A stretch of DNA of 64,000 nucleotides from Rhodospirillaceae bacterium SYSU D60007 (GTDB taxonomy: Bacteria; Pseudomonadota; Alphaproteobacteria; Reyranellales; Reyranellaceae). Below are positions 1 through 64,000 of this stretch, piece after piece (the first letter of the stretch is position 1; each line of letters starts with the position of its first letter). The stretch is from assembly GCA_003574685.1 (NCBI GenBank), contig QOCQ01000002.1, positions 248,001-312,000 on the forward strand. Reading direction: 5' to 3'. Below the pieces are notes generated by a model that did not search any database, was not told where the DNA came from, and saw nothing but the letters and a program-made list of their open reading frames with translations. The position numbers were made by a program, and so were the translations under genes.

Positions 1-66
1 GCACGCGAGGCGCAACTCGACCCGTCGCGGCAGGCCGTCTATCCTGCAGTCGAACGGTTGCTGTGA
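1..66 (+). CDS. C-terminal end of an unidentified protein (partial)
   Basis: An open frame runs from the first base and stops with TGA at 64-66, giving 21 residues that end in VERLL. It lies 10 bases before mtnA on the same strand, so it is probably the last part of an upstream gene in the same operon. Methionine-salvage genes such as mtnP often neighbour mtnA, but the fragment is too short to identify. Confidence 0.5.
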
Positions 67-76
67 CCGGGCGCTG

Positions 77-1225
77 ATGAACATAGATGGCAAGCCGTAC
101 CGGACCATCTGGCTCGCCGCCGACGGCAGGGCGGTCGAGGTCATCGACCAGACGCGCCTGCCGCACGCGTTCGCAACCGTCCGCCTCGCCACGATGACGC
201 AGGTGGCCGATGCGATCCGCGGCATGACGGTGCGCGGCGCGCCGCTGATCGGGGCTGCGGGCGCTTGGGGCATGGCGCTCGCCATGGCAGAGCAGCCGTC
301 GGACGCCATGCTGGCGCGGGCGTATGATGTGCTGCTGGCGACCCGTCCGACGGCGGTAAATCTGCGCTGGGCGCTGGACGATCTGCGCGCGCGATTGGCC
401 ACGCTGCCCCCGGCAGAACGACGGGCAGCGGCGTACGCGCGGGCCGCGGAAATCTGTGACGAGGATGTCGCCACCTGCCGCGCTATCGGCAGCAGCGGCC
501 TCCCCCTCATCGAAGCCATCGCACGGCGCAAGCCAGCCGGTGCGCGGGTCAACGCCCTGACCCATTGCAATGCCGGCTGGCTGGCAACTGTGGACTGGGG
601 CACGGCGCTGGCGCCGATCTACCGCGCGCACGATTCAGGCATCGACATTCATGTCTGGGTGGACGAAACCCGCCCGCGCAATCAGGGTGCGGGCCTCACC
701 GCTTTCGAGCTGGGACGCCACGGTGTGCCGCATACGGTGATTGCCGACAATGCCGGCGGCCACCTCATCCAGCGGGGCATGGTCGATTTCTGCATCGTCG
801 GCACCGACCGCACCACGCGCAACGGCGATGTCTGCAACAAGATCGGCACCTACCTGAAGGCACTGGCGGCGCACGACAACGGCGTGCCGTTCTATGTGGC
901 GCTGCCGTACCCGACCATCGACTGGACGCTGGATGATGGCGTGCGCGACATCCCGATCGAGCAGCGCGATCCGCTGGAGGTGTCGCACGTTTCGGGCCGC
1001 ACATCGGCCGGCCGGCTGGACTCGGTGGCTGTCGTGCCGGACGGCACGCCGGTCGCCAACTACGGCTTCGATGTGACGCCCGCGCGTCTGGTCACCGCCC
1101 TCATCACCGAACGCGGCATCTGCCCCGCCAGCGAAGCCGGCCTCCTGTCGCTCTACCCGGAACGCCGGACTCACCAGCCTTCTCCCCGCGAAGGCGGGGA
1201 GAAGGTGGCGCGCAGCGCCGGATGA
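77..1225 (+). CDS. mtnA: S-methyl-5-thioribose-1-phosphate isomerase
   Basis: Isomerises methylthioribose-1-phosphate to methylthioribulose-1-phosphate in the cytosolic methionine salvage pathway. The 382-residue product has the family landmarks: an N-terminal segment containing [14 protein letters not shown] (about residues 50-63), the catalytic cysteine in THCNAG (about 160) and [18 protein letters not shown] (about 240-257), which supplies the catalytic aspartate. Length is slightly above the usual 340-370 residues. The excess is a C-terminal tail encoded by an intergenic-type palindromic repeat (1178-1231), so the last roughly 20 residues are probably not ancestral. No strong ribosome binding site is visible before the ATG, and close spacing to the upstream fragment suggests co-transcription. 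Confidence 0.93.
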
Positions 1226-1231
1226 GGGGCT
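1178..1231. repeat. Palindromic repeat inserted at the mtnA 3' end
   Basis: A perfect hairpin has 12-base arms CCTTCTCCCCGC (1178-1189) and GCGGGGAGAAGG (1194-1205) with loop GAAG. It is followed by GGCGCGCAGCGCCGGATGAG, a second small palindrome. Related elements lie at 29932, 53038 and 60274-60413. The element is read through by mtnA and supplies its stop codon. Confidence 0.8.
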
Positions 1232-1285
1232 TTTCGGCGCCGCAACGAACGCGGCACGCCGCTGCAGAACTATGTCGTTCGGTTC

Positions 1286-1323
1286 CTCGTCCCGAGAACA
1301 CGCTCGCTTTGCTTGGGATGACG
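1286..1323. repeat. Degenerate copy of the TCATCCCGAG hairpin repeat
   Basis: TCGTCCCGAG, then CTCGCTTTGCTTGGGATGAC, resembles the two complete elements at 5011-5077 and 23460-23527, but the left arm is eroded. It sits between the convergent mtnA and ahpD genes, a typical place for such repeats. Confidence 0.5.
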
Positions 1324-1331
1324 GATTCGCT

Positions 1332-1889
1332 TTACGCCGCGGCGGAGATGGCGGGTGACGTGTCGGCCATCGCCTGCTCGCCTTCCAGCGTCGCGGCGAC
1401 GGCGTGGACGGTGGCGGCGATACGCACGGCGGCCTGCACCTGCTCGACACCCAGCCCGGCCTTGCGCAGCTCGTGCTCGTGCGACTCAAGGCACATGCCG
1501 CAGCCATTCACGGCGGAAACGGCCAGCGACCACAGCTCGAAATCGGCCTTCTCGACACCGGGCTTCGCGATGGCATTCATCCGCAGCCTGGCCGGCAACG
1601 TCTTGTAGTCGCCGCCCACGAGATGGACGAAGCGGTAGTAGACGTTGTTCATGGCCATGATTGCCGCCGCCGTCTTGGCCGCATTCAGCGCCTCGGGCGA
1701 GAGCTGAGGCGCAAACTCGGCGAGGATGGCGCGCAGCGTCGTGTCATTGCGGCTCGCAATCGCGCTCGCGATGAACGTGCCCGCCCGCTGCTGCTGCGTC
1801 AGGGCCGGCTCGGCCGCCAGGGTCGAGAGGTTCAGCTTCAGGTCGCGCGCATACTCGGGCAGCGCGTTCTTCAGGACTTCAAGCGACAT
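1332..1889 (-). CDS. ahpD: Alkyl hydroperoxide reductase AhpD (carboxymuconolactone decarboxylase family)
   Basis: Thiol-dependent peroxidase/reductant partner of AhpC in peroxide detoxification. The 185-residue product starts [10 protein letters not shown] and carries the redox motif [14 protein letters not shown] (about residues 127-140), with the CxxC pair and following histidine used in the proton relay. The longer open frame to 2249 overlaps ahpC and is rejected; the ATG at 1889 is preceded by CCGGAG at proper spacing and gives the normal family length. It lies 71 bases downstream of ahpC on the same strand, so the two likely form one OxyR-controlled operon. Confidence 0.93.
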
Positions 1890-1960
1890 CGTTTGCTCCG
1901 GAAAGAAAAGGGGCGGGGGACGTCGGCCCGCGAAGGAGATCGGAGCCGGCGTCCGGGACG

Positions 1961-2503
1961 TCAGGCGGCGGGCTTCAGCACCGCGTCGCCCTTCTGCCAG
2001 TTGCAGGGGCAGAGCTCGTCGGTCTGCAAAGCGTCGAGCACGCGCAGGACTTCCTGCGGGTTGCGGCCGACGCTGAGATCGTTGACCGACACGAAGCGGA
2101 TCACGCCGTCCGGATCGACGACGAAGGTGGCACGCAGCGCCACACCTTCCTGCTTGTCGAGAATGCCGAAGGCACTCGACAGCTCGCGCTTGATGTCCGC
2201 CAGCATCGGGAACGGCAGGGCCTTGAGGTCCGGATGGTTCTGGCGCCATGCAAGGTGCACGTACTCGCTATCCGTGCTGACGCCGTAGATCACCGCGTCG
2301 CGGTCCTTGAATTCGCCGTTGAGCTTGCCGAAGGCTGCGATCTCGGTCGGGCACACGAAGGTGAAGTCCTTCGGCCAAAAGAAGATCACGCGCCATTTGC
2401 CGGTATCGGTCCGGTCGGTCACGTCGGTGAAGGCGTGCTTCGGATCAGTCGAAACCACGGCCTTGAGTTCGAACGGGGGCAGCTTGTCGCCAACAGTCAG
2501 CAT
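1961..2503 (-). CDS. ahpC: Peroxiredoxin AhpC
   Basis: Two-cysteine peroxiredoxin reducing hydrogen peroxide and organic peroxides. The 180-residue product contains the peroxidatic motif FTFVCPTE (about residues 42-49) and a C-terminal resolving cysteine region, [10 protein letters not shown], near 165-174. The start at 2503 ([11 protein letters not shown]) has a strong AAGGAG eight bases upstream; the in-frame ATG at 2536 lacks one. CPCNW resembles the AhpC subtype that pairs with AhpD, and ahpD follows. It is divergent from oxyR. Confidence 0.95.
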
Positions 2504-2639
2504 TTGCTTCTCCTTCGAGGTCATGCGGGCGGCCATCGGGCTGCTCGCCTGGAGTATCCGCCTAGGAACGATTGATATTTAGAAGCGATCCAATATATGA
2601 TCCAATGAATTGATATGAATTGAATGATCGAAATTTTCG
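2504..2639. promoter_or_regulatory. Divergent ahpC/oxyR promoter region
   Basis: This AT-rich 136-base gap separates the divergent ahpC and oxyR genes. It has two GATCCAAT direct repeats (2587-2594 and 2599-2606) 12 bases apart, i.e. about one helical turn. On the minus strand TTGGAT (2606-2601) and TAAATA are spaced like a -35/-10 pair for ahpC. OxyR binding here is inferred from family behaviour. Confidence 0.55.
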
Positions 2640-2641
2640 AT
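2627..2641. promoter_or_regulatory. LysR-type ATC-N9-GAT box over the oxyR start
   Basis: ATCGAAATTTTCGAT is palindromic except for its central base and fits the T-N11-A (ATC-N9-GAT) site of LysR-family regulators. It overlaps the first two bases of the oxyR ATG, which suggests negative autoregulation. Confidence 0.55.
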
Positions 2642-3569
2642 GAAGAACCTGCCCAGCCTGCGCCAGTTGCGCTATCTCGTCGCAGTCGCCGATACGGGTC
2701 ATTTCGGCCGCGCGGCCGAGCGCTGCGCCGTGACGCAATCGACCCTCAGCGCCGGTCTGAAGGAGCTGGAAGGCACGCTGGGCACAGCGCTGATCGAGCG
2801 CGACCGGCGCACGGCAAGCCCCACGCCTGTCGGTGCCGAGATCGTGGCCCGCGCCCGCCGCCTGCTGGCCGAAGCCGAGGATCTGGTGGATCTGGCGCGC
2901 GGTGCGGCGGCGCCCCTGAGCGGACCGCTGCGCATCGGCGTCATCCCGACGATCGGCCCTTACCTGCTGCCCGCATTGCTGCCCCATCTGCGCGAGCGCT
3001 ACCCGGCCTTGCAGCCCTTCCTGATCGAGGACCAGACCGCGCGCCTCGTCGAACGCTTGTCTGCCGGCGCGCTGGATGTGGCGATCCTCGCCCTGCCCTA
3101 CGATCTGCCGCGGCTTACGACGCTGGCGGTGTTCGAGGATCCGTTTCTGGTGGCCGCGCCCGAGGGGCATCCTCTCCTGCAGCACGACAGCGTGGCGCCG
3201 CAATCGCTTGCCGGCGAGAGCCTGTTGCTTCTGGCCGACGGACACTGCCTGCGCGAGCATGCGCTCTCGGCCTGCGGCCTGGGCCGTGACAGCACCGGAC
3301 AGGCCGTAGAAGCGACCAGCCTCTCGACCCTGATCCACATGGTTGATTCAGGGCTGGGCGTAACCTTGCTGCCGTTGATGGCGGTGCGCGCGGGCGCGCT
3401 GCGCGGCACGCGTATCGATACAAGGCCGCTGGCCGGACCCGACGCCAGCCGCACGGTGGGACTGGCGTGGCGTGCGAGCTCGGCGCAGGCCGAAAGCTAC
3501 AAGCTGCTGGCTGCCACCATCCGCGAGGTTGCGGGTACTAAGCCGGAGGCACTCCCGGGCCCCGCATGA
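2640..3569 (+). CDS. oxyR: LysR-family hydrogen-peroxide-inducible activator OxyR
   Basis: Transcription activator of peroxide defence genes. The 309-residue protein has the N-terminal winged helix-turn-helix (about 1-60: MKNLPSLRQLRYLVAVADTG, then FGRAAERCAVTQSTLSAGLK) and a LysR substrate-binding domain (about 88-295). The segment LADGHCLREHALSAC holds two cysteines matching the OxyR redox pair (C199/C208 in E. coli numbering). The divergent ahpC-ahpD operon is the obvious target. The 3' end overlaps the convergent PaiB-like gene by 32 bases. Confidence 0.93.
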   Translation: MKNLPSLRQLRYLVAVADTGHFGRAAERCAVTQSTLSAGLKELEGTLGTALIERDRRTASPTPVGAEIVARARRLLAEAEDLVDLARGAAAPLSGPLRIGVIPTIGPYLLPALLPHLRERYPALQPFLIEDQTARLVERLSAGALDVAILALPYDLPRLTTLAVFEDPFLVAAPEGHPLLQHDSVAPQSLAGESLLLLADGHCLREHALSACGLGRDSTGQAVEATSLSTLIHMVDSGLGVTLLPLMAVRAGALRGTRIDTRPLAGPDASRTVGLAWRASSAQAESYKLLAATIREVAGTKPEALPGPA

Positions 3570-4173
3570 GCGCGGCGACGGCGATGTTGTCCTCGCCGCC
3601 CTGCTTCTCCAGCGCATCGGCGGCGGCGTGGCGATCGGCATCGAGACGGTTCTGGCCGAGCTTGGCCTTTGCCTGCAGACGGCTGATCGGCATGTCGAAG
3701 GCCACGATGCCCTTCATCTGCGCCAGCGCATTGCCCGGCGGCAGCCGGGCGGTGCTCCACGGTTGGCGCAGTGACGACTCGAAGCGTGCCGCCAGCCGCT
3801 CGACCACCGACAGCGCGTCCGCGTCATTCTCAAGGATGCGCGGCGCGCCATAGGCGTGCACGGCGGTGTAGTTCCAGGTCGGCACGAGATTGGGGCTGGC
3901 GTACCAGTTCGGCGAGATATAGGCGTGCGGTCCGTGGAAGATGGCGAGCGACGGCGTGCCACGGGCGAACAGGCGCCAGTGCGGATTGGCACGCGCCACG
4001 TGGCCCACCAGCTTGCCGTACGGCGAGCCGTCTTCCTCTAACAACAGCGGCAGATGCGTGACGAAGGGCGCGCCCTCCTCATCTGTCGAGACCAGCGTTG
4101 CAAAAGAACGCGCGTGCATCAGGGCTTTCGCGGCGGCCTCGTCTTTGAGATCGAAATGCGGCGGTACATACAT
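3538..4173 (-). CDS. FMN-binding PaiB-family protein
   Basis: A 211-residue member of the PaiB/FMN-binding split-barrel family, annotated as negative transcriptional regulators or flavin-binding proteins. Typical landmarks are the start MYVPPHF, FVTHLPLLL, GHVARANPHW, FHGPHAYISPNWY (about 79-91) and VPTWNYTAVHAYG (about 97-109). The molecular function of most members is not established. The gene converges on oxyR and overlaps it by 32 bases, so the two transcripts may interfere; nothing else ties it to peroxide control. Confidence 0.88.
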   Translation of the reverse strand: MYVPPHFDLKDEAAAKALMHARSFATLVSTDEEGAPFVTHLPLLLEEDGSPYGKLVGHVARANPHWRLFARGTPSLAIFHGPHAYISPNWYASPNLVPTWNYTAVHAYGAPRILENDADALSVVERLAARFESSLRQPWSTARLPPGNALAQMKGIVAFDMPISRLQAKAKLGQNRLDADRHAAADALEKQGGEDNIAVAALMRGPGVPPA

Positions 4174-4312
4174 TGACGACTTCCTCGCGCAATCCGGCGG
4201 CGTTTACGGCGGCACCGGGCACGGTTCAAAGGAATTCGCCGGTTGTGGGACAAGATAATTGTCCGGCACACGGCACAGGCTCTATTGTCCTGCCTTCATC
4301 CGGGAGGAGTGC

Positions 4313-4984
4313 ATGGCTGAAACCATTCGCCTGAAGGCAAAGGACGGCGCCGAGATCGGCGGCTATCTCGCGGTACCGTCGGGGACGCCCAAAGGGCACC
4401 TGATCGTCGTCATGGAGATTTTCGGGGTCAACCATCACATCAAGGCCGTCACTGACCGGCTGGCGGGCGACGGTTACGTGGCGCTGGCACCGCAGTTCTT
4501 CGACCGCATCAAGCCCGGCATCGAGCTCGGCTATACGCCCGAAGGCATCGCGCAAGGACGCGATCACGTCATGGCGCTGGGCTTCGACAAGGCGCTGGCC
4601 GATGTCGAGTCCGGCATCGCGGCGCTAAAGGCACGGGGTGCGAAGAAGGTCGGCATTACCGGCTTCTGCTGGGGTGGCACCATCACCTGGCTCACCGCCT
4701 GTCGCCTGCCGGTCGATGCCGCGGTCGGCTACTATGGCGGCGGCATTCACGGCGCGCGCCAGGAGAAGCCGAAATGCCCGACCATGCTGCATTTCGGCGA
4801 CAAGGACGCGCACATCCCGATGACGCATGTCAACGAGCTGCGCGAGCTGCACAAGGATGTGACGATCTACGACTACCCGGCTGACCACGGCTTCCACTGC
4901 GACGAACGCGGCAGCTACGACGCCGCGGCGGCGAAGACTGCCTATGGCCGCACGCTGGAATTCTTCGCCAGGCACCTGGCCTGA
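4313..4984 (+). CDS. Dienelactone hydrolase family protein
   Basis: Alpha/beta hydrolase of the carboxymethylenebutenolidase type, 223 residues, cytosolic. The nucleophile is a cysteine in GFCWGG (about residues 119-124). The acid is probably the aspartate of HFGDKDAHIP, and the histidine lies in DHGFHCDERGSYD. The start at 4313 has GGGAGGAG just upstream; the open frame extends to 4259 without such support. Dienelactone hydrolases act in chlorocatechol degradation, but many homologues have other esters or lactones as substrates, and there are no catechol genes nearby, so the substrate is unknown. Confidence 0.9.
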   Translation: MAETIRLKAKDGAEIGGYLAVPSGTPKGHLIVVMEIFGVNHHIKAVTDRLAGDGYVALAPQFFDRIKPGIELGYTPEGIAQGRDHVMALGFDKALADVESGIAALKARGAKKVGITGFCWGGTITWLTACRLPVDAAVGYYGGGIHGARQEKPKCPTMLHFGDKDAHIPMTHVNELRELHKDVTIYDYPADHGFHCDERGSYDAAAAKTAYGRTLEFFARHLA

Positions 4985-5010
4985 AGAGGCCAGTTCGGGC
5001 ATCGGCCGTT

Positions 5011-5077
5011 TGTCATCCCGAGCGCAGCGAGGGATCTTTCCGCCGACGCAAGATCCCTCGCTTCGCTCGGGATGACA
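5011..5077. repeat. TCATCCCGAG hairpin repeat, copy 1
   Basis: A 67-base element with near-perfect inverted arms: TGTCATCCCGAGCGCAGCGA with GGGATCTT, and its reverse complement ending GGGATGACA. A second copy is at 23460-23527 and a decayed one at 1286. It lies between two convergent genes and could act as a bidirectional terminator, although no T-run follows. Confidence 0.85.
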
Positions 5078-5119
5078 GGAGTGCTGCGGCACGAACGAAG
5101 GCTGTCTCCGCGAAGAAGC

Positions 5120-6061
5120 TCAGAGCGTCGAGGTTTCACGGGCGCGGCGGCGCTCGTAGGACTGGAGGTGCGCGTAGGCAAAGCGCAGGTTCGGCGCCGC
5201 GATACCTGCTTTCGCGGCGCGCGCCAGCAGGTCGCCCACGATATGGTCGGCCTCCACCCGTCCGCCGCGTTCAAGGTCGTAGAGCATGGACGCGGCGAAC
5301 AGCGAGTTGCGTGCCAGCACGATACCTTCGACGGCAGCAATCGCCTTCTCTGACGGCGCGTGACCGGCCGCCGCCGCCACCTGGCGGCATTCTTCGATAG
5401 TCTCGCGCACCAGCCGCTCGCCCTCGTCGGCACCGAGAATGTCGCCTACGGGCGCGCGCATCGCGCAGGTGAGCGAGGCCAGCGTGCCCAGCATCACCCA
5501 CTTGTCCCACATGTCCTGCACGATGTCGGAATGCAGGCCGCCATCGACGCCGGCCGGCTTCAGTGACTCGGCGAGCCATGCCAGCGATGCGCGCGGCGCC
5601 CGGCCCTTCTCGCGCTCGCCGAAGCTCAGTCCCGCAAAGGGACTGTTGTGCATCACGGTGCCATCCGGCGCCAGCGCTGCGCCGATGCGCGCGACACCGC
5701 CCACTACCCGGGCGGCCCCGAAACGATGGTCGAGCGCATCCATGTGCTTCATGCCGTTCAGCACCGGCACGATCGTTGTGCCCTCGCTCACGCCTGGCGC
5801 AATGGCGTCCATCGCCGATCCCAGATCGTAGGCCTTGCACGACAGGAGCACGAGATCATACGGACCGCCCTGCGAGCCGTCGGCCACGGTCTTGACGGTC
5901 AGCGCCGCGTCACCCCGGGGGCTCTTGATGCGCAGGCCTTCCGCCTTCAGCTTCTCGGCCCGCGCGGCGCGCACGAGAAAGGTGACGTCTGTTCCGGCCT
6001 GGTGCAGGCGACCGCCGAAATAGCCGCCCAGTGCGCCAGCCCCGAGAATCAGAATCTTCAT
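5120..6061 (-). CDS. 2-dehydropantoate 2-reductase family protein
   Basis: NADPH-dependent ketopantoate reductase fold, 313 residues. The Rossmann motif GAGALGGYFGGRL lies at about residues 7-19, VLLSCKAYD at about 71-79, and the catalytic lysine region in WDKWVMLG at about 186-193. It could make pantoate for coenzyme A, but ApbA/PanE paralogues are common and many reduce other 2-oxo acids, so panE is not asserted. The ATG at 6061 overlaps the stop of the HAD gene upstream by one base (TGATG), indicating translational coupling; GGAGGG lies just upstream. Confidence 0.85.
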   Translation of the reverse strand: MKILILGAGALGGYFGGRLHQAGTDVTFLVRAARAEKLKAEGLRIKSPRGDAALTVKTVADGSQGGPYDLVLLSCKAYDLGSAMDAIAPGVSEGTTIVPVLNGMKHMDALDHRFGAARVVGGVARIGAALAPDGTVMHNSPFAGLSFGEREKGRAPRASLAWLAESLKPAGVDGGLHSDIVQDMWDKWVMLGTLASLTCAMRAPVGDILGADEGERLVRETIEECRQVAAAAGHAPSEKAIAAVEGIVLARNSLFAASMLYDLERGGRVEADHIVGDLLARAAKAGIAAPNLRFAYAHLQSYERRRARETSTL

Positions 6062-6777
6062 CAAGTCCCTCCAGGCCGTCCGTCTGCCAGACGCGCGACA
6101 ACCGTAGTCGTTTCAAGCCATTCGTCGAGCCACTCGACCAGATCGTCAGCCTGGTGGTGGATGTGATCCAGCGCCTGGCCGACCACCCGCTGCATGCTCT
6201 CGGGCGTACGGATCCAGACCGTCCGCATGCCCAGATCCGCCGCCGGCTTCAGATTGGCCGCAATGTCGTCCAGCATGACCGCCTGTGCCGGCCGGACGCC
6301 GTAGCGCTGCACCACGTCGCGGTAGATCGAAGCTTCCGGTTTGGGCACGTAGGCTGCGGCGACGATGTCGTAGATGGCCTCGAAATGATGCGCCACGCCC
6401 AGACGTTCCAGCACGCACTCGGCGTGCCGCACCGTGCCGTTGGTGAAGACGATCTTGCGCCCGGCCAGTCGGCCCAGCGCCGAATCCAGGGCGGGGCTGG
6501 CGATCACCGGCGAGTAATCGATGTCGTGCACGTAGTCGAGGAACTCGGTCGGCGAGATGCCGTGCTCTGTCATCAGGCCGCGCAGCGTCGTGCCGTATTT
6601 GCGCCAGAATTCCTTCTGCATGCGCTTGGCATCGTCGTAGTGCAGGTCGAGCAGGCGCGAAATGTAGTTGCCCATGCGCCGGTCGGTCTGCGCGAAAAGA
6701 TCGCAGCGCGCCGGATAGAGCGTGTTGTCGAGATCGAACAGCCAGAAATCGGGTGGCGAACCGGCGTGAGCTACCAT
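6061..6777 (-). CDS. HAD-superfamily pyrimidine 5'-nucleotidase-like protein
   Basis: A 238-residue HAD hydrolase of the SDT1/pyrimidine 5'-nucleotidase type. Motif I is FDLDNTLYP (about residues 14-22) with the nucleophilic and general-acid aspartates, motif II is VFTNG (about 109-113), motif III lysine is in YVPKPE, and motif IV is MLDD (about 168-171). The family dephosphorylates nucleotides or related monophosphates. Its stop overlaps the start of the ketopantoate-reductase-like gene, so the two are co-translated. An in vivo substrate cannot be assigned. Confidence 0.85.
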   Translation of the reverse strand: MVAHAGSPPDFWLFDLDNTLYPARCDLFAQTDRRMGNYISRLLDLHYDDAKRMQKEFWRKYGTTLRGLMTEHGISPTEFLDYVHDIDYSPVIASPALDSALGRLAGRKIVFTNGTVRHAECVLERLGVAHHFEAIYDIVAAAYVPKPEASIYRDVVQRYGVRPAQAVMLDDIAANLKPAADLGMRTVWIRTPESMQRVVGQALDHIHHQADDLVEWLDEWLETTTVVARLADGRPGGT

Positions 6778-6823
6778 GGCAGTCCCTGTACCGCCGCTGC
6801 TTCGCCTTGTCGAGCGCGTGCCG

Positions 6824-7420
6824 TCACGCCCGCGCCTTGCGGCCCGTCATCCGGCGTACGAGCCCGGCCAGCCGCCGCAGCATCTTCGGCAGCAGCCAGC
6901 CCATGACGAGCAGGCCGATCGCCATCAGCACGAAGAACACGACGGCGTATTTGACGGCGACCCACAGGATACCGACAGCGAGCAGATCGTCACCCAGGGA
7001 AAGTGCGATGTTGCTGAACGGTTCCGGCGAACCGTTGGCGATCAGCCGCAGCCCCGACTTGGTGGTATGGGCGCCGGCCGCCAGCGTGCCACCGACAAGC
7101 GCGGCAATCACGGTCACCGTCGGATCGAGATGGCCGGCCGCGGCCGCCGCCAGGACAGCGCCCGCGGGGGCGCGCAGGAAGGTATGGATGAAGTCGTTGA
7201 CCGAATCGACCGCCGGGATCTTGTCGGCGAAAAAATTGATCGCATACATGATGCCGGCGACGATCAACACCCAGTGCGACTGCAACACCTCAAGGTCAGG
7301 CGGCAGGTCGATCGCGCCGGAGAGCCCGGCAAGCCCCAGCACCAGCACGGTGGCATAAGGATTGAGCCCGCTGGCCCATCCTGCGCCCAGACTCAGGGCA
7401 AGGCTGGGCATCAGGTCCAT
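6824..7420 (-). CDS. DUF4126 membrane protein
   Basis: A 198-residue hydrophobic protein with about four or five predicted membrane segments (for example around residues 20-45, 48-65, 85-115 and 145-180) and a basic C-terminus. It matches the DUF4126 family pattern (ALSLGAGWASGLNPYATV near the N-terminus), whose function is unknown. Its start overlaps the end of fdsD by 10 bases; the second ATG at 7411 forms TGATG with the fdsD stop and is an equally good start. It is therefore probably the last gene of the formate dehydrogenase transcript. Confidence 0.82.
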   Translation of the reverse strand: MDLMPSLALSLGAGWASGLNPYATVLVLGLAGLSGAIDLPPDLEVLQSHWVLIVAGIMYAINFFADKIPAVDSVNDFIHTFLRAPAGAVLAAAAAGHLDPTVTVIAALVGGTLAAGAHTTKSGLRLIANGSPEPFSNIALSLGDDLLAVGILWVAVKYAVVFFVLMAIGLLVMGWLLPKMLRRLAGLVRRMTGRKARA

Positions 7421-7638
7421 GTCTTCTTCACCGGCTTCAGGCTGGCCACCGCCTCGCGCACCAGCGGGTCCAGATCGTCGCCGCCAGCCGCGAGGTGGGC
7501 CTGGATCGCCGCCCGCATGCGCGGCTCCCAGAACTTCGCAAGATGATCGGCGATGCTGGCCACCGCCCTGGCATCACCCTGATGGGCGAAGAACTTGCCG
7601 ATCTGGTTGGCCATGTAGACGAGCTTGTCAGGCGACAC
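7411..7638 (-). CDS. fdsD: Formate dehydrogenase delta subunit
   Basis: A small 75-residue protein beginning with GTG (MSPDKLVYMANQIGKFF) that matches the FdsD family found only with NAD-dependent FdsABG formate dehydrogenases. In Rhodobacter capsulatus FdsD works with FdsC in maturation and can associate with the enzyme. The GTG lies inside the end of fdhD (11-base overlap), so translation is coupled to the accessory gene. Confidence 0.92.
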   Translation of the reverse strand: MSPDKLVYMANQIGKFFAHQGDARAVASIADHLAKFWEPRMRAAIQAHLAAGGDDLDPLVREAVASLKPVKKTWT

Positions 7639-8452
7639 TGGCGGCGCCCTCCATCGCCACGCGCGCGGGATGCGTGAACACCTCGAAGCCGTCGGCGCGT
7701 GCCACTGCCACCAGTGTCACCCCTGCCGCCTCCGCCGTCCGCAGGGCCAGCGCCGTAGGTGCCGAAACCGCCACGAGAACGGGCGCACCCATCGCCGCCA
7801 CCTTCTGCACCATCTCGACCGAGACGCGGCTGGTCAGCAGGATCATGCCACGCGCTGCCGGCATCGAGCCACGGGCCAGGGCACCCGCCAGCTTGTCGAG
7901 CGCATTGTGCCGACCCACATCCTCTCGCAATGCGACGAGACCCCGGCCCTGCTCACAATAGCCGGCCGCGTGCACGGCTCCGGTCTGGCGATTGAGCGCC
8001 TGTGCCACAGGCAGCGCCGAAAGCGCAGCGGCAATGTCCGCGCCCGTCACACGCAGATTGGCGGCGACGACGCGCGGGGTCCGCATCGCCTCGTCGAGGC
8101 TCTCCATGCCGCAGAGGCCGCAGCCGGTCGGCCCGGCGAGAAAGCGCCGCCGGTCCAGCAGGGCATCCGCCTGGCGGTCCGCAAGGGTCATGCGCAGCTC
8201 AATCCCCTTGTCGAGTGCGACGATCTCCAGATCGACCAGTTCGGAAAGGCTGGTGATGACGCCTTCGTTGAGGCTGAAGCCGACGGCGAAATCCTCCAGA
8301 TCGGCGGGTGTCGCCATCATCACGGCGTAGGTCGCGCGATTGTATGTCAGCGCGACCGCCGTTTCTTCCGGAATGGTACGCTCCGCCTGCGTCGTCCGCG
8401 CCCCGCGCCACGCCGTTGCGGCGACGCGACAAGCTGGCACCGGCAGGCTCAT
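7628..8452 (-). CDS. fdhD: Formate dehydrogenase accessory sulfurtransferase FdhD/FdsC
   Basis: Transfers sulfur to the molybdenum cofactor of formate dehydrogenase and delivers the bis-MGD cofactor. The 274-residue product has the cysteine loop TGCGLCGMES (about residues 122-131), the core segment ALREDVGRHNALDKLAG (about 182-198) and ILLTSRVSVEMVQKVA (about 212-227). The ATG overlaps the fdsA stop by four bases (ATGA) and the 3' end overlaps fdsD by 11, so fdsA-fdhD-fdsD are one translationally coupled unit. A much longer open frame to 9469 is the antisense-like shadow of fdsA and is rejected. Confidence 0.94.
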   Translation of the reverse strand: MSLPVPACRVAATAWRGARTTQAERTIPEETAVALTYNRATYAVMMATPADLEDFAVGFSLNEGVITSLSELVDLEIVALDKGIELRMTLADRQADALLDRRRFLAGPTGCGLCGMESLDEAMRTPRVVAANLRVTGADIAAALSALPVAQALNRQTGAVHAAGYCEQGRGLVALREDVGRHNALDKLAGALARGSMPAARGMILLTSRVSVEMVQKVAAMGAPVLVAVSAPTALALRTAEAAGVTLVAVARADGFEVFTHPARVAMEGAASVA

Positions 8453-11295
8453 TCCGTCGCGTCGACAGGATGCGCGATGCGCCCCTGCGCCTGCGCTGTC
8501 TCGCCATAGTCGAGCTGCCATTCCGAGGGCCCGTTGCTGGGCGCCACCTGGACGGCCGTGACCTTGTATTCGGGACAATTCGTGGCCCAGTCCGAATACT
8601 GCGTGGTCACGACATTGGTCTGGGTCAGCGGATGGTGGAACGTCGTATAGACCACGCCCGGGGCCACCCGGTCCGTGACGCAGGCGCGCAGCGTCGTCTC
8701 GCCGACCCGGCTGGAGAGCCGCACCCAGTCGCCGTCGCGCACGCCGCGCTGCTCGGCATCGTGCGGATGGATCTCCAGTACGTCCTCGTCGTGCCAGACG
8801 ATGTTGGCGGTGCGCCGCGTCTGGCTTCCGACGTTGTACTGGCTCAGGATCCGGCCCGAGGTCAGCAGCAGCGGGAAGCGCGGTCCGGTACGCTCGTCGG
8901 TCGGCACGTACTCCGTCACCATGAATCGGCCGCGACCGCGCACGAAGCCGCCGATATGCATGACCGGCGTGCCCTGCGGCGCCTTTTCGTTGCACGGCCA
9001 CTGGACCGAGCCCAGGCGATCCAGCGTTTCGTATGACACGCCGGCGAACGTAGGCGTCGTGCGGGCGATCTCGTCCATGATCTCCGAGGGATTGCGATAA
9101 TCCATCATCATGCCCATTGCCCGTGCGATGGCGACCGTCACCTCCCAGTCGGCAAGGCCCGCGCGCGGCGCCATGACCTTGCGCACGCGATTGATGCGCC
9201 GCTCGGCATTGGTGAATGTGCCATCCTTCTCCAGAAAGCTGGAGCCGGGCAGGAACACATGCGCGAAGTTGGCAGTCTCGTTCAGGAACAGATCCTGCAC
9301 GACGACGCACTCCATTGCCTTGAAGCCGTCGATCACGTGTTGCGTGTCGGGGTCGGACTGCACGATGTCCTCGCCCTGGATATAGACACCCTTGAACGTG
9401 CCGTTGATGGCCTCGTCGAGCATGTTGGGAATGCGCAGGCCCGGCTCGGGATCGAGCGCGACGCCCCACATCGCCTCGAAGACGGCCCGCGCCGCGTCCT
9501 CCGATACGTGCCGATAGCCCGAGAACTCATGCGGGAATGAACCCATGTCGCACGAGCCCTGGACATTGTTCTGGCCGCGCAGCGGGTTCACGCCCACGCC
9601 CGGTCGGCCGATATTGCCGGTCGCCATCGCGAGGTTGGCGATGGCCATCACCGCCGTCGTGCCCTGGCTGTGCTCGGTGACCCCCAGCCCGTAGTAGATC
9701 GCGGCATTGCCGCCGGTGGCGTAGAGCCGTGCGGCACCCCGGATCACGTCGGCCGGCACGCCGGAGATCTTCTCGACAGCCTCGGGGCTGTTGCGCGCTT
9801 CGGCGACGAACGCGGCCCAGGCCGCGAAATCCTCAGGCTCGCAACGCTCGCGCACAAAGGCTTCGCTCACCAGCCCCTCGGTCACGATGACATGCGCCAT
9901 CGCCGCCAGAATGGCGACATTGGTGCCCGGCTGGAGCTGCAGATGGTACGCCGCCTCCACGTGCGGCGTGCGCACCAGATCGATACGGCGCGGATCGATG
10001 ACGATGAGCTTCGCACCCTGGCGCAGGCGGCGCTTCATCCGCGAGGCGAAGACCGGATGGCCATCGGTCGGATTGGCGCCGATGACCACCATCACGTCGC
10101 TATGCTCGACCGAGTCGAAATCCTGCGTTCCCGCCGACGTACCGAATGTCGTCTTGAGCCCGTAGCCCGTCGGCGAGTGGCACACCCGCGCACAGGTATC
10201 GACGTTATTGTTGCCGAAGCCGGCGCGCACCAGCTTCTGCACCACAAACGTTTCCTCGTTGGTGCAGCGCGATGAGGTGACGCCGCCGATGGCGCCACGT
10301 CCGTATTGCGTCTGGATGCGCCGGAACTCCGCGGCGACATGGCCGATGGCGTCGTCCCACGACACCTCCCGCCACGGATCGGTGATCCGTTCCCGGACCA
10401 TCGGCTTGAGGATGCGTTCGCGGTGCGTGGCATAGCCCCAGGCGAAGCGGCCCTTGACGCAGGAGTGCCCGCGATTGGCCTTGCCGTCCTTGTAGGGAAC
10501 CATGTTCACGACCTCGGCGCCGCGCATCTCGGCCTTGAAGTTGCAACCGACGCCGCAATAGCCGCAGGTCGTGACCACCGAATGCTCTGGCTGGCCGATG
10601 GCGATCACCGACTTTTCCATCAGCGTCGCGGTCGGACAGGCCTGCACACAGGCACCGCAAGAGACGCATTCGGAGTCGACGAATGGCTCGGCCATGCCGG
10701 GCGATACGCGCGAGGCGAAGCCGCGCCCTTCGATGGTCAGCGCGAACGTGCCCTGCACTTCCTCGCAGGCCCGCACGCAGCGCGAGCAGACGATGCACTT
10801 GGAGGGGTCATAGGTGAAGTATGGGTTCGACTCGTCCTTGACGTCTGCGAGGTGATTGGCGCCAGCATAGCCGTAGCGCACCTCGCGCAGGCCCACCGCG
10901 CCGGCCATGTCCTGCAATTCGCAATCGCCGTTGGCGGCGCAGGTCAGGCAGTCCAGCGGGTGGTCGGAGATATAGAGCTCCATCACGCCACGCCGCAGCT
11001 TCTTCAGCCGCTCGGTCTGGGTCGAGACCACCATCCCGGGGCTGACGGGAGTTGTGCACGAAGCCGGCGTGCCGGCTCGGCCTTCGATCTCCACCAGGCA
11101 CAGCCGGCAGGAGCCGAATGCGTCAAGGGAATCGGTCGAGCACAGCCTGGGCACCTGGATGCCCGCTTCCATGGCGGCCCGCATCACCGACGTGCCCTCG
11201 GGCACCGTCACCTCAAAGCCGTCTATGTTGAGCGTGACAGCCTTCTCGGACCGCGCGGCAGGGGTGCCGTAGTCGGTTTCGTGGATCAGGGACAT
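8449..11295 (-). CDS. fdsA: NAD-dependent formate dehydrogenase alpha subunit (molybdenum)
   Basis: Catalytic subunit oxidising formate to CO2, 948 residues, cytosolic. The N-terminus has a NuoG-like 2Fe-2S domain (CSTDSLDAFGSCRLC), a His/Cys 4Fe-4S site (HPLDCLTC, NGDCEL) and two ferredoxin-type clusters (CIVCSRC, CVSCGACVQACP). The bis-MGD domain follows with its own 4Fe-4S site (CGYCGVGC). The molybdenum ligand is a normal cysteine in CARVCHSPT, so this is not a selenoenzyme. The start at 11295 (MSLIHETDY) has GGGGAG upstream; the frame continues to 11358 without support. The diaphorase partners fdsG and fdsB are at 36.0-38.0 kb rather than upstream as in most fds operons. Confidence 0.95.
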   Translation of the reverse strand: MSLIHETDYGTPAARSEKAVTLNIDGFEVTVPEGTSVMRAAMEAGIQVPRLCSTDSLDAFGSCRLCLVEIEGRAGTPASCTTPVSPGMVVSTQTERLKKLRRGVMELYISDHPLDCLTCAANGDCELQDMAGAVGLREVRYGYAGANHLADVKDESNPYFTYDPSKCIVCSRCVRACEEVQGTFALTIEGRGFASRVSPGMAEPFVDSECVSCGACVQACPTATLMEKSVIAIGQPEHSVVTTCGYCGVGCNFKAEMRGAEVVNMVPYKDGKANRGHSCVKGRFAWGYATHRERILKPMVRERITDPWREVSWDDAIGHVAAEFRRIQTQYGRGAIGGVTSSRCTNEETFVVQKLVRAGFGNNNVDTCARVCHSPTGYGLKTTFGTSAGTQDFDSVEHSDVMVVIGANPTDGHPVFASRMKRRLRQGAKLIVIDPRRIDLVRTPHVEAAYHLQLQPGTNVAILAAMAHVIVTEGLVSEAFVRERCEPEDFAAWAAFVAEARNSPEAVEKISGVPADVIRGAARLYATGGNAAIYYGLGVTEHSQGTTAVMAIANLAMATGNIGRPGVGVNPLRGQNNVQGSCDMGSFPHEFSGYRHVSEDAARAVFEAMWGVALDPEPGLRIPNMLDEAINGTFKGVYIQGEDIVQSDPDTQHVIDGFKAMECVVVQDLFLNETANFAHVFLPGSSFLEKDGTFTNAERRINRVRKVMAPRAGLADWEVTVAIARAMGMMMDYRNPSEIMDEIARTTPTFAGVSYETLDRLGSVQWPCNEKAPQGTPVMHIGGFVRGRGRFMVTEYVPTDERTGPRFPLLLTSGRILSQYNVGSQTRRTANIVWHDEDVLEIHPHDAEQRGVRDGDWVRLSSRVGETTLRACVTDRVAPGVVYTTFHHPLTQTNVVTTQYSDWATNCPEYKVTAVQVAPSNGPSEWQLDYGETAQAQGRIAHPVDATE

Positions 11296-11442
11296 GACCC
11301 ATCTTATCTCCCCGACCGCCTGCCCGTATAGCCGGGCGCTGCCATGTGCGGCTTTCATCGGATCGGGCGCGGAAGGCCACCCCTCCCGGGAATTTTGAGC
11401 AGAAACAACAGCTTCGACCTGGCCGTTCGCCGGCCCTGCGCG

Positions 11443-11763
11443 TCAGGAGGCGATCTCGGTGCCGTCGCCGCCCCGTCCGCGGATTTGCCAGCCGCCCAGC
11501 CCGTCGGGCAGGGCGATCATGCCGGTCGACATATGGTCCGGAGTCACGTCGGAGATGGTGACCCGCACCAGCTCCGGCTCGGTCCACGGGTTCACCAGCG
11601 GCTCGCCGCCCTGTTCGGGCCTCGCCACCTGGTCAAAAATCGCAGCGGCCCGCTCCCGCGCATGCGCCTCGCTGTCGGACACGATCAGGCAAACGTCGTG
11701 ATGCCAGCTCCGTCTCCAGTTCGGCGAGTCTTTCTGTAGAGGCTCAAGGCGGAATGTGGGCAT
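11443..11763 (-). CDS. Conserved-looking hypothetical protein
   Basis: A 106-residue protein (MPTFRLEPLQKDSPNWRRSW) of mixed composition with no membrane segment or signal peptide and no motif I recognise. It starts 5 bases after the stop of the small gene upstream, an operon-like arrangement that supports both. No clear ribosome binding site precedes the ATG; an in-frame TTG three codons earlier is possible. Downstream of it lies fdsA on the same strand, but a 147-base gap separates them. Confidence 0.55.
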   Translation of the reverse strand: MPTFRLEPLQKDSPNWRRSWHHDVCLIVSDSEAHARERAAAIFDQVARPEQGGEPLVNPWTEPELVRVTISDVTPDHMSTGMIALPDGLGGWQIRGRGGDGTEIAS

Positions 11764-11768
11764 CGCAG

Positions 11769-12032
11769 TCAATGCATCTGGTGGCGGGGCGGCGTGTCGA
11801 GCGCGACACGGGACCGCCATGGCGACGCAAGCTCCTCGGCGATCTCGTCCTGGATCACCTTGAGAAGCTCCAGCTCGACAGCCTTGACGACAACCGATCG
11901 TTCCATCTCGCCGGTTTCATGGCCGCAGGTGCGCATCGCGTCCAGGCGCCCGCGCCGCGCCGCAAGCTGCGCCTCGCAGGTCCGGACGTCGAGGATGGTT
12001 CTCTGCAGGTCTGCTCGTGTGCGTCGCATCAT
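11769..12032 (-). CDS. Small hypothetical protein with helical, charged sequence
   Basis: An 87-residue product starting MMRRTRADLQRTILDV, with heptad-like hydrophobic spacing through residues 5-70 and a cluster of E/K residues, so it is probably mostly helical. No family is recognised. It ends 5 bases before the next small gene, suggesting a bicistronic pair. The frame stays open to 12701, but the upstream part is antisense to the TcuA-like gene and is rejected. Confidence 0.45.
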   Translation of the reverse strand: MMRRTRADLQRTILDVRTCEAQLAARRGRLDAMRTCGHETGEMERSVVVKAVELELLKVIQDEIAEELASPWRSRVALDTPPRHQMH

Positions 12033-12315
12033 GCTGCCTGAACGAAGAAGCCTGCCGGTCGTTGCCAAGGCATTTTCAAGACAATCGCGGCAACGAAGGA
12101 CACAACAAGCAAGTCGGCCGGGCACACGGGTTTCATGCACCCGGCCTGGCCTCGCGTGGTTTCCTCGGGGTTCGAGCAAAAGAAGCGAGGTTGATGAATA
12201 AACGTGCGCTGATGCCGGGCGTTCCACACAACGGAATCTGCCCCGCCTTACGTCGAGTTGAAATTCTGCCTTTCTACCTGTCATGCTGTCCCTTCCGCGC
12301 GGAGGAGCACAGGCA

Positions 12316-13806
12316 GTGGCATCGGACCCGACATATGACGTGATCGTGGCCGGGCTCGGCAATGCAGCCTTGTGCGCTGCCCTGTCGGCCGCGGAGCAGG
12401 GTGCCAGCGTCCTGATGCTGGAGAAGGCGTCGATCGAGGAACGCGGAGGCAATTCGCTGTTCACGGCCGGCGGCTTCCGCTTCGTGCATGATGGACTCGA
12501 CGATCTGCGCCAGGACATTCTCGATGATCTGTCGGCGGCCGAAGCTGACCAGATTGTCCTGCCGCCGCTGGCGCAGGAAACGTACCTCGACGATTTGATG
12601 CGGGTCACCGAGCACAACAGCGACGAGACGCTGGCGGGGCTGCTGGTCGGCCAGTCACGCGACACGCTGCGCTGGATGCGCCGCAAGGGCGTGCGCTTCA
12701 TTCCGATGTTCGGGCGCCAGTCCTACAAGCTCAACGGCAAACATCACTTCTATGGAGGCGTGAACATCGAGGCGGTGGGCGGCGGCTACGGCCTGGTCGA
12801 CCAGCTTCTGAAGGCCGCGGCACGGCAGAAGATCGAGATCCGCTACGACACGGCGCTCGTCCGCTTGATCCAGGACCGGCGCGGCACGATCACGGGCGTC
12901 ACCGTCAAGGGGCCCGACGGCTATGAGGATCTGCATGCCCGTGCCGTGGTGCTGGCCTGCGGCGGCTTCGAGGCCAATCCCGAAATGCGCACGCGCTACC
13001 TTGGCGCGGGCTGGGAGCTCTGCCGGGTACGCGGGACGCGGCATAACACGGGCGATGGCATCAGGGCTGCGCTCGATATCGGCGCCCAGCCCTTCGGCGG
13101 CTGGTCCACCTGTCATGCGGTGGCGTGGGACATCAGCGCGCCACCCTTCGGCGACCGGCGCATCCTCGATAACTTCCAGAAGCACTCCTACCCGATCGGT
13201 ATCGTCGTGAACCTCAGGGGCGAACGCTTCGTCGACGAGGGCGCCGACTTCCGCAACCATACCTACGCCAAGTACGGCCGCGAGATCATGAAGCAGCCGC
13301 AGCGTACCGCGGTGCAGATCTTCGATGCGAAGACCATCGACATGGTGCGCGACGAGTACCGCATCCGCGAGGTCACCAAGGCCGAGGCGAACACCCTGGA
13401 GGAGCTGGCGCAGAAGCTGGGCATCGAGGCCGAGGGGTTGGCGCGCACCGTGCGTAGCTTCAATGCCGCCTGCCAGCCAGGCGACTACAACCCCGCGATC
13501 CTGGACGGCGTGCACACGAAGGGTATCGCGCCACCGAAATCGAACTGGGCGCTGCCGATCGACCGCCCACCCTACACCGGCTTCGTGGTGACCTGCGGCA
13601 TTACCTTCACCTTCGGCGGCCTGCGGATCACCGACAAGGCCGAGGTGCTGGACCTGACCGACCGCGCGATCCCCGGCCTCTACGCTGCCGGCGAGCTGGT
13701 CGGCGGTATCTTCTACGGCAATTACCTCGGCGGCGCCGGCCTCATGTCAGGCGCCGTCTTCGGCCGGCTGGCGGGACGCAGCGCGGGATTCATGGCAAGG
13801 GCGTAA
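12316..13806 (+). CDS. FAD-dependent tricarballylate dehydrogenase-like protein
   Basis: A 496-residue flavoprotein of the fumarate reductase/succinate dehydrogenase flavoprotein family, closest in pattern to TcuA. The FAD-binding motif DVIVAGLGNAALCAALSAAE is at about residues 8-27, GGNSLFTAGGFRF at about 47-59, and the C-terminal flavin segment GLYAAGELVGGIFYGNYLGG at about 455-474. TcuA oxidises tricarballylate to cis-aconitate, but no tcuB or tcuC lies nearby, so the substrate is uncertain. The start is a GTG at 12316 because GGAGGAG lies eight bases before it; an in-frame ATG at 12283 lacks a site. Confidence 0.85.
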   Translation: MASDPTYDVIVAGLGNAALCAALSAAEQGASVLMLEKASIEERGGNSLFTAGGFRFVHDGLDDLRQDILDDLSAAEADQIVLPPLAQETYLDDLMRVTEHNSDETLAGLLVGQSRDTLRWMRRKGVRFIPMFGRQSYKLNGKHHFYGGVNIEAVGGGYGLVDQLLKAAARQKIEIRYDTALVRLIQDRRGTITGVTVKGPDGYEDLHARAVVLACGGFEANPEMRTRYLGAGWELCRVRGTRHNTGDGIRAALDIGAQPFGGWSTCHAVAWDISAPPFGDRRILDNFQKHSYPIGIVVNLRGERFVDEGADFRNHTYAKYGREIMKQPQRTAVQIFDAKTIDMVRDEYRIREVTKAEANTLEELAQKLGIEAEGLARTVRSFNAACQPGDYNPAILDGVHTKGIAPPKSNWALPIDRPPYTGFVVTCGITFTFGGLRITDKAEVLDLTDRAIPGLYAAGELVGGIFYGNYLGGAGLMSGAVFGRLAGRSAGFMARA

Positions 13807-13889
13807 GGAAGCAATGCCAACCGAACTGGCGGCTTTGGGCCAGCACGCGTACAATTTGTAGCCGAAACGAAATGTACGCAGGTAGCTCC

Positions 13890-14105
13890 ATGTTTGACCG
13901 AATCACGTTCAACCCTCAAATCATGGGCGGTCGCGCCTGCATCCGCGGCATGCGTATTCCTGTATCTGTTATTGTGTCGCAGATTGCGAATGGCGCATCG
14001 ATCGAGGAAATCCTCGACGACTACCCCGACCTTGAACGCGAGGACATTCAGGAGGCGCTGCGCTATGCAGCATGGCTGACCCAGGAACAGGTCATCGCAT
14101 CCTGA
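13890..14105 (+). CDS. DUF433 family antitoxin-like protein
   Basis: A 71-residue protein (MFDRITFNPQIMGGRACIRG) matching the DUF433 pattern: NPxxxxGxxxIxGxRI, then VxxIxxxxxxGxSxEEILxxYP, and a C-terminal DIxxALxYAA helix. DUF433 proteins are predicted winged-helix or VapB-like antitoxins usually paired with DUF5615 PIN-like toxins, and such a gene follows 10 bases downstream. The start at 13890 has AGGTAG at suitable distance; an upstream ATG at 13872 would add six residues. Confidence 0.85.
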   Translation: MFDRITFNPQIMGGRACIRGMRIPVSVIVSQIANGASIEEILDDYPDLEREDIQEALRYAAWLTQEQVIAS

Positions 14106-14115
14106 GAGATCGTGC

Positions 14116-14487
14116 GTGCGTTTCCTCGCCGATATGGGCGTCGGTCGCAACGTTGTGCTCATGCTGCGCAATACGGGACACGATGCCCTTCACTTGCGCG
14201 ATGAAGGCCTGCAGCGAATGCCCGACCACGAAATCTTTGCCAAGGCTGCGGCGGAGAACCGGATTGTTCTGACATTCGATCTGGACTTCGCCGAGATCGC
14301 CGCGGCGGCAGGTTCACAGTGGCCCAGCGTCATCATTTTCAGGCTCCACAATGCCCGCGCCGACTATGTGTGCCAGCGTCTCTCGGCGGCAATCTCAGTG
14401 GCCGAAGAGGCGTTGAAGGCAGGTGCGATCGTGGTGCTGGAAGACACTCGGGTACGGCTACGGCCATTACCCATCAAGGCTCCGTAA
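14116..14487 (+). CDS. DUF5615 PIN-like toxin
   Basis: A 123-residue protein starting with GTG that fits the DUF5615 (Mut7-C/PIN-like) family: MRFLADMGVGRNVV at the N-terminus with the conserved Asp at residue 6, GHDALHLRDEGL (about 21-32), DHEIFAKAAAENRIVLTFDLDFAE (about 37-60, two acidic sites) and VIIFRL. These acidic residues are the expected metal ligands of a PIN ribonuclease fold. Together with the DUF433 gene it forms a probable type II toxin-antitoxin pair. Confidence 0.85.
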   Translation: MRFLADMGVGRNVVLMLRNTGHDALHLRDEGLQRMPDHEIFAKAAAENRIVLTFDLDFAEIAAAAGSQWPSVIIFRLHNARADYVCQRLSAAISVAEEALKAGAIVVLEDTRVRLRPLPIKAP

Positions 14488-14579
14488 GGTGATCGCGCTT
14501 GACCCTCGTGCAGATCGCGCCTGACGGCCTTGCGCTAGCGTCCGTTGACCCGCTGCGGACTCACCCCTAGCCTTCCTCC

Positions 14580-15506
14580 ATGACCGACTCGCACATTTTT
14601 GCGCCGGATCACGACGCGCCCGTCGAGTACATGCGCCGCACGCGGGAATACTATCTCGCGCTGGGGTACGACAATCCCTATCACTGGGCGCACTATGTCG
14701 ATGCGCCGTTCCAGCCCCTTACGAAGCGGCTGGCCGACAGCACGCTGGCGCTGATCACGACGGCGGCGCCCTTCCAGCCGGACAAGGGCGATCAGGGGCC
14801 CGGCGCGCCCTATAACGCCGGCGCCAAGTTCTACAGCGTCTATTCGGGCGATACGTCGGTCGACCACGACACGCGCATCTCCCATATCGGCTATGACCGC
14901 AAGCACACGACCGCCACGGACAGCAACACCTGGTTCCCGCTGCCGCTGATGCGCCGCTTCGCCGCCGAGGGCCGCTTCCGGCTGGCGCCGCGCTTCCACG
15001 GCGCGCCGACCAACCGCAGCCAGCGGGTGACGCTGGAGACGGACGCACCCGAGATCCTGGCGCGCTGCCGGCAGGACCAGGTCGACGCCGCGCTGCTCGT
15101 GCCGACATGACCCGTCTGCCACCAGACCGTGAGTCTGGTCGCCCGACATCTGGAACGTAACGGCATCGCCACCATCATCATCGGCGCCGCCAAGGACATC
15201 GTCGAACATGCCGGCGTGCCGCGCTTTCTGTTCAGCGATTTCCCGCTGGGCAATTCCGCCGGCAAGCCGCACGAGCCTGACACGCAGGCTTTCACGCTCG
15301 ATCTGGCGCTCAAGGTGCTGGAAAGCGCGGTGGGCCCGCGCACCACGGTGCAATCGCCGCTGCGCTGGGCGGAAGACGGCGACTGGAAGCTCGACTACTC
15401 CAATGTCGCACGCATGAGTCCCGAAGAGGTCGCCAAACGACGCGCCGAGTTCGACAAGGTGAAGCAGGTGGCGCTCGATCAGCGCCGCCAGGCCGGCGTC
15501 GCGTAG
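14580..15506 (+). CDS. GrdB-like selenoprotein (glycine/sarcosine/betaine reductase selenoprotein B family), Sec at codon 177
   Basis: Two adjacent frames join as one if TGA at 15108-15110 is read as selenocysteine. The N-part (176 residues, MTDSHIFAPDHDAPVEYMRR) ends DQVDAALLVPT. The same frame then reads Sec-PVCHQTVSLVARHLERNGI and continues to a TAG at 15504, 308 residues in all. The U-x-x-C pair is the redox motif of this family, and the flanks match on both sides. A 7-bp hairpin lies 10 bases after the TGA. The substrate of these standalone GrdB-like proteins is not known; true glycine reductase needs GrdA/C/D, which are absent here. No sel genes lie in the window. Confidence 0.87.
15108..15139 (+). 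promoter_or_regulatory. Candidate bacterial SECIS element with Sec UGA
   Basis: TGA at 15108-15110 is followed by a stem ACCAGAC (15121-15127), loop CGTGA (15128-15132) and GTCTGGT (15133-15139), a perfect 7-bp hairpin with a GU in its loop. The loop begins 17 bases after the UGA, inside the spacing known for SelB-dependent bacterial SECIS hairpins. Confidence 0.75.
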
Positions 15507-15559
15507 GACTGACTGGAAATGTTCATATCGGAAAGAGCGTCTTCGAGGGAAGAAGTGGC

Positions 15560-15642
15560 CTTCATGGTGAGCTTGTCGAACCATGAAGGTCTCGCGCGAA
15601 CGGTGGTGCGGCGCTTCATGGTTCGACAAGCTCACCATGAAG
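15560..15642. repeat. Long perfect inverted repeat (29-base arms)
   Basis: The left arm 15560-15588 begins CTTCATGGTGAGCTTGTCGA and the right arm 15614-15642 is its exact reverse complement, with a 25-base spacer. Each arm is itself partly palindromic (CTTCATGGT ... ACCATGAAG). It lies between the selenoprotein gene and the CoA-transferase gene, both on the + strand. Confidence 0.88.
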
Positions 15643-15670
15643 CGACTTTCCATTTTCAGAAGCGCTCCAC

Positions 15671-16864
15671 ATGAGCAAGCCATTTACCGGCATACGGATC
15701 CTCGATTTCACGCGGGTGTTGGCCGGGCCATACGCGTCCTACCAGCTCGCGCTGCTGGGTGCTGACGTGATCAAGGTCGAGGCGCCCGGCGGCGAGGACA
15801 TGCGCTACGGCAACCGCGCCAATGACTGGGAGAAGCGCGGGCTTGCGGCACCCTGGATCGCCGTCAACGCGGGCAAGCGGTCAGTGACGCTCGACCTCAA
15901 GAAGCCGCGGGCGATCGAGGCCGTGAAGCGGCTGGCCGCGACTTCGGATGTCGTGATGGAGAACTTCCGTCCGGGTGTGATGGACGGGCTGGGTATCGGC
16001 TACGAGGTGCTGCGGGCGATCAATCCCCGGTTGATCTACTGCGCGGTGTCAGGGTTCGGCCAGACCGGGCCGCAGCGCACGACAGCGGCCTTTGACGGCA
16101 TGATCCAGGCGATGTCCGGCCTGATGTCGATCACCGGCTTCGAATCCAATGGGCCCACGCGCGTGGGATTCGCCGGCGCCGATGTGATGTCCGGCGCCAC
16201 CGCCGCATTCGGCGTGGCCTCGGCCCTGTTCCAGCGCACGCATACCGGCAAGGGCCAGCTCGTCGATGTCGCCATGCTCGATGCCGTCATGGCCTTCATG
16301 GCGCAACAGGTCACCGAGCACCTGATTACCGGGCGCGTGCACGGGCAGAGCGGGAATCTGTCGGTCACTCGCAAGCCGACCGGCGATCTCTACCGCACGA
16401 AAGACGGCTGGATCGTGCTGGCGGTGATGACCGATCCGCAATTCCGCCGACTGATGCAGACGCTGGGCCGGGCCGACACGCTGGAGGACCCGCGCTTCGC
16501 CGACTGGCCCAGCCGCATCGTGCACTCGGGCGCGCTGCACCAGATCATCGAAGAAGCGCTGCTGCACGAGACTTCGTCGGAATGGGCGAAGCGCCTCGCC
16601 CAGGCCGACGCGCCGGCCGCGCCGGTGCTGGGCATTCCCGAGACGGTGCGGCTGGAGCAACTTGCCTCGCGGGACATCCTGCAATCCGTCGAGACGCCGC
16701 ACGGCACGATCCGGCTGGCCGGATCCGGCTTCCGCCTCGAGCATGGCGGCGGCGCCGTCGCGCGCGGGCCGGCGACGCCCGGCCAGCACACCGACGAAGT
16801 GCTGGCCGATGCCGGCTATTCTCCCGACGACATCGCCGCGATGCGCCGCGACGGCGTCGTCTGA
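15671..16864 (+). CDS. CaiB/BaiF family CoA-transferase
   Basis: Class III CoA-transferase of 397 residues that moves CoA between carboxylic acids. Landmarks are ILDFTRVLAGPYASYQLALLGADVIKVEAP (residues 9-38, split here only for description), NAGKRSVTLDLK (about 65-76), and the catalytic aspartate in VDVAMLDAVMAF (about 196-207). C-terminal segments around GIPETVRLEQLASRD and HTDEVLAD are typical. The substrate cannot be predicted. It ends one base before the convergent molybdenum hydroxylase gene, so the two transcripts probably share a termination zone. Confidence 0.92.
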   Translation: MSKPFTGIRILDFTRVLAGPYASYQLALLGADVIKVEAPGGEDMRYGNRANDWEKRGLAAPWIAVNAGKRSVTLDLKKPRAIEAVKRLAATSDVVMENFRPGVMDGLGIGYEVLRAINPRLIYCAVSGFGQTGPQRTTAAFDGMIQAMSGLMSITGFESNGPTRVGFAGADVMSGATAAFGVASALFQRTHTGKGQLVDVAMLDAVMAFMAQQVTEHLITGRVHGQSGNLSVTRKPTGDLYRTKDGWIVLAVMTDPQFRRLMQTLGRADTLEDPRFADWPSRIVHSGALHQIIEEALLHETSSEWAKRLAQADAPAAPVLGIPETVRLEQLASRDILQSVETPHGTIRLAGSGFRLEHGGGAVARGPATPGQHTDEVLADAGYSPDDIAAMRRDGVV

Positions 16865-16865
16865 G

Positions 16866-19079
16866 CTACGCCCCGCCCATCGCAGCCTTTACCTTGGCCG
16901 GCGTGAAGGGCACGGAGCGCAGGCGTACGCCGATGGCGTCGAAGACCGCGTTCGAGATCGCCGAGGGCACGACGGCGGCGGCAGGCTCGCCGGCGCCCCA
17001 CGGTGGCGCTGTCGGCCGGTCGATCAGATCCATGACGATCTCCGGCACCTCGGGGAAGGTCAGGATCGGATAGCTCGCCCAGTCGAGGCTCGTCACCGTC
17101 GAGCGGTCGAACTTGAGTTCCTCCTTCAGCGTGCGGCTCACCGTCTGGATGATGTTGCCCTCGATCTGGTTCATCAGCCCGTCGGGATTGATGATCTGCC
17201 CGCAATCGTGCGCGACGTAAAAGCGCGTGCAGCGGATCTCGCCTGTCTCGCGCTTCACCTCCACCTCTGCCACCACGGCCACGTAAGTGCGCACCAGTTC
17301 GTACTTGCAATAGGTGACGCCGCGGCCTGTGGCGACCTCACCGCTCTGGCCACCTTTGGGTGACGGCCGTTTGTCCCATTTGGCCAGTGCCGCAACGCGG
17401 TTCAGACACTCGATACCGCGCATGTCGGCCGGGTCGAGATACCGCAGCCGGAACTCGACCGGGTCAACGCCCGCCGCCGCGGCCAGCTCGTCCATGAAGC
17501 ACTCGTTGGCGTAGGTGTTCTGCATGCGCCCCGGTGTACGGATCCAGGACGGCCTGAACGGCGTCGTCTCCAGGCGGTGGCAGACCGCCTTGATGTTGGG
17601 GAACTTGTAGGGAATGTTCGAGTTCTGGAAGATGTTGCCCGGCGCGATGTGGTCATCGGATGGCATTCCCGTGAGCGTTGCCGCGACAAACGGCACGTTA
17701 AAGCCGCCGGGCGTCTGCTGCGGAATGAAGAACTCCGATTCCCAGGCCGTGACGCCGCCGGAAGCATCGAGCGCCGCGCGCAGGTCGATCAGGGTCGGCG
17801 GGCCCTTCGGATCCCAGCCGTGCTCGTCCGCACGCGACCACTGCACGCGCACCGGCTTACTGGTGAGCTGCGCGAGCAGCGCCGCGTCGGCGGCGGCATC
17901 CTCGTGGCCGTTGCGGCCGTAGCAGCCCGCCCCCTCGAAGTAGATGCAGCGCACGTCATCAGGCGACATAGAGAACATCTTGGCGAGCTGCTTGCGCAGG
18001 TTATGGGTCGCCTGCGAGGCGGACCACGATGTCAACTTGCCATCCCTGAACTCCGCGATCGCGCAGGAGGGCCCCATCGAGCCGTGCGTGTGGATAGCAA
18101 AGTCGTAGGTGGCGCTGATCTTTCTGGCACCCTGGCCGAGAGCTTGCGCGCTGTCGCCGACATTGGCGGTCACCTCGTCCTTGGCAACCTTCGTCGCGCG
18201 CACATGCTCGTAGAGCTTCCCCTGCTCGGGCAAGCCTTCCCATTTCGACCACGTGGCCTTCAGCATCTGCGCGCCCTTGACGGCGGCCCACTCATTCTCC
18301 GCCACGACGGCAAGGAAATTCGCCTGACGCACGACCCTGGCCGTGGGAACGTCCCTGATCGAACCCTCGTCGACGCTCTGGAGCGTCGCGCCCATCGCCG
18401 GCGGGCGCACCACGCGTGCATGCAACATGCCGGGTACCCGGAAATCGTGCATGTAGCTGAACGTGCCCATCACCTTGTCGGGAATGTCGACCCGCTGCAC
18501 CGACTTGCCGACTATCTTGAACGCCTTGGGGTCCTTGGTCGGCACCGGCTGCTTGGGATCGAGCTTGATCGAGAACCGCTTGCCGCCAATCAGCTCGCCA
18601 TAGCTGACCTGCCGGCCGCTGCCGCTGACGATGCCGTCGGTGATCGTCAGGTCTTCCTTTTTGGCGCCAAGGCGCGCAGCAGCCTGCTCGAGCAGCGCCG
18701 CCCTGGCGGCTGCCGCAGCTTGCCGGATCTGGATGCCACCGACCTGGATCGAAAGGCTGCCCCAGGTGCTGCCCTGCTCGGGCGTGAGCGCGGTGTCGCC
18801 CTCCACAACCTCGATGCGGTCGAACGGCACATCAAGCTCTTCCGCGGCGATCTGCGCCAGCGCGGTCCTTACGCCCGTGCCCAGATCGACCTTGCCGGTG
18901 TACAGCGTGACGGCACCTTTGGCGTCGATGACCAGATACGAATCGACTTCCGTGAGCGCGAGCGGCTTGGCCGCCGGCACACCTTGTGCGAAGGCCTGCG
19001 GCGTCAGCGTGAAGCTGACAATGAGGGCACCGCCGCCCTTGAGCATGTCGCGGCGTGAGGGCTGGAAGCGGATGTTCAT
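16866..19079 (-). CDS. Xanthine dehydrogenase-family molybdopterin-binding subunit (isoquinoline 1-oxidoreductase beta type)
   Basis: A 737-residue molybdenum hydroxylase large subunit. The N-terminus has a twin-arginine signal (SRRDMLKGGGALIV) followed by a hydrophobic stretch and AFAQG, so it is probably exported folded to the periplasm. The molybdopterin domains contain GSMGPSCAIAEF, GAGCYGRNGHEDAA and, near the C-terminus, WGAGEPAAAVVPSAISNA with the expected catalytic glutamate. With the adjacent 2Fe-2S subunit and no FAD subunit, the arrangement matches the isoquinoline oxidoreductase/aldehyde dehydrogenase subgroup that passes electrons to a quinone or cytochrome. The substrate is unknown. 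Confidence 0.9.
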   Translation of the reverse strand: MNIRFQPSRRDMLKGGGALIVSFTLTPQAFAQGVPAAKPLALTEVDSYLVIDAKGAVTLYTGKVDLGTGVRTALAQIAAEELDVPFDRIEVVEGDTALTPEQGSTWGSLSIQVGGIQIRQAAAAARAALLEQAAARLGAKKEDLTITDGIVSGSGRQVSYGELIGGKRFSIKLDPKQPVPTKDPKAFKIVGKSVQRVDIPDKVMGTFSYMHDFRVPGMLHARVVRPPAMGATLQSVDEGSIRDVPTARVVRQANFLAVVAENEWAAVKGAQMLKATWSKWEGLPEQGKLYEHVRATKVAKDEVTANVGDSAQALGQGARKISATYDFAIHTHGSMGPSCAIAEFRDGKLTSWSASQATHNLRKQLAKMFSMSPDDVRCIYFEGAGCYGRNGHEDAAADAALLAQLTSKPVRVQWSRADEHGWDPKGPPTLIDLRAALDASGGVTAWESEFFIPQQTPGGFNVPFVAATLTGMPSDDHIAPGNIFQNSNIPYKFPNIKAVCHRLETTPFRPSWIRTPGRMQNTYANECFMDELAAAAGVDPVEFRLRYLDPADMRGIECLNRVAALAKWDKRPSPKGGQSGEVATGRGVTYCKYELVRTYVAVVAEVEVKRETGEIRCTRFYVAHDCGQIINPDGLMNQIEGNIIQTVSRTLKEELKFDRSTVTSLDWASYPILTFPEVPEIVMDLIDRPTAPPWGAGEPAAAVVPSAISNAVFDAIGVRLRSVPFTPAKVKAAMGGA

Positions 19080-19090
19080 GGCGCCCTCCT

Positions 19091-19558
19091 TCAGCTCATC
19101 TCGGCCGCGCGCTTGACTGCGCGGACAATGCGGGCGTGCGTGCCGCAGCGACAGAGATTGTTGGCAAGCGCCTGCCTGATCTCAGCCTCGCTCGGCTTCT
19201 TGTGCCCGGCGAGGAAGGCAGCGGACTCCATGATCATGCCGTTGATGCAGTAGCCGCACTGCACGGCCTGTTCCTGGATGAAGGCCTGCTGCACGGGGTG
19301 CGGCTTCTGCGGAGTGCCGAGCCCTTCCAGCGTCACCACCCGCTGGTCGGCCTTGATCGATGACAGCGGCGTGACGCAGGAACGCACCGACTTGCCGTCA
19401 ACGTGCACCGTGCAGGCGCCACATTGCGCCAAGCCGCAGCCGAAGCGCGGCCCTTTGAGCGCGAGATTGTCGCGCAGCGCGTAGAGCAGCGGCATGTCCG
19501 GATCGTCGATCGTGATCGACACCTGCCTGCCGTTCACATGAAGAGCCCTGGTGGCCAT
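19091..19558 (-). CDS. (2Fe-2S)-binding subunit of molybdenum hydroxylase
   Basis: A 155-residue electron-transfer subunit with two 2Fe-2S sites: plant-ferredoxin type GCGLAQCGACTVHVDG (about residues 40-55) and the C-terminal type QCGYCINGMIM with NLCRCGTHARI (about 99-145). It is paired with the large subunit 11 bases downstream. The start at 19558 (MATRALHVNG) has GGGAGG upstream; the open frame reaches 19606 without a better site. No FAD subunit is present on either side. Confidence 0.92.
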   Translation of the reverse strand: MATRALHVNGRQVSITIDDPDMPLLYALRDNLALKGPRFGCGLAQCGACTVHVDGKSVRSCVTPLSSIKADQRVVTLEGLGTPQKPHPVQQAFIQEQAVQCGYCINGMIMESAAFLAGHKKPSEAEIRQALANNLCRCGTHARIVRAVKRAAEMS

Positions 19559-19729
19559 CGCGTTCCTCCCTGAACAATTCGTTCTCGTTGTTCGATGCAT
19601 GTTCACGGACGCTAAAGAGGAAGCCTACGCCAGAATGCCCGACCGACCCAAGCCGAGTTTTTGTCCTTCACTGTCGGTTCCGGCGCCCTTCAATCGTCCT
19701 CCGGCCACCTGGATCGAGTGGAGCCTCCG

Positions 19730-20162
19730 ATGACCAAAATGATCTTCGTCAATCTGCCTGTCAGCGACCTGCAGCGCGCCACCGCCTTCTACGAGGGTGT
19801 GGGCGCGAAGAAGAACGAGCAGTTCTGCGACGGAACGGCCTCCTGCATGGTCTTTTCGGACACGATTCACGCCATGCTGCTGACCCACGACAAGTTTCCG
19901 CCAGTTCACGCCCAAGCATATCGCCGACTCAAGGAAGACCACGGAGGTGCTGATCTGCCTTTCCGCCGACAGCCGTGACGGCGTGGACGAGATGGTGAAC
20001 AAGGCAGAAGCGGCAGGCGGCCGCATCGATCCGTGTCCGAAGCAGGACCATGGCTTCTACTACGGCCGCAGCTTCGAGGACCCGGACGGGCATATCTGGG
20101 AAGTGATGTGGATGGATGTGGCGGCGGCGATGGCCACGCAGGGCACGAACGCAGCGGCCTAG
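19730..20162 (+). pseudogene. VOC (glyoxalase/bleomycin-resistance) family protein, frameshifted
   Basis: The first frame (from ATG 19730, MTKMIFVNLPVSDLQRATAF) gives a VOC-fold N-terminal half through LLTHDKF and then loses sense. The downstream frame carries EVLICLSADSRDGVDEMV and SFEDPDGHIWEVMWMD, the matching C-terminal half. The sequence between reads correctly (RQFTPKHIADSRKTTEV) if one base is removed in TTTCC near 19895-19899, so a single-base insertion explains the break. It may be an inactivated gene or a sequence error. The intact protein would be about 143 residues, a metal-binding VOC protein of unknown substrate. Confidence 0.85.
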
Positions 20163-20195
20163 CGCCGACGTGCGCGTCCTTGGGCAGAATGCGTG

Positions 20196-20642
20196 TCAGG
20201 GCCGATGGGCGCTGACCAGCTCGATCGTGACCCGTTGGGCGCTGATTAGTGCGGCAGCTTCCGGGGTGTTGACGCGCATTTCCGTCGAGTTGAGCTCATA
20301 CGGAAACCAGCCCCGATAGGGACGCTCGACAAGATGGCGCACGGCGACAAGATCGTTCCAGACCGCCATCGGGATGTGCGCGCAGGCAACGCCGCCTTCT
20401 TGCGGCCCGCTACGCACGAGGGCATTGGCCGAGTGCTTGTAAACTGTGTCCCACGCGGCGGCGGGATCGCGCGACATGAGGCCGCCCGAGCCGACGTCCT
20501 GCGGTCGCAGAAACTGGATCTGGACCAGCCGGACGTTGCTCTGCACGCCCCTGAATATGCACATCTCAACGCCGGTGCAACGCGGCGGGTCCCGCCAGAT
20601 CGGGGGCGGGACCTCGTCGGGCCGCAGGGGTCTGAGGGCCAT
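20196..20642 (-). CDS. Hypothetical protein
   Basis: A 148-residue protein (MALRPLRPDEVPPPIWRDPP) with no signal peptide or membrane segment and no family I recognise. The start has an excellent AAGGAGG eight bases upstream, which picks this frame over overlapping ones on both strands. Aromatic and proline-rich N-terminal half; residues 45-75 contain GSGGLMSRDPAAAWDTVYKH. Confidence 0.6.
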   Translation of the reverse strand: MALRPLRPDEVPPPIWRDPPRCTGVEMCIFRGVQSNVRLVQIQFLRPQDVGSGGLMSRDPAAAWDTVYKHSANALVRSGPQEGGVACAHIPMAVWNDLVAVRHLVERPYRGWFPYELNSTEMRVNTPEAAALISAQRVTIELVSAHRP

Positions 20643-20865
20643 GATGGCCTCCTTCGGAACGGTTCAGACCGACGCTGGTACGAAAGGCACGTGCTGTTCA
20701 ACAGATCAACCGCGTCCGTATTCCCCGCGCCCGACGTCGACGCCCGCAGCGGGGCGGTTTCCAGGGAATGACTTCGTTACCACTGCCGCCACTTACCCCT
20801 CGGCGCATTGCCGCGCTAGGCTGCTCCTGTTCGCCGTCACAGATCGGCCAGCGGGAGAAAACGCC

Positions 20866-21546
20866 ATGTACAGGAAGCTTCGCATTGCCCTCAGCGCCAT
20901 CCCTGTCCTCGCGCCGCTATGGGTGATCAGCGAGGGAAAGGCGCAACAGCAACCACCACAGTTTCCCGACATGAGCTTCTTCATCACCAGCACCGGCGGG
21001 CCCAAGGGCGCGGATTTCGGCGGGCTGGCGGGGGCCGACGCGCATTGCCAGGCGCTGGCGCAGAAAGCCGGCGCGGGCGCAAAGACGTGGCGCGCCTATC
21101 TCAGCACCCAGGCGACAGGCGGCGCCCAGGCCGTGAATGCGCGCGACCGCATCGGCAAGGGGCCCTGGTTCAACGCCATGGGTGTGCGTATCGCCGTCGA
21201 TGTGGCCGACCTGCACTCGCCGCACAACCGCATCGAAACGGACACTGCCCTGGCGGAGACAGGACGGCGCATTCCCAGCCGGCTGTTTGTCGTCAACCAG
21301 CACGACATCCTCACCGGATCGCTGGAGGACGGCACCGCGCCGCCACCCGAGAAGGACCTGACCTGCGGCAACTGGACGAAGAGTGATGAGGGCGCGGCGA
21401 TGGTCGGTCACCACGACCGCATGGGTCTGCGCGATGATGCGCCGTCGAAGTCGTGGAACGCCTCGCATCCCTCGCGGGGCTGCAGCCTTGAGGCACTGAA
21501 GAGATCCGGGGGTGCAGGGCTGATATACTGCTTCGCAGCCAACTGA
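20866..21546 (+). CDS. Secreted lectin-like protein (DUF1554/endostatin-like pattern)
   Basis: A 226-residue protein with an N-terminal signal peptide (MYRKLRIALSAIPVLAPLWV, cleavage likely after KAQ around residue 26). The mature part begins SFFITSTGGPKGADFGGLAGADAHC and carries cysteines in AHCQALA, DLTCGNW, SRGCSLE and LIYCFAAN, spaced as in lectin-like/endostatin-like domains of secreted bacterial proteins. The start ATG at 20866 is preceded by GGGAGAAAA; the frame stays open to 20446 but the extension has no coding character. Ligand unknown. It ends shortly before a methyltransferase gene. Confidence 0.72.
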   Translation: MYRKLRIALSAIPVLAPLWVISEGKAQQQPPQFPDMSFFITSTGGPKGADFGGLAGADAHCQALAQKAGAGAKTWRAYLSTQATGGAQAVNARDRIGKGPWFNAMGVRIAVDVADLHSPHNRIETDTALAETGRRIPSRLFVVNQHDILTGSLEDGTAPPPEKDLTCGNWTKSDEGAAMVGHHDRMGLRDDAPSKSWNASHPSRGCSLEALKRSGGAGLIYCFAAN

Positions 21547-21585
21547 GATCAGCACTCGCGACCGCAACGCAAGAAGGATCAGGCG

Positions 21586-22392
21586 ATGGCAGAAGCATCC
21601 CGACATGACGCCTGGCAGGCCGGCGATCGCTACAACGCCTACATGGGACGATGGAGTCGCCAGATCGCGCCACGGTTTCTCGACTGGCTCGGCGCTGCGG
21701 ACGGGCTGGACTGGCTGGAGATAGGCTGCGGCACCGGCGCGCTGTCTGCTGCTATCGTGGCGCAGTGCAATCCCCGCAGCCTGCTTTCGATCGATTCCTC
21801 CGAAGGTTTCATCGCCACTGCTCGAACCGAGGTGCCGGACCGCCGCGCCGTGTTCCAGACGGGAGACGCCCAGGCGCTGCCGGTCGAAACTGCCAGCCGC
21901 GACGTCATCGCTTCGGCGCTGATGCTCAATTTCGTGCCCGACAAGCACAAGGCGCTTATCGAGATGAAGCGAGTCGCCCGTCCCGGAGCAAGGATCGGCT
22001 TCTATGTCTGGGACTATCCTGGCGGCGGCATCGAGTTCATGCGAGCGTTCTGGAATGCAGCAACAACCCTCGATCCCGCGGCGCTGGAGTTGACCGAGGA
22101 CCGGCGCTTTCCGTTTTGCACGCCCGACGGTCTGGCCACCCTGGTCAGGGATGCAGGCCTGGCGAACGTCGACTGCACGGCAATCGAGGCGCCGACGGTA
22201 TTCAGTGACTTCGACGACTACTGGCGCCCGTTCACCCTGGGAGCAGGACCGGCACCAGGCTACTGCGCAAGCCTTGCATCCGAAGCCCAGCAGCGCTTGC
22301 GGGACAAGCTGCGCGAAGACCTGCCACGCCGCGACGATGGATCGATCGCCCTGAAAGCACGCGCATGGGCAGTCCAGGCCATAGCGGTCTGA
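21586..22392 (+). CDS. Class I SAM-dependent methyltransferase
   Basis: A 268-residue methyltransferase with motif I LEIGCGTGALSAAIV (about residues 45-59), an acidic loop at the end of strand 2 (LLSIDSSEGF), motif II/III around DVIASALMLNFVPD (about 106-119) and post-motif segments ARPGARIGFYVWDYPGGG. This resembles the UbiE/methyltransferase-11 group. The acceptor cannot be inferred. AAGGAT lies about nine bases before the ATG. It lies 39 bases after the lectin-like gene, so the two may be co-transcribed. Confidence 0.9.
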   Translation: MAEASRHDAWQAGDRYNAYMGRWSRQIAPRFLDWLGAADGLDWLEIGCGTGALSAAIVAQCNPRSLLSIDSSEGFIATARTEVPDRRAVFQTGDAQALPVETASRDVIASALMLNFVPDKHKALIEMKRVARPGARIGFYVWDYPGGGIEFMRAFWNAATTLDPAALELTEDRRFPFCTPDGLATLVRDAGLANVDCTAIEAPTVFSDFDDYWRPFTLGAGPAPGYCASLASEAQQRLRDKLREDLPRRDDGSIALKARAWAVQAIAV

Positions 22393-22485
22393 CGACTGTC
22401 AGGGTACCCAGGCGGGCATATCGGCGTGCGTTCGACAATAACAGGCATATCATATCATGGCAGTTCACTCACCTGAGCCAATGCC

Positions 22486-23439
22486 ATGCAGATCGGTTTC
22501 AACCTGCCGAACTCCGGCCCGCTCTCCTCTGTCGTCACGATGACGGACATTGCGGTGCAGGGCGAGGCGATGGGCTTCGACTATCTCACGCTCACCGACC
22601 ATGTCGTGCTGCCCGACACGAAAGTGCCCGGGTATCCCTACTCCGAGAGCGGCGAGTTCTACGAGGAAGCGCCGACGGAGCGGCATGAGCAGCTTGTCGC
22701 CATGACCTGGGTGGCGGCCAGAACGACGCGCATTCGTCTGGTCGCCGCCGTCATGGTGGTGCCGCACCGTCCTGCCATGCTGGCCGCGAAGATGCTGGCC
22801 ACGCTCGACGTCTTGTCGGGTGGCCGGCTGGTGGTGGGAATCGGCGCGGGCTGGCTGAAGAGCGAGTTCGATGCCGTCGTCACCACACCCTTTGCCGAAC
22901 GCGGTGCAGTGACCGACGAATACATCGACGCCTTCCGCGTGCTGTGGACGGAGCCCAGGCCGCGCTTCGCCGGGCGCTACGTGCGCTTCAACGGCATGGT
23001 CTTCGAGCCGAAGCCCGTGCAGCGGCCGCATCCGCCGATCTGGGTTGGCGGCGAGAGCGGCCCTGCGCTGCGCCGCGCCGCCCGCGTGGGCGATGCCTGG
23101 TATCCGATCGGCAGCAACAATCGACACTTGCTCGATACCTTGCCGCGGCTGCGGGCCGGCATCACGCGCCTGCGCAAGCTGGCGGCGGAGGCAGGCCGCG
23201 ATCCACAATCGATCGGCGTTGCCTATCGCGTGAAGCGCTACGGCGCAGCCGTGCCCCCGGTCGCCTCGGATGGGGAGCGGCGGCTGTTTTCCGGCAGCGA
23301 TGCCGATATCATCGGCGACTTCCGCGCGCTGCGCCATCTGGGCGTTACCGCCATCGACATCGATTTCGCCCGCCCGGATGAGGAATCGGTGCTGGCCGAA
23401 ATGCGCCGCTTCAGGACGGCCGTGATCGAGAGGATCTAA
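22486..23439 (+). CDS. LLM class F420-dependent oxidoreductase (copy 1)
   Basis: A 317-residue luciferase-like TIM-barrel oxidoreductase. Typical features are MQIGFNLPNSGP at the start, GFDYLTLTDHVVLP (about 27-40), RIRLVAAVMVVPHRPAMLAAKMLATLDVLSGGR (about 79-111, quoted in part) and the PHPPIWVGG loop (about 183-191) used for cofactor binding. The group uses F420H2 or FMN; which cofactor cannot be told. Two further LLM paralogues lie at 26484 and 33089. It ends just before a palindromic repeat. Confidence 0.9.
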   Translation: MQIGFNLPNSGPLSSVVTMTDIAVQGEAMGFDYLTLTDHVVLPDTKVPGYPYSESGEFYEEAPTERHEQLVAMTWVAARTTRIRLVAAVMVVPHRPAMLAAKMLATLDVLSGGRLVVGIGAGWLKSEFDAVVTTPFAERGAVTDEYIDAFRVLWTEPRPRFAGRYVRFNGMVFEPKPVQRPHPPIWVGGESGPALRRAARVGDAWYPIGSNNRHLLDTLPRLRAGITRLRKLAAEAGRDPQSIGVAYRVKRYGAAVPPVASDGERRLFSGSDADIIGDFRALRHLGVTAIDIDFARPDEESVLAEMRRFRTAVIERI

Positions 23440-23459
23440 GCAGGATGGCTCCGCATTCC

Positions 23460-23527
23460 TGTCATCCCGAGCGCGGCGAGGGATCTTTCGGCGGTCAGAA
23501 AGATCCCTCGCTGCGCTCGGGATGACA
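23460..23527. repeat. TCATCCCGAG hairpin repeat, copy 2
   Basis: A 68-base inverted repeat closely matching 5011-5077: TGTCATCCCGAGCGCGGCGA at the left and CGCTGCGCTCGGGATGACA at the right, with GGGATCTT/AAGATCCC inner arms. It lies between two convergent genes. Confidence 0.87.
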
Positions 23528-23539
23528 GAGAACACAGCG

Positions 23540-24244
23540 CTAGAAATTGCCCGTTATCATCAGGCCGACCTTGACGGCGGTGCGGTCGTTGTCGCGAGAC
23601 GGCAGGTCGACGGCGAGCCATGGGTGAAGCGTGGCCTGGAAAAGCGGGCGGTTGTGCTTGTCTACATATGCGATCGATCCCAGAACCCAGGGAAGCTTGT
23701 CGCCGGCCAGGTCGAGCGTCATGTGCCGCAGCAGGTTGTTCAGGTCCCAATGCGGGTAGCCGTTCTTCGTGGTGACGAAGCCGCTGCGATCGACGTGCAC
23801 ATCGCACAGGGTTTCGTTGAACGCGATATGCACGCTGGTGTCCGTCCCTTCCTCACGGAAGCTTGCCCCGATGGCGGCGCCGGCTGCGAGCTTGCGCCAC
23901 CACGCGTCGCGGTGCTTCGGACCGGGGTCATCCGGGATCAGGATAGAGGGCGTGAATTTCTCTCGCAGCGACTGCTGAAGCGTCTTGGGCGGAAACGCCC
24001 GTCCGTCCACGAGTCGAACGAACTCCTCGCGCATCCCCGGGCCGAACTCGAACAGCAATCCGATCGACTGCGGTGGCGAAAAGACCTTCACCACGCGGCC
24101 GACAAAGCGCAGCAGGCCCACCTTGAACAGGCGATGAAACGCATTCCCGGCGGTGGTCACCTCCCAGCGCATGCGCAGCTCGTACTGCGATGCGTTGGAA
24201 TTCAGCTTGCTGTTGTTACCCCAGCCAAGTTTCACATCGCCCAT
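23540..24244 (-). CDS. Hypothetical protein
   Basis: A 234-residue product (MGDVKLGWGNNSKLNSNASQ) with no signal peptide, no transmembrane segment and no family I recognise. The middle contains LLFEFGPGMREEFVRLVDGR and a segment DAWWRKLAAGAAIGASF; the end is VKVGLMITGNF. The ATG at 24244 has GGAG about seven bases upstream; the frame extends to 24271. The 5' half is slightly lower in GC than its neighbours by eye. It stands alone between a repeat and an SDR gene. Confidence 0.6.
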   Translation of the reverse strand: MGDVKLGWGNNSKLNSNASQYELRMRWEVTTAGNAFHRLFKVGLLRFVGRVVKVFSPPQSIGLLFEFGPGMREEFVRLVDGRAFPPKTLQQSLREKFTPSILIPDDPGPKHRDAWWRKLAAGAAIGASFREEGTDTSVHIAFNETLCDVHVDRSGFVTTKNGYPHWDLNNLLRHMTLDLAGDKLPWVLGSIAYVDKHNRPLFQATLHPWLAVDLPSRDNDRTAVKVGLMITGNF

Positions 24245-24359
24245 GGCCTGGCTCCGTGAGTGCTCGCTCACATACTAACACCACAGGGCCGACCTGCCGA
24301 GGACCTGCGCGCCATTTTCTTTTCTGATAGTGGGCATAAGCAAAAGCTTGTGCAGGCCG

Positions 24360-25160
24360 TCAGTTAGCCGTCATGCCGCCATCGATCACGAGTTCGCTGC
24401 CGGTGACCCACGAAGCTTCATCCGAAGCGAGATACAGGCAGCCGGCGGCAATGTCGTACGGCGTACCGAAGCGGCCCAGCGGCGTGACCTCGATGCGGCG
24501 ACGCGCGATATCGGGATTGGCGTGGCCCGGCTGCGTCATGGGCGTGTCGACAAAGCCCGGATGCACCGAATTCACGCGGATACGGTCGGGCGCGTACTGA
24601 ATGGCCGCGGCCTTGGAAAAGATGCGCACGGCACCCTTGGACGCGTGATAGGCGGCGTTGGCGTGCGAACCGATGATGCCGCAGATCGACGAGATGTTGA
24701 TGATCGAACCGCCGCCGGCGCGCTGCATCGCCGGAATGGCGGCTTTGGTGCCGAGAAAGACGCCCGTGGCGTTGATCGCCATCACCTGGTTCCATTGCTC
24801 CAGCGTCTGATCGCCAAGGCGTGGACCGGCCGTATGGCCGGTCTGGATGTTGAGCTTCGGATCGCGCCCGGAGATACCGGCAATGTTGCACAGGATGTCC
24901 AGCCGGCCGTAGGTGCTCTCGGCCAGCGCGACGATCGCCGCCCACCGCGCCTCGTCGCGCACGTCCTGCGTCGCGAACATGGCCGTGCCGTTGGCTTTGC
25001 CGATCTCGGCAGCAACGGAACTGCCGAGCGCTTCGTTCATGTCGGTCACAAGCACGGACGCACCGTGACGCGCGAAGAGGCGTGCGGTTTCGGCGCCGAT
25101 GCCCGAGGCGCCACCTGTCACGATGGCGACCTTGCCCTCAAGACGTCCGGGATGCTGCAT
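24360..25160 (-). CDS. SDR family NAD(P)-dependent oxidoreductase
   Basis: A 266-residue classical short-chain dehydrogenase with the cofactor motif TGGASGIGAETARLF (about residues 15-29), CNIAGISG (NAG-type), the catalytic serine in INISSICG (about 144-151), YHASKGAVRIF (YxxxK, about 161-171) and the PG motif SVHPGFVDTPM. The start at 25160 (MQHPGRLEGK) has GGAGGAACGC just upstream, better than the ATG at 25178. The substrate is unknown. An MFS gene on the same strand ends 40 bases before it is read. Confidence 0.92.
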   Translation of the reverse strand: MQHPGRLEGKVAIVTGGASGIGAETARLFARHGASVLVTDMNEALGSSVAAEIGKANGTAMFATQDVRDEARWAAIVALAESTYGRLDILCNIAGISGRDPKLNIQTGHTAGPRLGDQTLEQWNQVMAINATGVFLGTKAAIPAMQRAGGGSIINISSICGIIGSHANAAYHASKGAVRIFSKAAAIQYAPDRIRVNSVHPGFVDTPMTQPGHANPDIARRRIEVTPLGRFGTPYDIAAGCLYLASDEASWVTGSELVIDGGMTAN

Positions 25161-25200
25161 TTGCGTTCCTCCAGCCATGGCGGTTCAAGCGTACCGCTGC

Positions 25201-26457
25201 TCAAGCCTTCTGTCGGCACCGCGTTTCCTGCATCAGCAGGATGCACAGCACGCCCAGCCCCGCCCCGGCGACCAGGGCGCTGAAAGCCGTGCTGTAGGCG
25301 GCGGCGGTGTAGATGCGCACGCCATCAATCAGCTCCCCTGTCCAGGCAAAATCCAGCAGGATGCCCAACAGCGGCTGATAGAGCGCGCCGGCACCCGTCA
25401 CCAGGCAATTCACGATTCCGATGGCGGTGCCTGCCGCGTGCTGCGGGTTGAGCTCGCGCACCGCGGCAAATCCGAGAATTTGGCTCGATCCGCCGAAGCC
25501 GCAGAGAAAGCACAGGGCCGTCACCGCCCACAGGGGCAAGCCCGGCAGCCAGGCGATCGCGGCCATCGAGGCAGCGCACAGGATCAGACCGGCGACGAAC
25601 GGCAGTTTGCGCCGGCCGACCCGGTCGCTGAGCCAGCCGATGACCGGCGCGCCGACTCCCCAGCCGATGAATACAACCGACGCCACGCCCGCTGCACCGG
25701 CACGATCAAGTCCTTGCGTCAGTGCCAGGAAGGGCACCCCCCAGAGACCGGCGAAGCCCAGCAGCGGACCGGCGGTGCCCAGCCCTGCAACCGCTATCAG
25801 CCAGGTCTGGCGGTTGCGGACCACCTCCATGGCGCCAATGCGCAATTGCCGGAGATCGGCCGAACCGCGCGACCTGTCGCGCACGGTGGCAAAGGCCGCA
25901 ATGGCCAGCAGCACGCCGCCGCCGGCCAGTGTCAGCGAGGCCAGCCGCCAGTCGAGCCACTCCACCAGCAGGCGCAGCGGCGCCTGGCCGAAGACGCCGC
26001 CGGCCATGCCCAGCATCACCGCCAGCCCGGAAAGCAGGGCAAACCGGGTCGGCGGAAACCATTGTCCCGCCACGGCCATCGCGCCGACCAGGCTGAAGGC
26101 GGCCGTGGCCCCGATCACGAAGCGGCCCAGCGACAGGCCGGCCAGGCTCGGCGCCAGGGCAAAGAGTACGCAGCCCGCCGCGCAGCCGGCAGCAGCGATG
26201 GTCATCAGGCGTCGCGGCCCGAAACGGTCGATGAGCAGGCCGACCGGGATCTGCATGCCGGCATAGCCGTAGAAATAGAAGGCGGAGAGATTGCCGACCG
26301 CTGCCGCGCCTATGGCCAGATCGCGCATCAGCTCGTCGATCATGACGCTGGGCGCAACGCGCATGATCCAGGCATAGAAGAAGAAGGCTGCCCCGGTCGC
26401 TCAGCCGAACAGGGCGAGCCGCAACGCCAGCCGGCTCGCGCCCCGCGATTTCGCCAC
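25201..26457 (-). pseudogene. MFS transporter with in-frame TGA near its start
   Basis: The main frame (25201-26364, 387 residues from an internal ATG) is a major facilitator superfamily transporter with GLLIDRFGPRR between the second and third helices and GWLSDRVGRRK in the second half. Upstream, the frame continues through ATGAAFFFYAWI to a TGA at 26401-26403, preceded by a coding-like VAKSRGASRLALRLALFG from a GTG at 26457 (GGAAAG upstream). A tryptophan codon TGG is expected where TGA stands. Without readthrough the first transmembrane helix is lost. It may be a nonsense mutation or a sequence error; substrate unknown. Confidence 0.75.
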
Positions 26458-26483
26458 GCTTTCCAGAGATGAAGGTGACACCG

Positions 26484-27317
26484 CTAGAGCAGTCGTGCAC
26501 CCTCGTCGAGCAGCGGCAGGATCTTGTCGCGGGCTTCGGAGGGCAGCAGGAACACGGCGCGATCCACGCCGGCGTCGCGATAGCGCTTGAGCACGTCGCC
26601 ATCCATCGCCACGCCGAACACGGTATACGGCACCGCGGCCTGATCGCGGCCGGCCTCGGCCACCATCTGCCGGAGTCGCGGTAAAACCTCGAGCGGGTCC
26701 ATGTCTCGCCCGCCGATCGGCATCCAGCCATCGCCCCAGGCAATGGCGCGCCGCGCGCCGTGCGGAAAACCGCCGCCCACGATGATCGGCGGATGCGGCT
26801 TCTGCACGGGTTTCGGCCACTGCATCATTTCCTCGAATTTCACGAACTCGCCGGCGAAGCTAGGCTTCGAGCGTGTCCAGATCTCCTTCATCGCCTGGAT
26901 GCGCTCGCGCAGCAGCTTGAAGCGTGTTTCGAAAGCCGTGCCGTGATCGGCCATCTCCTCGGCATTCCAGCCACCACCGACACCGAACAGCACGCGGCCG
27001 TTCGACAGTCGATCGACGGTGGAAACTTCCTTGGCCGTGTGGATCGGATCGCGCTGCACGACCAGGCAGACGCCGGTGCCCAGCCTGATGCGGCGCGTGA
27101 CCACCGCCGCCGCCCCGAGGGCCACGAAGGGATCGTAGGTGTCGTAGTAGCGCTTCGGCAGCTCGGCACCGCCGGGCCAGGGAGATTTGCGGCTGGTCGG
27201 AATGTGGCTGTGCTCAGGGAACCACAGCGATTCGAAGCCGCGATTTTCCGCTTCGACCGCCAGCTCGTGCGGCTGGATGGCATAGTCGGTCGGAAACATC
27301 GTCACGCCAATGTGCAT
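26484..27317 (-). CDS. LLM class F420-dependent oxidoreductase (copy 2)
   Basis: A 277-residue luciferase-like monooxygenase/F420 oxidoreductase beginning MHIGVTMFPTDYAIQPHELA. Landmarks are GFESLWFPEHSHIP (about 28-41), RIRLGTGVCLVVQRDPI, VLFGVGGGWNAEEM and KPHPPIIVGGGFPHGA. It is clearly similar to the copy at 33089 (EHSHIP, GTGVCL, RDPI, GGGWN/GNGWN), so these two are close paralogues, more so than copy 1. Cofactor (F420 or FMN) and substrate are unknown. Confidence 0.9.
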   Translation of the reverse strand: MHIGVTMFPTDYAIQPHELAVEAENRGFESLWFPEHSHIPTSRKSPWPGGAELPKRYYDTYDPFVALGAAAVVTRRIRLGTGVCLVVQRDPIHTAKEVSTVDRLSNGRVLFGVGGGWNAEEMADHGTAFETRFKLLRERIQAMKEIWTRSKPSFAGEFVKFEEMMQWPKPVQKPHPPIIVGGGFPHGARRAIAWGDGWMPIGGRDMDPLEVLPRLRQMVAEAGRDQAAVPYTVFGVAMDGDVLKRYRDAGVDRAVFLLPSEARDKILPLLDEGARLL

Positions 27318-27355
27318 GGGCGCGTCTCCCTGGTATTTTCTCGCGCGGCGAAAGC

Positions 27356-28348
27356 TCAGCCCAGGACTTCCTTGTTGATCACGTTGTCGCGGTTTGGCCG
27401 GCCATCGAGCACGCTCAGCATGTTCTGTGCGGTCACCTCGGCCATGCGCATGACGGCTTCGGTGGTGACGCCGGCCATGTGCGGCGAGCTGATGAAGTTC
27501 GGCAGCTTCAGCAGCGGGTTGTCCTTGGGCGTGGGCTCCTGCTCGAAGACGTCCAGCCCCGCCGCCGCCAATTTGCCGCCGGTGAGCGCCGCGTGCAGCG
27601 CCGGCTCGACGATGATACCGCCACGCGCCGTCGACACCAGGATCGCCGACGGCTTCATCAGGCCCAGCCGGCGCGCATCGAGCATGCCCACGGTTTCAGG
27701 CGTCTTGGGGCAATGGATGGTCACGAAATCGGCACGCGGCAGGCCGGCATCGAGCTCGGCCACCGGCTCGCAACCGGCGGCCCGGACGGCATCCGGCGAC
27801 ACGTACGGATCATAGACCAGCACATTCATTTCCATGGCCAGCCCGCGTTTGGCGGTGCGCGTGCCGATACGGCCGAACCCCACGATCAGCAGCGTCTTGC
27901 CCAGCAGGTCGACCGGCAGGAGCTTCATGCGGTCCGTCCCCCAACGGCCCTCCTGCACCATGGCGTGGAAGTGTGCCGCCCGCTTCGCCAGCGTCATCAT
28001 CAGGAAGATGGCATGCTCGGCCACCGACGGCGAATTGGCGGTGCCGGCGACCATCAGCGGGATCTTCTTCTCCGTCAGCGCCGGCACGTCCACGGCGTCG
28101 TAGCCGACACCGATGCGGGCCACCACCTGAAGCCCGCGCGTCGCATCCCGCTCCTGCCGCCCGAACGGCGTGCCGCCGAGCGCCACGGCGTTGACTTCAC
28201 CCAACTCCTGGAGTCTTTGCCTGAACGGATTCCCCGCGGCGGTGCCAGGAAAGGTCGCGACCTCGACGTCGTCGCGTTTCCTGAAAACATCCAGCCCTGC
28301 CATCCCGAAAATGTCCGGTACCAGCACGCGCTTCTTGTTCGTTGCCAT
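27356..28348 (-). CDS. D-isomer specific 2-hydroxyacid dehydrogenase (phosphoglycerate dehydrogenase-like)
   Basis: NAD-dependent dehydrogenase of 330 residues. The substrate domain contains VVARIGVGYDAVDVPAL (about residues 74-90), the nucleotide domain has LLIVGFGRIGTRTAKR (about 147-162, GxGxxG), and the catalytic residues are Arg in VSTARGGIIVEPAL (about 235), Glu in DVFEQEP (about 264) and His in ISSPHMAGVTTEAV (about 284). The start at 28348 (MATNKKRVLV) has GAGGAG upstream; the frame extends to 28468 into non-coding. Substrate unknown; serA itself is usually longer or differently placed. Confidence 0.9.
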   Translation of the reverse strand: MATNKKRVLVPDIFGMAGLDVFRKRDDVEVATFPGTAAGNPFRQRLQELGEVNAVALGGTPFGRQERDATRGLQVVARIGVGYDAVDVPALTEKKIPLMVAGTANSPSVAEHAIFLMMTLAKRAAHFHAMVQEGRWGTDRMKLLPVDLLGKTLLIVGFGRIGTRTAKRGLAMEMNVLVYDPYVSPDAVRAAGCEPVAELDAGLPRADFVTIHCPKTPETVGMLDARRLGLMKPSAILVSTARGGIIVEPALHAALTGGKLAAAGLDVFEQEPTPKDNPLLKLPNFISSPHMAGVTTEAVMRMAEVTAQNMLSVLDGRPNRDNVINKEVLG

Positions 28349-28527
28349 GACGTCTCCTCTTCGAACCCGCCGCCATGGTGCACCAACAGGGCGCCCTTGG
28401 CATTGACTTGCGGCGCGCAGCCGCTTCGCACGCAGTGCAAGGCAAACGGTGCGGCCTGACAGCCCCACACCGGGGACGATACACTGCCCGACGGCCGCGG
28501 CGATGCCGGGGACCGGAGGGGGAGCGA

Positions 28528-29928
28528 ATGGAATACGATTTCGATCTGGTGGCGATCGGATCGGGACCGGCCGGTCAGCGGGCCGCCATCCAGGCGGCCA
28601 AGCTCGGCAAGCGGGTGATGCTGGTCGAGCGCCAGGATGTGGTCGGCGGCGTCTGCATCAATACCGGCACGATCCCCTCCAAGACTCTGCGCGAGGCGGT
28701 GCTCCACCTGTCGGGCCACCGCGAGCGCGGCATTTATGGTGCCTCCTACGCCGTCAAGCAGAACATCACCATGGAGGACCTGCACTTCCGCACCGCCCAT
28801 GTGATCCGCCACGAAATCGACGTCACGCGCCACCAGTTGCTGCGCAACCGGGTCGAGGTGGCGGTGGGCAACGCCGTCTTCACCGGTCCGCACGCGCTCA
28901 GGATCGAGGACGTGCCCGGCCGGGCCGTGCGCAATGTCACGGCGGACAGGATCATCATCGCCACCGGCACGCAGGCAACCCGCGACGGCGGTATACCGTT
29001 CGACGGCCAGCGCATTCTGATCAGCGATGACGTGCTGACGCTGCGGAAACTGCCGCGCACGCTGACGGTGATCGGCGCGGGTGTGATCGGCGTCGAATAC
29101 GCGACCATCTTCGCGACGCTGGGCGTGCGCGTCACGCTGATCGACAAGCGCGACCGGCTGCTACCCTTCGTCGATCGCGAGATCACGGATTCGCTGGCCT
29201 ACCAGATGCACGAGCGCCGGGTCACCTTGCGTCTGGGCGAGGAAGTCCGCGCCATCGAGCCCTTCAATGACGACAAGGGCGAACGGGTGCGCGTCACGCT
29301 GGTTTCCGGCAAGCAGGTCACCAGCGAAGCCGCGCTCTATTCGATCGGCCGCACGGGCGCGACATCCGATCTGAACCTCGCCGCCGCGGGCCTCAAGGCC
29401 GATGCGCGCGGCCGGCTCGGTATCAACGCGCACTATCAGACGGAGCAGCCGCACATTTACGCCGTGGGCGATGTGATCGGCTTTCCCAGCCTCGCCTCGA
29501 CCTCGATGGAACAGGGACGGCTGGCGGCCTGCCATGCCTTCGGCGTCGAGGCCCAGAGCGTGCCGGCACTGTTTCCCTATGGCATCTACACCATCCCGGA
29601 AATTTCGACCGTCGGCCGCACGGAGGAGGAGCTGACGCAGGACGGCATCGCCTACGAGATCGGCAAGGCCAACTACCGGGAGATCGCGCGCGGCCAGATC
29701 ATCGGCGACAGCTCGGGCCTGCTGAAGCTGATTTTCGGGCTGGACACGCGCGAGCTGCTGGGCGTGCATATCATCGGCGAGGGCGCGAGCGAGCTGGTGC
29801 ATATCGGCCAGGCGGTGCTCGCCCACAGGGGGACGATCGACTACTTCGTCAACACCGTGTTCAACTACCCGACCCTCGCCGAATGCTACAAAACCGCCGC
29901 CTTCGACGGCATCAACCGCCTGGGCTGA
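28528..29928 (+). CDS. sthA: Soluble (Si-specific) pyridine nucleotide transhydrogenase
   Basis: A 466-residue flavoprotein disulfide-reductase-family protein that exchanges hydride between NADPH and NAD+. FAD motif LVAIGSGPAGQRAAIQAAKL (about 7-26), GVCINTGTIPSKTLREAV where the first redox cysteine of the CxxxxC motif is kept (C) and the second is replaced by T, as in SthA. NAD motif TVIGAGVIGVEYATIFATLG (about 178-197) and C-terminal ELVHIGQAV, TVFNYPTLAECYKTAA. The ATG at 28528 has GGGGAG upstream. It is soluble and stands alone, followed by a strong hairpin. Confidence 0.93.
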   Translation: MEYDFDLVAIGSGPAGQRAAIQAAKLGKRVMLVERQDVVGGVCINTGTIPSKTLREAVLHLSGHRERGIYGASYAVKQNITMEDLHFRTAHVIRHEIDVTRHQLLRNRVEVAVGNAVFTGPHALRIEDVPGRAVRNVTADRIIIATGTQATRDGGIPFDGQRILISDDVLTLRKLPRTLTVIGAGVIGVEYATIFATLGVRVTLIDKRDRLLPFVDREITDSLAYQMHERRVTLRLGEEVRAIEPFNDDKGERVRVTLVSGKQVTSEAALYSIGRTGATSDLNLAAAGLKADARGRLGINAHYQTEQPHIYAVGDVIGFPSLASTSMEQGRLAACHAFGVEAQSVPALFPYGIYTIPEISTVGRTEEELTQDGIAYEIGKANYREIARGQIIGDSSGLLKLIFGLDTRELLGVHIIGEGASELVHIGQAVLAHRGTIDYFVNTVFNYPTLAECYKTAAFDGINRLG

Positions 29929-29931
29929 ACA

Positions 29932-29960
29932 ACAACCTTCCCCCTCCGGGGGAAGGTTGT
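29932..29960. terminator. Strong hairpin after sthA
   Basis: ACAACCTTCCCCC (29932-29944) pairs with GGGGGAAGGTTGT (29948-29960): a 13-bp stem with a TCC loop, directly after the sthA stop and facing the convergent solute-binding gene. It has no U-tract and shares its core with repeats at 60275 and 60393, so it may be a repeat that serves as a terminator. Confidence 0.6.
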
Positions 29961-29986
29961 GAGACGGGAGTTGACCAACCGCGTCG

Positions 29987-31576
29987 CTACTTGTCCAGCC
30001 AGACGTCTTCGAAGCGCCAGCCGTTGTAGATGCTGTTGACCATGATGGTGACGCCCTTGACGTGCGGCTGCCAGCATCCGGCGGCGACGCCGTGCATGAT
30101 GATCGGCCACGCGACATCCTCCTGCAGCTTGCGGTCGATTTCCCAGACCATCTGCTGGCGCTTCTTCTGATCCGTCTCGCGCGACTGCGCCTCGAACATC
30201 TTCGTCATCTCGGCGTCGCAGTAGTTGTTGTAGTTGCGCAGCGAGCCGCAGGCGTAGTTCTCGAACAGGTTCTGATCCGGATCGTCGACGGCCGAGCCGG
30301 TCAGGTTCAGCGCCACCGTGTAGTCCTTCTTGAACACGCGGTTGTAGTAGACGGCGGTGTCGATGATCTCCAGCTCGCCGTCGATCCAGATATGTCTGAG
30401 CTGGTCGATCAGGATCGCCGCCGGATCCCTGAACGTCGCGATGTTGCGGGTGCTGACCTTGATCTTCAGCCGCTTGTCAGGACCGTAGCCGGCCTTCTTC
30501 ATCAGCTCCCGCGCGTGCTCCCGGCTCTGCTCGACATCGCCATAGCCGACCATGCTCTTGAGCATGTCGGGCGGCAGTCCCCATACGCCCTCCGGCGGCG
30601 GCAGCATGGTGCCGCCCATCTTTCCCTTGCCTTCGCTCAGGATATCGATGAAGGCCTGGCGGTCGAGCGCCATCGCCATGGCGCGCCGGATGTCCGGATT
30701 GTCGAAGGGCGCCATCTCGCGATTCACGATCAGATTCACGGAGACGCCCGTGGTGCGCAGCGTACATTGCGCGTGCGGCGCATCCTTGCGGATATTGGCC
30801 AGCAGCGGCACCGAGACATCGGTGGGGAAGGTCATGTCGAACTGGCCGCTGGCAAAGGCCAGCATGCGCGTCGAACGGTTGGAGATGATGGTGTACTCGA
30901 TGCCGTCAAGGTAAGGGCGGCCGGGCTTCCAGTAATCCTGGTTCTTGACGAGTTTGATGGATTCGTTGGTTCGCATTTCAGCGAACTTGAACGGCCCGGT
31001 GCCGATCGGCTTGCGCCGCATCTCTCTGCTCGGCACGTGGCAGGGATAGATTGGCGTGTAGCCCGAGGCGAGCAGCGCCAGCAGCGAGGGCTGCCGATTC
31101 TTCACGTGCAACGTGACATCGTAGTCGCCTTCGACGGTCACCTTCTCGAGGTTGCTGTACCAGGCAGACCGTGGATTGCGCCGCAGCTTGTCCTCGCCGG
31201 TGCCGAGCAGCATCTCGAACGTGCAGCGGACATCCTGGGCCGTGAATGGCTTGCCATCGTGCCACTTGACGCCCTGGCGAAGCTTGAAGCTCAGCCTTGT
31301 GCCGTCGTCATTCCACGACCAGCTTGTCGCCAGGTCAGGCACGATCGATTCGAAGGTGTTTCGGGCAACGCTCTGGTCATACATCACGAGGTTGTTGAAC
31401 AGCGCCATGAACGGCACCACCACCGACACCGTCGCCTCCTCATGGATCGAGGGGCTGGGCGGCATGTCCATGTGCTGGATCCTGAGAATGCCGCCCGGCT
31501 TCTGAGCCCAGGCAGCACCGGTGGCAAGCGACGTCATTACCCCAAGCAACGCGATGCACGTGATCGGACGCTTCAT
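29987..31576 (-). CDS. ABC transporter substrate-binding protein (peptide/nickel type)
   Basis: A 529-residue periplasmic binding protein of the SBP-5 family. Signal peptide MKRPITCIALLGVMTSLATG, cleavage likely after AWA at residue 24. The domain has SFKLRQGVKWHDGKPFTAQD (about 91-110), TGPFKFAEM and the C-terminal LNLTGSAVDDPDQNLFENYACGS region. The SBP-5 family binds oligopeptides, but also metals, glutathione or plant metabolites. No permease or ATPase adjoins this gene, so it is an orphan binding protein or its transporter is elsewhere. Confidence 0.9.
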   Translation of the reverse strand: MKRPITCIALLGVMTSLATGAAWAQKPGGILRIQHMDMPPSPSIHEEATVSVVVPFMALFNNLVMYDQSVARNTFESIVPDLATSWSWNDDGTRLSFKLRQGVKWHDGKPFTAQDVRCTFEMLLGTGEDKLRRNPRSAWYSNLEKVTVEGDYDVTLHVKNRQPSLLALLASGYTPIYPCHVPSREMRRKPIGTGPFKFAEMRTNESIKLVKNQDYWKPGRPYLDGIEYTIISNRSTRMLAFASGQFDMTFPTDVSVPLLANIRKDAPHAQCTLRTTGVSVNLIVNREMAPFDNPDIRRAMAMALDRQAFIDILSEGKGKMGGTMLPPPEGVWGLPPDMLKSMVGYGDVEQSREHARELMKKAGYGPDKRLKIKVSTRNIATFRDPAAILIDQLRHIWIDGELEIIDTAVYYNRVFKKDYTVALNLTGSAVDDPDQNLFENYACGSLRNYNNYCDAEMTKMFEAQSRETDQKKRQQMVWEIDRKLQEDVAWPIIMHGVAAGCWQPHVKGVTIMVNSIYNGWRFEDVWLDK

Positions 31577-31771
31577 GTTGTTTCCTCCCTGACGACATCG
31601 CCTCCATCATACGTCTGCCGGAAGGGCGCGCTACGCGTGCACCGCAGTGCCGACCTGCCCTGCACACAATCGATCACAGATGCGAAAATTGGCTGACAGC
31701 CCGTCTGAAACCCGCGGTGACGGCCTGTCGTTGCCACCCTACACTGCCGCCCGACACTACGGGGATGCACC

Positions 31772-32563
31772 ATGCTCGTCGAACAGATCTGGACCGCCAA
31801 CGCCTATCGGAACTTCAACTACCTGATCGCCTGCCCTGAAACCGGCGAGGCGCTAGCGATCGATCCCTTGGACCATCAAAAGTGCCTTGCCGCCGCCAGG
31901 GCGAAGGGCTGGACCATCACCCAGATCCTGAACACCCACGAGCATGGCGACCATATCGGTGGCAACCGGCAGGTGGTGGCCGCCACCGGGGCCAGGATCC
32001 TCGCCCATGCCAACGCCAAGGACAGGATTCCGGATGTGGACCGCGGCCTGCGTGCCGGCGATGTCGTGAAGGTCGGCAAGTCGGTCGAGCTCGAATGCCT
32101 CGACACGCCGGGCCATACCATGTGCCACATCTGCCTGCGGGCACATGGCGATCATCCGGCCCTGTTCTGCGGCGACACGCTGTTCAACGCGGGTGCCGGC
32201 AACTGCCACAATGGCGGCCATCCGAGCGAGCTTTACAACACCTTCGCCAGCCAGCTCGACAAGCTGCCGGAGAACACCCGCGTCTATCCCGGCCACGACT
32301 ATATCGCGCGCAATCTCGCCTTCACGCTGGACCGCGAACCGGACAATGCCAAGGCCAAAGAGATGCTGCCGGCCATGGAGCAGCAGGATCCTGCCAGGGC
32401 GATGGTTACGACCCTGGCGCTGGAGCGCGAGATCAACACCTTCTTTCGGCTCTCCAGCCCGTCGGTGATCCGCCGGCTGCGCGAGGTCTTTCCTGATCTT
32501 CCCGACAACCCGGATCGCAAGACCGTATTTCTCAAGCTGCGCGAATTGCGCAACAAATGGTGA
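31772..32563 (+). CDS. gloB: Hydroxyacylglutathione hydrolase (glyoxalase II)
   Basis: A 263-residue metallo-beta-lactamase-fold thioesterase that hydrolyses S-lactoylglutathione to lactate. The dinuclear metal motif is NTHEHGDHIGGN (about residues 53-64), then DTPGHTMCHICL (about 111-122, metal His), LFCGDTLFNAGAGNC (about 133-147, bridging Asp) and the C-terminal HDY and substrate-binding FFRLSSPSVIRRLRE segment. Length is normal for GloB. It precedes a DDN-type nitroreductase and an LLM gene on the same strand with small gaps, which may be an operon. Confidence 0.92.
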   Translation: MLVEQIWTANAYRNFNYLIACPETGEALAIDPLDHQKCLAAARAKGWTITQILNTHEHGDHIGGNRQVVAATGARILAHANAKDRIPDVDRGLRAGDVVKVGKSVELECLDTPGHTMCHICLRAHGDHPALFCGDTLFNAGAGNCHNGGHPSELYNTFASQLDKLPENTRVYPGHDYIARNLAFTLDREPDNAKAKEMLPAMEQQDPARAMVTTLALEREINTFFRLSSPSVIRRLREVFPDLPDNPDRKTVFLKLRELRNKW

Positions 32564-32591
32564 CCGAACTGTCCACCCTGAGGAGATGCCG

Positions 32592-33056
32592 ATGACCGAA
32601 GCCAAGCTTGCGCCCAACATGCCGAAGTGGATGCGGGACCACGTCGATCTCTACAACAAGAGCGGTGGCACCGAAGGCCACATGTACACCATCAACCTGC
32701 CCAACGCGCCGGCGAGGGCCGTGCCGTCGCTGCTCCTCACCACAACCGGCCGCAAGTCGGGGCAGCGGTATGTCTTCCCGCTGTTCTATGGCCGCGCGGG
32801 CGACAGCTACTTTGTCGTCGCCTCCAAGGGCGGTGCGCCGGAGCATCCCGGCTGGTATCGCAACATGCTGGCGAACGCCGAGGTCGAGGTTCAGGTCGGC
32901 ACCGAGCGGCTGCGGGCGCGGGCGCGCACTGCCACAGGCGAGGAGCGCGCGCGGCTGTGGTCGCAGGCCCTCGAGTTCTGGCCGCCCTATGCCGACTACC
33001 AGCAGAAAGCGGGGTCCCGCGAAATCCCTGTCGTCGTGCTTGATCCGGTGCGCTGA
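32592..33056 (+). CDS. Deazaflavin-dependent nitroreductase family protein
   Basis: A 154-residue split-barrel protein of the DDN/F420-type nitroreductase family. Landmarks: LLLTTTGRKSGQRYVFPLFY (about 50-69), FVVASKGGAPEHPGWYRNML (about 75-94) and VEVQVG. The start at 32592 follows GAGGAG at eight-base spacing; the ATG at 32586 is too close to the site. The family binds deazaflavin F420 in actinobacteria; in alphaproteobacteria the cofactor is uncertain. An LLM gene follows 32 bases downstream, so both may use the same cofactor. Confidence 0.88.
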   Translation: MTEAKLAPNMPKWMRDHVDLYNKSGGTEGHMYTINLPNAPARAVPSLLLTTTGRKSGQRYVFPLFYGRAGDSYFVVASKGGAPEHPGWYRNMLANAEVEVQVGTERLRARARTATGEERARLWSQALEFWPPYADYQQKAGSREIPVVVLDPVR

Positions 33057-33088
33057 ACCCGGCCGACCGTGGCTGGAGGGGAGACGTC

Positions 33089-33943
33089 ATGAAGATCGGC
33101 GCGGTGATGTTCTTCACGGCCTACTCCATGAGCCCGGCCGCGCTCGGCCGGGCCCTGGAGGAGCGCGGCTTCGAATCACTCTGGGTGCCGGAGCATTCCC
33201 ACATCCCGCTGTCGCGCAAGTCGCCCTACCCCGCCGGCGGGCCGCTGATCCGGCCCTACTACGACCTGATGGATCCGTTCCTGGCCCTGACGGCTGCGGC
33301 CGGCGCCACGTCACGGCTGAAGGTGGGCACGGGCGTCTGCCTGATGAACCAGCGCGATCCGATCATCACCGCCAAGATGGTGTCGACGCTGGACCACCTC
33401 TCCGCGGGCCGCTTCCTGTTTGGTGTCGGCAACGGCTGGAACCAGGACGAGATGGAGAATCACGGCACGGTGTTCGCGATGCGGCACAAGCTGGCACGCG
33501 AGCGGATCGAGGCGATGAAGGCGATCTGGACCCGTGACGAAGCCGAATACCACGGCGAGTTCGTCAACTTCGACCCCATGAACCAGTGGCCCAAGCCGGT
33601 GCAGAAGCCGCACCCGCCCATCATCGTGGGCGGCGCCTTCCCCTTCGCCGCCCGCCGCGCCATCCGCTATGGCGACGGCTGGATCCCTCGCGCCGACCGC
33701 CTCGAGCGGGACGGCATCGGTCCTCTGATCGAGAAATTCCGCGCCATGACGCGCGAGGCCGGCCGCGATCCGGCGGAATTGCCGATCACCATCTTCCGCC
33801 TGCCCGACGACATCGCGAAGCTGCGCTATTGCCAGGAAATCGGCGTCGACAGGATCGTGTTCAGCCTGCCGGCCGAGCGCGAGGACAAGGTGCTCCCGAT
33901 CCTCGATCGCTGGGCAACTCTGCAGCGGCAACTTTTGGGATAA
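33089..33943 (+). CDS. LLM class F420-dependent oxidoreductase (copy 3)
   Basis: A 284-residue luciferase-like oxidoreductase. MKIGAVMFFTAYSMSPAALG begins the TIM barrel; LWVPEHSHIPLSRKSPYPAGG (in part), RLKVGTGVCLMNQRDPIITA, RFLFGVGNGWNQDEM and KPHPPIIVGGAFPFAARRA follow. It shares several stretches with copy 2 (26484-27317). GGGGAG lies about six bases before the ATG. It ends 5 bases before a convergent dehydrogenase gene. Confidence 0.92.
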   Translation: MKIGAVMFFTAYSMSPAALGRALEERGFESLWVPEHSHIPLSRKSPYPAGGPLIRPYYDLMDPFLALTAAAGATSRLKVGTGVCLMNQRDPIITAKMVSTLDHLSAGRFLFGVGNGWNQDEMENHGTVFAMRHKLARERIEAMKAIWTRDEAEYHGEFVNFDPMNQWPKPVQKPHPPIIVGGAFPFAARRAIRYGDGWIPRADRLERDGIGPLIEKFRAMTREAGRDPAELPITIFRLPDDIAKLRYCQEIGVDRIVFSLPAEREDKVLPILDRWATLQRQLLG

Positions 33944-33947
33944 GAGT

Positions 33948-34835
33948 TCAGCCGTTTCCGCGCCGGCTCCACGCCTGGTACATGGCCAGCAGTGAAACGA
34001 TATCGCGGCCGCGATAGCCTTCCGCCAGCGCGAGCGCATAGAGCTCGCGAACCATCGATGCGGCCGGCGTTGGGAGCTTCGTGGTGCGCCCCAGCTCGAC
34101 GCCCAGCGCGAGATCCTTTTCACCCAGTTCCATCTTGAAGCCGGGATCGAAATTGCCCTTGAGCGCATTGGGAAAGCGCTTGGTGAAATGGTGCGACCGG
34201 CCGCCGCTCACCGACAGCACGTCGTAGAGCGTTTCGGGCTCGACGCCGGCCGCTACGCCCAGCGCGAACGCCTCTGAAGCAATCAGCACATTGCCCATGG
34301 ACATCATGTTGTTGACGATCTTCACCACCTTGGCCGTGCCGACATCGCCGGTGTAGCGCCACGTGTCACCCAGCAGCGAGAGGATCGGGCCGGCGCGGTC
34401 CACGGCAGCACGCGTGCCGCCGGCGATCAGCACCAGCTTGCCCTGGCGGGCCTCGGCGGGACTGCCGCTGACGGGACAATCGACCACGTCGAGCCCGCGC
34501 GCCGCCGCTGCCGTGCCGACCTCGCGCATGGTGCCGGGGTCGATCGTGCTCAGCTCAATGCACAGGCTGCCCGCCGCGGCATGCGCGATCAGACCATCAT
34601 CGCCCAGCCACGCGGCGCGTACCGCGGCAGGATCGGGCAGGCTGGTCAGAACGACGGCGCGATCCTTCAAGGCGGCGGCGATGGAACGCGCCATCGTCAT
34701 GCCACGCGCGGCCAGATCCGCACCCGTGCGTGCATTGACGTCATAGCCAACGACGTCGTGGCCAGCCTCCGACAGCCGGGCAGCCATGCCGGAACCCATC
34801 TGCCCCATGCCCAGAACGGCAATCCGCTCATTCAT
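33948..34835 (-). CDS. NAD(P)-dependent beta-hydroxyacid dehydrogenase (3-hydroxyisobutyrate dehydrogenase family)
   Basis: A 295-residue dehydrogenase with cofactor motif VLGMGQMGSGMAARLSEAGH (about 6-25), substrate motif VDCPVSGSPAEARQGKLVLIAGG (about 116-138, quoted in part by position) and catalytic lysine in GTAKVVKIVNNMMSMGN (about 163-179). The start at 34835 (MNERIAVLGM) has GGAGGAG about eight bases upstream; the frame extends to 34862. It may act on 3-hydroxyisobutyrate, tartronate semialdehyde or similar compounds; the substrate is not determined. Confidence 0.92.
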   Translation of the reverse strand: MNERIAVLGMGQMGSGMAARLSEAGHDVVGYDVNARTGADLAARGMTMARSIAAALKDRAVVLTSLPDPAAVRAAWLGDDGLIAHAAAGSLCIELSTIDPGTMREVGTAAAARGLDVVDCPVSGSPAEARQGKLVLIAGGTRAAVDRAGPILSLLGDTWRYTGDVGTAKVVKIVNNMMSMGNVLIASEAFALGVAAGVEPETLYDVLSVSGGRSHHFTKRFPNALKGNFDPGFKMELGEKDLALGVELGRTTKLPTPAASMVRELYALALAEGYRGRDIVSLLAMYQAWSRRGNG

Positions 34836-34953
34836 GCTGCGCTCCTCCTTCGCCACAGCCATAGCATGTCATTCCCCGTCTCGCGATCATGGAACCTTTG
34901 CCTTCAGCCTGCGTAAAATGGCGGTGCCTGCAGACCGGCAGGGGGACCAGCCG

Positions 34954-36015
34954 ATGCGTCTTGGTATGGGGATCCTCGCCGCAACCATCCTGGTCGTGCC
35001 GTTTGGAGCTGCAGCACAAACCGAAGAACCTCGTCCAGCGCAATCCGACATACGCGGTCACCGGGCCATCATCTCGCTGCAGATCGAGAACGATTTCCTG
35101 AGCCGCTGGGCGAACGCCGACCGCGACTATACCAACGGCTTTCGCCTCGGCTGGCTGTCGGCGCCGGTATCCATGCCGGCGTGGTTCGTCGGGCTCACCA
35201 GCCTGCCCACCATTTTTGGCGGGCGGCAGCCCGACAATGTCATCCGGCGGTGGGGCTTCTCCATCGGCCAGAACCTCTACACGCCGGAAGCGACCAACCG
35301 GCGCGAGCTGATCCCCAATGATCGGCCGTATGCCGCCTGGCTCTATGTGGGATTCGCCTTGCAGTATACGTACATGGTCGGAGACCGGCCTGTTCGCCTC
35401 GATACCTTCGAGCTGGATATTGGCGTGATCGGCCCGGCCGCCGGCGGGCGCTTCGTGCAGAACAACTTCCACAGGCTGCTGGGCGCCGACCGCGCCCGCG
35501 GCTGGCACAATCAGCTTCACAACGAGCCCACCATCAACCTCATGCTGGAGCGGCGCTGGCGCGTCAGCAGCCTGAGGGGCGAGCTGCCGCCATTGACGCT
35601 GGAGACCGACATCATTCCCAGCGTCGGCATCGCACTGGGCAACGTCGCCACCTACGCTTCCGCCGGTGCCGTCCTGCGCATCGGCCGGCGCCTGCGCGAT
35701 GATTTCGGGCCGCCGCGTCCGCGTCCGTCAATGCCCGGCACGGAAACCTTCGCCGGCAGCGACGGGTTCGGCTGGTACTTCTTTGTCGGGCTCGAAGGCC
35801 AGGCCTGGGCCCGCAACATTTTCCTCGACGGCAACACCTTCCGCGACAGCCACAACGTCGACCGGCGGCCTTTCGTCGTCGAGGCGCAGGCCGGCGTTGC
35901 CCTGCTCCTTCGCAACATGAGGGTCAGCCTGACCCAGGTGCTGCGCTCGCCCGAGTTCTCCGAACGCGACCGCTGGCAGCAGTTCGGCTCGATCAGCGTG
36001 GCGTTCCGCTACTAA
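34954..36015 (+). CDS. lpxR: Lipid A deacylase LpxR family outer membrane protein
   Basis: A 353-residue outer-membrane beta-barrel with a signal peptide (MRLGMGILAATILVVPFGAA, cleavage likely after AAA). The mature part holds SLQIENDFLSRWANADRDYT, with the Asn-Asp pair and the later NGFRLGW that fit LpxR active-site positions, and ends in an aromatic Tyr as expected for a barrel. LpxR-family proteins remove the 3'-acyloxyacyl chain of lipid A in a calcium-dependent manner. The start at 34954 is chosen for the signal peptide; the frame continues to 34786. Its end overlaps the convergent fdsB by 23 bases. Confidence 0.85.
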   Translation: MRLGMGILAATILVVPFGAAAQTEEPRPAQSDIRGHRAIISLQIENDFLSRWANADRDYTNGFRLGWLSAPVSMPAWFVGLTSLPTIFGGRQPDNVIRRWGFSIGQNLYTPEATNRRELIPNDRPYAAWLYVGFALQYTYMVGDRPVRLDTFELDIGVIGPAAGGRFVQNNFHRLLGADRARGWHNQLHNEPTINLMLERRWRVSSLRGELPPLTLETDIIPSVGIALGNVATYASAGAVLRIGRRLRDDFGPPRPRPSMPGTETFAGSDGFGWYFFVGLEGQAWARNIFLDGNTFRDSHNVDRRPFVVEAQAGVALLLRNMRVSLTQVLRSPEFSERDRWQQFGSISVAFRY

Positions 36016-37561
36016 CGGCCTGCGGCATGCCAAAATCCTCCGGGAAATGGCGGATGGCGCTCATCACCGGATAAGGGGTGAAACCACCCAGCGCGCACAG
36101 GGAGCCGAATTTCAGCGTCTCGCACAGGTCGGTGATCAGCGCCAGATGCGCCGCGCGGTCGCCCTCGCCGCGCATGATGCGATCGATGACCTCGGCGCCG
36201 CGGGTCGATCCGATGCGACAGGGCGTGCACTTGCCGCAGGATTCGATGGCACAGAACTCCATCGCGAAGCGGGCCTGGCGCGCCATATCGACCGTGTCAT
36301 CGAAGACGACGATGCCGCCATGTCCGATCAGTCCGTCGCGTGCCGCAAAGGCCTCGTAGTCGAACGGTGTATCGAACAAGCGCCGCGGAAAATAGGCGCC
36401 CAAGGGTCCGCCGACCTGCACCGCGCGCACAGGACGGCCGCTCGCCGTGCCGCCGCCGATATCATCCACCAGCTCGCCCAGCGACAGGCCGAAGCCTGCT
36501 TCGAACAGGCCGCCGTATTTCACGTTGCCCGCAAGCTGGATGGGCATGGTGCCGCGCGACTTGCCGAAACCATGAGCCGCATAGGCCGCCGCGCCTTCGG
36601 CGAGGATGAAGGGCACCGCCGCCAGCGACAACACGTTGTTGATCACCGTCGGAGAGGCGAACAGACCGCGGTGCGCGGGCAGCGGCGGCTTGGCCCGCAC
36701 CTGGCCGCGCCGGCCCTCGATGCTCTCCAGCAGGGCCGTCTCCTCGCCGCAGACATAGGCGCCGGCGCCGACACGCACCTCAAGGTCGAACGCATGCGGC
36801 GAGTCCGTGACGCGCGTTCCGATGTAGCCGGCGTGCCGGGCTGCATCGATGGCCGCGCGAATCACCGCTATCGCTTGCGGGTATTCCGAGCGAATGTACA
36901 CGTAGCCCTTCGTGGCGCCGACCGCGATGCCGGCGATCGTCATGCCTTCGATCAGAACGAAGGGATCGCCTTCCATGATCATGCGGTCCGCGAAGGTGCC
37001 CGAATCGCCTTCGTCGGCGTTGCACACGATGTATTTCTGCGCGCCGGGCGCCTGCAGGGCGGTGCGCCACTTCACGCCGGTCGGAAATCCCGCGCCGCCG
37101 CGGCCGCGCAGCCCCGACTGCACCACCGCTTCGACGATATCGGCCGGCGCCATGGCGATAGCACGTTCCAGACCGCGCCAGCCACCATGACCGCCGTAGT
37201 CCTGCGGCGACAACGGATCGACGATGCCGCAGCGCGCGAATGTCAGCCGCGTCTGGCGGCTGAGAAACGGCAGAGCCTCGGGACGCCCCAGCCGCAGCGG
37301 GTGTGGTGCGCCCGACAGCATGCCTGCGTCCAGTAGCGGCTCGACGTCATCGGCCGAAACCGGTCCATAGGCGATGCGCTCCGTATCGGTCGCGACCTCG
37401 ATCATGGGTTCGAGCCAGTAGAGGCCGCGCGAGCCCGTGCGTACGATCTCCACAGGCGCACCGCGCCGCGCCGCGCCGGCGTGCAATGCCTGCGCGACCC
37501 TCTCGGCGCCGACGGCGAGAGCCCCGGCATCGCGCGGAACGAACAGGCGGATCGCAGTCAT
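35993..37561 (-). CDS. fdsB: NAD-dependent formate dehydrogenase beta subunit (NuoF-like flavoprotein)
   Basis: A 522-residue diaphorase subunit that carries FMN and a 4Fe-4S cluster and reduces NAD+. An N-terminal thioredoxin-like/NuoE-type segment is followed by the NuoF core: GRGGAGFPTGVKW (about 154-166, NADH binding), NADEGDSGTFADR (about 180-192), GAGAYVCGEETALLESIEG (about 262-280) and the cluster motif ESCGKCTPCRIG (about 440-451) with a distal cysteine in FGSLCALGG. The FdsB fold differs from NuoF in its fused N-terminal domain. It is co-translated with fdsG (four-base overlap). Its catalytic partner fdsA is at 8449-11295. Confidence 0.94.
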   Translation of the reverse strand: MTAIRLFVPRDAGALAVGAERVAQALHAGAARRGAPVEIVRTGSRGLYWLEPMIEVATDTERIAYGPVSADDVEPLLDAGMLSGAPHPLRLGRPEALPFLSRQTRLTFARCGIVDPLSPQDYGGHGGWRGLERAIAMAPADIVEAVVQSGLRGRGGAGFPTGVKWRTALQAPGAQKYIVCNADEGDSGTFADRMIMEGDPFVLIEGMTIAGIAVGATKGYVYIRSEYPQAIAVIRAAIDAARHAGYIGTRVTDSPHAFDLEVRVGAGAYVCGEETALLESIEGRRGQVRAKPPLPAHRGLFASPTVINNVLSLAAVPFILAEGAAAYAAHGFGKSRGTMPIQLAGNVKYGGLFEAGFGLSLGELVDDIGGGTASGRPVRAVQVGGPLGAYFPRRLFDTPFDYEAFAARDGLIGHGGIVVFDDTVDMARQARFAMEFCAIESCGKCTPCRIGSTRGAEVIDRIMRGEGDRAAHLALITDLCETLKFGSLCALGGFTPYPVMSAIRHFPEDFGMPQAVSSGTPR

Positions 37562-38037
37562 GATCCGGCGCGCAGTTCGTCGAGCAGTGCTGCCAGACGG
37601 CCGCCGTTCAGCCGGCCCACCGGCTGGTCGTCAAGAAGCAGCGCTGGTGCGGTCGCACAGAGCCCCAGGCAATACACCGGCTCCAGGGTAACGGCGCAAT
37701 CCGCGCTGGTGTCGCCCCAGCCGATTTGCAGTGCCGCCTGCACCTGTGCCGCCAGCGCTTCCGCGCCCATCGACTGGCAGGCCTCGGCCCGGCACAGCTT
37801 CAGCACATGGTGGCCAATTGGTTGGCGGCGGAAGTCGTGATAGAAGCTCACGACGCCATACACCTCGGCGCGCGTCAGGTTGAGGGCGTCGGCCACCATC
37901 AGAATCGCCGCATCGGGGATATAGCCGAAGGTTTCCTGCAGGGCCTGAAGAATCGGCAAGGTCGCGCCCGCATCCCCTGTACGGGCTGCGATGATTGCCG
38001 CCGCACGCTCGGGCGACCAAGGTTCAGGTCCGGACAT
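37558..38037 (-). CDS. fdsG: NAD-dependent formate dehydrogenase gamma subunit (NuoE-like)
   Basis: A 159-residue thioredoxin-fold 2Fe-2S subunit with the four cysteine ligands in LCRAEACQSMGAE (about 85-97, two Cys) and VYCLGLCATAPAL (about 122-134, two Cys). It passes electrons between FdsA and FdsB. The start at 38037 (MSGPEPWSPERA) has GAGGAAGC upstream; the open frame to 38148 runs into the recR end and is rejected. The four-base overlap with fdsB shows the two are an operon, located between recR and lpxR. Confidence 0.93.
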   Translation of the reverse strand: MSGPEPWSPERAAAIIAARTGDAGATLPILQALQETFGYIPDAAILMVADALNLTRAEVYGVVSFYHDFRRQPIGHHVLKLCRAEACQSMGAEALAAQVQAALQIGWGDTSADCAVTLEPVYCLGLCATAPALLLDDQPVGRLNGGRLAALLDELRAGS

Positions 38038-38065
38038 GACTGCGCTTCCTCTGATAGCCGGCCGC

Positions 38066-38662
38066 TCAGACCGCCCGTCGCGCCTTGAAGGCGGCCGACA
38101 GGGTACCATCATCGAGGTGGTCGATCTCGCCACCCACCGGCAAGCCATGCGCCAGACGCGAGAGCTTCACATCGGCGAAGGCCGCCAGCCGGTCGGCGAC
38201 ATAGTGCGCCGTCGTCTGGCCGTCGACCGTGGCGTTGGTGGCAAGGATGACCTCGCGTACGCCACCGCCCCGCACACGCGCGACCAGCGAGTCGATGTTG
38301 AGGTCCTCGGGGCCGACGCCGTCGAGTGCCGACAGCGTGCCGCCCAGCACGTGATATCGGCCACTGAAGACATGGCCGCGCTCCATCGCCCATAAATCGG
38401 CCACGTCCTCGACCACGCAGATCGTCGTGCTGTCCCGCCGCTCGTCGCGACAAACGGTACAGGGATCGACGCTGTCGAAGTTGCCGCACACGGTACAGGT
38501 GCGGATCGCATCGGCGGCCTGCTCCAGCGCCTGCGCCAGCGGCCGCAGCACGGCCTCGCGCTTCTTCAGCAGATGCAGCGCCGCGCGCCGTGCCGAGCGC
38601 GGCCCCAGCCCCGGCAGCTTCGCCAGCAACTGGATCATGCGCACAATCTCGGGCCCGTTCAT
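38066..38662 (-). CDS. recR: Recombination mediator protein RecR
   Basis: A 198-residue DNA-repair protein acting with RecF and RecO to load RecA. Helix-hairpin-helix ([20 protein letters not shown], about 8-27), zinc finger [16 protein letters not shown] (about 57-72), and Toprim domain with [15 protein letters not shown] and [15 protein letters not shown]. The ATG at 38662 matches the family length; the in-frame start at 38749 lies in a repeat. It forms the common recR-ybaB-dnaX cluster, here separated from ybaB by a palindromic repeat (38677-38771). Confidence 0.95.
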
Positions 38663-38676
38663 GGCCGTGGCAGTGT

Positions 38677-38771
38677 GAGCGCAGGCATCTTGCCCGCATC
38701 GGCGCGCCAGCGCCGAGAAAGTTTCGCCCTCCGCTTGCGCTGCGGGCAATGCGGGCGGGACGCCCGCGCTC
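38677..38771. repeat. Imperfect inverted repeat between recR and ybaB
   Basis: The left side GAGCGCAGGCATCTTGCCCG and the right side ending CGGGACGCCCGCGCTC are near-complementary. The same core (GCGGGC, GACGCCCGC) forms the element at 53079-53175, so this is a member of one dispersed family. Confidence 0.65.
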
Positions 38772-38786
38772 CCTGGGCATGAAGTG

Positions 38787-39116
38787 TCACAGCTTGAAGC
38801 CGGGGGGCAAGGGCAGACCGCCGGTCAGGCTGCGCATCTGCTCCTGCACCAGAGCCTCGACCTTGGACCGCGCGTCGTTGCAGGCGGCCACGATCAGGTC
38901 TTCCAGCACACCCCTGTCGCCGGGCGTCATCAGCGAGGGATCGACCTCGACGCGGCGCGTCTCGTTCCTGCCGTTGAGCGTCACCTTCACCATGCCGCCG
39001 CCCGACTGGCCGACCACCTCGGTGTCTGCCAGACGCTCCTGCAGCTCGCCGAGCTTCTGCTGCATTTCCTGCGCCTGCTTCATCAGGGCGCCGAAATCCT
39101 TCAAACCACCGATCAT
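38787..39116 (-). CDS. YbaB/EbfC nucleoid-associated protein
   Basis: A 109-residue dimeric DNA-binding protein beginning [20 protein letters not shown], with the family core [22 protein letters not shown] (in part) and [13 protein letters not shown] at the end. It sits directly after dnaX (12-base gap) in the usual dnaX-ybaB-recR order. Members bind DNA with little sequence specificity and bridge or bend it. Confidence 0.93.
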
Positions 39117-39128
39117 GGCCAGTCCGTC

Positions 39129-40985
39129 CTAGTCGCGTTCCGGGAACTCATCGAAGGCGTCCACGGGATAGTCTTCCGCCTCGGTCGCCTCTTCCCCATC
39201 CAGGCCGCTGTCCGCCGGCGCGGAAGGAGGCACCAACGCCGTCTCATCCTTCGTCCGCACCGCCTCCAGGGTCGCGTCCGGGAACGCCGCCAGGGCCGCC
39301 TGCACCAGCGGGTGCTCCATCGCCCGCGTCCGGCGTGCATCCTCCGCCACCGCCCGCTGCTGCGCCAGTGTCGGCTCGCCGGCATCCCCCGAGACGGACA
39401 CCATCCAGCGCCGGCCGGTCCACTGCGACAGCAGTTCGGCAATGCGGGACGCAAGGTCGCGCGGTGCCGCCAGCGCTGGCCGGAACTCCAGCCGGCCGGG
39501 CTCACAGCGCACCGGGTGAATGTCACGGCTGAGATGATGCGCCAGAACCGGCTCGCGGCGTTGCTCGAACAGCGCCACCACCTCGGCGAAGGTTGCGGGC
39601 GACGGTCGCGGTGCCGGCGCCTCGGTGGCAACGCCGGTAGCGGGCGCCGCGGCCGTGGCAGCACCCGACGTCGCAAGCCGCGCCACGGGCGGCCCTGAGG
39701 TTCCAGCCGGCCGCACAGGGGGTTGAGCCGCCGCCTGCGCAATGCCGCTGCTCACAGGACCGGTCCCCGAGGACATGGCGGCCCGCGGCGCACCGCCATT
39801 GCCGGCGGTTACGACGCCGCCATTGGCTTCCCCCAGCGCGCGCAGGGCATCGGCCGGTGCGGGCAGGTTCGCGGCATAACACAGCCGGATCGCCACCATC
39901 TCGGCCGCCCGGATCGGCGATGGCGCCTTCTGCGTTTCCTCCAGCCCCTTCAGCAGCATCTGCCAGGTACGGGTCAATTGCGCCATCGCCAGCCGCTTCG
40001 CCATATCGGCGCCGCGCGAGCGCTCCAGCTCGGCCGCACCAACCGCCGACTCTGGCACCACCTTGAGGCGGGTCAGCCAGTGCGCCAACTCCAGCAGATC
40101 CTGCAAAACGACCACGGGATCGGCGCCGCAATCATACATGTCCCGCAGCAGCGCCAGAGCCGCCGGCGCATCGCCCTTCATCAGCAGGTCAAAGAGGTCG
40201 AACACCCGTCCACGGTCGGCGAGCCCCAGCATGTCGCGGACCTGCCCGGCATCGACCACACCGCCGCCATGCGCGATGGCCTGGTCGAGCAGGCTCAGGC
40301 CGTCGCGCACCGAACCATCGGCAGCCTGCGCGATCAGCCGCAGCGCCTCGGGCGAGATCTCCACCTTCTCGGTTTCGGCGACGCGGGCAAAATGCGTCGT
40401 CAGGAGTTCGACCGGCACGCGGCGCAGGTCGAAGCGCTGGCAGCGCGAAAGCACCGTCACCGGCACCTTGCCAACTTCGGTCGTCGCGAACAGGAACTTT
40501 ACGTGCGGTGGCGGCTCTTCCAGAGTCTTCAGGAGGCCGTTGAAGGCATGCTTCGAGAGCATATGCACTTCATCGATGATGTAGATCTTGTAGCGCGCCG
40601 CGGCCGGTCGATAGCGTACGCCCTCGATAATCTCGCGGATGTCGTCGATGCCGGTACGACTGGCGGCGTCCATCTCCTGGACATCGACATGGCGGTCCTC
40701 GGCGATCGCCACGCAGTGTTCGCAAACACCGCAGGGGTCCATCGTCGGCCCGCCCTTGCCGTCCGGCCCGATGCAGTTCAGCGCCTTGGCGATGATCCTC
40801 GCGGTCGTCGTCTTGCCGACGCCGCGCACGCCGGTCAGCATGAAGGCATGCGCCAGCCGTCCGGACTCCAGCGCATTGCGCAATGTCCGCACCATGGCGT
40901 CCTGGCCGATCAGGGTGGCGAAGTCGGCCGGCCGGTATTTGCGGGCGAGAACGCGATAGGGCGAACCGTCGGCGATGTCGTTCAT
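39129..40985 (-). CDS. dnaX: DNA polymerase III gamma/tau subunit
   Basis: A 618-residue clamp-loader subunit. Walker A GVRGVGKTTTARI (about residues 53-65), zinc module with CGVCEHCVAI (about 86-95), Walker B YIIDEVHML (about 132-140, DEVH), and sensor SRCQRFDLRRVP. After about residue 370 comes a proline/alanine-rich linker and a C-terminal tau domain. It is preceded by the SRP RNA on the same strand, as in many alphaproteobacteria. The start MNDIADGSPYRVLARKYRP is at a normal position. Confidence 0.95.
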   Translation of the reverse strand: MNDIADGSPYRVLARKYRPADFATLIGQDAMVRTLRNALESGRLAHAFMLTGVRGVGKTTTARIIAKALNCIGPDGKGGPTMDPCGVCEHCVAIAEDRHVDVQEMDAASRTGIDDIREIIEGVRYRPAAARYKIYIIDEVHMLSKHAFNGLLKTLEEPPPHVKFLFATTEVGKVPVTVLSRCQRFDLRRVPVELLTTHFARVAETEKVEISPEALRLIAQAADGSVRDGLSLLDQAIAHGGGVVDAGQVRDMLGLADRGRVFDLFDLLMKGDAPAALALLRDMYDCGADPVVVLQDLLELAHWLTRLKVVPESAVGAAELERSRGADMAKRLAMAQLTRTWQMLLKGLEETQKAPSPIRAAEMVAIRLCYAANLPAPADALRALGEANGGVVTAGNGGAPRAAMSSGTGPVSSGIAQAAAQPPVRPAGTSGPPVARLATSGAATAAAPATGVATEAPAPRPSPATFAEVVALFEQRREPVLAHHLSRDIHPVRCEPGRLEFRPALAAPRDLASRIAELLSQWTGRRWMVSVSGDAGEPTLAQQRAVAEDARRTRAMEHPLVQAALAAFPDATLEAVRTKDETALVPPSAPADSGLDGEEATEAEDYPVDAFDEFPERD

Positions 40986-41045
40986 GCGGCGACCGCCCCA
41001 CTGGCCCCCGGCCTGTCGGCGCGGGCGGCGATACTTGCAGTCCGG

Positions 41046-41143
41046 GTGGGAGACCGGACACGACCCGCAGCGAATTCGTTACGGCTGCTTCCTTCCGGAC
41101 CTGACCGGGTTGGCGAAGACTGCGTCCGCGCCGGCCTCCCAAG
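41046..41143 (-). ncRNA. ffs: Signal recognition particle RNA (bacterial small type)
   Basis: On the minus strand GGTCAGGTCCGGAAGGAAGC, continued by AGCC, is the invariant apical domain with its GGAA loop that binds Ffh. GGGAGGCCGG (41140-41131) and CCGGTCTCCC (41057-41048) pair to close the terminal helix, giving a roughly 95-100-base hairpin RNA. Ends are approximate. It lies directly upstream of dnaX, a common location in alphaproteobacteria. Confidence 0.93.
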
Positions 41144-41289
41144 CGGGTTATATCAGGAGTTAGGGCACCGGCCGCAAGGGCCATCAGCAGGGACCAGCCC
41201 TGCTTCCAGACACAAGGAGACCTTCCTCCGACGGGCGGAGGAAGGTCCGGGTTGTTTCGCCCGAAAGGTGCGAGGAAGTCGGAGTCGGG

Positions 41290-42639
41290 CTATTCGACGA
41301 GAGTCGGCTGCACCAGGGCGACGCTGCCGACCGCCGACTTGGCGATGGCCTTGAAGGTGGTGAGCAGGCCATCGACGGTCGTGGTGGAGAACCGGTGGTC
41401 AGCGCTGGTGGCGCAGTTCTTCCACAGGTTCACCGCCGTCGAGTTGCCCGCGTCGAGACCATAGCCGACCGTGTAGATGGTGATGCCCTGGGCCTTCATG
41501 TTCGTGCACAGCTTCTGCGTCTGGGCGGTGGAATTGCCGTTGCCCGCCTCGTAGTAGCTGTTCATGTCGAAGTCGGACAGCAGCACGGCGACCTTGAGCG
41601 TCTTGCTCGCGTCGTAATCGCCGGCCGCGTTCTCGCCGGAGAAGATGCCCGACCATTTCGGCGACAGCAGGTACCAGCTCCAGGCCACGCCGATATGACC
41701 GGCGGTGGTGCCGCTGGCGGAGAAGTCGCTGATCGTGGACTTCAGGGCGTCCTTGTCGATCGAGAGCGGGTGCATCAGCGAGCTGGACGGAACGTTGTAC
41801 GAGTAGTTCTGGACAGTCGACGCGTAGGGACCCATGGCATCGTCCCGCTTCGACCTGAAGCTGCCCAGCCACTTGCCCGAAGCCGGCGCATCGTCGGTGA
41901 GGCCAGACGCGCCGGCCCGTTCGACAACGCTGCTCCAGTTGCCGCTGAGGGTCTTGTTCGTGGCCTTCTTGTAGTAGGCACTGCCCACGTTCACGGCCGA
42001 CGAATACGGCACGATAGCCACGCGCGAGGTGAACGGCGTCTGAATCGGCTGCACGACGGTGTCGACCAGCGCCTTGGCCGCAGTCTGCATGGCCTCAAGC
42101 TTGCTCGTGCCCCGGATCTCGCTGTTGCCGCCCATGGAGCTGCTGACGTCGAGCATCATCGAGACTTCGAGGTTCTTGCCGAGCTTGGTCGACTGATAGC
42201 CGACGGCGCGCGCCGACAGGGACTGATCGTTGCTCAGGAAGTAGGCGCTGAAGAACAGCGGCAGCTTCTTGCTGATGACGACCTCGACCGCGCCTTCCTT
42301 GCCGGCATAGGCTCCCGACAGGGGCGGCGAATTTACAGCGATGGTCATGCTGCCGTCGGCAACATAGCCGTTGCGCTTCGCGTCATTGACGGCCACCGCC
42401 TTGGCGGTTTCCACCGAAGCGCCGTCATAAAGCGCGCGGACCGCGCCGAGACCGGCGGTGTCGGCTACCTGCTGAAGCCGACGCTTCTCGAGGTACCAGA
42501 TGCCGGTGTCGAGGCCGATGCCCAGCGCCCCGATCACAACAGGGATCGACAGGGCCGCCAGGATGACCGTACCGCCTTGGGTATCGCGGCGCAGCGAGAC
42601 GCCTGCCATCAGCCATGACTTCAGACGTACCAGATTCAT
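41290..42639 (-). CDS. TadE/TadG-family pilus-type protein with von Willebrand A domain
   Basis: A 449-residue protein with an N-terminal TadG-like segment: basic start, then a hydrophobic helix (VILAALSIPVVIGALGIGLDTG, about residues 24-45, described by position) followed by WYLEKRRLQQVADTAGLGAV. The VWA domain has the MIDAS motif MLDVSSSMGG (DxSxS, about 163-172). TadG proteins are associated with the Flp/tight-adherence pilus machinery and may sit in the envelope. No other tad genes are in the window, so it is an orphan here. GGGGGAA lies six bases before the ATG at 42639. Confidence 0.85.
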   Translation of the reverse strand: MNLVRLKSWLMAGVSLRRDTQGGTVILAALSIPVVIGALGIGLDTGIWYLEKRRLQQVADTAGLGAVRALYDGASVETAKAVAVNDAKRNGYVADGSMTIAVNSPPLSGAYAGKEGAVEVVISKKLPLFFSAYFLSNDQSLSARAVGYQSTKLGKNLEVSMMLDVSSSMGGNSEIRGTSKLEAMQTAAKALVDTVVQPIQTPFTSRVAIVPYSSAVNVGSAYYKKATNKTLSGNWSSVVERAGASGLTDDAPASGKWLGSFRSKRDDAMGPYASTVQNYSYNVPSSSLMHPLSIDKDALKSTISDFSASGTTAGHIGVAWSWYLLSPKWSGIFSGENAAGDYDASKTLKVAVLLSDFDMNSYYEAGNGNSTAQTQKLCTNMKAQGITIYTVGYGLDAGNSTAVNLWKNCATSADHRFSTTTVDGLLTTFKAIAKSAVGSVALVQPTLVE

Positions 42640-42994
42640 GTATTCCCCCAATCGCCGCGATGGCTTGCCTGAGGACAAACGGGCTCCTTCGGGCGGCGCG
42701 ACGCCGTCACGTCCACTGCGGGAGGCCTGTTCAGGAATCGCGATGCGATAGGCGTCGCGGACTGCAAAAAATACGTTGGCGAAAACTCGGTTGGACTATG
42801 GACAGCTTCAACTTGCGGCCGGCGTTCCCGTCAAAAAAATTGACGCTTGACTGGCCTGTTATGAATGAAATGTAAAAGAATGACGCGAAATCGTCAAGAA
42901 ATTTTGCAGCCTTGAGTCTAAACTCAAACGACATTCACGATTCATTGACGATACTATGTACTCAGACGCATCTTAATGCAATTGAATGAAGGCA
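42640..42994. other. Intergenic region upstream of the VWA/TadG gene
   Basis: No credible gene lies in these 355 bases. The stretch from about 42770 is markedly AT-richer than its surroundings. It contains CGTCAA-AAAAA-TTGACG (42829-42845) and TTGAGT-CTAA-ACTCAA (42912-42927), two inverted repeats that could be regulator sites or RNA hairpins, plus short TTGAC-like hexamers. The promoter of the TadG-like gene should lie here. Confidence 0.5.
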
Positions 42995-43990
42995 TTAGCA
43001 GTCATTCCGTGACTGCTTCGCGGCAGGCAAGGGAGCGGCGCGCCGCTGCGCTATGTCGCATTTTCGGGTTTGCCACCAGGTTTGCGCACCCGCCCAGGTC
43101 CCCAGCGTCACTTCCCGCAGCCCCGGCCAGGCCTTGCGATCGCAGTGCAGGCCATAGATCACCGCCGCAGCCAGGCCCGGCGACAAACGGCTGCCCCAGA
43201 GAAGCTGGTACAGAAGGACGGCCGCAGCGCGCGTGGGGGGCAGGTACTCGAGATAGCCCAGGGTCGCGTTATGAACCAGGTCGCGAAGGGCGCCCTGGTC
43301 GATCTGGTTACGCTGGTCCGAGTCAGGGCGTGCTGCCGGATAGTGGTCGACCAGAATGGCCGGATCGTAGATGAGCTTCCAGCCGGCCAAGCGGATCGCG
43401 CCGCCGAACAGGTACTCATTCGCCACCTGCGCGCCCCTGCCCCGCAGGCGTCTGTCAAAGCGAAGGCTGCCGATGGCGGCACGCCGGAAGGCCATGCACA
43501 CACCCTTCAGGGCCTCGACTTCGCGTGGCGGCCCGACGCCGCAATTGTGATTCCCGTAGATCCGGCCATACCAGGTGCTGATCCCGACCCGGTCCTGCGA
43601 CGGCCAGTCGTCCTTCCGGCCCTCCTGGAAGATGCGATCGCGCCCGCCGACGCCCCCCAGCCGCTGGTCCTGCTGGAAGTGGCCTGCGATCCGTTCCAGC
43701 CAGTCGGGGTGCGGCGCCGCGTCATCGTCGGTCATGGCCACCACATCGCCGATCGCCTGCTCCAGCCCAATGTTCAGGGCGGCAACGACCCCGGGAACGC
43801 CCACGATATGGATTTGCAGCGGCAGGCCCGTTGCATCGTACGCCGCCAGCATGGCTTCTGTGGCGGCATCCGAATCGCGGCGCACCACGTTCACCCGCAC
43901 CGGCGAGAGCGTCTGCTTCTTGAGCGCATCGAGACATCGCCGCAGATCGTCGGGCCGCCTGTAGGTCGGCACGATGACCGTGACGTCCAT
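42995..43990 (-). CDS. Glycosyltransferase family 2 protein
   Basis: A 331-residue GT-A fold transferase starting MDVTVIVPTYRRPDDLRRCL. The nucleotide-sugar binding DDD motif is in VAMTDDDAAPHPDW (about 86-99). LKGVCMAFRRAAI fits the acceptor-side segment of family 2. It starts one base after the stop of the hydroxyacid dehydrogenase gene upstream (TGACATG), so the two are coupled, probably as a tail of the yej operon. Sugar and acceptor are unknown; no polysaccharide locus is near. Confidence 0.88.
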   Translation of the reverse strand: MDVTVIVPTYRRPDDLRRCLDALKKQTLSPVRVNVVRRDSDAATEAMLAAYDATGLPLQIHIVGVPGVVAALNIGLEQAIGDVVAMTDDDAAPHPDWLERIAGHFQQDQRLGGVGGRDRIFQEGRKDDWPSQDRVGISTWYGRIYGNHNCGVGPPREVEALKGVCMAFRRAAIGSLRFDRRLRGRGAQVANEYLFGGAIRLAGWKLIYDPAILVDHYPAARPDSDQRNQIDQGALRDLVHNATLGYLEYLPPTRAAAVLLYQLLWGSRLSPGLAAAVIYGLHCDRKAWPGLREVTLGTWAGAQTWWQTRKCDIAQRRAAPLPAAKQSRNDC

Positions 43991-43991
43991 G

Positions 43992-44960
43992 TCAGTAGCC
44001 GGCAGCGCGGTCGACCAGGTGCAGCAGGGGCTGGCCGGCGCGCAGCCGGCGCACGTTCTCCGCCACACTCTGGGCCGCCGTGCGCGGGTTCGTCGGGCCG
44101 GCGATGTGCGGCGTGACCCTGATACGGGGATGGGACCAGAACGGATGCTCCGCGGGCAGCGGCTCGACGTGAAATACATCGAGGACAGCGCCGGCAAGCT
44201 GGCCACTGTCGAGCGCGGCGATCAGGTCCGCGTCGATCACATGTCCGCCGCGCGCCATGTTGATAAAGAAGGCACCGCGCGGCAGCAGGGCGAAAGCGCG
44301 GGCATCCAGCAGGCCGGCGGTCTGCGGCGTCATCGGCAGCACATCGATGAGAATGTCGCTGCGCCGCAAGAGTGCATTGAAGCCGTCCCCGCCGCAAAAG
44401 CACTCGACACCGTCGATGCTGCGTGCGGAGCGGCTCCATCCGGCGGTGGCGAAGCCCAGCATGGCAAGCTTGCGTGCGGTGTCGGCGCCAATCTCGCCCA
44501 GCCCCAGCACGCCCACCCGGCGGGTGGCGGTATCGGTGAAGGGCACTTCGCGCCAGAGTCGCTGCCGCTGCTGGTCGGCATAGGCATCCATGTCGCGGTG
44601 ATGGTGCAGCGCCCAGTAGATCGCGTACTCCGCCATCTGCCCGACCAGTCCCGGATCGATGATGCGCACAATGGGCACCCCCACCGGCAGCTCCGGATCA
44701 GCCAACAGATGGTCCACGCCCATGCCCGTCGACACGATCAGGCGCAGATTGGGGAAGCGGGCCAGCGCGCCTGCGGGCGGCTTCCAGGCCAGCGCGATGC
44801 CGATATCGGCCGGATCGCCTGTCTCGGGCCACGCACGCAGATCAACCGCCTCACCCAGCGCTGCCGACAGGCGCTCGCGCCAGCCCTCCGTATCGCCGCC
44901 GCCCCGCGCATTGGTGACCCAGGCAAAGGCCGGCGCCACCCGCTTCGCACTTTCGCTCAT
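43992..44960 (-). CDS. Glyoxylate/hydroxypyruvate reductase A-like dehydrogenase
   Basis: A 322-residue D-2-hydroxyacid dehydrogenase resembling GhrA. Substrate domain LRLIVSTGMGVDHLL (about residues 77-91), nucleotide motif VGVLGLGEIGADTARKLAML (about 148-167), catalytic Arg in INMARGGHVIDADLI, Glu in DVFHVEPLP and His in VTPHIAGPTNPRT. It overlaps the ABC ATPase gene by four bases (ATGA), so it is co-translated with the transporter, hinting that the substrate or product may be linked to the transported compound. Specificity is not proved. Confidence 0.85.
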   Translation of the reverse strand: MSESAKRVAPAFAWVTNARGGGDTEGWRERLSAALGEAVDLRAWPETGDPADIGIALAWKPPAGALARFPNLRLIVSTGMGVDHLLADPELPVGVPIVRIIDPGLVGQMAEYAIYWALHHHRDMDAYADQQRQRLWREVPFTDTATRRVGVLGLGEIGADTARKLAMLGFATAGWSRSARSIDGVECFCGGDGFNALLRRSDILIDVLPMTPQTAGLLDARAFALLPRGAFFINMARGGHVIDADLIAALDSGQLAGAVLDVFHVEPLPAEHPFWSHPRIRVTPHIAGPTNPRTAAQSVAENVRRLRAGQPLLHLVDRAAGY

Positions 44961-46621
44961 TGCGCCACGGCTCCCTCCTCGGCGCCGATGGGCTCGAGGT
45001 TGAAGGCTGCTTCGATCAGCGCCTTAGTGTAGGGCGTGCGGGGCGCCTCGAAGATCTGCCGGGCCGAACCGCGCTCGACCACCAGGCCGCCCTGCATGAC
45101 CACAACCTCGTCGGCGAGTGCCCGGACCACTTTCAGGTCATGGCTGATGAAGAGGTAGGCCAGTTTGTGCCGCGCCTGCAGGTCGCGCAGCAGATCGACG
45201 ATCTGCGCCTGCACGCTCATATCCAGGGCCGATGTGGGCTCGTCCAGCACCACGAAGCGCGGCTTGAGTACCATGGCGCGGGCGATGGCGATGCGTTGGC
45301 GCTGACCGCCGGAGAATTCATGCGGATAGCGATCGCGCATCGCCGGATCGAGGCCAACCTCCAGCAGCACATCGTCAACCAGCCGGCGGCGCTCGCCGGC
45401 GTCGGGCGCGATACCGTGCACGTCGAGCCCCTCGCCCACGATCTGCTCGATGGACATGCGCGGACTGAGCGAGCCATAGGGATCCTGAAACACGATCTGC
45501 ATCTCGCGTCGCAGCGGCCGGAGCTGGCGCTGGGGAATGGCGCGCAGGTCGCGACCGTCGAAACGAATGCCACCTTCGCTCCTCTCCAGGCGCAGCAGCG
45601 CCAGGCCGAGGGTCGTCTTGCCCGAGCCGCTCTCGCCGACGACCCCGACCGTATGGCCGGCGCGCAGTTCGATCGAGACGCCATCGACCGCCTTGATGTG
45701 GCCCACCGTACGGCGCAGCACGCCGCGCTTGATCGGGAAATGGACCTTCACGTTGTCCGCCGCGAGCACCACCGGCGCATCCGGTGCGCCGACGATCGGC
45801 CGCCCCTTGGGCTCGGCCGACAGCAGATGCTTCGTATAGGTGTGCGAGGGCGAATCGAACACCTCCGCGACAGGACCCTGCTCGACGATGTCGCCCTTGC
45901 TCATCACGCAGACCCGGTCCGCCATCTTGCGCACGATGCCGAGGTCATGGGTGATGAAGAGAAGCGCCATGCCATAGCGCTTCTGCAGGTTCTTCAGCAG
46001 CTTCAGGATCTGCGCCTGGATCGTCACGTCCAGTGCCGTGGTCGGCTCGTCGGCGATCAACAAATCGGGTTCGTTGGCCAGCGCCATGGCGATCATGACG
46101 CGCTGGCGCTGTCCGCCGGAAAGCTGGTGCGGATAGGCGTCAAGCCGCCGGGTTGCCTCGGGGATGCCGACCTGGTGCAGCAATTCGAGCGTGCGGCGAC
46201 GCGCTGCGTCGCGGGTGAGACCCTTGTGCAGCAGCAAGGTCTCGCTGACCTGCCGCTCGATCGTATGCAGCGGATTGAGCGAGGTCATCGGCTCCTGGAA
46301 GATCATGGCAATGCGATCGCCGCGCACGGCGCGCAACACGTCCGCCGGGGCGCCGACCAGCTCCTGTCCGCGGAAGCGGATGCTGCCGCTCGGATGGCGC
46401 GCCATGGGATAGGGCAGCAACTGCAGGATCGACAGGGCGGTCACGGATTTGCCCGAGCCCGATTCCCCGACCAGGGCGAGCGTTTCCCCGCGCTCGATGG
46501 TGAAGGACGCCTTGCGCACCGCATGCACGGCGCCAGACCCGGCGCCAAAATCGACACTGAGATCGCGGACCTCCAGCAGTGAACCGGACTCAGGCATGGA
46601 ACGGTGATCGGCGGGAGACAT
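44957..46621 (-). CDS. yejF: ABC transporter fused ATP-binding protein (YejF-like)
   Basis: A 554-residue protein with two ATPase cassettes. First: Walker [14 protein letters not shown] (about 54-66), signature LSGGQRQRV, Walker [13 protein letters not shown]. Second: Walker [16 protein letters not shown] (about 330-344), signature [14 protein letters not shown], Walker [13 protein letters not shown]. Such fused pairs energise oligopeptide importers. It starts directly after the permease stop (46622) and ends in a four-base overlap with the dehydrogenase gene. A cytosolic subunit of the YejABEF complex. Confidence 0.93.
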
Positions 46622-47647
46622 TCAGGCCACGATCTTGCGCGGGTCAAAGGCGTCACGGACGGCTTCGCCGATGAATACCAGCAAACTCAGCATGATGGCG
46701 ATGACGAAAAAGCCGGTGAGGGCGAGCCACGGCGCGGTGAGGTTGTTCTTGCCCTGCAGCAGCAGCTCGCCCAGCGAGGGCGAACCGGGCGGCAGACCAA
46801 AGCCCAGGAAGTCGAGCGAGGTGAGCGTCGTGACCGAGCCGGCGAGAATGAACGGCAGATAGGTGAGCGAGGATACCATCGCATTGGGCAGGATGTGCCG
46901 GAACATCAGCACGGCATCCGAAACGCCCAGCGCCCGTGCGGCGCGCACGTAATCGAAGTTTCGGGCCCGCAGGAACTCGGCGCGCACCAGCCCGACCAGC
47001 GCCATCCAGCTGAACAGCAGCATGATGCCCAGCAGCGTCCAGAAGCTGGGCGTGATAATGCTGGCCAGGATGATCAGAAGGTACAGCACCGGCAGGCTCG
47101 ACCAGATCTCCATGAATCGCTGAAACAGCAGGTCGAGCACGCCGCCGAAATAGCCCTGCAGCGCGCCGGCCAGGATGCCGATGGCAGAGCTCAGGATCGT
47201 CAGGACCAGGCCGAACAACACCGAAATGCGAAAGCCGTAGATCAGCCGCGCCATCACGTCCCGGGCCTGGTCGTCGGTACCCAGCCAGTTCTGTGCCGAC
47301 GGCGGGCGCAGCGCCGTCGTACCGGTACCACGCACCACCGTGTTGTAGCTATAGGGGATCGGCGGCCACAGCATCCACCCCTTCTCCGAGATCAGCTTCT
47401 CTACAAAGGGATCGCGGTATTCCGCCTCGGTCGCGAACTCGCCGCCAAAGGTGGTTTCCGGGTAGGCCCGGAAGATCGGCCAGTAAAGGCCGCCGTCATA
47501 GTAGACGACAATGGGCCGGTCGTTGGCGATCACCTCCGCGAACAGCGACAGCACGAAGAGTATGCCGAAGATCACCAACGACCAGACGCCGCGTCTGTTG
47601 GCCCGAAAAAGCGCAAGCCGCCGTCGGTTGAGCGGGGACAGCTTCAC
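46622..47647 (-). CDS. yejE: ABC transporter permease (YejE-like)
   Basis: A 341-residue inner-membrane permease beginning with GTG ([20 protein letters not shown]) whose start overlaps the YejB-like gene stop by four bases. A long periplasmic stretch between helix 1 and 2 contains [31 protein letters not shown] (residue positions about 100-130), followed by five helices and the EAA loop [20 protein letters not shown] (about 238-257). A longer open frame to 48322 is antisense to the upstream permease and rejected. Confidence 0.93.
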
Positions 47648-48738
47648 GTGGCGCGCGCCTCGAAGTCGATGCGGGGATCGACCACCACATACATGAGATC
47701 GCCAATGATACCCATCAGCAGACCCATGAGCCCGAAGACCCACAGCGCACCAAACATCACCGGATAGTCGCGGTAGATCGCCGCTTCGAATCCCAGCAGG
47801 CCAAGGCCGTCGAGCGAGAAGATAACCTCGATCAACAACGAGCTGGTGAACAGGATCGACACGAAGGCGCTGGGAAAGCCGGCAATGATGATCAGCATGG
47901 CGTTGCGGAAGACATGCCGGTAGAGCACCTGGCGCTCGCCCAGCCCCTTGGCGCGCGCGGTCTGAACGTACTGCTTGTTGATCTCGTCGATGAACGAATT
48001 CTTGGTCAGCAGGGTCAACGTGGCAAAGCCGCCGATCACCATGGCGAGGATCGGCAGCGTCATGTGCCAGAAATAGTCTGCGATTTTCGCGGCCCACGAC
48101 AATTCGTGCCAGTTGTCCGACACCAGCCCGCGCAGCGGGAATATTTTCCAGTAGCTGCCGCCGGCGAACAGCACCACCAGCAGCAGCGCGAAGAGAAAGC
48201 CCGGTATCGCGTTGCCGACAATCACCACCGACGACGTTGCGATGTCGAAACGGGAGCCGTCGCGAACCGCCTTGGCCACGCCCAGCGGGATGGAGATCAG
48301 GTAGACCAGCAGCGTCGTCCACAGCCCGAGTGAGATCGACACCGGCAGCTTCGAGATGATCAGGTCGACGACGCGGGCGTTGCGGAAGAAGCTCTCGCCC
48401 AGATCGAAGACGACGTAGTTTTTCAGCATCAGGAAGAAGCGCTCGTGAATCGGCTTGTCGAAGCCGTACTGCTTCTCGATGCGCAGGATGAGATCGCGCG
48501 GCAGGCCCTGAGCGCCGCGATAGGAGCCGCCGGCGCCTTCGCCACCGCCGGAACGGCCCAGCTCGCTGCCGCCGCCGGACATGCGCGACGTGGCCTCTCC
48601 CGCCGTGCCCTGGATTTGCGAGAGCACCTGCTCGACCGGCCCGCCCGGCGCTGCCTGGATGATGAAGAAATTGATGACCATGATGCCGAGCAGCGTCGGC
48701 ACGACCAGCAGCAGACGGCGCAGGAGATAGGCAGCCAT
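47644..48738 (-). CDS. yejB: ABC transporter permease (YejB-like)
   Basis: A 364-residue inner-membrane permease of the oligopeptide type: [20 protein letters not shown] starts helix 1, then a glycine/serine-rich loop (about residues 46-80: [19 protein letters not shown]), and the EAA-type loop [20 protein letters not shown] (about 269-288). It lies 9 bases after yejA and overlaps yejE. The Gly-rich loop is unusual in composition but not a frameshift. Confidence 0.93.
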
Positions 48739-48747
48739 TTCGGGCGA

Positions 48748-50625
48748 TTACTTCCTGTCCGGCGCGGGCTTCTCCAGCGTCTTGTCCTTTTGCTGATCAA
48801 TCCACCAGGTATCGAGCGCCACTGGATTATACTTCGCCAGCGTCGCAGGCCGACCGAACTTGTTCCAGTAGGCGACCCAGGACCGGCCGAGATGCCAGGC
48901 CGGCACGACATAGTGGCCCCACAGCAGCACCCGGTCCAGCGCCCGGCAGGCGACGATCAGCGCCGGCCGGTCCTCCGCCGCAATGATGGCGTCGATCAGC
49001 TTGTCGATGGCGGGGTTCTTGATGCCGATGGTGTTGCGGCTGCCGTTGCGGTCAGCCGCCGCCGAACCCCAGAAGTCGCGCTGCTCGTTGCCCGGCGACA
49101 GCGACTGTCCGAACCCGTCGGACATCATGTCGAAGTCGAAACTGTCGCTGCGCTCCTTGAACTGCGCCGTGTCGACGGTGCGCACACGCATGTCGATGCC
49201 GACCCGCTGGAGGTTCTGCCGGTAGGGCAATACGATTCGCTCGAAGACGGCGTCGGCCAGCAGCAGTTCGAACGACAGCGGCCGGCTGCTGGCGGCATGC
49301 ACCATCTTGCCGTCCTTCACCTCGTAGCCTGCCTCCTTCAGCAGCGACAACGCGCGCCGCGCCAGACCACGGATCTCGCCCGAGCCGTCCGTCGTCGGGA
49401 GTCTGAACTCTTGCGCGAAGACCTCGTCCGGAATCGTGCCCGGAAACTGCTTGCGCAGCGGTTCGAGCAGCGCCAGCTCCTCCTTCGACGGCAGGCCGGA
49501 AGAGGCGAGTTCGGAGTTGCTGAAGTAGCTGGTGTTGCGCGTGTAGTAGCCGTAGAAGATGTTCCTGTTCGTCCATTCGAAGTCGAACATGGTGGCGATC
49601 GCCTCGCGCACGCGGCGGTCGCGGAACATCTCGCGCCGGATGTTGAAGCTGAAGCACTGCATGCCCGCCGGCCGCTCGTGCTTCAGATCCTCGCGCCTGA
49701 TGGCGCCGGAATGCACCGCCGGGATGTCGTAGCCCGTCGCCCAGTTGCGCGCCGTGTTCTCGATGCGCACATCGAAGCTGCCGGCCTTGAAGGCCTCGAA
49801 CAGCACCGTGGCGTCGCGGTAGTAGTCGTAGCGCACGGTTGCGAAATTGTGCCGCCCGCGGTTGAGCCACAGCTCGTTGCCCCACCAGTCCTCCACCCGG
49901 CGATAGGTGATCTGCCGCCCCGGCTCGAACGACTCGATCCTGTAGGGCCCGCTGCCGAGCGGCCGTTCCAGCGTCGTCCGGTCGAACTCGCGGTTCGCCC
50001 ACCAGTGCTTCGGCAGCACCGGCATCTGCCCCACGATCACCGGCAGCTCGCGGTTGTTGGCCGAGCGGAAGGTGAACTTCACCTTGCGCTCGCCCAGCAC
50101 CTCGGTCTTCACCACGTCATGGTAGTAGAAGGCATAGAAGGGCAGCCCCTTCTCCTTCAGGATCTCGAACGTAAACACCACGTCCTCGGCCGTCACCGGC
50201 CGGCCGTCATGCCAGCGCGCCTGCGGCCGCAAAGTGAACGTCACCGCACTGCGATCCTCGGGATACTCGATCGATTCCGCCAGCAGGCCGTATTCGCTGG
50301 CCGCCTCGTCGAAGGTCGACTCGGTGAGCGCCTCGAATACCTGCCCCAGGCCGGCTGCCTTGTTGCCCTTCAGGATAAAGGGATTGAGCGAATCGAACGT
50401 CCCCTGTGCGCCATAGCGCACCTGCCCGCCTTTGGGCGCCCTCGGATCGGCATAGGCCAGATGCGCCGCATCCTGGGGATAGCCCGGCTCGCCGTGGATC
50501 GCGATGCCGTGCGAGACGATGATCCTGCCGCCGCCGTCCTGCTGCGCCCCCGCCATGCGCGGCAGGGCCGTCGCGGCCGCGATGCCGCCCAGCACGGAGC
50601 GGCGTCGAATGCCGGTGAGAAGCAT
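48748..50625 (-). CDS. yejA: Extracellular solute-binding protein (YejA-like)
   Basis: A 625-residue periplasmic binding protein of the SBP-5/YejA group. The N-terminus has RRRSVLGGIAAATALPRMAG, a twin-arginine-like export signal. Typical segments are GGQVRYGAQGTFDSLNPFILKG (by position about 63-84), LRPQARWHDGRPVTAEDVVF (about 132-151) and NRNIFYGYYTRNTSYFSNSEL. The ATG at 50625 has GAGGAGG upstream; the open frame reaches 51261 over the hisN gene and is rejected. First gene of the yejABEF operon, which in E. coli imports microcin C and peptides. Confidence 0.93.
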   Translation of the reverse strand: MLLTGIRRRSVLGGIAAATALPRMAGAQQDGGGRIIVSHGIAIHGEPGYPQDAAHLAYADPRAPKGGQVRYGAQGTFDSLNPFILKGNKAAGLGQVFEALTESTFDEAASEYGLLAESIEYPEDRSAVTFTLRPQARWHDGRPVTAEDVVFTFEILKEKGLPFYAFYYHDVVKTEVLGERKVKFTFRSANNRELPVIVGQMPVLPKHWWANREFDRTTLERPLGSGPYRIESFEPGRQITYRRVEDWWGNELWLNRGRHNFATVRYDYYRDATVLFEAFKAGSFDVRIENTARNWATGYDIPAVHSGAIRREDLKHERPAGMQCFSFNIRREMFRDRRVREAIATMFDFEWTNRNIFYGYYTRNTSYFSNSELASSGLPSKEELALLEPLRKQFPGTIPDEVFAQEFRLPTTDGSGEIRGLARRALSLLKEAGYEVKDGKMVHAASSRPLSFELLLADAVFERIVLPYRQNLQRVGIDMRVRTVDTAQFKERSDSFDFDMMSDGFGQSLSPGNEQRDFWGSAAADRNGSRNTIGIKNPAIDKLIDAIIAAEDRPALIVACRALDRVLLWGHYVVPAWHLGRSWVAYWNKFGRPATLAKYNPVALDTWWIDQQKDKTLEKPAPDRK

Positions 50626-50684
50626 GCGTGCAGCCTCCTCAGTCACTGACCCTGATCCTGGGGCGCGAGTATGGTGAAACCAAG

Positions 50685-51512
50685 TCAGCCCAGCCCGGTC
50701 CGGTGGGGCGCCGCGGCTGCTTCCCCGGCCAGCAGGGCCATCGCTGCACGGTGCACCGCAGCGCTGCCGGCCGCCAGCACCGTGCCGTCCGACTCCAGGC
50801 ACAGCGCCCCGCCGCGCCAGTCGGTGATCAGCCCGCCCGCGCCCTCGATGACCGGCACCAGCGCGCAGAAATCGTGCAGCTTCAGGCTGGCCTCCACCAC
50901 CAGGTCGGCAAAGCCCGAGGCCAGCAGCGCATAGCCGTAGCAGTCGCCGCCCCAGCGGAACAGCTTGACGCTGCCGGCGAGCGCGCGATGCGGCCCCTCG
51001 AGATCGCCCGGAAACATCACCGGCGCCGTGGAATACATGTAGGCTTTGGCCAGCGCATCGCAGGGACGCGTCGCGATCGGCTGCCCGTTGAAGGTGCTGC
51101 GCCGGCCGGCCACCCCCAGCCAGCGCTCGCCCAGAACCGGCTGGTCGATGATGCCGAGCACGGGCTGGCCGCGGCGCAGCAGGCCGACCAGCGTGCCGAA
51201 CACCGGCATGCCGGTGATGAACGCCTTGGTGCCGTCGATGGGGTCGAGCACCCACGCCCATTCGGCGTCCATGCGCTCGCTGCCGTGCTCCTCGCCCCAG
51301 ACGCCGTGGTCCGGCACCTCGCGGGCCAGGATGGACCGCATTGCCGCTTCGGCCTCACGGTCGGCGATGGTCACGGGCGAGGTGTCCGGTTTGTCGTCGA
51401 CGCTGACCGGCGTGCGGAAGTAGCGGCGCACCACCGGCCGCGCCGCATCGGCCAGCCGATGGGCGAGTTCCACATAGGTATCGGGAACGGGGCCGGTCCG
51501 GGAGTCCTGCAT
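50685..51512 (-). CDS. hisN: Histidinol-phosphatase/inositol monophosphatase family protein
   Basis: A 275-residue phosphatase of the inositol monophosphatase family, the type that acts as histidinol-phosphate phosphatase in many alphaproteobacteria. Metal motif A GVWGEEHGSE (about residues 71-80) and motif B WVLDPIDGTKAFITG (about 87-101) carry the magnesium ligands; the second half contains GDCYGYALLASGFADLVVE and GAGGLITDWRGG. The start (MQDSRTGPVP) is at 51512; MLHRALV at 51533 is possible. No other his genes are nearby, so the role is inferred from family. Confidence 0.85.
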   Translation of the reverse strand: MQDSRTGPVPDTYVELAHRLADAARPVVRRYFRTPVSVDDKPDTSPVTIADREAEAAMRSILAREVPDHGVWGEEHGSERMDAEWAWVLDPIDGTKAFITGMPVFGTLVGLLRRGQPVLGIIDQPVLGERWLGVAGRRSTFNGQPIATRPCDALAKAYMYSTAPVMFPGDLEGPHRALAGSVKLFRWGGDCYGYALLASGFADLVVEASLKLHDFCALVPVIEGAGGLITDWRGGALCLESDGTVLAAGSAAVHRAAMALLAGEAAAAPHRTGLG

Positions 51513-51591
51513 CACCAGTGCCCTGTGTAGCACAGTGCGAACGAAAACGGGGCGGTCAATGCCGCCCCGCCGCGACCTTTCCGGTCCGAAC

Positions 51592-52095
51592 CTACTTGAG
51601 TGTCTTCAGGAAGGCGATGATGTCGCCGCGCTCCTTGTCGTTGGGCACGCCGGCGAACGCCATCTTGGTGCCCTTCACGAAACTCGCGGGCTTGAAGAGG
51701 AACTCGTTGAGATCCTCCTCGGTCCACTGGCCTTCCTTCTTCGTCATTGCCGAGGAATAGGAGAAGCCCTCCAGATGGGCCTTCTTGTTGCCCACGATGC
51801 CGAAGAGGTTCGGCCCCACCTTGTTGGGCCCGCCCTGCTCGAAGGTATGGCAGGTCGCGCAGCGCTTCTGGAAGGCGGCCTTGCCGGCCTCCGCGTCCGT
51901 ACCCGTGGCAGGCGGCGCCTTGGCCGGCGCCGCGTCGGTGGGCGCCGTGGCCGCCGCTTCCTCGGTCACGGGGATATGCGGCTTCTCCGGCATGGCGGGA
52001 TGAACCAGCGCGTTCGACACTTTGCCGATGACCATGGCGCCGAGACAGGCCCCGAGAACGGCGCCGGCGATCTTGTTGAATTCGAACGAGTCCAT
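51592..52095 (-). CDS. Membrane-anchored c-type cytochrome
   Basis: A 167-residue monoheme cytochrome c. An N-terminal membrane helix (about residues 8-28) is followed by an Ala/Pro-rich linker (about 40-65) and the heme domain with the CATCH motif (about 79-83), FEQGGPNKVGPNL and the axial methionine in GTKMAFAGVP. The form resembles CycM-type cytochromes that carry electrons to cytochrome oxidase in rhizobia and related bacteria. Divergent from kdsB. Confidence 0.92.
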   Translation of the reverse strand: MDSFEFNKIAGAVLGACLGAMVIGKVSNALVHPAMPEKPHIPVTEEAAATAPTDAAPAKAPPATGTDAEAGKAAFQKRCATCHTFEQGGPNKVGPNLFGIVGNKKAHLEGFSYSSAMTKKEGQWTEEDLNEFLFKPASFVKGTKMAFAGVPNDKERGDIIAFLKTLK

Positions 52096-52263
52096 GGCCC
52101 CCTTCCGGACACGCCAACAAAGCTCAGGCGGCGCAAGGCGCCGACGACGGCATCGCGTCTACCACAATACCCGCACGGGCAGTAGTATTCTGTCGCGGCG
52201 CCGCGCAAGGACGCGGCATGTCGTCGCAACGGTCAGCTAACACCCTCATTCCGCAGAGTTTTC

Positions 52264-53031
52264 ATGGCTTCGCCGGTCACTTCCGCAGCGCGCAATCCGG
52301 TCGTGCTGATCCCCGCTCGCCTCGCCGCTACGCGCCTGCCCGACAAGCCGCTGGCCGACATTCACGGCACGCCCATGATCGTGCATGTCTGGCGCCGCGC
52401 GATGGAAGCCGATATCGGCCCGGTCGTGGTCGCCGCCGCCGAGCCGGCCGTGGCCGACGCCGTCACGGCCGCAGGCGGGCGCGCGGTGCTGACGGATCCC
52501 GCGCACCCCTCGGGCTCCGACCGCATCCACGAGGCGCTGATGCGTCTCGATCCCGACCGCCGCCACGACATCGTGGTGAACGTCCAGGGCGACCTGCCGA
52601 CGCTTGAGCCCGCGGTGGTGCGCGCCGCGCTGGAGCCCATGGCGGATAGAGCGGTCGACATCGCCACCCTCGCCGCCGAGATCCGCACCGCCTACGAGCG
52701 CGAGGCGCCCAACGTCGTGAAGGCAGTCGCCGGCTTCACCGAAGGAAAGCTCATCGCCCGCGCCCTCTATTTCAGCCGCACCCAGGTGCCCACCGGCGCG
52801 GGGCCGCTCTATCACCACATCGGCCTTTACGCTTATCGCCGCGCCGCGCTGGAGCGTTTCGTGAGCCTGCCGCCGGGCATACTGGAGCGGCGCGAGAAGC
52901 TCGAGCAGTTGCGCGCCCTGGAAGCCGGCATGCGCATCGACATCCGCCTTGTCGACACCGTGCCGCTCGGCGTCGACACCCCCGAAGACCTGGAGGAGGC
53001 CCGCCGCCGCCTCGCCCCGGCACTTTCATAG
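52264..53031 (+). CDS. kdsB: 3-deoxy-manno-octulosonate cytidylyltransferase
   Basis: A 255-residue enzyme that activates Kdo with CTP for lipopolysaccharide inner-core synthesis. [21 protein letters not shown] holds the nucleotide-binding start (about 13-33), with [18 protein letters not shown] (about 78-95) and [13 protein letters not shown] (about 104-116). C-terminal [15 protein letters not shown] and [10 protein letters not shown] complete the family pattern. The start is the ATG at 52264. It is followed by palindromic repeats. Confidence 0.94.
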
Positions 53032-53037
53032 ATTCTT

Positions 53038-53062
53038 CCCCCGGAGGGGGCCCCTCCGGGGG
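53038..53062. repeat. Perfect palindromic repeat after kdsB
   Basis: CCCCCGGAGGGG, one G, then CCCCTCCGGGGG form two 12-base arms with a single central base. It is related to the CTTCCCCC hairpins at 29932 and 60274 and could terminate kdsB transcription. Confidence 0.75.
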
Positions 53063-53078
53063 ACGGATAGGCCCACTG

Positions 53079-53175
53079 GGACCGCGGGCGTCCTCGCCCG
53101 CATCGCCTGTAGCGCCAAGCGGAGGGCGAGATCCCTCAGCGCTGCGCGCCGGTGCGGGCGAGACGCCCGCGGTCC
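53079..53175. repeat. Inverted repeat with GACCGCGGGCG ends
   Basis: GGACCGCGGGCGTCCTCGCC on the left is matched by GGCGAGACGCCCGCGGTCC on the right, with a 55-60-base middle part. The core GCGGGC/GACGCCCGC also occurs at 38677-38771. Confidence 0.75.
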
Positions 53176-53178
53176 GGG

Positions 53179-53595
53179 TCATCCCGACTTTCTCGACGAC
53201 GCCGCGCGCGTGCGGCGCGCGCCATTGCGGCGGGCTGTGGCGCGGAAGGTCGCGGAACCGGCGCGCCGCGCCCTCTCTTTCGCCATCCAGGCCGGGCTGC
53301 CGAAGACGCCGTTAAGCAGGCCCAGCACCAAAAAATCAGCGTCGAGGGTCGGCCAATGAAGGCCGTAGCCAATGCCGGCCACTTCCACCTTCGCGAGATC
53401 GGCGTCGGTCGCAGAGTCGAGGCCTTGCAGCGCACGGGCCGGAAAGACGAAGGTGCAGCCGTTGCTGAGCTCGACCGAGACCCGACCGCTACGGCTGTCG
53501 TAGCGCGCATCAATGGCACGGGGCTCTGTCGCGAACTTGCGTTCGCCGCGCTTCCTTGCCGCGTCAATCTCGGCATCGAGCCGGTCACGCTTCAT
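53179..53595 (-). CDS. DUF2442 domain-containing protein
   Basis: A 138-residue protein beginning MKRDRLDAEIDAARKRGERK. The core YDSRSGRVSVELSNGCTFVFP and ALQGLDSATDADLAKVEVAGIGYGLHWPTLDADF (by position about 34-90) match the DUF2442 pattern of small proteins often encoded next to DUF4160 proteins in toxin-antitoxin-like pairs. No DUF4160 gene is visible upstream. GGAGGG precedes the ATG at 53595. The C-terminal 25 residues are Arg/Ala rich, border a repeat and may be recently acquired. Confidence 0.8.
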   Translation of the reverse strand: MKRDRLDAEIDAARKRGERKFATEPRAIDARYDSRSGRVSVELSNGCTFVFPARALQGLDSATDADLAKVEVAGIGYGLHWPTLDADFLVLGLLNGVFGSPAWMAKERARRAGSATFRATARRNGARRTRAASSRKSG

Positions 53596-54210
53596 CGGTC
53601 TGTCCCTCCGGGGCCGTCGGCGCAATACCACGCGGCGCGCACGTCCGAACATGGCTATTGGAGCGACTAAGGCAATCAGGTTCGCATACGGCCACAAAGT
53701 CCCCGAAACCCTCCGCACTCTTGGCCTCACCAGGAAGGCGCGTCGTTTGATTGCCACCGATGAAAGGCTGCAGGATTTGTGTGTCATGGAAGGCCACTTC
53801 ATGACACGCAAACGGCTTTATGCGCCACCCGTGACACGCAATCGGCTGGACACCCCTGCCCGAAGCGAAGCTTCGTAATGTTGTCGACCAACATCGAGTG
53901 AGGCGCCTCAGGCTCGCAGTCATGATCTGTACTTGCGCAGTCCGCATGATCCAGCACCGCCTTGAGAAGCGTATTGCATTGAACCAAGAATGTTTTTCTG
54001 CTTGTCGAAGGCCAACAGATTGCGCACGCTAAGAGCCGATGAGAAGGAGGTCGGCCGCCGCTACGTCGAGCCAGTTGCCGGTAGGCAACCGCCTTCAGCG
54101 CGCGAGGATTTTGGCATGGGGGCGCATTACCGATGAGACCATCTGCCGAATGATCAAAGACGTGAAATGGGTCGGCACGCAACAGGCCGCCCTCATTGCG
54201 TGACCGTCGG
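53596..54210. other. Gene-poor border before the protease/nucleotide island
   Basis: About 600 bases with no credible gene. Open frames occur on both strands but lack start sites, known motifs and consistent codon bias. Two copies of GACACGCAAACGGCT (53803-53817; second copy 53833-53847 with T for A at position 10) lie 30 bases apart. Composition is less GC-rich than the kdsB side. It could be decayed mobile DNA or an attachment region. Confidence 0.45.
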
Positions 54211-55393
54211 ATGGCGAGAGCGTCCGGCGAATTCTCTCCGCTCACGGTCGCCGACTATGCCGCTTGCGCGGCGGAAACTGACCAGCGCCGCGATGGAGGG
54301 TCGCTGACTTTCCCGCTGCTTGGCCTATTCGGTGAGACGGGCAGTCTACTCAGCGAGGTCAAGAAAAAGCAGCGCGATCGTGCATCCTATCTCGGCTATG
54401 CCAGCGCGGTCGTCGAAGAGCTTGGTGATGTCCTGTGGTATTTGTCCACTGTCGCCGCACGCGGCGGGATTGCGCTGACCGACATCTTCGCCGAGGCGAC
54501 GCCGGGACCGCACGCCCAGGCTCGCAGCAAGGGCGAGACGCTGTCCTTCGCTGCGGTGCAGCCCGCGATCATGACCCACGCCACAGAGCCCACGGGCGCC
54601 TTTGAGCGCACGCTCCTCAAACTCGCAGGAGATGTCGGTCTTCGTTATAGACCAGGAAGCAGGACGACTTATCGACAGCCCATCGGCCCTGCTCGCCCGC
54701 TTGAGCGCAATCACCCGCACTCTCATCCAAGCTGCCAACGAAGCCGGCGTCACGCTCGAGGCAGCCGCCGTCAAGAACCTCGCCAAGACAACCGACCGCT
54801 GGCCCCGCGAGCGTATCTATCCTGCGCCGCTCGACGCCGACGCCGAGCCTGAAGAGCAGTTGCCGCGCGATCTGACGATTGAAATCTTCGAACGGGAGGT
54901 ACGCGGGCAAACCTATGTCTTCCAGCGCTGCAACGGCATCAATATCGGTGACCGTCTCACCGATAATGCGATGACCGCCGACGATTATCGCATTCATGAC
55001 GTGTTCCATTACGCCCATGTCGCCGTGCTGAGTTGGTCGCCGGTGATCCGCGCGCTGTTTCGCCTCAGGCGCAAATCAGATCCGAAAATCGACGATGCCC
55101 AGGATGGTGCCCGCGCGGCACTGATCGAGGAAGGCATCACGACCTGGATTTTTGGTCAGGCTGTGGAACTCGATCTCTTCGCCAACATGAAGCGCGGTGA
55201 TCTGCCGTTCGATCTCCTCAAGCACGTCCGCCAGTTCGTCGCAGGTTATGAAGCGGAACGTTGTCCGCTTTGGCTCTGGGAAGAAGCCATCCTGCAGGGC
55301 TATACAGCCTTCCGCTTCCTGCGTGAGCGCCGACGAGGCCGTGTCCGCATCGACATGGACAACCGTCAGCTTTCCATCGAGGCTCTGCCGTGA
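54211..55393 (+). pseudogene. MazG-like nucleoside triphosphate pyrophosphohydrolase with C-terminal domain, frameshifted
   Basis: The N-terminal frame (from ATG 54211, MARASGEFSPLTVADYAACA) has the MazG metal motif in GLFGETGSLLSEVKKK and VEELGDVLWYL. It runs to LLKLAGDVG at about 54639. The sense then continues in the next frame with VFVIDQEAGRLIDSPS and through EREVRGQTYVFQRCNGINIG, DYRIHDVFHYAHVAVL and ALIEEGITTWIFGQA to 55393. One extra base near 54637-54643 explains it. The C-terminal domain, with its HD...H and EE residues, is the sort that accompanies some MazG-like proteins in defence settings. The 3' end overlaps the glycosylase start. Mutation or sequence error cannot be told apart. 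Confidence 0.8.
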
Positions 55394-56091
55394 AAACACC
55401 TCGATCATTCGCGACCGCGCTTGCTAACACTTCCCTGCCCTCGGTGTTTAATCCTTATCGCGATTGCTGTCCGATCCACGATCGCGCCGACTCGCCTCGT
55501 GTACGCAAGCAAAACCTCACACGGTGCCTCGAAGCTGTGCTCGATGCGCGCGTCGACACGATTTGGATTGCGCGCGATCTCGGTTACCGCGGCGGCCGCA
55601 GGACAGGCATCCCTCTGACCGACGAAGTGCATCTCCCGTCAGCCAGCATGCTGCTTGGCGGCATCACACTCGATCGGGCAACGCGCGGCCCGATCGTTGC
55701 CGAACGCACCGCGGCGATCGTATGGAACGTGCTGGCGCGCATCGGTGCGCCGGTGTTCTTGTGGAATGTATTTCCATTACATCCCTATGAAGCTGGCAAT
55801 CCGATGTCGAACCGCTGCCATAGTCGAGCCGAGCGCGATGCGACTTGGCCGCTGCTGATGGCGCTGATCGCCATGATCGCCCCGCGCCGCATCGTTGCTA
55901 TTGGCCGCGATGCGAGTCTTGCGCTTGCAGAAATTGATGTTCCGGTGACGACGGTCCGGCATCCGAGCTATGGCGGGCAAGCGGAGTTCGTCGCTGGCCT
56001 GCACGCGCTCTATGGTCTCGATGGACCTTCCCAGAAACGTGAGACGCTCGAATTGCCGTTCGCTCAGGCAGCAAGCGGCGCCGTCGCCTGA
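55390..56091 (+). CDS. Uracil-DNA glycosylase-like protein
   Basis: A 233-residue protein starting with GTG inside the last codons of the MazG-like gene (GTGA overlap). It resembles a UDG-superfamily clade: N-terminal NPYRDCCP, motif region IARDLGYRGGRRTGIPLTDE (60-79), WNVFPLHPYEAGNPMSNR (125-142) and the C-terminal HPSYGG (191-196). The first motif has ARDLGYRG where classical members have GEAPG-like residues, so uracil excision needs checking. It converges on, and overlaps by 28 bases, the thymidylate-synthase-like gene. Confidence 0.8.
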   Translation: MKTPRSFATALANTSLPSVFNPYRDCCPIHDRADSPRVRKQNLTRCLEAVLDARVDTIWIARDLGYRGGRRTGIPLTDEVHLPSASMLLGGITLDRATRGPIVAERTAAIVWNVLARIGAPVFLWNVFPLHPYEAGNPMSNRCHSRAERDATWPLLMALIAMIAPRRIVAIGRDASLALAEIDVPVTTVRHPSYGGQAEFVAGLHALYGLDGPSQKRETLELPFAQAASGAVA

Positions 56092-56834
56092 TCGAACTGT
56101 GCGAGCATCGCCGCAATTTCGCCGCGGCGAGCACGATTTGGTAGATCGATCTCGGCGTGCGTTGAGAGCACCGTGAGCGCGCCAACCTGCAAGCCGGCTT
56201 CGTGGGCTACGAAGGCCATTAGCCGCCCAAGCCCGATCAGGTTGCCGAGCAGCTTCTCAACGTAGAAGTGGTTCCGGTAGAGCGCCGTAAGCGTCAGGGT
56301 ACGCACGGCACCGGGTGTAATCTTGAAGCTCATGAAACTGAGGCACTGCCCGCCATATGGTGAATTGTCGACGTCGCGGACTGGATCGAACAGCGAGAGT
56401 TCGAATTTATTGAGCGCCCGCACCTGATCGCTGCGCATACGCTCCACGATATCCCAGAGCTGGTTTGGAGGTTCACCCACGGGCACGGGGAAGTCGATCA
56501 TGCGTTCGAAATAGTAGCCCGACCAGCGCTCGCCCCGCCGAACCTTCGGCAGCACCTTCGTGGTGAACACATCAAAGAACTCTGGCGCACCATGGCGATA
56601 ATAGAGCGCTGCGGGAAAAATCGTATTGGCGACCGTCTCGATCGACTTGTCGCGCGCCACCAAGAAATCATCCACGACTGCGACGCCAGGATGCGCGCGC
56701 GTTGCATTGATCGTCGGATCTGCCACGTCGATTACCACGTTATAGGCTTCGTGACCGGGTGCGCCGTCGACCAGGCGGACCGCCTCGCGCCACGCGGTCG
56801 CGCAGTCAGGCTGCGACGGAACAGGCAGATACAT
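56064..56834 (-). CDS. Divergent thymidylate-synthase-like protein
   Basis: A 256-residue protein with the C-terminal TS core: GGQCLSFMSFKI (catalytic-type Cys at 164), ALYRNHFYVEKLLGNLIGL (Arg 187, Asn 198) and LSTHAEID (His 226). In ThyA these correspond to PCH, RSCD...LPFN and THLY; here Cys, Arg, Asn and His stay but the Asp of RSCD and the Tyr of HLY are changed. It may methylate or hydroxymethylate a dUMP/dCMP-like substrate, or bind one. The ATG at 56834 has GGAG at good distance; 56840 is possible. It overlaps the peptidase gene by about 29 bases. Confidence 0.75.
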   Translation of the reverse strand: MYLPVPSQPDCATAWREAVRLVDGAPGHEAYNVVIDVADPTINATRAHPGVAVVDDFLVARDKSIETVANTIFPAALYYRHGAPEFFDVFTTKVLPKVRRGERWSGYYFERMIDFPVPVGEPPNQLWDIVERMRSDQVRALNKFELSLFDPVRDVDNSPYGGQCLSFMSFKITPGAVRTLTLTALYRNHFYVEKLLGNLIGLGRLMAFVAHEAGLQVGALTVLSTHAEIDLPNRARRGEIAAMLAQFDQATAPLAA

Positions 56835-57492
56835 CGACATTCTCCGTCAATATCGCGGCGGCGAAGAGACGAGGCGCGAGGAAGGTTTCCGTAAGCCAGC
56901 CATAGCCAGCGGCGCCCCATCTGGGACCCCAGCTGTTGCGCACAAGGATTGCGAGCTCACCATCGACTGTCCCGTACGCGACTGCAACGACAGCATGGCG
57001 GCGCGCGGGATCAGGCCCCTCACCCGCAGCCGGATGAATCACGGCTTCGGCCGATGGTGCATAGAAGGCGCGGGACAGCATCAGGAGGAGGACCGAAGGA
57101 CGATCGCCCTCGAGTTCCTGGATGATCTTGTCGAGCGATGGCTTGCGCGTTTCGCCGGCGCGCCTGAACAGCGGTCCGACATCGTCGGGCGGCATCCAGG
57201 ATGTAGCATCGCTCGGCGTCGCGGTTAGATACGGCCACCCTGCTTCCTCGGGTTGCCCGTCCTCTTGCAGTGCTTCGAGGATCGCAGAAAGCAATGCACC
57301 CTTGCTGGGCGGCCGGCCCGCACGCCGCTGCGCGTGATAGAATGCGAATTCACACGACAACGGCGCCCATCCCGGCCGGAGCGCTGCATGCACATCGCTT
57401 CCAGCAAAGGCGAGGCAAGTCGGCCGCGGCCCCTGGTTGCGCGCCTCGCCGAACAGCGGCCGCAAATCCTTCAACACGACAATCTCGGTCAT
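56806..57492 (-). CDS. Papain-like (C1 family) cysteine peptidase, cytosolic
   Basis: A 228-residue peptidase with all four papain-fold active-site residues: Gln 20 and Cys 26 in RNQGPRPTCLAFA, His 166 in RRHAVVAVAYG and Asn 186 in RNSWGPRWG. There is no signal peptide and no propeptide, so it would be active in the cytosol unless inhibited. Its ATG overlaps the stop of the ImmA-chagasin fusion gene by four bases, so inhibitor and peptidase are made together. Substrate unknown. Confidence 0.87.
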   Translation of the reverse strand: MTEIVVLKDLRPLFGEARNQGPRPTCLAFAGSDVHAALRPGWAPLSCEFAFYHAQRRAGRPPSKGALLSAILEALQEDGQPEEAGWPYLTATPSDATSWMPPDDVGPLFRRAGETRKPSLDKIIQELEGDRPSVLLLMLSRAFYAPSAEAVIHPAAGEGPDPARRHAVVAVAYGTVDGELAILVRNSWGPRWGAAGYGWLTETFLAPRLFAAAILTENVDVSACSVAA

Positions 57493-58502
57493 GCGGCTTC
57501 AAGCAGCCTTCGCCGCTCGGCGCGCGACAGTCCTTCCTCTTCAGGCCCGGTCAGGTCGAAGTCGAGTTTGAGCCGCGACAGCGGAGGCTCTGGATCCCAG
57601 GGCCGCCGTTCCTCAATCTCCAGGGAGCCGCGGTGTGTCTCCTCGGGCGCTGCAGTTACGCGCCGGACGACCGGCCCTCCCACACCTTCGCCGTCGATCG
57701 CTTCGAGTTCGTCACGGACGATTGCAAATCCGCTCGCCTTGAGCTGATCGATGTCCCACAGATAGCCACCGCCACTATGCTCCTCAAGCCGCAACACGAA
57801 CAGATCATTGCGGCTGCCATCGATGCGTGTTCCAGCGTCGCGTTCGGTCAGGAGCCAGACATCACCGCGATAGTCCTGCGGCCTATAAGCCTCGAGCAGG
57901 TTGACCTTCAGCTCGCGCGGCTGTGTTTGAAGCAATTCGCGGGCGAGCGCGGCCTGGATCAAACGATGGCGGACGAGGCTCCAGCACGTCGCCTCATAGC
58001 TTGCGCCGATCCGAAGCGCGAGTTGGTAGACCCGGCTCGGATGCCGGAAGTCCTGCACGTTCCAGCATTGGCGGGCGGCATGCCACTGAATCAACCAGCG
58101 CGGCATCATGAAGCCGACTGCAAATGCGTCGGCTTCAACTTCCTGAAAATCCTCCGCAGGTCCGCCCGTCAGCGGCATGCGGCTAAGAATGCTTTCATCG
58201 TCCAGGCTCGGCTGATGCTTCATCTCGAAATGGCCGAGCTCGTGCGCGGCAGTCCACCGTTGGATGCTCATGGGCCGGCGCGTCGTTATCAGGACACCTG
58301 GGGCTGGGTCGCTGAGATAGGCACCAAGCAACCCTTGGAGTGGGCGAAGCAGAAGAGGCAGGTCGATAGCCTGGATGGCTCCGAATACATCGACATTGCC
58401 ACCCCTGGCTTCGACGAGCTGACGCAAGCCGAGGCGCTGATGGAGCCGAGCGGCCGCCATCGTCCCTGCTCGCACCGCGCCCGCGTAGTCCGCCGCTACC
58501 AT
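57489..58502 (-). CDS. ImmA/IrrE metallopeptidase fused to a chagasin-like cysteine-protease inhibitor domain
   Basis: A 337-residue two-domain protein. Residues 1-190 are an ImmA/IrrE-type zinc peptidase with HELGH (87-91) and the downstream acidic segment EVEADAFAVGFMMP (121-134). Residues about 212-318 follow the chagasin (inhibitor family I42) pattern: a Gly-rich turn before Trp, HSGGGYLW (242-249, NPTTGxxW in chagasin), GVGG (273-276, GxGG) and RPW (300-302). Chagasin inhibits papain-type peptidases, and one is encoded directly downstream with a four-base overlap. XRE lies 5 bases upstream. ImmA enzymes usually cleave a partner repressor. Confidence 0.85.
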   Translation of the reverse strand: MVAADYAGAVRAGTMAAARLHQRLGLRQLVEARGGNVDVFGAIQAIDLPLLLRPLQGLLGAYLSDPAPGVLITTRRPMSIQRWTAAHELGHFEMKHQPSLDDESILSRMPLTGGPAEDFQEVEADAFAVGFMMPRWLIQWHAARQCWNVQDFRHPSRVYQLALRIGASYEATCWSLVRHRLIQAALARELLQTQPRELKVNLLEAYRPQDYRGDVWLLTERDAGTRIDGSRNDLFVLRLEEHSGGGYLWDIDQLKASGFAIVRDELEAIDGEGVGGPVVRRVTAAPEETHRGSLEIEERRPWDPEPPLSRLKLDFDLTGPEEEGLSRAERRRLLEAA

Positions 58503-58507
58503 GAGGA

Positions 58508-58882
58508 CTAGCTCTGCCCGGCACGCGCCCGCGTGCGCAGGTATTCCGCGAAGCGGCTGAGCTCATCGCGATCCTGTTCCGACAGGTCCGCTGCACGACG
58601 GGCAAGATGCGCGACATCAACAGGCAGATTCGCGGACGCTTCGTCTTCACCGGTGAAGAATGCGACCGACTGCCGATAGAGTTTCGCAAGACGCGTCAGC
58701 TCGATGGCTTCGACGCGCCGCTGACCGTTTTCGATATCGGTAAGCGCAGTTCGCGGGATCTTGAGGTAGGTCGCGACCTCCTCTTGCTTGAGGCCCAGAT
58801 ACTTGCGCGCCTCGCGCAACCGGTCACCCAGCCGCCGGCGTTCCTCGTCATCGCCGTCTTGCCGAAATGCCACCTCGGTCAT
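58508..58882 (-). CDS. XRE-family transcriptional regulator
   Basis: A 124-residue protein with an N-terminal helix-turn-helix (about residues 15-75): RLREARKYLGLKQEEVATYL, IPRTALTDIENGQRRV and VEAIELTRLAKLY. The C-terminal part is charged and helical and may form the dimer or be the ImmA cleavage site. It overlaps the ACP-like gene by four bases and precedes the metallopeptidase by 5, so it is a typical ImmR-ImmA-like pair. Two GTCT/AGAC palindromes in the operon promoter are likely operators. Confidence 0.88.
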   Translation of the reverse strand: MTEVAFRQDGDDEERRRLGDRLREARKYLGLKQEEVATYLKIPRTALTDIENGQRRVEAIELTRLAKLYRQSVAFFTGEDEASANLPVDVAHLARRAADLSEQDRDELSRFAEYLRTRARAGQS

Positions 58883-59229
58883 GGCTTGCCTCCTTTACGC
58901 TTCTTCCACAGCGCTTCGATCCGGGGCAGCAGTTGGTCGAGCGCGTTGTCCACCGATCGGTAGCCGCCGGTGCGTACGACGCTTTCTGGTAGCTCGAAGC
59001 CAACAATCGGTTCAGCAACACACAGGATCGAAACGACAACCAACGAATCCACCTGAAATGGTGCCTTCGCTATATCGACGTCTGACGTCGGCAACATGAT
59101 CCCTTTGATTGAGGCTTCGTCCCTCACTGCTTGGATGAGTTCGGCCCGCAAGCTCGTCTCGACTGCTGATGCAGGAAACGGTGCCAAAACCGAGCTAGAG
59201 GACGGAGGAGACAAGGTGCCGACGGTCAT
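58879..59229 (-). CDS. Acyl-carrier-protein-like small protein
   Basis: A 116-residue protein starting MTVGTLSPPSSSSVLAPFPA. Residues 57-95 resemble an acyl/peptidyl carrier domain: PFQVDSLVVVSILCVAEPIV with serine 62 in the DSL motif that takes phosphopantetheine, and GFELPESVVRTGGYRSVDNA following. The rest of the expected four-helix bundle is weakly conserved. The frame extends to 59328; the ATG at 59229 follows the inferred promoter, whereas 59250 would be leaderless. First gene of the five-gene minus-strand operon. The tethered group and partner are unknown. Confidence 0.65.
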   Translation of the reverse strand: MTVGTLSPPSSSSVLAPFPASAVETSLRAELIQAVRDEASIKGIMLPTSDVDIAKAPFQVDSLVVVSILCVAEPIVGFELPESVVRTGGYRSVDNALDQLLPRIEALWKKRKGGKP

Positions 59230-59234
59230 GCATG

Positions 59235-59285
59235 TGTCTTTCGAAGACATAACGGTAATATAGAGTCTGATATTCAGACATTCAA
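59235..59285 (-). promoter_or_regulatory. Promoter with two GTCT/AGAC palindromes
   Basis: On the minus strand TTGAAT (59285-59280) and TATATT (59262-59257) are separated by 17 bases, a canonical -35/-10 pair. The spacer contains the perfect palindrome GTCTGA-TAT-TCAGAC (59265-59279). A second palindrome TGTCTT-TCG-AAGACA (59235-59249) lies just downstream over the start region. Both share GTCT/AGAC half-sites, so they are good candidate operators for the XRE repressor. Confidence 0.72.
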
Positions 59286-59524
59286 CGGCAATCCGTAGCG
59301 ATGCACAGGTTTTGCTCTTTAACGTCACCTTGGCCTATCAGCTCGCAGCATCGGTGTCAGTGATCTAAACCTATGAGCTAAGTCATTGAGATTATTGGTG
59401 CAGCAGACGACGGCCAAACAAAACTCCAGCAACTCATTGAGCTTGCTGGTTCTTGACCGATTCGGCTTCGGGGCTCGCTGCCGCGCGCGGGACGGCTGCA
59501 GGCCGTGTCCGACCGGTGGCCGGC
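59286..59524. other. Intergenic gap between island operon and vapC
   Basis: About 240 bases without a credible gene. AT-rich to about 59440, then GC-rich. No integrase, tRNA or clear direct repeat is visible that would mark an island boundary. Confidence 0.4.
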
Positions 59525-59950
59525 TTATTTGCGCGGGGCGCCGACGACGCGCAGGCCGTGAGCCTCGGCGGCAATGGCAAGCGCGCTGCCATGCGTGGCC
59601 ATCGTCAGGGCCTCGCCTGTCATCTCTTTCCAGAGGAGGGCCGTCGCCAGGTGAATGGCATCGAGTGTTCCGAGCTCGGTGGGCATCGGCTGGGCGGCAC
59701 GGTCCAGCACAGTGGAGTCGATCTCGACGATCTCCAGTGACGCGATCAACTCGAGGAGCTTGGCGCGCCGTCCTGCCATTTCTGTGTCGGGGAGTTTCGT
59801 CAGCAGGCGCAGCCGATCCAGTGTGCGCAGACACTCGGTGGTGGCGAGAGCACTCGACACCCCGCGATCGATTTCGGACCACTCTGCCAGCGAATCCGGC
59901 TGGCCCAGCGCTAGCCGGAGCAACACCGATGCATCGACGTAGGCGATCAA
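59525..59950 (-). CDS. vapC: VapC-family PIN-domain toxin
   Basis: A 141-residue PIN ribonuclease. Acidic residues are placed as in VapC: Asp 5 in MIAYVDASVLLRLA, Glu in ATTECLRTL (about 39), and Asp in TLDAIHLATAL (about 96). VapC toxins cleave tRNA or rRNA. It overlaps its antitoxin gene by four bases (59947-59950) and is translated after it. Stop at 59525. Confidence 0.9.
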   Translation of the reverse strand: MIAYVDASVLLRLALGQPDSLAEWSEIDRGVSSALATTECLRTLDRLRLLTKLPDTEMAGRRAKLLELIASLEIVEIDSTVLDRAAQPMPTELGTLDAIHLATALLWKEMTGEALTMATHGSALAIAAEAHGLRVVGAPRK

Positions 59951-60207
59951 CGATGCCCCTGGCGTTCTTCGAGCAGGAGAGTGACGACGTCGAGTTTCAG
60001 CCTCGCCGGCTTCGGCAACCGTACGCGATTGGGCGGCGGGGCACCCGGCGCAGGCTTGCGGACGGAGAGCGCCCGCCGCTCGCGAATCGGCACGAGCTGC
60101 GCGACGGGCGTCTCCCGATCCAGCACCGCAATCGTCTCGCCACGGCGGACCGCCCGCAGGTATTCGCTCAGCCTGGCCTTCAGATCGGCGATTCGCACTT
60201 GCCTCAT
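59947..60207 (-). CDS. Phd/YefM-type antitoxin
   Basis: An 86-residue antitoxin with the Phd core MRQVRIADLKARLSEYLRAV and RRGETIAVLDRETPVAQLVP; the basic, proline-rich C-terminus (about residues 55-86) would bind and neutralise the VapC partner. The start at 60207 is chosen because it matches the family; a frame to 60426 runs into repeats. A palindrome lies 11 bases upstream as probable operator. First gene of the toxin-antitoxin operon. Confidence 0.9.
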   Translation of the reverse strand: MRQVRIADLKARLSEYLRAVRRGETIAVLDRETPVAQLVPIRERRALSVRKPAPGAPPPNRVRLPKPARLKLDVVTLLLEERQGHR

Positions 60208-60217
60208 GACCACAGTA

Positions 60218-60233
60218 TGACCAGAAATGGTCA
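60218..60233. promoter_or_regulatory. TGACCA-N4-TGGTCA operator candidate
   Basis: TGACCA (60218-60223) and TGGTCA (60228-60233) form an inverted repeat separated by GAAA, with a further TGACCA half-site at 60207-60212. Toxin-antitoxin pairs are usually autoregulated at such sites. Confidence 0.55.
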
Positions 60234-60273
60234 CGCGGGCAAGCCAGGAGGCGGCCGCCGCAGGTTCAGTTGG

Positions 60274-60413
60274 ACCTTCCCCCGGAGGGGGAAGGTGGCG
60301 CGCCAGCGCCGGAAGGGGGATGCCGCAACAAGCACGGTGCCAAAGGCGAGACACCGAACGCGTTGCACCATCCCCCTTCCGCCCTTCGGGCACCTTCCCC
60401 CTCCGGGGGAAGG
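60274..60413. repeat. Composite inverted repeat with two CCTTCCCCC hairpins
   Basis: Two hairpins (60275-60295, arms CCTTCCCCC/GGGGGAAGG, and 60393-60413 with the same arms) face each other; the segments between (GGAAGGGGGATG and CATCCCCCTTCC) are complementary as well, so the whole 140-base unit can fold on itself. Related copies are at 1178, 29932 and 53038. Confidence 0.8.
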
Positions 60414-60422
60414 ATAGGCGGT

Positions 60423-61238
60423 TCACCCCAGCGTGTGGTCCAGGAAGAGCATGGTGCCGAAGCCGGCGAAGAGGGCGATGGTGGCGCTGATGGTGCCCTT
60501 CGCCTCGGACCGGTGCGTCTCGGGAATGATCTCGTGGCTGATCACGAACAGCATGGCCCCGGCCGCGAAGGCGAGCGCCCAGGGCAACAGCGTGCTGGAG
60601 AGCGACACCGCGCCGGCGCCCACGATGCCGCCCAGCACCTCGATCAGGCCGGTGGCGGCGGCGACCAGGAAGGCCATGGTCCGGCCGTGGCCCAGCGACA
60701 GCAGCCCGAGCGCGACGGCGAGGCCTTCGGGGATGTTCTGCAGGCCGATGCCCACCACGACGCCGAGCCCCGGAATCTCGTCGGGCAGCCGCACCGGATT
60801 GCCGGCGGCGACGCCGGTTGCCAGCCCCTCGGGGAAATTGTGGATGGCGATGGCGATCACGAACAGCCAGACCCGGCGGATGCGCTGAACCAGCGGTCCT
60901 TCGCGACCGCGGCCGAGATGCTCGTGTGGCGAGAGGCGATGCGTGCCGGCCATCACCAGCCCGCCCGTGGCCAGCGCCAGGATCGCGCCGGTCGCTGCCG
61001 GCACCCGCCCGCCGGTGGCTTCGCCCGCCAGCTCCAGCGCCGGCAGCAGCAGGGAGAAGAAGGTGGCCGCCAGCATCACGCCGGCGGCGAAGCTCAGGAG
61101 CGCGTTGCCCAGCCGCGCTGGCAGGACCCGCAACACGAAGACCGGCGCACCGCCCACCGAGGTGCCGACCAGGCCCGCCAGCACCGAGCCCAGCACGCCG
61201 AGCCAGAAGGGCGGCAGCGCGCTGAGCGTTTCCATCAT
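60423..61238 (-). CDS. ZIP family metal transporter
   Basis: A 271-residue inner-membrane protein of the ZIP (zinc/iron) family with eight hydrophobic segments. The histidine-bearing motif in helix 4, VIAIAIHNFPEGLATGVA (about 147-164), and the matching GIGLQNIPEGLAVALGL (about 188-204) in helix 5 are the metal-binding sites. The histidine-rich loop expected between helices 3 and 4 is short (HEHLGRGREG). It starts MMETLSALPP 11 bases after the stop of the RND gene; weak ribosome binding site. Metal specificity is inferred. Confidence 0.87.
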   Translation of the reverse strand: MMETLSALPPFWLGVLGSVLAGLVGTSVGGAPVFVLRVLPARLGNALLSFAAGVMLAATFFSLLLPALELAGEATGGRVPAATGAILALATGGLVMAGTHRLSPHEHLGRGREGPLVQRIRRVWLFVIAIAIHNFPEGLATGVAAGNPVRLPDEIPGLGVVVGIGLQNIPEGLAVALGLLSLGHGRTMAFLVAAATGLIEVLGGIVGAGAVSLSSTLLPWALAFAAGAMLFVISHEIIPETHRSEAKGTISATIALFAGFGTMLFLDHTLG

Positions 61239-61249
61239 GCGGCGCGCGG

Positions 61250-64000
61250 CTACTCGGCCGGCTCGGCCGCCGGCGGCTCCTCGCGGCGGCGGCGCAGGCG
61301 CTCGACCGCGAAGCGGATCGCGACGTAGAACACCGGCGTCAGGAACAGCCCGATCAGCGTCACGCCGATCATGCCGGCGAACACCGCCGTGCCCAGCGCG
61401 CGGCGCATCTCGGCGCCGGCGCCCGAGGCGATCACCAGCGGCAGCACGCCCAGGATGAAGGCGAAGGCCGTCATCAGGATCGGCCGCAGGCGCAGGCGGC
61501 AGGCCTCGATGACTGCGGCGATCGGATCCTGGCCGGCGAGCTCGCCCTGTCGTGCGAACTCCACGATCAGGATGGCGTTCTTGGCGGCGAGCCCGATCAG
61601 CACCACCAGACCGATCTGCACCAGCACGTTGTTGTCGATGCCGGCGATGCTGACGCCCACGAGCGCAAACAGCATGCTCATGGGCACGATCAGCATGATG
61701 GCAAGCGGCAGCACCCAGCTCTCGTACTGGGCGGACAGCGCCAGGAAGACGAACAGGATCGACAGCGCGAAGATGTAGATGGCGGTGTTGCCCGTCAGCC
61801 GCTCCTGCAGGGCGATCTCGGTCCACTCGAAGCTCTGCCCGGGCTGCAGCACCTCGCGCGCCAGCCGTTCCATCGCGTCGAGCGACTGGCCGGTCGAGAC
61901 GCCGGGCGGCGTGTTGCCCTGCAGCGGGATGGACACGAACATGTTGTAGCGCTGCACGAGATCGGGGCCTGCCGACGGATCAATCTCGACGATCGTCCCC
62001 AGCGGCACCAGGTCGCCGTTTGTCGAGCGTACCTTCAGGCGCTCGATATCGGTGCGGTCGAGCCGATACTTTGCGTCGGCCTGGGTGCGCACCTGGAAGA
62101 CGCGGCCGAAGGCGTTGAAGTCGTTGACGTAGGTCGAGCCGATGTTGACCTGCAGCGCCTCGAACACCGCGGCCAGCGGCACGTTCAGCATCTGCGCCTT
62201 GACGCGGTCGATGTTGAGATAAACCTGCGGCGAGGAAACCGAGAAGGTCGTGAACACGCCGGTGACGCTGGGATCCTGCCGGGCGCGCGCCATTAACTGG
62301 TAGGCCGAAGCCAGCAGCGATCGCACATCGTCGCTGGCGCGGTTCTGAAGCTGCATCTTGAAGCCGCCGCCGGTGCCGATGCCGGGCACGGCCGGCGGCG
62401 GTACCGCCAGCACGAACGCTTCCTCGATGCCTTGCAGGCGCCCGATCATCTGGCCGATCACGCGGTCGGCCGTCAGCCCCTGCGCCAGCCGCTCGGCAAA
62501 CGGCGTGAACGGCGTGAACATCACCGCGGCATTGCTGGCGTTGGTAAAGGTCGCGCCGTTGAAGCCCGGGATCGAGACGACATGGGCCACGCCGGGCGCA
62601 TCCTGGATCAGCTTCTCCGCCTTCTTCACCACCGCGTCGGTGCGATCGAGCGTGGCGCCATCGGGAAGCTGCACGATCACGATGGCATAGCCGCGGTCCA
62701 GCGGCGGGATGAAGCCCTGCGGCACGGTATTGAAGATCCACACCGTGGCGGCGACCAGCAGGCCATAGGCGCCCAGCATCAGCACCCGGTGCCGCACGAT
62801 GCTGCTGACGGACCGGGCGTAGCCGCCGCTCATCGCATTGAAGCCGGTATTGAATTTCGAGGCGAACAGCCGGCCCAGCCGCACCGGCAGGAACCGCGCG
62901 CCGTGCCCGTTTTCGTGGCGCTTCAGCAGGATGGCGCCCAGCGCCGGCGACAACGACAGCGAGTTGAAGGCCGAGATGATGGTCGAGGCGGCGATCGTCA
63001 GCGCGAACTGCCGGTAGAACTGCCCGGAGATGCCGGGGATGAACGCGGTCGGCACGAAGACCGCGGTCAGCACCACGGCGATGGCGATGACCGCCGTACC
63101 GACCTCGTCCATGGTGCGGTGCGCAGCCTCCTTCGGCGTCATGCCCTCGGCGATGTTGCGCTCGATGTTCTCGACCACGACGATGGCATCGTCCACGACA
63201 ATGCCGATGGCCAGCACCAGGCCGAACAGCGTGAGCGTGTTCAGCGTAAAGCCGAAGGCCAGCATGATCGCGAAGGTGCCGACCAGCGACACGGGAATCG
63301 CCAGGATCGGAATCAGCGCCGCCCGCCAGTTCTGCAGGAAGATCAGCACGACCAGGGCCACCAGCAGGATGGCCTCGCCCAGCGTCTCGTAGACCGCATC
63401 GACGGACTGGTCGATGAACTCGGTGGGGTTGTAGATGATGTCGTACTTCAGGCCGGGCGGGAATTCCGCGGACAGCTCCTGCATCTTCGCCTTGACCGCA
63501 TCGGCGGTGGCGAGCGCATTGGTGCCGGGACGCTGAAAGACGCCCAGCGCCACCGCCACCTGGCCGTTGAGGTAGCTGCGGCTGTTGTAGTCGCGCGCCC
63601 CCAGCTCGACGCGCGCCACGTCCTGAAGCCGCACCAGCTTGCCGTCCTCGCCCGATTTCACGATCACATTGCGGAACTGGCGCACGTCGTCGAAGCGGCC
63701 CTGCGTGGTCACCACCACCTGCAATGCCGTATCGGCAGGGGCCGGCTGCTGGCCCAGCCGGCCGCCGGAGACCTGGACGTTCTGCGCCCGCAGGGCCTCC
63801 ACGACGTCGCCGCTGGTGAGGGCATAGGCCGCCAGCCGCGCGGGATCGAGCCAGACGCGTATGGCGTACTCGCTGCCACCGAACACGATGACCTCGCCGA
63901 CGCCGTCCAGCCGCAGGAGCTGCTCGCGGATGCGAAGCTGCATGTAGTTGGCGATGTAGAGCTCGTCATATCGCTGGTCGGGCGACAGCAGATGCACGAC
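61250..64000 (-). CDS. RND efflux transporter permease (AcrB/HAE1 family), 5' part missing
   Basis: At least 915 residues of an AcrB-like inner-membrane pump; the frame is still open at the window edge, so roughly the first 120-150 residues are missing. Landmarks: periplasmic porter segments (YIANYMQLRIREQLLRLDG), the transmembrane proton-relay aspartates in IGIVVDDAIVVVENIERN, repeated after helices in the second half, and SISVSLVGTFAIMLAFGFTLNTLTLFG-like helix 3 (by position). It probably pairs with a periplasmic adaptor encoded outside the window. It precedes the ZIP gene. Confidence 0.93.
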   Translation of the reverse strand, partial: VVHLLSPDQRYDELYIANYMQLRIREQLLRLDGVGEVIVFGGSEYAIRVWLDPARLAAYALTSGDVVEALRAQNVQVSGGRLGQQPAPADTALQVVVTTQGRFDDVRQFRNVIVKSGEDGKLVRLQDVARVELGARDYNSRSYLNGQVAVALGVFQRPGTNALATADAVKAKMQELSAEFPPGLKYDIIYNPTEFIDQSVDAVYETLGEAILLVALVVLIFLQNWRAALIPILAIPVSLVGTFAIMLAFGFTLNTLTLFGLVLAIGIVVDDAIVVVENIERNIAEGMTPKEAAHRTMDEVGTAVIAIAVVLTAVFVPTAFIPGISGQFYRQFALTIAASTIISAFNSLSLSPALGAILLKRHENGHGARFLPVRLGRLFASKFNTGFNAMSGGYARSVSSIVRHRVLMLGAYGLLVAATVWIFNTVPQGFIPPLDRGYAIVIVQLPDGATLDRTDAVVKKAEKLIQDAPGVAHVVSIPGFNGATFTNASNAAVMFTPFTPFAERLAQGLTADRVIGQMIGRLQGIEEAFVLAVPPPAVPGIGTGGGFKMQLQNRASDDVRSLLASAYQLMARARQDPSVTGVFTTFSVSSPQVYLNIDRVKAQMLNVPLAAVFEALQVNIGSTYVNDFNAFGRVFQVRTQADAKYRLDRTDIERLKVRSTNGDLVPLGTIVEIDPSAGPDLVQRYNMFVSIPLQGNTPPGVSTGQSLDAMERLAREVLQPGQSFEWTEIALQERLTGNTAIYIFALSILFVFLALSAQYESWVLPLAIMLIVPMSMLFALVGVSIAGIDNNVLVQIGLVVLIGLAAKNAILIVEFARQGELAGQDPIAAVIEACRLRLRPILMTAFAFILGVLPLVIASGAGAEMRRALGTAVFAGMIGVTLIGLFLTPVFYVAIRFAVERLRRRREEPPAAEPAE

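Follow-up and report, generated by a model that had tools for sequence, protein, structure and literature searches.

A chagasin-type (I42) domain fused to an ImmA/IrrE metallopeptidase and paired with a papain-like peptidase in a putative CapH+CapP-like regulated cassette

Cytosolic papain-like (C1) peptidases pose a control problem, since a propeptide or a vesicle is usually needed. Chagasins, the inhibitors of family I42, contact the peptidase cleft through their GYxW and RPW motifs and are, to our knowledge, known only against C1 peptidases. According to PMC5014320, these motifs mark the inhibitory chagasins, and a bacterial chagasin inhibits papain with a Ki of about 4 nM. Deletion or replacement of the two Thr residues weakened inhibition by Cip1, which targets plant proteases; the Pseudomonas chagasins bear putative signal peptides and the protozoan chagasins have none (PMC5014320). 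XRE repressors stand with M78 metallopeptidases near the operon head in CapH+CapP, which governs CBASS, Bub and further immune operons as a DNA-damage controller, and in DdrO/PprI(IrrE). In PMC10904395 and PMC13373217, CapP is described as an ssDNA-activated enzyme that cleaves CapH and controls immune operons. DefensePredictor (PMC13092281) has a TS and a 5-hydroxymethyluracil kinase among the domains for which a role in phage defence has newly been validated elsewhere, and nucleotide/base cassettes (aGPT-PPlase, MazG, MazG-C, UDG, NMAD) among those predicted as defence.

In the 64,000-nt stretch of DNA analysed here (the window), a five-gene operon comprises, in order, genes for an ACP-like protein, an XRE repressor, ImmA-I42, a C1 peptidase and a thymidylate-synthase-like (TSL) protein; UDG and MazG_C genes are convergent with it (Table 1). 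The earlier note covered two of the five genes and missed the ACP-like/XRE/TS-like operon, the palindrome, UDG and MazG_C. This setting shifts the reading towards a cassette for nucleotides or DNA bases under CapH+CapP-like regulation, of which C1 and I42 form one clade-specific module. We propose, with a probability of roughly 0.6, that the operon makes a cysteine peptidase that is kept in check and controlled by a proteolytic switch like that of CapH+CapP. A literature search with incomplete coverage of the relevant work found no description of the combination.

Table 1 Features of the locus, in positions of the window
Feature	Position	Strand	Basis or remark
Operator-like palindrome TGTC[GT]GA-NNN-TC[CA]GACA, 1 mismatch in the window	59264..59280	.	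upstream of ACP start
TATATT -10-like hexamer adjoining the palindrome	59257-59262	-	recognised by eye
Acyl-carrier-protein-like protein, 116 aa, DSL motif	58879..59229	-	longer GTG ORF extends to 59328
XRE-family HTH, CapH-like repressor	58508..58882	-	HTH_3 7.3e-11; PADLOC capH 5.9e-12, RmrA 4.7e-12
ImmA/IrrE (M78) metallopeptidase fused to chagasin (I42) domain, 337 aa	57489..58502	-	Pfam, PADLOC, PDB profile
I42 domain, residues ~212-316	57555..57869	-	Pfam, PDB profile
Loop L2, HSGGGYLW, residues 242-249	57756..57779	-	G-[YF]-x-W in 38/38 C1-positive loci
Loop L4, EGVGGP, residues 272-277	57672..57689	-	Gly275 in 38/38 C1-positive loci
Loop L6, RRPWDP, residues 299-304	57591..57608	-	RPW in 35/38 C1-positive loci
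Propeptide-free C1 (papain-like) peptidase, 228 aa, 4-nt overlap with immA	56806..57492	-	PF00112
Thymidylate-synthase-superfamily protein (TSL), invariant Cys166	56064..56840	-	NCBIfam, AF2/Foldseek, alignment
Uracil-DNA-glycosylase-superfamily gene (UDG), convergent	55390..56091	+	PF03167 2.3e-5
MazG plus MazG_C pyrophosphohydrolase gene, two ORFs through frameshift	54196..55393	+	Pfam; close relative

On sequence comparison, the 337-aa product consists of an ImmA/IrrE (M78) metallopeptidase and, C-terminal to it, a chagasin (I42) domain. Pfam places M78 at residues 67-173 (1.2e-7) and Inhibitor_I42 (PF09394) at residues 231-307 (3.5e-6; 27.6 bits, just above the 27.2 cut-off). A single-sequence search of the PDB found amoebiasin-2 (3m86) at 5.3e-5 over residues 215-309. 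With a 16-row family profile of the I42 domain, amoebiasin-2 was found at 1.5e-12 and chagasin at 1.8e-4, and I42 inhibitors occupied ranks 1-9 of the profile's 10 PDB matches (E <= 1). The metallopeptidase domain has HELGH at residues 87-91 and the distal Glu121. PF06114, HELGH and the distal Glu were each found in 49/49 ImmA proteins, and PF09394 (E <= 0.05) in 38 of these 49, exactly the C1-positive ones; the relatives L032, L033 and L035 score under the curated PF09394 cut-off. The AlphaFold2 model of ImmA-I42 (20 sequences) had a mean pLDDT of 59.7, with about 27-56 in blocks of ten over the I42 domain, and was discarded. The earlier note had read the product as an ImmA metallopeptidase fused to a chagasin-like inhibitor; the fusion stands, and so do HELGH and the placing of HSGGGYLW, GVGG (residues 273-276) and RPW (300-302) at the chagasin loops, with a qualification that concerns loop L2.

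Like chagasin, the amoebiasins and Pseudomonas Cip1, the domain belongs to family I42 and has a GxGG-type loop L4, an RPW loop L6 and GYxW after L2. Unlike the chagasin/ICP inhibitors, it is fused to a metallopeptidase, has no evident signal peptide, and its L2 is without the Thr-Thr of the classical NPTTG motif, which is missing in 38/38 C1-positive loci. In view of the effect of the two Thr in Cip1, this counts against inhibition. Such a divergent L2 might leave the cleft unblocked, the I42 domain serving for docking, either to recruit C1 to ImmA in a two-peptidase complex or cascade or to chaperone C1, and a domain of this kind predicts the strict pairing of I42 and C1 (see below) equally well. 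We regard docking as unlikely, given that G-[YF]-x-W is kept in all 38 of these loci and RPW in 35, motifs that mark inhibitory chagasins in PMC5014320, and given that a C1 peptidase made without a propeptide needs an external restraint. GYxW and RPW occur in 0/11 C1-less loci. The conserved motifs argue for an I42 domain that probably binds and inhibits C1.

The 228-aa C1 product matches PF00112 at 3.9e-8. Gln20, Cys26, His166 and Asn186 are invariant in 34/34 aligned C1 proteins, that of the window included; the alignment holds 34 of the 38 C1 proteins (L008, L019, L020 and L024 left out), all 38 being C1 by HMM. With the starts used, the catalytic Cys of each of the 34 lies at residue 23-30, too close to the N-terminus for a propeptide to fit. 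The peptidase thus resembles papain and the cathepsins (C1A) in its Q/C/H/N tetrad and RNSWG signature, both fully kept, and differs from them in the lack of a propeptide and in the position of its Cys. No signal peptide was recognised by eye. That the next gene encodes a propeptide-free C1 with an intact tetrad had been noticed before, as had its four-base overlap with immA, which is real and was found in 25/34. In this operon, present in numerous bacteria and on a plasmid of an archaeon, restraint appears to come from a chagasin domain carried by a sensor-type metallopeptidase.

I42 and C1 go together in the 49 loci that have TSL and ImmA: 38 carry the two, 11 carry neither, and no locus is mixed. 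In a TSL tree of 48 rows with long branches, their presence changes in one transition (L018, with a truncated TSL, is counted among the 49 and omitted from the tree). The only I42 and the only C1 detected in the window's genome are operon neighbours, which makes them a natural candidate inhibitor-peptidase pair. When seven C1-positive genomes were searched whole, every I42 found was the ImmA-fused one, and every C1 found was the operon's in six, the seventh having one extra, weaker match; neither was found in two C1-less genomes searched whole. The strict pairing and the genome-wide uniqueness imply that the I42 domain very probably acts on the operon's C1 peptidase. It counts against this explanation that the pairing amounts to one tree transition and that many of the loci were found with an ImmA-I42 query. 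In a mirror-tree analysis of 31 loci the I42-C1 distance correlation (partial r 0.30) was not higher than those with other operon parts (I42-M78 0.32; I42-TSL 0.37); for C1-ACP it was 0.48.

Many C1-positive loci were recruited by ImmA-I42 searches, near-copies included, and the C1-less loci mainly by TSL or ImmA profiles; absence of a gene means absence within the fetched stretch, mostly 6-8 kb per side. Outside the 49 stand L025 (contig ends inside immA), L039 (Bacillus, no TSL), L075 (TSL fragment only), L081 and L084-L100 (ImmA without TSL), L005/L208 (stand-alone I42), L044-L066 (23 weak TS-type matches in long frames, with no ImmA, C1 or I42 within about 1.5 kb) and the duplicate or short copies L001-L004, L006, L040-L043, L071, L072 and L181-L184.

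The single transition also fits a reading in which the protein is a regulatory ImmA of the usual kind whose C-terminal, Ig-like domain has decayed, the peptidase being an unrelated neighbour that hitch-hikes within one clade; the C1-less ImmA proteins, too, continue for some 90-130 aa at the C-terminus. HHalign of these stretches against the I42 domain gave nothing for the cyanobacterial and proteobacterial ones and a probability of 10-34% for those of actinobacterial type. We hold hitch-hiking to be very improbable: the I42 loops have been kept across a clade in which the terminal branches of TSL are as long as 1.8-3.5 changes per column, neither I42 nor C1 is found alone in the 49 loci, and both are unique in the whole-genome searches.

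XRE and M78 genes are present in 49/49 loci; in the window they are adjacent and near the operon head, as in CapH+CapP and DdrO/PprI(IrrE). The best PADLOC match of ImmA is capP (3.1e-12). For XRE it is RmrA, ahead of capH, so the capH match is weakly specific. The palindrome, whose consensus was picked after viewing these same upstream regions, was found with <=2 mismatches in 31/38 C1-positive and 3/10 C1-less loci (48 of the 49 were scanned; L069 has no sequence upstream of XRE). The likeness to CapH+CapP extends to conflict-type genes in the operon, matches to the capH and capP models and a palindrome at the promoter; the differences are the extra I42 domain on ImmA and the ACP-like gene ahead of the repressor. 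Activation by ssDNA and cleavage of the repressor are transferred here by analogy, and XRE matches RmrA too; we give a switch operated by XRE cleavage an even chance. Overlapping genes with the inhibitor first, often on plasmids, also recall type II toxin-antitoxin and ImmA-Xre pairs. In contrast to these, the inhibitor here forms part of a sensor-type peptidase and is not the DNA-binding protein, and the toxicity of C1 is putative. A simple toxin-antitoxin pair was retained as no more than an analogy, the cassette setting pointing to CapH+CapP-like regulation. The toxin-like peptidase under restraint proposed in the earlier note is partly supported: the fusion comes and goes with the one C1 that was detected in the genome, while the five-gene setting leads away from a simple pair.

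The TSL protein of the window has no Pfam match and an NCBIfam TS match (5.5e-8) far under the family cut-off. Its AF2 model (pLDDT 89.6, pTM 0.90) found TS (4.3e-10) and the CMP hydroxymethylase MilA (3.2e-8) in Foldseek, with TM-scores of about 0.4-0.6, and its Cys is invariant in aligned relatives. TSL is thus predicted to have the TS fold and a catalytic-type Cys. The window's ACP-like protein alone has no Pfam match; its family profile matches ACP entries of the PDB (8.8e-6 at best), DS is present in 13/13 aligned sequences and a Streptomyces homologue matches PP-binding at 9.1e-8. By homology, it is a putative acyl carrier. Phosphopantetheinyl-transferase genes lie near six loci (five by HMM, L036 by annotation and Pfam). 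The UDG gene alternates with a 5-hmdU DNA kinase gene between forms of this ACP-containing nucleotide cassette, and the window's mazG is frameshifted relative to a close relative.

These neighbours bring up a different chemistry for C1. Papain-fold acyltransferases exist, such as BtrH, and C1 could be an acyl or amide transferase that works with ACP to modify a nucleotide or base, I42 regulating that reaction. The operon's first gene is ACP-like, phosphopantetheinyl-transferase genes are at hand, TSL, MazG_C and UDG or the kinase are nucleotide or base enzymes, and C1 distances correlate best with those of ACP. A transferase is nevertheless improbable, as ACP is present in C1-less loci too, no residue of the papain tetrad or of the RNSWG motif has been lost, and I42 has the target range given at the outset. 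Because the cassette exists without C1 and I42, C1 is neither its only activity nor its essential effector.

The restrained peptidase would work as follows. At rest, XRE would sit on the palindrome over the promoter and keep operon expression low. Translational coupling would yield basal amounts of ImmA-I42 and, after it, of C1, whose active-site cleft the I42 domain would occupy; being propeptide-free, C1 would otherwise be active in the cytosol. By analogy, an invading phage or plasmid may supply the trigger in the form of ssDNA or DNA damage, upon which the ImmA domain would cut XRE and the operon would be induced. C1 could be set free by this activation too, or by the disappearance of ImmA-I42 itself, and would then cleave proteins of the cell or of the invader. 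In parallel, TS-like, MazG_C and UDG or 5-hmdU kinase, with the ACP carrier, would form an arm that acts on nucleotides or DNA bases. Release of C1 through ImmA activation is doubtful. Chagasin inhibition is tight and no reversal route is visible in the sequence, which counts against the explanation. A two-protease relay, in which one activation both de-represses the operon and releases C1 and is coupled to the nucleotide/base-modifying arm, is put forward tentatively; if true, bacteria and archaea would have a novel, zymogen-like way of controlling a peptidase inside the cell, the sensor and its inhibitor domain being parts of a single chain.

The cassette looks like a phage-defence or conflict system, a role to which we assign slightly less than even odds and which would make it an example of a probable conflict system that is controlled by proteolysis. 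As judged by type, this cassette and those of PMC13092281 have TS-like, 5-hmdU kinase, MazG_C and UDG components in common; 'ImmA' and 'acyl carrier' are absent from the main text of that study, and its one 'peptidase' is M15. PADLOC 2.0 gave no matches for C1, TSL, UDG, MazG or ACP, only the regulator-type matches of XRE and ImmA. Relatives of the cassette occur in many Alphaproteobacteria, on a Burkholderia (betaproteobacterial) plasmid and on a haloarchaeal plasmid, and the C1-less form in Streptomyces, cyanobacteria and others; the fusion, sought in other genomes as the first reading had suggested, is present in 38 loci, betaproteobacterial and archaeal plasmids among them. Caspase-family, Shedu, AbiEii, CHAT or pYEATS genes lie near 7 of 12 C1-positive plasmid regions, a raw count without enrichment control (16 of 20 plasmid records were read; H2, H3, H4 and H8 were left out).

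The window's ImmA protein has no match among 50,697 phage records, and a phage origin was set aside; IMG/VR gave four cassette loci (L067, L080, L082 and L083). Viral contigs often encode peptidases of C1 type, with at least 325 related stretches found, and I42 might accordingly shield the cell from C1 peptidases of phages or other invaders and not act on the operon's own. The chance of this is slight, as I42 never occurs without an adjacent C1 in the 49 loci, although the rest of the cassette does. I42 was also found near 0/80 viral C1 loci, with an HMM that was built from this system and recovers only 12/18 generic I42 loci, so no general arms race is visible; a viral scan with a stand-alone chagasin gave no relative. 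In another genome of the same order, a stand-alone I42 gene is located near an unrelated C1 gene, with one ORF between them.

The earlier note had read the C-terminal part of ImmA-I42, an M78 ImmA/IrrE metallopeptidase, as a chagasin-like inhibitor domain, and this assignment stands. The window domain scores 27.6 bits against a Pfam cut-off of 27.2, the single window sequence matches amoebiasin-2 at 5.3e-5, a haloarchaeal relative scores 43.5 bits, and a 16-row domain profile searched against the PDB placed I42 inhibitors at ranks 1-9 of 10 matches, with E-values of 1.5e-12 (amoebiasin-2), 1.8e-4 (chagasin 2nqd) and so on down to 0.03 among these inhibitors. The adjacent C1 is, as also claimed there, a propeptide-free papain-like peptidase with its active site intact: all 34 C1 proteins match PF00112 and keep the Gln/Cys/His/Asn tetrad, and a propeptide is lacking because the catalytic Cys is residue 23-30 with the starts as used. 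C-terminal of the I42 domain, close relatives share a conserved tail, GLSRAERRRLLEA (window 57489-57555).

The key test set comprised 49 loci with ImmA and TSL (the thymidylate-synthase-like protein of the operon), 38 with C1 (C1-positive) and 11 without (C1-less). A Pfam scan found M78 in all 49 ImmA proteins and I42 in 38 (E <= 0.05); since none of the 11 C1-less proteins, scanned singly, gave I42 (ten at E <= 1, L073 at E <= 0.1), the 38 I42-bearing proteins are the C1-positive ones. HMMs built from this system gave C1 in 38/38 versus 0/11 loci, and I42 likewise. The loci were partly retrieved with an ImmA-I42 query, which enriches for I42-positive ones, though a locus with I42 and no C1 would still have shown up, and none occurs among the 49. 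A tree of TSL, built from 48 rows by a quick method and with a program warning of long branches meeting, separates all C1-positive loci from the others by a single branch (SH-aLRT 95), so the pattern reflects one shared gain or loss rather than many; the pair was kept together thereafter in Alphaproteobacteria, Burkholderia and Haloarcula.

At E <= 0.001 the window genome (5.3 Mb) holds one I42 and one C1, the operon neighbours. In seven C1-positive genomes searched whole, all eight I42 matches are ImmA-fused (genome G018 has two copies of the ImmA-I42/C1 system), and in six of them the C1 matches are the operon's only, G018 having one additional weak match (23.5 bits); two C1-less genomes searched whole have neither I42 nor C1. 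I42 is uncommon generally (19/299 genomes of the phylum), its matches there being open frames of 124-215 aa except for the window's own and one of 645 aa. Locus L208 (6983-9154), from another genome of the window's order, is an independent bacterial I42-C1 neighbourhood, in which a stand-alone chagasin (PF09394, 1.6e-18) and a C1 peptidase (4.3e-44; unrelated to the operon C1, with an N-terminal extension) are encoded on the same strand with one ORF between. From this uniqueness, the rarity of I42 and the L208 neighbourhood, the neighbouring C1 is the most probable target of the I42 domain.

G-[YF]-x-W and the L4 glycine are conserved in 38/38 C1-positive loci and RPW is present in 35/38, while Thr-Thr in L2 occurs in 0/38; GYxW and RPW are found in none of the 11 C1-less ImmA proteins. 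According to PMC5014320, Cip1 of Pseudomonas syringae inhibits papain with a Ki of about 4 nM, its family shares the motifs NPTTG, GxGG and RPW, and inhibition is weaker once the two Thr are changed. Inhibition by the I42 domain is thus likely, whether strong or weak.

ImmA has capP as its best PADLOC match (3.1e-12), and the XRE regulator matches RmrA (4.7e-12) and capH (5.9e-12) nearly equally. According to PMC10904395 and PMC13373217, CapP is an ssDNA-activated peptidase that cuts CapH and governs immune operons. A palindrome, TGTC[GT]GA-NNN-TC[CA]GACA (<=2 mismatches; consensus composed after seeing the upstream regions, with single-base shuffles as control), precedes the ACP gene in 31/38 C1-positive loci, mostly at a distance of 388-399 nt from the start of XRE. 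Of ten C1-less loci examined, the three from Streptomyces have it too. L018 (contig start), L023, L024, L035, L036, L080 and L205 show a weak form of it or none; five C1-less loci (L070, L073, L074, L083, L206) have another palindrome, GTAAGA...TCTTAC. We infer that the former is likely the XRE operator; in the window it adjoins a TATATT hexamer. C1 release and C1 targets are the weakest steps of the proposed mechanism.

Features of the cassette and its surroundings in the window
Feature	Position	Strand	Remark
VapBC-like toxin-antitoxin pair (PIN + Phd/YefM)	59525-60426		directly upstream of operon
ACP-like protein	58879-59229	minus	first of five head-to-tail genes
XRE regulator	58508-58882	minus	second operon gene
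ImmA-I42	57489-58502	minus	third operon gene
C1 peptidase	56806-57492	minus	fourth operon gene
TSL	56064-56840	minus	fifth operon gene
UDG-superfamily gene	55390-56091		convergent on five-gene operon
MazG/MazG_C gene	54196-55393		convergent on five-gene operon; two frames

TSL has a predicted TS-superfamily fold (AF2 pLDDT 89.6) with an invariant catalytic-type Cys; its best Foldseek match is TS (4.3e-10, TM about 0.55), and the CMP hydroxymethylase MilA matches at 3.2e-8. MazG_C is encoded in 42/49 loci, two of the other seven (L016, L203) being cut by contig ends. UDG occurs in 32 of the 49 fetched loci, a 5-hmdU DNA kinase (HMUDK_hel; three also checked by Pfam) in 13, and both together in none. 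By form, 32 of the 38 C1-positive loci have UDG and four others have the kinase; both are missing in L016 (4.8-kb contig) and in L018, where the TSL is truncated and the next 5 kb hold neither; the 11 C1-less loci have the kinase in nine and UDG in none. The two are thus mutually exclusive, as if one replaced the other. With a dCTP deaminase near six loci, these companions imply that the cassette probably handles uracil, 5-hmU or thymine nucleotides or bases. A phosphopantetheinyl transferase near six loci (HMMs show it at five, annotation together with Pfam at the sixth, L036) supports the ACP-like protein as a real carrier. In DefensePredictor (PMC13092281) the domains newly validated for defence include a TS and a 5-hydroxymethyluracil kinase, while aGPT-PPlase, MazG, MazG-C and UDG occur in systems that it predicts; TS, the kinase, MazG-C and UDG are component types that the cassette shares by domain name.

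Compared with a close relative of 87% DNA identity, in which mazG is one long ORF, the window gene differs by 2 nt and so falls into two frames; it is either a pseudogene or an assembly error. In L033 and L078 (2/12 C1-positive plasmids) TSL is annotated in two pieces, and has possibly decayed while other operon genes remain. A calcineurin-like metallophosphoesterase gene lies near the cassette in 9/38 C1-positive loci (L012, L013, L015, L017, L019, L020, L029, where it encodes 724 aa, L076 and L078).

Literature searches confined to open-licence papers found none whose listing points to an ImmA-I42 fusion, a C1+I42 operon or the cassette. Its parts are already named piecemeal in public annotation, one gene appearing under 'ImmA/IrrE...' in some records and as 'protease inhibitor I42 family protein' in others. 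Iyer et al. 2013 and Burroughs et al. 2015 (both Nucleic Acids Res.) reportedly treat base-modification and nucleotide-centred systems, which may include the C1-less core.

The search for the fusion in other genomes, proposed in the earlier note, was successful in the order, in a species-representative collection and on plasmids. Of 76 genomes of the window's order, three carry ImmA-I42 (93-100% identical), in one case twice; one more matches through a stand-alone I42 only. The species-representative scan gave 21 loci titled Alphaproteobacteria or unplaced Proteobacteria bins, and the plasmid search 20 matching records, some outside the ImmA-I42/C1 system. C1-positive neighbourhoods were examined on twelve plasmids, all in the order ACP-like/XRE/ImmA-I42/C1/TSL, the hosts being Sphingobium, Sinorhizobium, Bradyrhizobium (two), Rhizobium (three), Sulfitobacter, Acuticoccus, Sphingomonas, Burkholderia glumae and the archaeon Haloarcula marina. 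The C1-less arrangement, ACP-like/XRE/ImmA/TSL, is carried by three Streptomyces plasmids and by plasmids of Allocoleopsis and Nostoc. TSL is found in 4/385 genomes sampled from the class (E <= 1e-20) and, in a separate phylum sample, in 26/398 at E <= 1e-5 but only four at 1e-32 or better, the weaker matches sitting in long frames of TS type that have neither ImmA nor C1 nor I42 nearby. One genome, G633, carries both the C1-positive and the C1-less form.
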